Positions 1-24,077 of a DNA stretch of 24,077 bases are shown piece after piece. The notes under the pieces were generated by a model that had not been told where the DNA came from, made no database searches, and was given only the letters and a program-made list of their open reading frames with translations. Numbering within the stretch: position 1 is the stretch's first letter; each line of letters opens with the position of its first letter. This stretch comes from Trichomonas tenax. Its lineage: Eukaryota; Parabasalia; Trichomonadida; Trichomonadidae. A program made the position numbers and the translations under genes. The stretch is from positions 1 to 24,077 of the forward strand of contig JALKBU010000802.1 in assembly GCA_023091735.1 (NCBI GenBank), read 5' to 3'.

Positions 1-2
1 GC

Positions 3-77
3 TCGTTGATGATAGAGTTGTGGCTCGTCAACAACACTAACCTGGATGTATTGGTTAGACTACAAAGATATTTATGA
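3..77 (+). CDS. possible 3' end of an upstream gene (partial)
   Basis: The frame starting at base 3 is open for 24 codons and ends in TGA at 75-77. The translation is rich in Leu, Val, Asn and Glu, as expected for the end of a helical protein, and it would run tail-to-tail with the minus-strand gene ending at 302. The other two forward frames stop sooner. There is too little sequence to name a family, and an open stretch of this length could arise by chance. Confidence 0.3.
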   Translation, partial: SLMIELWLVNNTNLDVLVRLQRYL

Positions 78-79
78 CA

Positions 80-200
80 CTTTTTATAAAGGTGACAATT
101 TGCCCGCGCAAAAAGTGACAGTTTATTCATGAAAAGTGACTTTAAGGTTTCCCTGTCACTTTTTGGTGTTCACTTTTGTCATAGACTCTTTCATTTTCAC
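80..200. promoter_or_regulatory. cluster of GTCACTTTT / AAAAGTGAC motifs
   Basis: This gene-free stretch carries AAAAGTGAC-type words near 111 and 132 and the reverse complement (TCACTTTT type) near 155 and 171, with weaker relatives at both edges. TCACTTT matches the trichomonad initiator TCA(Py)T(A/T). The same word lies upstream of several genes in this window. No gene in the window starts here, so the motifs could serve a short RNA, a gene to the left, or be remnants of a lost promoter. The rest of 201-301 is AT-rich with no visible feature. Confidence 0.35.
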
Positions 201-301
201 TCCTTCAAAGAATAAGTTTTGATGTTGTTTAAAAGGTTTTTGAGAGTGCCCTGATGTGGTAAATAATGGTTATATTTAATAAAAAATATATAAAAATTGA
301 T

Positions 302-1816
302 TTACTGCTTTGTATCCGTGAGTCTGCTTGCAATAGTTGACATGCGGGATGGCTGAGAAGAACCGAGCATCGACATTGTTCCAGCCATGTTTGTTGGAGC
401 TCTCCTTCCAAACAATGAGGATTGCATAGCGAGGTTGAATCTAACAATGACTTTACCTGTGCCAATAGTTCTAAGACCGAACTTGTTGTATACAGCGTCG
501 GCACTGAGGGCGCCGAACTTTTCTTCTTCAGTCGCCTCAACAGGCGCCTGCTGCTCGAGGCCGCTGTCTAAGAACATCAATCTAAGTTCCTCGGAAACTC
601 TACCTCTGATTCTCCATACCGGAATATCTATCTCGTGGCAGCCTCTAGACATTGGTAATGGGCACTGCCCATAGCCCTCGACGATTCTAGCACCATCACT
701 TGTGTAGCTATGCAATGTCAGCATCAATGTTGGAGCTGTCTGTGTTTCTGCGCGTGCAACTAAGTCAACTGGTAAGTTGATGGCGCAGACGCCGTTTTCA
801 TCACATAAAGCAAACTGTGAGCATCCAGAAACTGGAATACCGGACTCTTCATTAGCCCAGCCAGCTGGCAGACGGATCTGATACTCAACAGCAACGCCAG
901 GAGCGGAATCCATGATGGCACGAGCGATTTCACCTCTGTAGAACATACGGACTGTTCCTGGTGGATCTGGTGCTTGTGCGAGTGATGAATCGGCCTGACC
1001 TGCCTCGAAAATGGCGCGGCGACGCTTGATGTCTGAGAGTAATGTGTGTTCGAACGGAGTTTCCGCTTCAACGGCATTTTCTATAACATTGAATCTGTAT
1101 CTAACAATTTCGTTTTGATTTGTGAAAAACCTGTATTCGTGATTTGTCTTGTTTGAGAAAGGTGGTCTGACATCAATACGGCCTCCTGGGAAGACTCTAA
1201 TGATACCAAGCAATTCTTCATGAATAGTTCCATTTCTGGATGGAATTGACGCGAAAATATGCATTGATTGTGCATTCATACGAACAACTTCGACCATTTC
1301 TTCGTGGCCATCGCCTTTAAGCACTGCTTCAGCTAATTCATTCGGATCGCGTTCACCAACAGGATTGTAGAATGGAGTATCGATTTCTGATGGATCAATA
1401 TATCTGTCTTCGGCGACTTTCGTGAAAATTTCGTTTCCTATATATGAATCATTTTCTTGTCGGCGTTTCATGATGATGTCATGGTATTTGTTCGCAAGAG
1501 ATGGATTGTCACATATTGGAATACCGCTTATTATGTTTTTAACTTCTGTTGGGGAGAATATTTTTTGTTGCCAGTCAATATCGCACGTAATCTTAACTTC
1601 ATTTGTATCAATGAGGTCCTCGAGTGGTTTTCCGTCATTGTGGTCCTCTTCTTCTGGATTTGCGCTTTCCTTTGGCTCATTTGTTGGCGGAGTCTGAGGA
1701 TTCTCAGGGACACCCATCCTCTGAAGTTCGATACGAATCTTCACGAGGCCTGTGGGATCCTGAGTTCTATGGGTCGCCCAGTCGAGTCTGTTCTCTGTTG
1801 GTTCAAAATCAGTCAT
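302..1816 (-). CDS. MKS1: MKS1-like B9-domain protein of the ciliary transition zone
   Basis: This 504-residue protein matches Meckel syndrome type 1 protein, a B9-domain member of the MKS module that gates the base of cilia and flagella. The B9 domain lies at about residues 288-403: RGEIARA near 294, the VEGYG turn at 379-383 followed by a proline and a Gly-Cys-His stretch, then an IPVWR strand. After it comes a segment with FGLRT at 446-450 and a GTGKV turn, which matches the C-terminal part of animal MKS1 (FGLRTETTGTV) and separates it from B9D1 and B9D2. Length is close to human MKS1 (about 559). The N-terminal 70 residues are acidic and Pro-rich and probably disordered. It starts at the first ATG; stop and poly(A) signal overlap as TAAAT. 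No clear initiator is visible at the ATG. The family call is firm; the cellular role is inferred from the family. Confidence 0.85.
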   Translation of the reverse strand: MTDFEPTENRLDWATHRTQDPTGLVKIRIELQRMGVPENPQTPPTNEPKESANPEEEDHNDGKPLEDLIDTNEVKITCDIDWQQKIFSPTEVKNIISGIPICDNPSLANKYHDIIMKRRQENDSYIGNEIFTKVAEDRYIDPSEIDTPFYNPVGERDPNELAEAVLKGDGHEEMVEVVRMNAQSMHIFASIPSRNGTIHEELLGIIRVFPGGRIDVRPPFSNKTNHEYRFFTNQNEIVRYRFNVIENAVEAETPFEHTLLSDIKRRRAIFEAGQADSSLAQAPDPPGTVRMFYRGEIARAIMDSAPGVAVEYQIRLPAGWANEESGIPVSGCSQFALCDENGVCAINLPVDLVARAETQTAPTLMLTLHSYTSDGARIVEGYGQCPLPMSRGCHEIDIPVWRIRGRVSEELRLMFLDSGLEQQAPVEATEEEKFGALSADAVYNKFGLRTIGTGKVIVRFNLAMQSSLFGRRAPTNMAGTMSMLGSSQPSRMSTIASRLTDTKQ

Positions 1817-2404
1817 TTATTATTTAATAACGTTAATAAATTTTAAACTTTCAAAAAATTTTATTTGGATTTTATTTTAAATTCATTATCATATTAATAA
1901 GTAAATCATTTTGGCTGTTAAAATCGCCTTTTCTTTTTACTTTTTTGATTTCCATTTTCTTCGGCCACCAAAATGTAAATTTTCTTCATTATGTGTGAGA
2001 TAAAAATCTTTATTTATGATATATAACTATACATAACTATTTTTACTATAAATTTATTGGTTAAAAATCTGAAGCTCTATTTTAGAAAGTAAGATATTTC
2101 ATTGTTTTATGCATGGAAATCAGAATTAACTTTTCATGTTTTTTCTCAGTGTTGACATCAATCAATGGCTATATAATATGTTTTTATATGATGCAGAGTT
2201 TATGGTTATCATTTTTGAATGCACATTCATGAAATATCATTAGATATTTAGACATTATTTTTTTCATTTGATACAAATTATCAAACACAGTGATGGTGTT
2301 CACGCGTTTGAGCTTTGAGTAAAGAATTTTCTTGATTGGTGATAAAAAGCATGAAAATATTTAATAACGCTTTCCATTTTATTCAAACAACAAGATTAAT
2401 GGAT
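1817..2404. other. intergenic, AT-rich
   Basis: These 588 bases separate two minus-strand genes and should hold the MKS1 promoter. Short open frames here have no coding character. No RNA gene, repeat or clear initiator was recognised. Confidence 0.5.
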
Positions 2405-3574
2405 TTAACAAATATAACAAAAAGGAAGTCCTCCCTTCTGTTTAAAGTATTCGACAAACTCAGTATTCCCGAAGTTTTGCGCAATTTCAAGAAAGTTCTG
2501 TCCATTGTTAATAACAGACTGTGTGTTTGCGCCGTGATCGACTAAAATTTTGGCTGTATCTATGTTTCCAAGCATAGCAGTGATATTTAATGGTGTGTAG
2601 CCTCTACTGTTCCGTATCTCAGTATCAGCACCATTCTCTACAAGGAGATTTGCCAATAAAACATTGTCCTTGCATGATCGAATGAGTAATGTTTCTTCTT
2701 CTTCTCCAAACTTAGCATTGACATCAGCACCGTTCTTGATCAAGAACCGTATCAACATTAAGTTGTTTGCCTCATACGCGTCTTCAAGAAGCGATGTGGC
2801 AATGAAACTATTCAAACCTCCATTCTTCTGAAGGAAATATGAAAATGCAAGTGTTGAGCATGATGTTACAGACATTGACGCCAACACTATGTTTGGTGTG
2901 TATTCATTGATAAACCATTGCAATATTTCATATCTATGGCACTTAACAGTAGCAAATATCAATGATTCTTGTATTTTTGTAACACTTTGATGAATTTCTT
3001 CACACAATTCAATGTTGCCGCTGATAATTGCACATTCCATTGTGTTGATTGTAGGTTTCATGCCATTCATCTGTAGGAACCTAAATATCTGAGTATTACC
3101 AAGAACTGCGGCAAAATCAAGTAAATTCAATCTGATACCTGTAACTTTATCATATCCGATTATGTCGTAAAATCCTTTCTGTATAGACAACTCTGTCAGC
3201 AAATAGAAATTATCGTCTAATATCGCACGGAGAGGACCTCCTTCTTCGAAAATTTCTTCGTAATCAAACAAATCATCTTTATCACGTATAGAAATTAGAT
3301 ATTTTGTGAACAGAAATCGAGGATCTCCAATGATTTTAAAATTACATTTGATGAAAAATTTAGCAAGTAACATCCATTTAAAGCGAAAAACTTTCGAAAA
3401 CTGTAATACACACGCTCTAACATAGTCTCGTAGCTCTGGTGTTAAACTTTGAACATAATCGATTAATTTTTCCAAGTCAACTTCTGTTAAATTTATGATT
3501 TTCTCTTCTATTTCGTACATTGGCATTAAGTCCGGCGGAATAGTACTCTGGTCAAGATAAAAACTTTCATTCAT
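2405..3574 (-). CDS. ankyrin-repeat protein, trichomonad type
   Basis: A 389-residue protein with the layout of the very large trichomonad ankyrin family. A helical N-terminal half (about 20-200) resembles the DUF3447-type region that precedes ankyrin repeats in these proteins: LLDFAAVLGN near 151, then a CAIISGNIELC helix pair near 181. At least three to four ankyrin repeats follow at about 260-380, with the hallmarks NGADVNAK (281), NGADTEIRN (314), GYTPLNITAMLGN (325) and DHGAN (346). The protein ends soon after the last repeat. The first ATG is used; a GTCACTTTT word lies about 60 bases upstream on the coding strand (3629-3637). Stop reads TAAAT. Partner and role cannot be told from sequence; ankyrin stacks bind other proteins. 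Confidence 0.85.
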   Translation of the reverse strand: MNESFYLDQSTIPPDLMPMYEIEEKIINLTEVDLEKLIDYVQSLTPELRDYVRACVLQFSKVFRFKWMLLAKFFIKCNFKIIGDPRFLFTKYLISIRDKDDLFDYEEIFEEGGPLRAILDDNFYLLTELSIQKGFYDIIGYDKVTGIRLNLLDFAAVLGNTQIFRFLQMNGMKPTINTMECAIISGNIELCEEIHQSVTKIQESLIFATVKCHRYEILQWFINEYTPNIVLASMSVTSCSTLAFSYFLQKNGGLNSFIATSLLEDAYEANNLMLIRFLIKNGADVNAKFGEEEETLLIRSCKDNVLLANLLVENGADTEIRNSRGYTPLNITAMLGNIDTAKILVDHGANTQSVINNGQNFLEIAQNFGNTEFVEYFKQKGGLPFCYIC

Positions 3575-3932
3575 TCAGTCATACAACAAAACAAAAATAA
3601 ATTCGTCGTGTAAAATAAAATTCTTGGCAAAAGTGACGTATTTTGAAAAGTTTACAAAAAGTAACTTTTCTAAAATGATTCACTTTTGTCGAATATTTCA
3701 AATTTTTGTCATGTAATGTTGATTTTTTTGACACTTAATGAAACAATGAGAAATCAAACCAGATGACTTTGAATACATAACGAGCAGTTCTTAAGCTAAC
3801 ATTTGGAAAACAGAAAAGATAAAAATGAAAACAATTTGATGAAATATTAATTCGTTTTATTTACAATTGTAGTGTGATAAATACAAACATTCATATATAA
3901 TGGTGTAATGAGGGGTGATTCTGTTGATAGAT
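3575..3932. other. intergenic with GTCACTTTT motifs in both orientations
   Basis: This is the upstream region of the ankyrin gene. It contains AAAAGTGAC at 3629-3637 (GTCACTTTT on the ankyrin coding strand) and TTCACTTTTGTC near 3678 on the plus strand. The rest is AT-rich with no gene seen. Confidence 0.45.
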
Positions 3933-4175
3933 TTACGCTGCTTTGTTGGACATATCTGATAAATCAAGATCAACGATCTCTGGAGTGGCCTTTAAATTCA
4001 AGGCGTCCTCTTTTGTGCCTGCAGAGTGTGTTGGGAGATCAACAATATCTTGAGGTGGAATTGGAGGTTGGCCAGGATCAGGATAACCCTTGTATTTTGT
4101 GTCCTCTTTCTTTTCGCCCTCTGGCATTACGGCAGCTTCCGGTTTAAATGTTACTTCATCCTCTTCTTTACACAT
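3933..4175 (-). CDS. small acidic, Pro-rich protein, unknown
   Basis: From the first ATG (4173-4175) this encodes 80 residues. The same frame is open a further 15 codons upstream to a TGA but has no earlier ATG, so a TTG start or an upstream exon cannot be excluded. The sequence is rich in Glu, Lys and Pro with a proline run in the middle and an acidic VDLDLSDM-type tail; it is probably disordered. Composition is coding-like (many GAA, AAG and CCA codons) and the stop sits in TAAAT, as in its neighbours. A CACTTTTT word lies about 50 bases upstream of the ATG. No family was recognised. Confidence 0.55.
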   Translation of the reverse strand: MCKEEDEVTFKPEAAVMPEGEKKEDTKYKGYPDPGQPPIPPQDIVDLPTHSAGTKEDALNLKATPEIVDLDLSDMSNKAA

Positions 4176-4828
4176 ATAATTTTTTAGTTTTTCAAAATCT
4201 CTAAAAGTTCCGTCTTTCAAAAAGTGTCAGTGCGTTAAGCAAAATAAGTCATTCCCTTTTATTTTTGTCTGAAACTTTGCATATTAAATACAGTATATAT
4301 ATGTATACTATACCCAGAATATTTTTTAATTTCTTCTTTTAGTTTTCTAGATACGCAAAATCACATAATTTCTCTGAATTTATTTAGCTTATAGTTAAGG
4401 CTTCACTGACACCATTTAATTTTTAACCTTATTGGTGGAAAGTTGGTAATTTGAGCCCGAGTTATTAGCATAGCAAGCATAAATAAAAATGTTTGAAGTG
4501 TAGTGTTGGATATAGTAATGATCCATCGATAAAATGTATTGTCTCATTTTTCATATCTTTGAACTTTTTTGTAACATCCGAAATACACACTAGAAGAATG
4601 CATTCTGGATGAATTTTTAACCTTAATTTTAAATCTCAGCACTCGGTGCTATTCATGAAATTTTGAAACAGTACATTTACGGTAAAAAATTATCATATAT
4701 ATACATGAAATATAGCCCCTGGTTTCTAAACTAGATGCTGAGATATGAAGATCGAAAAAATAAATCCTTCTCCGTCCACTGACACAAATGGGACTTTTTT
4801 ATTTTTTGCAAATTTTTAGAAAAATCAT
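4176..4828. other. intergenic, no gene seen
   Basis: AT-rich sequence with stops in all frames. No RNA gene or promoter could be assigned. It ends at the edge of the dispersed repeat that begins at 4829. Confidence 0.4.
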
Positions 4829-4938
4829 TACGCTTTTCGAAAAAGTGAAAAAAATGTGTCCTGAGTTCCATGTCCAGTGTTCTCTGGTGTGTGCCTATTT
4901 TAAAATTCATTTTTGTGTTTGTTTATTTTAGATACACC
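4829..4938 (+). repeat. dispersed repeat, copy A (inverted partner at 9544-9664)
   Basis: Starting at TACGCTTTTCG and ending at GATACACC, this block matches the reverse complement of 9544-9664 almost base for base, apart from an indel of about 11 bases near the GTTTGTTT stretch and a few substitutions. The flanks on both sides are unrelated, which defines the ends. It could be a MITE-like element or the terminal part of a larger transposon. No coding capacity. Confidence 0.8.
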
Positions 4939-4949
4939 AGTTAGTTATA

Positions 4950-4995
4950 AACATTTTGATAAACTATACCGCTAGGTATAGTTTATCAAAATGTT
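4950..4995. repeat. perfect palindromic hairpin, 21-bp arms, 4-nt loop
   Basis: The left arm 4950-4970 and right arm 4975-4995 are perfect reverse complements around the loop GCTA. It begins only 12 bases beyond the end of repeat copy A. As RNA or single-stranded DNA it would fold into an unbroken hairpin. The inverted repeat partner at 9544 has no such palindrome beside it. Confidence 0.9.
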
Positions 4996-5040
4996 AGACT
5001 CGGGACATAAATAAGCTAATTCTTTTAAAATTTACTTTTT

Positions 5041-5081
5041 TATAACTTCCAATAATATATAAAAAATATAACTTCCAATAA
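5041..5081. repeat. short direct repeat TATAACTTCCAATAA, two copies
   Basis: The 15-mer occurs at 5041-5055 and 5067-5081, separated by an AT-only spacer, just downstream of the tail-collar-like gene. It may be a local slippage duplication. Confidence 0.7.
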
Positions 5082-5115
5082 AAATATAAAAATATAAATT
5101 TCAAAAAATATTTTT

Positions 5116-5496
5116 TTAATTAGTTCTATACCAAGCATACACAGTAATATACGGTGGCATGTAATCTGTGTTTTTAAATTCTGGATTATCATATATGTGA
5201 ATAAATTCATTTTTATCATTAAATAATAATTGAACTGTCCAATTTGATCCAGTATCATCTAACGCTCCTGCTTTAAATCCACCTGAATTAACATCTTGAC
5301 ACATACAATTATGATTATGCTGTGGTAAATTAGCAACAGATATCTTTTTAGAACCACCAGTTTGATTACTACTATTAGCACAATATAAAAATCTATCAAC
5401 GATTTCTGTCCATGTACCAAATCCTAAAGCTATACTAGGATTAGTTCTATTCATAGATGTATAGATAGAACCTTTGACATATAAGGGACACACCAT
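5116..5496 (-). CDS. phage tail-collar / baseplate-like protein
   Basis: A 126-residue protein that resembles the C-terminal collar domain of phage short tail fibres and baseplate proteins. Seen directly: GSIYTSMNRTNP (9-20) followed by GTW (27-29) and DRFLYC (34-39), then GG (47-48), LPQHNH (57-62), and a terminal YMPPYITVYAWYRTN (112-126). The order GSIY...GTW...RF...GG...LPxHxH...PPYxxVYxWxR is the usual collar signature, in which the histidines help bind metal in phage fibres. It starts at an ATG and ends in TAA. A second, truncated relative lies at 23386-23661 inside the element-like region, suggesting an origin in a virus-like mobile element or transfer from a phage. Function in the host is unknown. 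Confidence 0.7.
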   Translation of the reverse strand: MVCPLYVKGSIYTSMNRTNPSIALGFGTWTEIVDRFLYCANSSNQTGGSKKISVANLPQHNHNCMCQDVNSGGFKAGALDDTGSNWTVQLLFNDKNEFIHIYDNPEFKNTDYMPPYITVYAWYRTN

Positions 5497-5542
5497 TCAA
5501 TTAAGTTCTATAAAGTTCTTGTAAACAATAAAAATTTTAAGC

Positions 5543-5594
5543 AAAGGAAGGAAAGGAAAAAGGGAGAAGAAGAAGAAAAGAAGAAGGAGAGGGA
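5543..5594. repeat. 52-nt uninterrupted purine tract
   Basis: All 52 bases are A or G on the plus strand (pyrimidine on the other strand). Such tracts can form triplex DNA, or act as polypurine primers in retroelements; no retroelement genes are visible here. The ORFs read across it on the minus strand (Phe/Ser-rich) are probably not real. Confidence 0.8.
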
Positions 5595-5634
5595 CATCTT
5601 TGAAATCTTGGCGAACTTTGATTGCTTTTGAACT

Positions 5635-5670
5635 GCCTTCGGCGCCAGCGGCGTCATCATCGCTGAAGGC
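5635..5670. repeat. GC-rich hairpin in AT-rich DNA
   Basis: 5635-5644 pairs with 5661-5670 in a 10-bp stem with one G-T wobble, leaving a 16-nt loop. The patch from about 5630 to 5675 is far richer in GC than its surroundings. It lies within an open frame without an ATG start (5508-5762, minus), which I do not call as a gene. Confidence 0.6.
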
Positions 5671-5915
5671 CCGATTTTTTTGATATTTTGAGTGTCCACA
5701 AAACACCCAAAATATGTTACTTTTCCAAAGCGTAGGGACAATTTAAAATTCTCAAAATTCAATGTATAAAGATTTGAAATTTTCGATGTTTTCTGAAACA
5801 GAAGTATTGAAAAGGACGATAATGGTTATTTCGGCAATTTAAAATTTTTCGATATAAGTTTACAACTCTTCCAGATGTTTACTTATAAACTAAAAATATT
5901 TATGCTGAATGTGAA

Positions 5916-5954
5916 GGTTCCATAGTGTAATGGCTATCACTGGGAACTCTGAAT
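5916..5954 (+). pseudogene. 5' half of a tRNA-Gln(CUG) gene
   Basis: The sequence follows eukaryotic tRNA-Gln from position 1 to 39: acceptor strand GGTTCCA, then TA, D arm GTGT-AATGGCTA-TCAC with the A-box TAGTGTAATGG, anticodon 5' strand GGGAA and loop CTCTGAA with anticodon CTG. After position 39 the expected TTCCC strand, variable loop, T arm (B box) and 3' acceptor strand are absent and unrelated AT-rich sequence follows. Without the B box and 3' half it cannot give a tRNA. I did not find the missing half elsewhere in the window. Confidence 0.75.
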
Positions 5955-6094
5955 CAATATGTCAATTTTAATCATCATATTAATATCGTATCAATCACTC
6001 GCATTTTATCTTCATTATGATATTACATCAATTTATCTCATTAGATTGCCATTTTGATATGAAATCAATCATTTAAGTTTAATCGTCATTATGA

Positions 6095-6178
6095 TTTAAA
6101 TGTCCATTATCAATTGCAGTTGAAACTCATTCTCTTGAAATTGTTCAATATCTTAAATCTAAAGGAGCCACACAATGA
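6095..6178 (+). pseudogene. ankyrin-repeat C-terminal relic
   Basis: A 27-codon open stretch ending in TGA reads PLSIAVETHSLEIVQYLKSK-GATQ (split here), which is one good ankyrin repeat (PLxIAVxxxSLEIVQYLxSKGA) with a natural C-terminal end as seen in trichomonad ankyrin proteins. A TGA lies directly upstream in frame and no ATG or further repeats are visible, so this is the stump of a lost gene. Confidence 0.6.
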
Positions 6179-6474
6179 ATGGTTTACTAAGTTTTCGATA
6201 TGGATAAATTCTATAATTGAGCATTCCTATTGTTCAAAACATATTTCATCTAAATTTAAGGATTGAAAAGTTAAATTGATGAATAAATATGTTCTGTATT
6301 TATATGTATAGGAAGGCAATTTGATAAAGAAAATGGTTAATAAGTCAAGCCATGTAGCCAATTATCCAAAAGAAAGAACAAAGGCCTTCTGCAGCAAAAA
6401 TACAAAATGAATCATATTAATATGATGAACATTAACAAAATCATGGATATAAATTGAAAAAAAATCGATAAATG

Positions 6475-7764
6475 TTATTCTTCAAGTGCTTCGAAATGAG
6501 AAAGAATATATTTTCTCATCAGAATGAGTTCCTCACCTTCCTCTTCGTAATCATGAATGGCCTCATAGATTGTGTTATGGATGAGTTCTATAATTGCAGG
6601 GATATCCTTATATGAGAGAATTTCATTTATTGCTGCATATATAGAATATCGAACCCGCATCACGCCACACTCGAATAAGCCTTCTCCAAACAATAGACAT
6701 TCCTCAAGCAAACTCATGTCTGAGCAAAAGAAATCAGTAAATGATCTTATCAAAGAAAATAAAAATATCGAAACGTGAACTTTGATCTTGAATCTTCCAT
6801 TTGTGCAATGCAATAAAACATGAACTAATTCACCATTATCCCAGAATATATCCAAGAATGCTGTGGGGTCTAAATTTAAAACATTCATAAGTATTTCGAT
6901 CAATATTTGAGCATTATCTGGAATTTGTTCATTATTTATATTCCGAAGCGTTTTGTTCAGCAGCGATTGGCAAGGATCACTTAACAGATATCTATAGTTT
7001 CCATCACAGACGGCCTTAAGAATGCTAAGCCTAAAATCAAAAAATTTTTCAATCGAATTATTTAACAATTGTTCACATATTGGATCTCCTATTCCCAGGT
7101 TATATACAAGTACTACTTCTGCACATTTCACAGCTTTTTCACAACTATTTGATGATATTTCGCATAATCTACAAATAAATATTTGAACATCTCTATTTTG
7201 TGCCAAAATGATGTTGTAATCTAATACTGTCATTACAAAGTTACACAGGGCATCTGTCATTAATTCATCAAATAATATTTGGCCAGAAATACAATTTTGG
7301 ACGAAATGCATAAGAATGTTAGTTAGATGCTTACTGTTATCGTAGCTTATCATATGTGACTCAGTATACAAAGTAAAAATACTGAAAACAGAAATTAAAA
7401 ATGAAGTATTTTGATTTTTGATTTCACAATCAATCATATTTTCAAGATTTTGACCCAAGAAGTCCAAAAAATCTGTCAAATGTGAATGCTCAGATTTCTT
7501 TAAGATTGATTCAATTAATTTGATGGCTTCGGTTCGGATAGCAGCATCTTCATCATTAAGATTCGATGCTATGCATCGAATATTGTCGTCTTCTATGAAT
7601 AAATTGTTTGATTCCTTTACAAATTGCGAAATTCGATTCAAATATTCCATTTTTTGAGGAATTTCTGTAGCATCGTTAAGATCTGTTATCAATGCATTGA
7701 TAGAATCAGTTACAGATGAAGATGATGAAGTGATTTTTCCTTTGTAATCAAAATCTGAATTCAT
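6475..7764 (-). CDS. alpha-helical protein, probably ARM/HEAT fold, unknown
   Basis: From the first ATG (7762-7764) this encodes 429 residues; the frame extends ten codons further upstream but without an ATG. The protein is almost wholly helical, with repeated amphipathic helix pairs such as DEDAAIRTEAIKLIESIL near the N-terminus and RVRYSIYAAINEIL near the C-terminus, typical of armadillo/HEAT superhelices; a Ser run precedes the first helix. Trichomonads have many such proteins of unknown role. On the coding strand AAAAAGTGAC ends about 13 bases before the ATG, in the opposite orientation to the usual initiator. No named family could be assigned. Confidence 0.7.
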   Translation of the reverse strand: MNSDFDYKGKITSSSSSVTDSINALITDLNDATEIPQKMEYLNRISQFVKESNNLFIEDDNIRCIASNLNDEDAAIRTEAIKLIESILKKSEHSHLTDFLDFLGQNLENMIDCEIKNQNTSFLISVFSIFTLYTESHMISYDNSKHLTNILMHFVQNCISGQILFDELMTDALCNFVMTVLDYNIILAQNRDVQIFICRLCEISSNSCEKAVKCAEVVLVYNLGIGDPICEQLLNNSIEKFFDFRLSILKAVCDGNYRYLLSDPCQSLLNKTLRNINNEQIPDNAQILIEILMNVLNLDPTAFLDIFWDNGELVHVLLHCTNGRFKIKVHVSIFLFSLIRSFTDFFCSDMSLLEECLLFGEGLFECGVMRVRYSIYAAINEILSYKDIPAIIELIHNTIYEAIHDYEEEGEELILMRKYILSHFEALEE

Positions 7765-8689
7765 TAATATTTTGTCACTTTTTAGATTTACCAAAAGTCA
7801 TCTTTCGATCATTACCAGAGAATTATCTCCTTCAACATTCAATTCTTTCGACGAAATTTATACCATTGGCTTCTATAGACGATGTTAAAGCGATTTTATA
7901 AAATCTTGAGTCAAAATATGAAACATTATCTTATTAGTTACGATTCCACTCTCATTTATTTTCGATGTGATTGCATTTGCTAAACATTTTATACGATTTA
8001 AAAAAAATTTTCTTACCAAAAATGTAAAAATTACCAATTCAGTACTTAAAAATTGTTCATGACTCTTTATGCTCTTTCATACCATTGAATTGCTGCTTCA
8101 AAATTTTAACATATTTTTGGTTCTTGCATCAATATTTTGCTTAACAGAAAGGTTTTCATAGAATGCTGATTATTGCATTTGATAGTCCTACTGTTGTTTA
8201 ACTAAAAGGCCTTGATTTACTGATATTTTTGTGAATAATTTTCAAAATTATCTCATTGTCTCATGATTATGCATTTCAAAAATCCTCGAAAATCACGCCT
8301 GTGATACACCTGGTGGACGACACTGTATTGAAATAGGAGATGCATCTAATATTTAGGAGATGAAAATTATATACAGATATATTTATATATACATGTGCAG
8401 AATGCTGTATCTATTCTAATTAATCAAATCTGAGCGTTTGAAAATTTAAATATTATCTATCTCTAATAATGACTATAGTCAACTATATTTCAATTTATAT
8501 TGCCCAGGCCTGTATAGAACATGGAGCATTGAATCGAAATCTAGATGTTTCTGTAAAAATACATCAGAATTGCAAAAATGTGAGATTTTTGAGTGACTTT
8601 ATGGTCTTCAGCAGTTTCTCTAAGTACAAGCAGTGTATTCTAGTTAGTAAAATGCTGTAAAATCCCTTCAAAAGCCTATATCTTAAACA
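7765..8689. other. intergenic, AT-rich
   Basis: No convincing gene. A 63-codon frame at 8469-8660 has no family features and is probably chance. The shared upstream region of the 6475-7764 gene lies at its left end. Confidence 0.4.
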
Positions 8690-9370
8690 ATTATTTGTAA
8701 ATAATCCAGTGCTTTGATCGCCTGGAAGAAATGATCCCGAACTGCTTAATTTCGTAAAAAATCAGCATTGTATATAGCTCCAAGCAATCTGTCATCAAGC
8801 AGTCATTAGTATTAACTGTCGATTTTTTTCAAAAAACAATATCATCAAAAATGATCAGCCTCTAGCATAGGCTCTCCAGAGCAGCAAATGTCTGTATAGT
8901 TGATGCCGGAAATTGATCGTTTTTTAAAATAGTTGTAAACGATTGTAATTATAAATCAAAGATAACTCGTATTGTCTAACATGACGAACATTTACGCATA
9001 AGCTATCTGTTGTCATATCATTAGGCATCAAAAACGCGTACCGTTGATGCAATACTCGGATTTATCGCATTCTCTGAAGTTTTTAGATCATCGCGCGTTA
9101 TAGAAACATCATGATGCCATAGAAAATATATATTTGTAAAAAGAATGTCGAATGACTAAGTACTGAGCAAATCTCGAAGGCGCCAACAGACAGCAAACCA
9201 TAAACTGAGTAGAAAAGCTTCGCGCTTGTGATTTGTCGACTGTTGATGCCTTATTTGCGATGAAGTTGCGATAATATCGAAGATTGAGAATTCTTGAATG
9301 AAGCACCACTAGTTTATCACTGGCAAGAGCAATGACTGCACTGATTGATTCTTGGAACTAGTGAAAAACT
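8690..9370 (-). pseudogene. decayed coding patch, family unknown
   Basis: This stretch is less AT-rich than its flanks. Minus-strand frames give coding-like runs that stop and resume in other frames, for example ISAVIALASDKLVVL near 9320 and ITRDDLKTSENAINPSIAST near 9080-9020, separated by stops. This is what a long-dead gene or transposase looks like, but no motif identifies it. The 66-codon frame at 9109-9309 is one surviving piece. The call is tentative. Confidence 0.25.
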
Positions 9371-9543
9371 AGTGGAGAACGCATTACCACATTTGGTAGC
9401 GCACCTATAAGTTTAAAAATAGTAAATAAGGGGATAGTGGATGCATCTTAAATTTCCCTTTTATGGGTAAATTTGAATGGTGTCTTCTATCGTCATAATT
9501 TTTTGGTGTACAACATAACCTTAGACATTCTCAAATTTTGAAC

Positions 9544-9664
9544 GGTGTATCTAAAATAGACAAACTCAAAACAAACACAAAAAATGAATTTTAAAATAGG
9601 CACACACCAGAGAACACTGGATATGGAACTCAGGACACACTTTTTCACTTTTTCGAAAAGCGTA
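9544..9664 (-). repeat. dispersed repeat, copy B (inverted partner of 4829-4938)
   Basis: The reverse complement of this block matches 4829-4938, including CCTGAGTTCCAT, CAGTGTTCTCTGGTGTGTGCC and GATACACC. It is about 11 bases longer because of an indel. Flanks are unrelated to those of copy A. The minus-strand frame at 9493-9699 covering it is not a credible gene. Confidence 0.8.
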
Positions 9665-10126
9665 CTCATGATTTCATTTAAATCATCATTATAAATCATT
9701 CAATGAATTAAAATATTATCATATCAATAATTTAGAAAAAGGATATTGTGGATTTTTTGCATTTTTTTTTAAATTTTTCTAAAATTCATGTAATTTTTTT
9801 CGAATAATGAAAACAATATTGTTTCAAACTTGTTGATTTTCATGGTGAAAAGAATGTGTGGATGTTGTTTGTCAACTTTAAAAACGATCTTTGTGCATTT
9901 TGTGCTCAATTTATTGCTGTTTTCCATAAATTCAATTAAATTCCAGATGCAGACATAGTGAATATTGTGTTCCTCAAGTAATTTTTCTTATATGTTCGTT
10001 TTTTATTTTAAATTGAAAAATGAGCGTTCCGCAGCTAAAAACTGCTAATCACATAACCAAAAACCTTCTAAATTTTTCAAATTCAATCTGTGACGATAAA
10101 AATAATATTTGTTTTTTTTTTATCTA
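9665..10126. other. intergenic upstream of the kinase gene
   Basis: AT-rich with long T runs. It should contain the promoter of the GSK-3 gene, but no canonical initiator is clear near its start codon. Confidence 0.4.
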
Positions 10127-11167
10127 ATGAATGATATCAAGAGTAGTTACAGGATGAGTTCTTTCAGAGTTCGCGGTGCGATGATGCTGAAGAAGCAGAA
10201 GAAGTCTTCTACAGCTCTGACGTCTCCGCGCCAAAATGGCCATTACACTCCGTTAAATGTCATAGGAAAAGGTGCATTCGGGGTTGTGTTCTGCGCTAGA
10301 GCGCCGACGAGTGACGTTGTGGCGATCAAAAAGGTTTTAATTGACCCAAGATACAAAAATCGAGAGTTAGATATTATTTCAACGATAAAACACCACAACT
10401 GCATATGCTTACGCGACAGCTTCAGAACGCAAGGAAGAAAGAAAGGCGAAATATTTTTAAATATCGTTATGGATTATTATCCAATGACTCTCTACGATTT
10501 TACGTTAAATTACAGAAATCAGCGACTTTATGTTCCAATTTTGTATATTAAGTTGTTCAGCTATCAGCTTTTCGCTGGATTGCGCTATTTACACAAACGT
10601 CGAATTGTACACCGCGACATAAAGCCGCAGAATTTGCTCATCAATCAGGAGACAGGTGTGCTCAAGATCTGCGACTTCGGATCAGCCAAAATAATTAAGC
10701 AGGGAGACAAGAGTGTCTCTTATATTGCTTCGAGATTCTATAGAGCTCCAGAATTGATTTTAGACTGCCAAACATACGGACCACCGATTGATATATGGGC
10801 TTCAGGCTGTGTTATCGCTGAGGCCATTAACTCGGCTTCTCCGTTATTTGTATCTGAAACTTCACTCGGTCAGATCAACGCCATTATCAAAATATTGGGA
10901 CAGCCAGCGCCAGAAGACTTCGCACAGTACACACATGGAAATCCGATTTCGACAGATGTTCTTCAAGAAACAACGATCGAGAAGACACTGCCAAGTCACA
11001 CGACGCCGGATCTCCTCGACCTGCTCAGAAGGTGCTTCATCTATAACCCAGCGAATAGAATAACAGCAGAAGAAGCAATGGCACATCCTTGCTTTAACGA
11101 ATTATTCCACCGCGATATCCTCCTTCCGAGTGGAAAGCCGTTCCCTCCATTGGACCCTCCAAATTGA
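10127..11167 (+). CDS. glycogen synthase kinase 3 (GSK-3) family Ser/Thr kinase
   Basis: From the ATG at 10127 this is 346 residues; an in-frame ATG at 10154 is an alternative start. Complete CMGC kinase domain: GKGAFG (47-52), VAIKK with the catalytic Lys at 68, NREL Glu at 80, HRDIKPQN with the catalytic Asp at 164, DFG (183-185), APE (207-209). The GSK-3 marks are SVSYIASRFYRAPE with the activation-loop Tyr at 199, and the three basic residues that bind a primed phosphate in GSK-3beta (KNR Arg, HRD Arg, GSAK Lys), all present, so phospho-primed substrates are expected. The segment after helix G is shorter than in animal GSK-3 and lacks the HPW motif. GSK-3 acts in the cytosol in metabolic and cell-fate signalling; its trichomonad substrates are not known from sequence. 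Confidence 0.93.
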   Translation: MNDIKSSYRMSSFRVRGAMMLKKQKKSSTALTSPRQNGHYTPLNVIGKGAFGVVFCARAPTSDVVAIKKVLIDPRYKNRELDIISTIKHHNCICLRDSFRTQGRKKGEIFLNIVMDYYPMTLYDFTLNYRNQRLYVPILYIKLFSYQLFAGLRYLHKRRIVHRDIKPQNLLINQETGVLKICDFGSAKIIKQGDKSVSYIASRFYRAPELILDCQTYGPPIDIWASGCVIAEAINSASPLFVSETSLGQINAIIKILGQPAPEDFAQYTHGNPISTDVLQETTIEKTLPSHTTPDLLDLLRRCFIYNPANRITAEEAMAHPCFNELFHRDILLPSGKPFPPLDPPN

Positions 11168-11414
11168 ACTTGAAGGTAGATCCAATAATATTTTTCCATA
11201 ATCTCAATGCCATGAAAATATTATATTATTTTTGTATAATTTCTGTTTGTATATTAAATTTATTTGATATGATATTGATTTGCCTATATTTTATTGTTTT
11301 TATAAAATCAAAAAAATTAAACCATATAAAACGGAAATTTATCTTTTGACAAGTATAGAACGCATTAAATCCAGAATGCATTGCTCTACATTTAAAATGT
11401 AATGCTTTGAAATT

Positions 11415-12011
11415 TTAAGCAAGAGCTGCAGCTGGCTCATCTTCAAGCTCTTCTGGATCGATGTGCTTGAGCTCGATCTTTGTTGTTCCAGCCTGCTTGT
11501 TGACTTCGGAAGCAATTTCGTTGAAAGCAAGGCGGACAGCGACCTCAGCATCCTCCTCATCTTCATCCATTGCCTCGAATTGCTCGTCCATCTGTTCCTC
11601 AATCATACCGGCCCTCTGCATTTCGCCCTGCATCTTCATCATTGTGGCGTTAAGCTCTGGGAGCCTGATGAGAGAGTTCAACATGTGCGTAACTTCAGTG
11701 GACTTAGCAAATGCACCGACAACCTTTGCCTGGGCCATCTGAAGATCGATTTGACGTTCGATTGATTCGATTTGGGTTCTTGTCTTGAGAATCTTAGATT
11801 TTGCCTTCTTTGAAGCGACAAGTTCCTTGAGGATTGGCTCAACCATGTCGCCATGACCACCTTTCATCATTGTTTTGATTTTGGTTTTCATTTTCGTTTC
11901 TTCCATCTCGATGTGACGCATGGACTTGTTGAGCTCTCTGACTTGGCCCTTAAGCTCTGTTTTCCAGGCTTTTGCTTGCTCCTTTGGGTCAACTTTCTTC
12001 TTTCCGAACAT
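11415..12011 (-). CDS. ESCRT-III subunit, CHMP3/Vps24-like
   Basis: 198 residues of the Snf7/CHMP family, which polymerises on membranes for multivesicular body sorting, abscission and membrane repair. A basic N-terminal helix (FGKKKVDPKEQAKAWK) is followed by a long charged alpha1-alpha2 hairpin to about 100, then KSTEVTHMLNSLIRLPEL (103-120) and MQGEMQRAGMIEEQMDE (127-143), which align well with human CHMP3 (KSTEVMKAMQSLVKIPEI, MKAGIIEEMLED), and an acidic stretch at 148-156. It ends at 198, shorter than human CHMP3 (222), in a Glu/Ala-rich tail without the usual C-terminal MIM1 Vps4-binding motif (DxxxLxxRLxxL). Stop reads TAAAA. A GTCATAATTT word sits at -13 and AAAAGTGAC just before it. 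Confidence 0.88.
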   Translation of the reverse strand: MFGKKKVDPKEQAKAWKTELKGQVRELNKSMRHIEMEETKMKTKIKTMMKGGHGDMVEPILKELVASKKAKSKILKTRTQIESIERQIDLQMAQAKVVGAFAKSTEVTHMLNSLIRLPELNATMMKMQGEMQRAGMIEEQMDEQFEAMDEDEEDAEVAVRLAFNEIASEVNKQAGTTKIELKHIDPEELEDEPAAALA

Positions 12012-12473
12012 AAATTATGACGTCACTTTTGTGCATTTTTTCACCGATAATTTTACATTAAGTGAGACTTCATAAATGAGCATTTTGAGTAATTTTGAGA
12101 TTATTTGCAAAACAATTCTCGCTTAATTTTAAAATATTTTCAATTCACATTTTAGAAAAATCGTTTCCAGCTTATGATATTTTACCGTTATATTCATAAT
12201 AAACATCTAAAATGAGTTCCATTTCTAAATTGACTCATTATCATAAATTTTTTTTTCTAAAATATATCTTATGATAACAGCCAACTGTATGATTTTTAAA
12301 ACAAATTCTCGAAGTGTATGAATATCACAAATCATCAATTGATAATGTTTGAATTTAGAAATTCTATATCAAAAATATCAAATATAATGCATATATTATC
12401 TTATTGCAATAGGATATTTGAAAGATTTGGGATGAAAAAGATTAGTATTAGATTTTTTCAATTGTATATTGTT
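12012..12473. other. intergenic, AT-rich
   Basis: This separates eL21 from the ESCRT gene and holds the promoter of the latter at its left end (GTCACTTTT at 12014-12022 on the plus strand). Nothing else recognised; the frame at 12318-12944 is the complement of eL21. Confidence 0.5.
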
Positions 12474-12953
12474 TTACCAGTTCTCACGGAATGGAGCATT
12501 GGTGATTGTCTGGATAAGTTCTGGCTTGACAACATGAGCCTCGCGTGGCTGAGCTGGAAGGCGCTTTGGAAGAGCGATCTTTGTTCCAGCCTTCTTAGCC
12601 TCGACATGGGCCTTGAGGTTAGCCTGGCAGCGAGCGATGAAGTCGTTCTTGGACTTGGATGGGAAGACGTGCTCTGTGCGGACGTAGATGCGCTTTGGAG
12701 CGATGTGGTTGTTGACACGGCGCTTGACAAGGATACCGACAGCGTGTGGAGAGACGTTCCAGACGATGCCTGTAGCGCCGTGGTAGATGCGGTGTGGCAT
12801 GCCAGAGTGGAGGGCGCCGTTGACCTTGATTTCGACGATATCACCAATACGGAATGTGCGGAGTGTGATGGATGGTGCTGGAGCTCCGTGCTTGCGGAAC
12901 TTGCGAGCGAAGAGATAGCGTGTCGCGTGGCGAAGGCCTTCTGAGTGACCCAT
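12474..12953 (-). CDS. RPL21: 60S ribosomal protein eL21
   Basis: 159 residues, matching the usual 159-160 of eukaryotic eL21. Seen directly: [19 protein letters not shown] (normally MTNTKGKRRGTRYMFSRPF), then [33 protein letters not shown] (in parts about 35-65), [13 protein letters not shown] and [18 protein letters not shown]. It is an SH3-like barrel protein of the large subunit near the 5S rRNA and peptide exit side. G/C-ending codons dominate, unlike the neighbouring genes, as expected for a highly expressed gene. Stop and poly(A) signal overlap as TAAAA. The promoter on the same strand has TCACTTTT 23 bases before the ATG. Confidence 0.97.
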   Translation of the reverse strand: [159 protein letters not shown]

Positions 12954-12961
12954 TCGTGAAA

Positions 12962-12979
12962 AGGACAGATAAAAGTGAC
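12962..12979 (-). promoter_or_regulatory. eL21 initiator and CCTTTT element
   Basis: On the minus strand TCACTTTT (complement of 12971-12978) is followed by CCTTTT and then the ATG at 12953. TCA(C)TTT fits the trichomonad initiator, giving a transcription start near 12976 and a 23-nt leader. CCTTT resembles the M5 core element described for T. vaginalis. Confidence 0.6.
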
Positions 12980-13184
12980 ATAACTAAGCTATCTTTAATA
13001 TTTAGAATCTGTGCAATATGGATCTACTAAATATGTAAGAAAATCAGAAACTCATATGATCATCAGGGGACATTAGTAATACCCCCTGTTTTATCATAGC
13101 CACACTCCTAGCATTTTATATCACACCCTATATTTTCGATTTAAAATGGTTAATTAGTGATAGACCCTTTATATTTAAAAATTA
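12980..13184. promoter_or_regulatory. divergent promoter region, eL21 and lectin-like gene
   Basis: The two genes start head to head across this region. On the plus strand a CCCTTT word (13165-13170) lies 14 bases before the ATG at 13185, similar to the M5-type CCTTT core element. No clear TCACTTT initiator is seen for the plus-strand gene. Confidence 0.4.
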
Positions 13185-14462
13185 ATGCTGATTTTTGTTC
13201 CTTTTGCAAAGTCGATGCTGGATCAGACAGCAGATTTAATTCCACCTTTTTATCCAAGTTCTAAGAACAAAATTGCGTTCTGGGATATTGGTGGTGGCGC
13301 AATCGTTGAAGAAGAGACAATTATTCTTGCTCCACCAATTCAGTACAGGAAAGGCTCTGCGTGGAGTGCACTGCCACTTCCATACAGTTCATGGGAAATG
13401 GTATTTGACATGAAAATCTCCCAAGGAAACGGTGGTGGTGGATTTGCTATTCCAATTGTCAACCAGTATGGATCTGACGGTTCATTTTATGGATGTTCAC
13501 CAAAATTTTCTGGTGTTATCTTTGCTGGTGCTGTTTTCGCAGATAAAGATGGAAATCCTGAAATTCATTATAATTTATATCAATCAAATGGAACTGAAAC
13601 ACACACCGTAATGAAAGAAGAGGATAAGTGTGTAATTATCATCCCTATATCAGATAAGAAATTCAAAGTTTCAATTTCAATCTCAGGAAAAACAATTACA
13701 GCATCACATAATGATACACAAATCATAAAGACAGACCTTACTGTTGATATTTCTCGTGCTTGGTTGGGAATCACTGCAATGTGTGATGATTATACTTCAA
13801 GAATCGAATTATTCAGCGCGAAATACAATACGGAAGATATCTTAAACAAACAGAGGAAGGAATCCTGGATATACCAAGGAATGCCTCAATCTACTTCTTC
13901 AACAATTTCACCTCATAAAATCCAGAAACTTAGAAATCCATCTTTTGCAATGATGCGCAAAGAGTACAAATCATTCGAAGATACAAAAGGTGATCTTACA
14001 AATGCGCAAAAATCTATTGAAGATTATCTCAAAATCACAGAAGAATTCGCAGAGGTTGTTGGTGAAGTTGCAACATACGGACAATTGAACAATTTTATCA
14101 CAAACACATTAGTTCCATATGCTGAAGGATGGCACAGAAGAACTTTCAAAATCATGGAATCTGTTTCTAAAGCGAACAAAATCATGTCTGGATCACTCAA
14201 TGAGACGCAAGCATTGCTCACAATATTCAATAAAACAATTTACGAATCATTAAACAAAGCAAGAACAAAAATTTCTTCAATTAAAACTATTTTAGTTGAG
14301 GAATCAGAAGTACAACTTTTAGATCAAATAAAAACCATCAAGCAATCTACACATCCTATTGTTAACATGCTTAAATATATTTGCATAACAGAAGTTGTTG
14401 GTGTGATAATGTTTGCACTTCTCCAGAGTACCCCGTGGTTCAAGAACATGTTCATTGGATGA
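13185..14462 (+). CDS. ERGIC-53/VIP36-like L-type lectin-fold membrane protein
   Basis: 425 residues. Residues about 14-215 match the leguminous-type lectin domain of ERGIC-53/VIP36 cargo receptors: PPFYPSSKNKIAFWDIGGGA (20-39; animal PPFKYPQDGKIPFWEHGG), RKGSAW (55-60) and SSWEMVFDMKIS (68-79). A helical, coiled-coil-prone stalk runs from about 235 to 395 and one membrane segment lies near 397-414, leaving a short tail (STPWFKNMFIG) without a KKxx or FF signal at the very end. In ERGIC-53 an Asp in GADGLA and a Ca-binding FDxxDND loop hold the sugar; here these read GGGGFA (83-88) and FADKDGN (118-124), so the key Asp is absent. The N-terminus (MLIFVPFA) is short for a signal peptide. It is type I by analogy, in ER/Golgi traffic; sugar binding is doubtful. 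Confidence 0.8.
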   Translation: MLIFVPFAKSMLDQTADLIPPFYPSSKNKIAFWDIGGGAIVEEETIILAPPIQYRKGSAWSALPLPYSSWEMVFDMKISQGNGGGGFAIPIVNQYGSDGSFYGCSPKFSGVIFAGAVFADKDGNPEIHYNLYQSNGTETHTVMKEEDKCVIIIPISDKKFKVSISISGKTITASHNDTQIIKTDLTVDISRAWLGITAMCDDYTSRIELFSAKYNTEDILNKQRKESWIYQGMPQSTSSTISPHKIQKLRNPSFAMMRKEYKSFEDTKGDLTNAQKSIEDYLKITEEFAEVVGEVATYGQLNNFITNTLVPYAEGWHRRTFKIMESVSKANKIMSGSLNETQALLTIFNKTIYESLNKARTKISSIKTILVEESEVQLLDQIKTIKQSTHPIVNMLKYICITEVVGVIMFALLQSTPWFKNMFIG

Positions 14463-14932
14463 TTCATTTGTTGTTATTTGTTTTAATATTATTGAATAAA
14501 TTGTATTATTGTAAATGTCTCTACGAATAAATTTCTGCAATGCGTACATTGTATGCATTGTAAAAATAAGAATAAAATAGTTTAGGGACTTACTGAACGA
14601 TTATTTTTATATATTACGCGTATTTCAAGCTGGCGATGTAATATGATGATATGCAAAAATATTTAAGAATGAATATAATGTAATTTTATGACTGTTATCT
14701 GTATTTGATTATGGGGAATATTTTGAGTCACGGGCAATTGAAAAAGGACATAATGTTTATATTACTTATGAAAGCGCGATCACAATGGTCACATAATAAC
14801 CTTGCAGGGGCGAGGTCATCAATTTTTTTGGAGAGTTTTGAAAAAGCTTTTTTGGAAGTCATGGGTGTAAAAACAATTTATATAAACAACATAATATACT
14901 ATCAATAACAACAAAATACAAAACAGTTAGAA
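14463..14932. other. intergenic, possible short relic
   Basis: Between convergent ends of the lectin-like gene and the kinase pseudogene. A plus-strand frame near 14690-14790 reads VFDYGEYFESRAIEKGHN-VYITYES before a stop, which looks coding-like but matches nothing I recognise. The rest is AT-rich with no feature. Confidence 0.3.
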
Positions 14933-16065
14933 TTAATACATGGACATCTTTGCAGGATCAGCCATTGAGTCATCTTTGGTGCGCCTGATCTTCCTAGAGC
15001 CTATTGGGTTCTTTCTGACTAAATCAATGATTGGTGAGAGTTCAACTGTGCAAATCGACCTTGCTTTTCCAGCAGGAAGTTCCGACCTAACGATTAAAGA
15101 CTTCTTGTTCACCGCACTTGCCGAAGATGGTGTCTTGTATCCGTATGTAGCTCTTGAATGGAATAAAATTTCTTTGTTTGAGTGGATTCCTAATTGTCTA
15201 TGTTTTCCATATGGAAACTCGAAATTTTCTTGTAGCTAAGGCAGCATTTTGACATTCTGCAGATGGGTGATTCGAAGGATGTGGTTCCATTAATTGCTGA
15301 ATCAAATGCCTTATGTTTGATGATACAGTGACAGGAACAACGTTGTTTACTTTCTGAATCTGCTGAAGAAGCAACGCCTGGTTTGTCTCAGTCCATGGCA
15401 GTGCGCCCGTTGCCATTGTGAATATGACGACTCCGAGACTCCACATGTCTCCTTTCTTGCCATCATACGGAATATTCGATATGATCTCAGGTGGCGCGTA
15501 GTAGGGAGATCCATACGGCGTATAAAGCATTTGTTTTGCATTTGATGGGTGACAGAGACCGAAATAAGCGAGCTTAATGTTGAGCTCTGCATCTATTAGG
15601 ATGTTTTCTGGCTTTATATCTCTGTAAGCAATGTTACGCCCGTGGAGATAAACTAATACGTCGACCATCTGTATGAGCATGTGGCTTATTTGGTAGTCGG
15701 CGAGGATACCGTTCTGCAGGAGGTATCCGAAAAGCTCTCCTCTTGAGCAATACTCCATAACGATGATGATTAATTTTTCTTGAAAAACGATATCGTGAAT
15801 TTTGACTATATTTGGATGATCTAGCGACTGGAGGATTCTGAGATCCTGCTAGAATCGATCGAGAATCCGTTTGTTGATAATGAGCTCACGACTTACGACT
15901 TTACACACAAAATGTTCTTGATTTTTGATACTTTCGACGAGAATAACGCAAGAAAAGGCACCGGAACCGATCTTCGTGATGTAGCGATACTTGTTGAACT
16001 GCATTGGAATATCAATCTCGTGTTGATCATCTATCAGTTCATGTATCTTTTTTTTTAAAAATCAT
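14933..16065 (-). pseudogene. CAMK-like protein kinase pseudogene
   Basis: The minus strand holds a full trichomonad-type CAMK kinase plus a C-terminal tail of about 100 codons, with several breaks. N-lobe: IGSGAFSCVILV, FVCKVV with the ATP-binding Lys, DHPNIVKIHDI. C-lobe: AYRDIKPENILI, PYYAPPEI, GDMWSLGVVIFTMATGALPW. Damage: (1) the first ATG (16065) is out of frame with the domain because of an A9 run at 16048-16056, leaving an ATG at 16004 as the first in-frame start; (2) an in-frame TAG at 15849-15851 in the N-lobe; (3) DFG reads YFG (one base change); (4) APE reads PPE; (5) near 15240 the frame shifts, and a TAG at 15236-15238 occupies the place of the conserved Trp of the subdomain XI HPWL-type motif. 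The tail then reads on to TAA at 14933. The longest intact frame is 15198-15758. Confidence 0.85.
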
Positions 16066-16441
16066 TTTACAAAAACCGAAATTTTCTATCAATTTGAAGA
16101 AGTTCTCAAAATAAAAAAATTAACATTCTATCGATTTTCTCCCGTCGGTTGCATACATGCCAGCTATGCAGCGCAAGTAACAGTTTTGTTCGGTTAAAAT
16201 CGATTTTTGAGGAGATAACCCAAATTTTTTGATTCGTTTTTATTCAGTTATTTCCATTTTGAGACTACGACGTTAAAGCAATCGTCATCGGCATGCGTTT
16301 GGTTTACTCCCTATGGTGGATAAACGAGTTTTTAGGAATTTGTCTGAAAAATATTTTACATGACATATTCTGACATGTATAAAATTATCGATTTTACATG
16401 TCAGATATATTCTTTAAAAACTTAGCCAATGCGTTGTATGC
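16066..16441. other. intergenic with short palindromes
   Basis: This is upstream of the kinase pseudogene. It holds an imperfect palindrome at 16357-16379 and an 11-bp inverted repeat, TCTGACATGTA (16369-16379) against TACATGTCAGA (16395-16405). An ACGACG word near 16268 resembles a trichomonad upstream element only loosely. No gene seen. Confidence 0.4.
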
Positions 16442-16729
16442 ATGTACATACATAAGATAAAGCTGCCTATTGCCTCCGCTATGCGATATTACAAAGGTCA
16501 ATACTTAATGACACGAGAGAATCAAGGTCAGCAAAAGCCATTACTTGAAGGAATGAATTCTGCTATATTAACCACGAAATTGTCATATTATTATGAGCTA
16601 CTGCATGCGATTAATATCCAAAAGAAGAATATGACCCTAAGCACAAATATACTGGTAAAATCCCAATTTGAAAATGATGCTGAAGGAAAAGCTATTTATC
16701 ACAGCAAAACAAATCAGATTGTTTTGTAG
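16442..16729 (+). pseudogene. possible BRO1-like fragment
   Basis: A 95-codon frame from an ATG. The part ASAMRYYKGQYLMTRENQGQ followed by KPLLEGMNSAILTTKL resembles the helical segment of BRO1 domains (in ALIX: AEYHQSILAKQQKKFG-EEIARLQHA), and the later GKAIY piece could match the end of that segment. This is pattern similarity by eye only. It is far shorter than a BRO1 domain (about 350 residues), so if the match is real it is a relic. A short unrelated protein or chance frame is also possible. Confidence 0.3.
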
Positions 16730-16838
16730 CATCAGTGCTTCCATAATATCCTTTTTCCACATGATATTGAGCAACATGTAGATATTGCATTTCAATAATA
16801 GGAGTTAAATGCGCAATCCATTCATTCGGTTCATGCAT
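16692..16838 (-). pseudogene. short coding-like fragment, possibly also BRO1-like
   Basis: A 48-codon frame from ATG 16838 to TAG 16692, below the size usually called. It reads MHEPNEWIAHLTPII, then EMQYLHVAQYHVEKGYYG, a helix-turn pattern close to that of the plus-strand fragment it overlaps by 38 bases. The frame is open eight more codons upstream. It is coding-like in composition but without support from length or start. Confidence 0.25.
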
Positions 16839-17017
16839 CAGGTTGATTGCATAACCATATTTAATTTATAATTAAAACCTTCACAGCTCCTATAGTTAGG
16901 GTTCATTGTTGGATTATTCAAGCATCACATCAAAAGGTCTCCTTAGAAGCAGTCATACGAAATATTTAGGGTCGCCCCTAATTAACATAATAAAAGTGAC
17001 AATTAAAAACATTTTCA

Positions 17018-17758
17018 ATGAAAATCTTTACGTTGGTCCCACTTTCACCGTTAGTAATACGGTGTATATTGATACTTGTAAATGTAGTTGTCGCCATTCT
17101 ATGTATTACATTAACAGCTTTAGCAAAAGGAATGATTGCTGATGGACTTTGGGCTGATTATGCATTTTACTATCTTAAACCATTACTAAATGTGCAGATG
17201 AACATGACAGCAGTATTTTTGATTGTTGGTATTACAGGATCAATTAAATATAACAAATGTTGGGAAGGAGCTTATGCATTTATGTTATTTTTGCTTTCAA
17301 TAGTCCAAATATTATCGGCTTATTCAGCAAAGAATACAATTTTTGGTGCAAATGATAAACTTCTTAAATTTGCCACTTCATCACAAGGTGATCTTAAAAT
17401 AATAGCGGCAGATGCTCTATGTAGTGCAGATGTACTTTCATTTGAGCCAACAGAATGCGAATGTTGGGCAACCAAAGAAAATATTTCTGAATATCCACTT
17501 TGTAACAATAAGACATTCATATTTACATTCTACAACAAAGGCCTAAATGACTTCACGTGCAATTTGTTCCTTAAAGGCAATGATACTGTTTACCACGACG
17601 TTGGATTCAAAAACAAGATGAATAATCTTCTAAAGGGAAGTTTTCACAGTAAAATCAGTGCGTACACGATGTCATCAGCAGTTATATGCACAGTTTTTGC
17701 TATTTTCATGTTATTATTCGCAATATTTGTTGCAGATAATACACAGCTTTCCTCATAA
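17018..17758 (+). CDS. tetraspanin-like membrane protein
   Basis: 246 residues with four membrane segments at about 12-36, 62-78, 84-104 and 217-239, a short first loop and a large second loop (about 105-215), which is the tetraspanin plan. The large loop has cysteines at 135, 147, 149, 162 and 181; the usual CCG motif is replaced by CEC at 147-149 followed by Trp. Possible N-glycosylation sites are NIS (155), NKT (164) and NDT (188). Tetraspanins organise plasma-membrane and vesicle microdomains, and trichomonads have a family of them. The ATG is preceded by TCA and an AAAAGTGAC word lies 18 bases upstream (16992-17000). The divergent loop makes this a family call by topology rather than by motif. 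Confidence 0.65.
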   Translation: MKIFTLVPLSPLVIRCILILVNVVVAILCITLTALAKGMIADGLWADYAFYYLKPLLNVQMNMTAVFLIVGITGSIKYNKCWEGAYAFMLFLLSIVQILSAYSAKNTIFGANDKLLKFATSSQGDLKIIAADALCSADVLSFEPTECECWATKENISEYPLCNNKTFIFTFYNKGLNDFTCNLFLKGNDTVYHDVGFKNKMNNLLKGSFHSKISAYTMSSAVICTVFAIFMLLFAIFVADNTQLSS

Positions 17759-18118
17759 TATTAATTAGGTTTGATATGCCTTGGTATATATTATTTTGCG
17801 TACTTTTAAGTTCTATTTATAAATTTTTTTTATTTTTTCACTCAGTATTTAACCCATTGCTATAACTATGTCCAATGAAATCAAACATATATTCTTTCAT
17901 TCTTTAACATATATTAGATATTTTTTTTTTAAATTTTTTAATAGAATGTTTAACTGTTTGTATATAGACTTAAAATTCATATGGGAATTTTCAATATTAA
18001 GATTATGCGTTTTTAAAAATAAATTTTTTATAAATTTTCACAATAATAAATTTAAGCAAAAATAGATATAAGAACATAAAATGTGCGTCTATTTTAGTAT
18101 TTTTATTAAATAAAAGTA
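17759..18118. other. intergenic, very AT-rich
   Basis: Between the tetraspanin-like and ZIP genes. The 65-codon frame at 17868-18065 is mostly Phe, Lys, Asn and Ile from AT-rich sequence and is not credible as a gene. Confidence 0.5.
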
Positions 18119-18130
18119 TCATTTTTCACA
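18119..18130 (+). promoter_or_regulatory. initiator of the ZIP transporter gene
   Basis: TCATTTTT at 18119-18126 fits the trichomonad initiator TCA(Py)T(A/T), putting the transcription start at 18121 and giving a 10-nt leader before the ATG at 18131. Confidence 0.65.
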
Positions 18131-18925
18131 ATGATCAAATTTTTGGGTGGAATTTTGATCTTGATTCTCAACACAATTTTCTCGTTTATTCCTCTCTTCA
18201 ACCCTCCAACGAGTTGGGTATCACGTGCTGAGTCTGTTGCTGCAGGAGTTTTCCTTGGAGCTGGAATAGTTCATCTTTTTCCTGAAGCCATTTATTGTTT
18301 CGGCCTGATTTCTACGCCATATCCAATCATCATCTCGATCATCTCATATTTTCTCATGCTTTTAATAGAAAAATCAGTTGATGAAAAACAATTTCACGAC
18401 CACAATCATAACGGAGAAGAAGAGGATGAAGATGTTGAACTATATCAGGCAGGGTCAATATCTAAATCAACAATAATGTTCTATTTAGTTCTACAATTCC
18501 ATAGTTTCGTTGAATCGTTTGCTTTTGGTTTTCTTAAGTCCGAATCATCTTTACTCGCTCTGCTATTCGCTCTCATCGGTCACAAACCAGTTGAATGCTT
18601 CGTTCTCGGCCTTCAAATTTTGAATTCGAGGACTTCGAAGACAAACTATATCATACTGATGACAATCTTCGCAGGATTTTCTCCACTGATGATGCTTCTT
18701 TCTTCACTCTTTGCTCGTTCAACTGGTGAAATTTTCACTGGTGTTGTCACTTCGATCTCAGCAGGTGTGTTCTTCTATGTTGGATTCCACGAACTTGACG
18801 AGACGCTTGAGAAATGCAAGTTTTCTGATTCAAAGGTTAAACTGAGTCACGTTCTTTGGTTTATATTCGGTTTGTTCTGGATGGAAGGTTTCACTGTCCT
18901 CACTTCCGAACAGCATCGCGATTAA
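18131..18925 (+). CDS. ZIP-family zinc/metal transporter
   Basis: 264 residues with about eight membrane segments, as expected for SLC39/ZIP carriers that bring Zn2+ (or Fe2+/Mn2+) into the cytosol. The metal-site helices are clear: TM4 HSFVES with His124 and Glu128 (usual HSxxEG), TM5 GHKPVE with His151 and Glu155 (usual HExxE/HKxxE). A His/Asp/Glu-rich cytosolic loop (HDHNHNGEEEDED, 89-101) between TM3 and TM4 is typical of ZIPs and may sense metal. GIVHLFPEA (45-53) matches TM2. The ATG follows a good initiator by 10 bases. The metal cannot be fixed from sequence. Confidence 0.92.
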   Translation: MIKFLGGILILILNTIFSFIPLFNPPTSWVSRAESVAAGVFLGAGIVHLFPEAIYCFGLISTPYPIIISIISYFLMLLIEKSVDEKQFHDHNHNGEEEDEDVELYQAGSISKSTIMFYLVLQFHSFVESFAFGFLKSESSLLALLFALIGHKPVECFVLGLQILNSRTSKTNYIILMTIFAGFSPLMMLLSSLFARSTGEIFTGVVTSISAGVFFYVGFHELDETLEKCKFSDSKVKLSHVLWFIFGLFWMEGFTVLTSEQHRD

Positions 18926-19257
18926 CTCTATGTTTAGCATCACATTTCAAACATATATTAATAATATTTATGTAATGTCAAATAACACAAGACACAATCA
19001 ATTCACACAAATTTATCCATAGATATGAACTTATTTTTGAATTAGAAAGATAATTGAAAATGAATTTCAATATTATCGATTTTAACCATGAAGTATGATA
19101 TAGAAAATCTAGATTTCGGCTTTATATTCTGTTATTACTGTTCTAAATTATTTGTTTTAAAAACTTGTTTTTATATAAAAAAATTAAAGTCTAAAGCGGC
19201 CATACAGTACAAGGTCAAAACATCCAATTGTTATTTAATAAATATTTAGTATATAAT
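18926..19257. other. intergenic between convergent gene ends
   Basis: AT-rich 3' flanking sequence of the ZIP and TMEM147-like genes. No further feature seen. Confidence 0.5.
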
Positions 19258-20010
19258 TTACTTATCTTCTTTAAACTTCTTATGTGATGGCAATAATGTA
19301 GAGAAAAGATATAAAAACACAGAAGATCCCATGCGAAGGATGCTTGGCATGTATGATGGTAAGCATGAAAATCCATCAAGTGATCCAAATGCATTAGGAA
19401 GTCCTAATAATAATATCAAAAGTTGTGTGAACTTTGGAATGCTTTGTCCGAAGAATGTATAGCGGGAATCGATGGAGTTAGTGATATTGCGTGCGGCACC
19501 CCACAAGAAAAGATATGAGATTGCGCAAAATGCATAAATAAGATGGTTCAATTCGATTTCGTAAGAATGAGAGTTTGAGAGGATTGGGAAGAAAGAGATC
19601 GAAATGACTGAGAAAAGGGACCAGAAAAATGTAATTATCTTTGTGCCTTTGCGGAATTTTGTCGATAATGCTTGATGGAAAGCGATAAACTCGAATGATG
19701 TTTGGAGTAAATTGACGATGAACGTCTGGACAATGTGTCCTTCAACGGCTGGAGAAACTATAGCGATGTAGAAAATCTTTAATATACCAAAACCGAGGAA
19801 GAAGAAGATAGAGCGATTGAAAAACTTCTTGAGGTTGATCCAATCAATGCCGAGCCCAATATACGCAGCAAGGTATGGAATGAACGCTATAAAAAAGTAA
19901 ATTACGAGAGATAATAACATAATAATTTTTTTTATTGGTGGCCGCCTAATTTTTCTTGTCACGTTTTTATTATTTTTTCGTTGTTTTCTTAACATAGTGT
20001 ATGGATGCAT
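19258..20010 (-). CDS. TMEM147-like ER membrane protein
   Basis: 250 residues with about six to seven membrane segments after a basic N-terminus (RKIRRPPIKK, 19-28). The pattern follows animal TMEM147: FIPYLAAYIGLG near 43 (animal FPYFITYKCSG), LKIFYIAIVSPAVEGH at 77-92 (animal CKMLFLATFFPTWEGG), then a loop ALSTKFRKGTKI at 114-125 (animal MSRNAGKGEYKI) and the next helix ending FPIL. TMEM147 is a subunit of the ER translocon-associated BOS complex with nicalin and NOMO, assisting multi-pass protein insertion. The animal protein is about 224 residues and lacks the basic N-terminal extension. A second ATG at 19995-19993 could be the start. Stop reads TAAAT. Similarity is by eye and distant. 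Confidence 0.6.
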   Translation of the reverse strand: MHPYTMLRKQRKNNKNVTRKIRRPPIKKIIMLLSLVIYFFIAFIPYLAAYIGLGIDWINLKKFFNRSIFFFLGFGILKIFYIAIVSPAVEGHIVQTFIVNLLQTSFEFIAFHQALSTKFRKGTKIITFFWSLFSVISISFFPILSNSHSYEIELNHLIYAFCAISYLFLWGAARNITNSIDSRYTFFGQSIPKFTQLLILLLGLPNAFGSLDGFSCLPSYMPSILRMGSSVFLYLFSTLLPSHKKFKEDK

Positions 20011-20220
20011 AGGTATCTAGTTTTAAATTTATAACATACAGCAGGATATCTATCTTCACACACTGCTTGTTCATGTTTTTAGAGAATAATATAGCAAACC
20101 TAATTATTTTGCGATATTTAAAAACAATGGATTAAATATGAGTGTGGAGCTATTTTATATTGTGTTGGAAAGTCGTAGAATATTATGCGACTAAAACTTT
20201 TTAGTAAAGTGAGGGGGTAG
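20011..20220. other. intergenic, left edge of the element-like region
   Basis: Upstream of the TMEM147-like gene. AGTCG at 20171 and CGACT at 20188 form a short imperfect palindrome. The change to element-like sequence occurs by about 20220; no terminal inverted repeat was recognised at the edge. Confidence 0.35.
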
Positions 20221-20493
20221 TTGTCCGATTTTGTCATTCTAGATATAGAGGATGTATTCCAACATTGTGATGTATTAAATGCTGAAGAATATTTAAACGT
20301 TAAAACTAAATTAAAATATAAATATATTGGAAATGATGAAAGATGTAAAGATAAAGATAAAATTTATAGTATATGTTTTAATAATTGGAAGATTTTAGGT
20401 ATTAGAAAACATTTTAAAGAATATGGTAAATCAACTAAATTTTTCAATGGCGAACATCAAACTGAAATCATTGATGAAGGTGATGGATTGTAA
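20221..20493 (+). pseudogene. 5'-truncated ORF of the element-like region, unknown
   Basis: A 90-codon frame ending in TAA that contains no ATG at all; it opens after a TAG at 20218. Codon use is strongly A/T-ending (AAA, TAT, GAT, TTA), different from host genes such as eL21. The protein is charged, with many Lys, Asp and Tyr, and looks globular (LNVKTKLKYKYIGNDE, NWKILGIRKHFKEYG). Lacking a start at the very edge of the region, it is probably the C-terminal part of a cut gene. No family recognised. Confidence 0.5.
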
Positions 20494-20533
20494 ATTTTTA
20501 CAAAGTGTGATTTATTTTTTTAATTCTTAAGAA

Positions 20534-20752
20534 ATGAGCTCAGACCTTCAGTATGTCACAGTCAACAAATTAATTGAAACCCTCAATCCAATATTAGATG
20601 GGATAAAACAAGTTGATGTTTACTTTTGTGATTATGTTGAAAGTTTATATTATAAAGGAAAACATAATATTAAACTAATTGGTTTTGCATATGACGGTCA
20701 ATTAGTAGATAATGAAAAAATATGGGAAGTATTTTATCGTTCACGAAATTAA
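20534..20752 (+). CDS. small ORF of the element-like region, unknown
   Basis: 72 residues from a proper ATG, 40 bases after the preceding frame on the same strand. Coding-like, with an N-terminal helix (VNKLIETLNPILDGIK) and a beta-like second half (VDVYFCDYV, HNIKLIGFAYDGQLV). Its 3' third overlaps the minus-strand frame 20670-20834. No family recognised; the setting suggests a small element gene. Confidence 0.5.
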   Translation: MSSDLQYVTVNKLIETLNPILDGIKQVDVYFCDYVESLYYKGKHNIKLIGFAYDGQLVDNEKIWEVFYRSRN

Positions 20753-20834
20753 CAGCTTTCTTCCAAGTTTCCCATATACTTTTAACCCATCTTTTGACTT
20801 TATCCCACAGTTTCTTAAACACACCTGCTCCCAT
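20670..20834 (-). CDS. 54-residue basic amphipathic peptide ORF
   Basis: From ATG 20834 it begins MGAGVFKKLWDKVKRWVKSI, followed by WETWKKAVNFVND: an N-terminal Gly after Met (possible myristoylation) and a Trp/Lys-rich amphipathic helix of over 30 residues. The last 20 codons overlap the end of 20534-20752 and look less coding-like, so the natural C-terminus may be lost at a junction. Such helices occur in membrane-active proteins of adenovirus- and Polinton-like elements, but similarity is only in character. It shares a 64-base divergent spacer with 20899. Confidence 0.4.
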   Translation of the reverse strand: MGAGVFKKLWDKVKRWVKSIWETWKKAVNFVNDKILPIFFHYLLIDRHMQNQLV

Positions 20835-20898
20835 TATTTTTAACAAATTAAAAAATTGATTTTATGTTTCAATTATTATTTTTTTTAATTGTACATAA

Positions 20899-21054
20899 AT
20901 GACAACAAACTATTTAATCCCAAACACGAAACCAATAAATGACAACATGTTTCAATCATTCGAAAAGATTAATGAGGTCTTCGCTAAAAATGATGACAGG
21001 AGATATTATCGAGAACCGGAAAACTCATGTTTTGATAATGATGCCCCCTATGAA
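20899..21054 (+). pseudogene. ORF cut short by hairpin repeat, unknown
   Basis: From ATG 20899 the frame reads 52 coding-like codons (Asn-, Asp- and Tyr-rich: YLIPNTKPINDNMFQSFEKI) and then runs at base 21055 into the repeat that begins GTTAGTAATAAG and carries hairpin 1. The frame stays open to 21120 only by translating the hairpin, so the gene's own C-terminus has been lost. No family recognised. Confidence 0.5.
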
Positions 21055-21064
21055 GTTAGTAATA

Positions 21065-21110
21065 AGATGTTCGCATTCGACATGTCTTCGCCATGTCTCT
21101 GCGAACATCT
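21065..21110. repeat. double-stem hairpin 1
   Basis: Outer stem AGATGTTCGCA / TGCGAACATCT, inner stem GACATG / CATGTC, loop TCTTCGC. 46 nt. A run of T follows. Confidence 0.9.
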
Positions 21111-21298
21111 TTTTATATAATTACCTAAGTTCACGAATTATAAAAACAATATTTATTAATGATATATATTTTACACATCAGAGTTAGTTTTACAAATTAG
21201 GGTCCCCCATATAGAGAATAAATTTTTCGTTTCTTTCAAAATTAACGTTAAAATTAATTTTAAAACTCCTGACTTTATAGAATCTATAGTTAGTAATA

Positions 21299-21345
21299 AG
21301 ATGTTCGCATTCCTCGTGTCTTCGCCACGAGTTCTGCGAACATCT
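21299..21345. repeat. double-stem hairpin 2
   Basis: Same outer stem as hairpin 1; inner stem CTCGTG / CACGAG, loop TCTTCGC. 47 nt, followed by a run of T. Confidence 0.9.
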
Positions 21346-21741
21346 TTTTCTAAAATTCCCGAAATCACAAATTACAAAATGAGTAATTTATTAATGTTAA
21401 TATTTACGATAGAGTTAGTAGTACAAGTTAGGGTCCCCCATATAGAAAATAAAATTTTGAAATTGCTTACAAAATTAACGTTAAAATTGATTTTAAAACT
21501 TATGACTTTATAAAATGAAATCAGTTTTTAAAATAATTTATGACAAACTAACTAACTAACTAAGAAAAGAAAGCGAAAGGAAATGAGGGTAAGGAAATTT
21601 TGAAAATTAATTTTAGTGGTTATGAGAGAAATTTATTCAGAAATTTAAAAAAAAATAATTTATGACAAACTAACTAACTAACTAAGAAAAGAAAGCGAAA
21701 GGAATTTATGAAGTCAGAAATTTGAAAAATAATTTTAGTGG

Positions 21742-22032
21742 TTATTCTGCTTTCTTTTCTTCTTCCTGCTTCTTCTTTTCTTCCTCTTCTTTCTTCTTAG
21801 CTTCTTCTTCCTTCATTCTTTTTGTGATCCACCTCGGATTTTTCTGACGACCTGCAGCAAGTGCTGCTAATTGTTTTTCTGTACACTTACGTTTAGGTTT
21901 AACTTGTTTTTCCTCCGTTGCTCCTGTATCAACTTGTTCATTCTTTTTCGTCTTTCTTGTTTTCTGTGAAGTTTTGAGTTCATGAACACACACACAAATG
22001 AGCCCATCCCGCTGAGCAAGCTCAGCTTCGGG
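21742..22032 (-). pseudogene. Lys/Glu-rich protein with LAALAAGR motif, 5' end lost
   Basis: The frame has no ATG near its start: it opens after a TAG at 22033-22035, reads through a GC-rich hairpin, and becomes coding-like from about HELKTSQKTRKT (near 21984). Then comes CTEKQLAALAAGRQKNPRW, a motif shared by many small basic proteins of large DNA viruses and virus-like elements, and a C-terminal run of about 30 residues of Lys and Glu, probably a helix or charged tail. Stop TAA at 21742-21744 is followed by CCACTAAAATTA. A second copy of the C-terminus sits at the window's right end. It was probably a nucleic-acid-binding element protein; the true N-terminus is missing. Confidence 0.55.
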
Positions 22033-22064
22033 CTAGGATAAATGAGCCCAACCCACTCCGTGGG
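21996..22064. repeat. GC-rich double hairpin after AAATGAGCCCA repeats
   Basis: The word AAATGAGCCCA occurs at 21996-22006 and 22040-22050, each followed by a GC-rich hairpin. The first has outer AGCCC/GGGCT (22001-22005 / 22030-22034) and inner GCTGAGC/GCTCAGC (22011-22017 / 22020-22026). The second has CCCAC/GTGGG (22052-22056 / 22060-22064). It lies at the broken 5' end of the Lys-rich ORF. Confidence 0.75.
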
Positions 22065-22549
22065 TCGGTCTTATTCTTCTTAACCTGATTATATAACGGT
22101 TTTAAATCATTTGTGGAATTAGTTGATGTTTGAATATTGGGCTTCATTAACGTTAAATTTGAGTGAAATCGTTAATTATACTAGGTAACCAGATTACCAG
22201 GTAATACCAGGTAAAAAAAATTTAGGACAAGGATTTTTAGAAATGGCTTAAATCTACGAAAAGTTACTTTTTGGCGTTTATGTTGAAAATTTGATGAAAA
22301 TTAACGAAAAACAGTGATTTAGGGGTAAATCCTATGTGGAAATGAAGAAAAAGGGTTAAAATCGATGAAAAACAGTGATTTAGGGGCAAAAATGAAAGTG
22401 CACCGTGTGGATTTATTTTAAAATAAGTCACTTTTCAAAATTTGAGGATTTGCGGGAGTAAATAAGCAAAATTTGAGGATTTCCTGGAGTAAATTAGGGG
22501 TTGAAAAAGTGCACCGAGTGCACCGGGTCAAAAAAGTATAAAAAAAGGG
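22065..22549. repeat. non-coding stretch with short direct repeats
   Basis: No gene seen. GAAAAACAGTGATTTAGGGG occurs at 22306-22325 and 22367-22386 (61-base step). GTGCACCG occurs three times between 22397 and 22526. A 22-base word at 22273-22294 recurs exactly at 22681-22702. A small hairpin GGTAA/TTACC lies near 22186-22200 with a repeated CCAGGTAA. Confidence 0.7.
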
Positions 22550-22750
22550 TGACAACATGACATTTTGACAACATTTTATCGACAACAGGGGATAAATTGA
22601 CATTTTCGTATTAGAAACAGTTGGTTTGTTTGTAAAATCGAGTGAATTCATGAATTTTGATGTCAAGATGAGGATTTAGGGGCGTTTATGTTGAAAATTT
22701 GAGGATTTACGGTCATTTATACCGTTTGTTGTCAAAATGTCATGTTGTCA
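22550..22750. repeat. 201-bp unit bounded by 24-bp perfect inverted repeats
   Basis: 22550-22573 and 22727-22750 are exact reverse complements (TGACAACATGACATTTTGAC at the outer left end). The 153-base interior has no ORF. Size and structure fit a MITE or a long stem-loop; no target-site duplication is evident. Confidence 0.8.
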
Positions 22751-22791
22751 ATGTTTTCCATAACTCTTTATTGCACCTGGAGTTAGTAATA

Positions 22792-22838
22792 AGATGTTCG
22801 CACCCCTCGAGTCTTCGCCTCGAGTTCTGCGAACATCT
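22792..22838. repeat. double-stem hairpin 3
   Basis: Same outer stem as hairpin 1; inner stem CTCGAG / CTCGAG, loop TCTTCGC. 47 nt, followed by a run of T. Confidence 0.9.
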
Positions 22839-23180
22839 TTTTAAATAATTACCGAACTCACAAATTACAAAACGAGTAATTTATTAATACTAATATTTAC
22901 GATAGAGTTAGTTTTACAAGTTAGGGTCCCCCATATAGAAAATAAATTTTTGAATTTCTTACAAATTAACGTTAATTTTATTTTGGAATTTCTGACTTTA
23001 TAAAATGAAATCAGTTTTGAAAATAATTTATGACAAACTAACTAACTAAGAAAAGAAAGCTAAAGGATTTGGGGGTAAGGAAATTTTGAAAATTAATTTT
23101 AGTGGTTATGTGAGAAAATGTAATCAGTTTTGAAAATAATTTATGACAAACTAACTAACTAACTAAGAAAAGAAAGCGAA

Positions 23181-23206
23181 GGGCTTCGCCCACGCCCCAA
23201 AGGGCA
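23181..23206. mobile_element. 26-nt GC-rich double-hairpin insertion
   Basis: In the tandem unit here, AAAGAAAGCGAA and AGGAATTTATG are separated by 26 bases forming two hairpins, GGGC-TTC-GCCC and GCCC-caaa-GGGC. The sister unit near 21700 has the same flanks joined directly. This is what a short inserted double-hairpin element, or its clean loss from the other copy, would look like. Confidence 0.6.
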
Positions 23207-23385
23207 AGGAATTTATGAAATCAGTTTTTGAAAAATTAATTTTAGTGGTTATGAGAAAAACTTATTCAGAAATTTAAAAAATAATTTATGACTAACTAAC
23301 TAACTAAGAAAAGAAAGCGAAAAGAAATGAGGATAAGGAAATTTATGAGTTCAGTTTTTGAAAAATAATTTCAAAATAAACTTAT

Positions 23386-23661
23386 TTAATAAACCCTATA
23401 CCACGTGTAAACAGTAATGTAAGGAGGCATGTAATCAGTACCTGAACCAGTGTCGGCAGTGTTTCCGTAAACTGAATGAATGTGACTTCCTGCATGATCA
23501 ATGATTAAACCCGTGTTGTATTCTCTGGGATCTGATGAAATATCATATCGTGAAATTGTTTCTTTTCCTCCGTTACCACATCCGTAATAACCTCTATTAC
23601 TGATTAAATGAGTATGAGCTCCTGCTAATGATGTTGTACCCGAAAAGTAGTGATTGTGAGT
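23386..23661 (-). pseudogene. C-terminal fragment of a phage tail-collar-like protein
   Basis: 92 codons on the minus strand, from the edge of repeat block 3 to TAA (in TAAAT). It reads THNHYFSGTTSLAGAHTHLI, a GNGGKETISRY stretch, a HAGSHIHSVYG loop and ends DYMPPYITVYTWYRVY. The His-rich loops and the PPYITVYxWYR end match the protein at 5116-5496, but the middle differs, so the two are homologues and not recent copies. Upstream it is broken at 23660 by the GTTAGTAAT start of a repeat with hairpin 4; the N-terminal part (GSIY...GTW region) is not in the window. Confidence 0.7.
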
Positions 23662-24051
23662 TAGTAATTAGATGTTCGCATTCGTCACGACTGCGCCGTG
23701 ACTTCTGCGAACATCTATTTAAATATATATTTACAGAATTAGTTTTACAAGTTAGGGTCCCCCCATATAGAAAATAAATTTTTGAATTACTTACAAAACT
23801 AACGTTAATTTTATTTTGGAATTCCTGACTTTATAAAATGTATTCAGTTTTGAAAATAATTTATGACTAACTAAAAAAAGAAAGCGAAAGGATTTGGGAG
23901 GTAAGAAATTTTGAAAAATAATTTTAGTGAAAATGAGAGAAAATTTATTCAGAAATTAGAAAAAATAATTTATGACAAACTAACTAACTAACTAAGAAAA
24001 GATAGCGAAAGGATTTGGGAGGTAAGAAATTTTGAAAAATAATTTTAGTGG
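23660..24051. repeat. repeat block 3 (hairpin unit plus tandem units)
   Basis: It begins GTTAGTAATTAG with hairpin 4, then a shorter AT-rich part, GGGTCCCCCCATATAG (one extra C), GACTTTATA and two tandem units near 23858 and 23968. It ends at the stop codon of the second Lys-rich gene copy. Confidence 0.85.
23670..23716. repeat. double-stem hairpin 4
   Basis: Same outer stem as hairpin 1; inner stem GTCACG / CGTGAC and loop ACTGCGC, the most different of the four. 47 nt. Confidence 0.9.
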
Positions 24052-24077
24052 TTATTCTGATTTCTTCTCTTCCTGCT
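24052..24077 (-). CDS. second copy of the Lys/Glu-rich protein C-terminus (partial)
   Basis: The last bases encode QEEKKSE and TAA on the minus strand, matching the end of the protein at 21742-22032 (QEEEKKAE, TAA) with the same downstream CACTAAAATTA. The gene continues beyond the window, so whether it is intact is unknown. Confidence 0.6.

Follow-up and report, generated by a model that had tools for sequence, protein, structure and literature searches.

The window (the whole 24,077-nt stretch of DNA analysed) carries four hairpins, each built of an 11-bp outer stem and a perfectly paired 6-bp inner stem. Their positions, both stems and the loops, TCTTCGC in three copies and ACTGCGC in one, were found as the initial annotation had described them (Table 1). 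The three letters between the two stems are not all paired in the window copies, whereas all three are paired in 27 of 92 copies elsewhere. Folding z-scores were -7.5, -9.5, -8.0 and -6.7 for copies 1 to 4, each of which beat all 200 of its dinucleotide shuffles, and no match in the whole window reached the gathering score of an Rfam family. Two features had been overlooked, namely the motif AGTTAGTAATW, which immediately precedes every one of the four copies, and a fifth hairpin at 4950-4995. The window contains 5 instances of the related pattern AGTTAGTWAT, against an expectation of 0.10, with a hairpin after all 5. Among the genes near these hairpins, the lysine-rich fragment belongs to no Pfam family, and its relative at L051 3540-3887 is the last gene at another hairpin end. 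The tail-collar-like piece severed by copy 4 scores 22.5 bits against PF21939, under the cut-off of 27. The window also encodes an SNF7 protein that is 79% identical to one of T. vaginalis, on the strength of which the host is taken to be a parabasalid.

Table 1. Hairpins, element termini and adjacent element genes in the 24,077-nt window
Feature	Position	Strand	Remarks
Fifth element end, terminus AGTTAGTTATA	4939..4949	+	
Fifth hairpin	4950..4995	+	46 nt; perfect 21-bp stem of other letters, GCTA loop
Tail-collar-like ORF (PF21939)	5116..5496	-	just inside the fifth end, C terminus towards the hairpin
Element terminus AGTTAGTAATA, copy 1	21054..21064	+	within an ORF of unknown function starting at 20901
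Hairpin copy 1	21065..21110	+	46 nt
Element terminus, copy 2	21288..21298	+	234 nt inside copy 1
Hairpin copy 2	21299..21345	+	47 nt
Lysine-rich element gene, fragment	21742..21993	-	85% over 53 residues to L051 3540-3887
Element terminus, copy 3	22781..22791	+	
Hairpin copy 3	22792..22838	+	47 nt
Tail-collar-like gene, C-terminal piece	23386..23658	-	severed by copy 4
Element terminus AGTTAGTAATT, copy 4	23659..23669	+	
Hairpin copy 4	23670..23716	+	47 nt; loop ACTGCGC

In the 53.4-Mb genome, AGATGTTCGCA was matched at 287+295 places and its reversed control at 10+7; for the pattern GCA-N9-WCTKCGC-N9-TGCGAA the corresponding counts are 94+76 and 0+0. The hairpins are a family of several hundred matches in this parabasalid genome and are not local to the window. 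From the matches listed, 105 copies were read with their flanks; this set, most of which was picked by stem or loop letters, is incomplete and not random. A permissive search of the loci read returned 121 stretches, 105 of which have the terminus directly before the hairpin. It was present in all 104 stretches with at most two outer-stem mismatches and in one stretch with more, whereas the 16 stretches that lack it all have at least three such mismatches and were left out of the copy set. The outer stem, which had been taken to be constant, is so in the four window copies but varies genome-wide. The start of the hairpin is fixed in all 105 recognised copies, lying right after the 11-nt terminus AGTTAGTAATW, which reads AGTTAGTAAT plus A, T or G in 93 of them and carries one or two changes in the other 12. 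Maverick/Polinton element ends begin 5'-AG, and this is the case for 102 of the 105 termini, the remaining three beginning AT, TG and AC. The flanks outside the terminus appear unrelated by eye; four copies share the last 12 nt of the outer flank, an AT-rich site. All 61 of the 61 copies on L059-L118 have their element side turned towards whichever contig end is nearer, as expected where a long, many-copy repeat breaks the assembly.

Genes inside these termini identify the elements. A tail-collar-like gene (PF21939) has its C terminus aimed at the hairpin, 137-915 nt away, in 23 of 33 domains that were hand-picked from 150 genome matches on contigs with hairpin orientation already known (C14 is a miss). 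Among the 120 matches listed for this gene, all 116 named relatives are T. vaginalis proteins. Family B DNA polymerase (PolB, PF03175) has 79 matches in the genome and lies further in, behind the collar gene and terminus, in C1088 and C1507; no complete two-ended PolB element was seen among the loci read. An rve integrase domain was found at C54 6792-7055, between inverted termini at 3336 and 15848 that are 12.5 kb apart and alike only through terminus and hairpin. A capsid gene, split at this locus into two ORFs, lies 1.2 kb inside an element end in L051, with 96% identity between the L051 capsid ORF and P0121, whose predicted structure (pLDDT 82) best matches the double-jelly-roll capsids of PBCV-1, grouper iridovirus, mavirus and Sputnik. 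As for the maturation protease of Mavericks and Polintons, an Ulp1-type protease (PF02902) at L051 5198-5683 is on the outer side of that element end. Given collar, PolB, rve and capsid genes inside the ends, the hairpin-bearing elements are Maverick/Polinton-like viruses. One and the same type of end adjoins the collar gene in some places and the lysine-rich and capsid genes in others, which is expected of inverted terminal repeats. Mavericks and Polintons described for T. vaginalis and other protists resemble the present elements in terminal inverted repeats, PolB and rve integrase (PMC10120064, PMC7845603, PMC12220804). Further shared features are a capsid gene, here one that has relatives in T. 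vaginalis, the nesting of numerous copies and a parabasalid host. Mavericks are estimated to make up about one third of the T. vaginalis genome (PMC10120064). Three further ORFs were set aside as candidates for element genes. Those at L050 3-746 and L049 2461-3327 look polymerase-like by eye, have no Pfam family (nor, for L050, a PHROG family) and were not counted as PolB; the ORF at L049 3797-4189 has the look of a tyrosine recombinase but no Pfam or PHROG family. Viral contigs yielded no relatives of the end pattern, of the L049 polymerase-like ORF or of a T. vaginalis collar protein.

Inverted ends are seen directly in one short element. This 1,960-bp element, at C814 21741-23700, bears a hairpin, here shorter (29 nt), at each end; the two ends are inverted copies of each other, identical over 75 letters, and both are bordered by CAAT. 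L049 holds a single hairpin with termini on both sides, resembling a solo copy, with ATAT/ATAT outside if a change of one end base is assumed, and C54 shows no clean target-site duplication. Target-site symmetry was least bad at 4 bp (p 0.044, with p 0.006 or less at other lengths). A 7-bp excess among contig-end pairs (7 pairs, 0.7 expected) was rejected as a target-site duplication, being traced to AT-rich flanks and the odd copy L107. The duplications seen are 4 bp long, against the 6 bp usual for Polintons; a length of about 4-6 bp is given for Maverick/Polinton target-site duplications in PMC12220804. From the Mavericks and Polintons described in the parts of the openly licensed literature consulted, the present elements differ in the 4-bp duplications seen and in a hairpin 11 nt inside the end that has an exchangeable core; no hairpin of this kind is mentioned there for the ends of Mavericks.

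A hairpin 11 nt from an element end would also suit a Helitron, in which a hairpin near the 3' end stops rolling-circle replication. However, Helitrons carry their hairpin at one end only, close to a 3' end that reads CTRR, whereas the C814 hairpins stand at both ends as inverted repeats with CAAT outside, the end read outward is ACTAACT and the genes found are of Maverick type, which leaves a Helitron end exceedingly improbable. The likeness to the Helitron hairpin, a terminator according to PMC6431247, is that of a short hairpin about 11 nt from the element end; inverted ends, terminus and genes all differ.

Pairing of the stems was counted in the 92 copies of 47 nt, with the 13 copies of 46 nt excluded. 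Over the six inner pairs, Watson-Crick pairing holds for 512 of 552 cells, compared with a mean of 343 and a maximum of 392 in 2000 shuffles that dealt out the right arms among the copies, and with at most 227 in slid controls. When distinct arm pairs are counted once, 115 of 138 are paired (shuffle mean 78, maximum 100). The initial annotation was right that pairing persists as the letters change. The outer stem covaries too, with 989 of 1012 cells paired against a shuffle maximum of 967 in copies that were partly chosen by outer-stem letters. At the three positions separating the stems, pairing exceeds that of the shuffles only slightly (115 of 276 cells; mean 97, maximum 108), and no excess is left when each distinct pair is counted once (23 of 45; maximum 25). 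G.T cells number 8 and A.C cells 14 (8 and 11 distinct cases), and an RNA stem is not indicated because G.T is no commoner than A.C.

These last counts bear on the RNA functions that the initial annotation had offered beside a transposition end. The latter fits copies that are Maverick/Polinton-like element ends, whereas the RNA options are not favoured by the mismatch counts. An RNA structure kept by selection where element transcripts end (a terminator, 3' processing signal or small-RNA precursor) would account for the stable fold, for collar and lysine-rich genes directed towards the hairpin and for the T-run that follows many copies. The hairpin nevertheless lies 137-915 nt past the collar domain, and the T-run is on its inner side, so that it would be useful only for transcripts entering the element. 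Together with the lack of an Rfam match in the window, the lack of any preference for G.T over A.C and the tolerance of inverted cores described below, this makes a selected RNA structure improbable. Mimiviruses have hairpin polyadenylation signals near gene ends, the letters of which are variable. The present hairpins are similar in their varying letters and in lying near gene ends, but differ in being hundreds of nucleotides beyond the conserved domain of the last gene and tied to the element end. A terminator behind stop codons was also considered and rejected, as the TAG TAA TAA ahead of the hairpin is the element terminus itself.

The arms do not change in the manner of stepwise compensation. 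Across 49 distinct cores, mismatches between the 9-nt arms number 0 in 12, 1 in 2, 2 in 7, 3 in 20 and 4 in 8, against 2.5, 10.7, 17.1, 12.9 and 4.9 expected for independent positions. When copies are grouped by identical loop and right arm, 9 of 21 classes include left arms of both kinds, imperfect and fully perfect. Copying in the reverse direction is less common, being seen in 1 of 42 classes and in some listed cores, among them C109, C589 and C622. The arms seem to stay matched at least partly through one arm being copied from the other during DNA copying. Of the 105 copies, 15 have the hairpin in the opposite orientation with respect to the element end. Among 47-mers such inversion is found in 8 of 22 copies whose arms match perfectly, versus 7 of 70 whose arms do not (p 0.007, Fisher test). 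Whole cores also appear to have moved. Among 83 copy pairs whose neighbouring 45 nt show at most one difference, 22 have cores that disagree at 8 or more of the 25 positions, and 7 of the 15 cores seen more than once are found with both kinds of flank, with some core-flank linkage persisting.

Arm homogenisation and spacer inversion are the marks of template switching at inverted repeats in published accounts, in which inversions are mostly in perfect repeats (PMC8604942, PMC8794818). The pattern here is that of DNA template switching, and we infer that this process, together with core exchange via the outer stem that copies share, produces much of the covariation. The joint change of both arms, which the initial annotation had taken as evidence that pairing itself is kept, does not alone prove selection on pairing, whole-arm copying, inversion and exchange of cores between near-identical flanks being known products of DNA template switching. 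Inversion of one part of the hairpin had been named as an outcome that would undermine the initial reading; it applies in part, with 15 of 105 cores inverted. The hairpins resemble the quasi-palindromes of PMC8604942 and PMC8794818 in one-step arm homogenisation, in spacer inversion and in the greater frequency of inversion with perfect arms. The difference is that the present events affect a single palindrome with a set place at element ends, in several hundred copies, and that cores apparently pass from one copy to another as well.

Inverted cores and arms copied from each other would also suit hairpin-transfer ends of the parvovirus or poxvirus type, which would fold, prime or close, and invert at each round of replication. 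Both orientations do exist here, with mismatches in the stem. In hairpin-transfer telomeres the two orientations are about equally common, whereas only 15 of 105 hairpins are inverted here, far below half; in addition, an 11-nt tail lies outside the hairpin and the elements encode the PolB family described as protein-primed in Polintons, so hairpin transfer is very unlikely. The terminal hairpins of parvoviruses and poxviruses (PMC11575299, PMC8956199), with mismatches and two orientations, are otherwise similar, and the 11-nt outer tail, the unequal orientations and the integrated elements with PolB set the present ones apart.

Hairpins of other letters were found at the same place. A second outer stem, AACATTTCGCA, has 36 genome matches against 0 in the control, and 15 of the 16 read fold as a hairpin across the stretch, the exception being L131. 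AACATTTTG following the terminus gave 10 matches, 7 of which were read. The pattern AGTTAGTWATNAACATTTTG does not define one family: among the 7 matches read, L133-L137 resemble AACATTTCGCA variants, and a different stem is found only at window position 4939 and in L138. The L138 stem closes only in its inner part, and in neither L138 nor L131 is the outer stem closed. The place of the hairpin is thus kept in groups with other stem letters, both that of the second outer stem and that at 4939-4995 of the window.

It is this constant offset across groups with different letters that mainly argues against a functionless by-product, in which an ancestral end palindrome would have been matched and reshuffled by template switching alone, its folding being unselected. 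In favour of that explanation, arm copying, inversion and core exchange are all present, and the events are of a published kind (PMC8604942, PMC8794818). However, the place and approximate length of the hairpin are kept despite the other stem letters, and TTCGCA beside the core and the CTNCGC loop form are kept in most copies (partly from the choice of search patterns). A by-product of this kind is accordingly judged a rather unlikely source of the hairpins.

The evidence is probably best accounted for if integrated Maverick/Polinton-like viruses carry a subterminal hairpin within their terminal inverted repeats, with arms remade by template switching and the hairpin kept for folding of the DNA end. 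The hairpins lie at element ends, and place, shape, loop form and, in most copies, a near-constant length are observed; a function in replication or integration would follow from these by inference. Template switching would copy one arm onto the other and invert the core, and whole cores would be swapped from one element end to another by way of the outer stem they have in common; one event could then be enough to produce covariation. The DNA end would have to fold, either as a cruciform or on a strand that protein-primed replication displaces, for the integrase, or the polymerase and its terminal protein, to recognise it. The letters of the core would then count for less than its shape, the TTCGCA beside the core and the CTNCGC loop. 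We know of no established mechanism by which Maverick ends are recognised. Several observations weigh against integrated viral ends kept for folding. Template switching alone could maintain a palindrome; duplications are 4 bp instead of 6 bp, with none clean at C54 and none from contig-end pairs; the C814 hairpins are only 29 nt long; the outer stem is open in L131 and L138; and core-flank linkage is partly kept.

For work on these genomes, a precise end motif followed by a hairpin is a simple handle with which to find the ends of trichomonad elements and to sort their copies. The hairpin copies are also a natural experiment on template switching, in which arm copying, inversion and core exchange are brought together in one palindrome, and they serve as a warning that covariation among repeats is no proof of a selected RNA. 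As a tentative and somewhat doubtful extension, trichomonad Mavericks may have a DNA end that is recognised by its structure, in which a hairpin at fixed distance from each terminus has a cassette-like core that template switching moves from one co-replicating element to another, the end being read by shape more than by sequence. If true, this would be hairpin-dependent recognition of ends, by terminal protein with PolB or by integrase, in a protein-primed virus lineage, and would link Polintons to viruses whose telomeres are hairpins.

In three places, ends of the integrated Maverick/Polinton-like elements were found to be clustered, with two to four ends inside a span of ~2.6 kb, all in uniform orientation (the window at 21054-23716, and the loci L041 and L052 of the same genome). 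These same-facing clusters are elements that have been inserted repeatedly into one another near their ends. In four other loci (L016, L087, L112, and L115), an identical 12 nt (AAAAATAATTTT) lies directly before the inserted copy, and this site is similar to the element's own subterminal repeat.

A lone hairpin with an element terminus on each side and no other element sequence can be seen at L049 4227-4304, which resembles a solo copy, the remnant of recombination between an element's two ends. Positions 21741-23700 of contig G000:C814 hold a short, 1,960-bp element whose two ends (in L133 and L134) are both present; it is known here from its ends and is apparently non-autonomous.

Features other than element ends
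Feature	Location	Strand	Remarks
31-nt inverted repeat	window 22543-22573 and 22727-22757		arms 90% complementary, spaced 153 nt
chromodomain ORF (PF00385)	L050 8578-9132		Pfam score just above cut-off
capsid-family gene	L051 1455-3020	minus	relatives P0121, P0123

The inverted repeat in the window, which has GACAACA-like ends, is perhaps a further small mobile element. The DNA surrounding the chromodomain ORF is rich in elements. The capsid-family proteins, which include T. vaginalis "hypothetical proteins" (e.g. TVAGG3_0209670), have no Pfam match; in a structure model (of P0121), the family takes the form of a double-jelly-roll major capsid protein.
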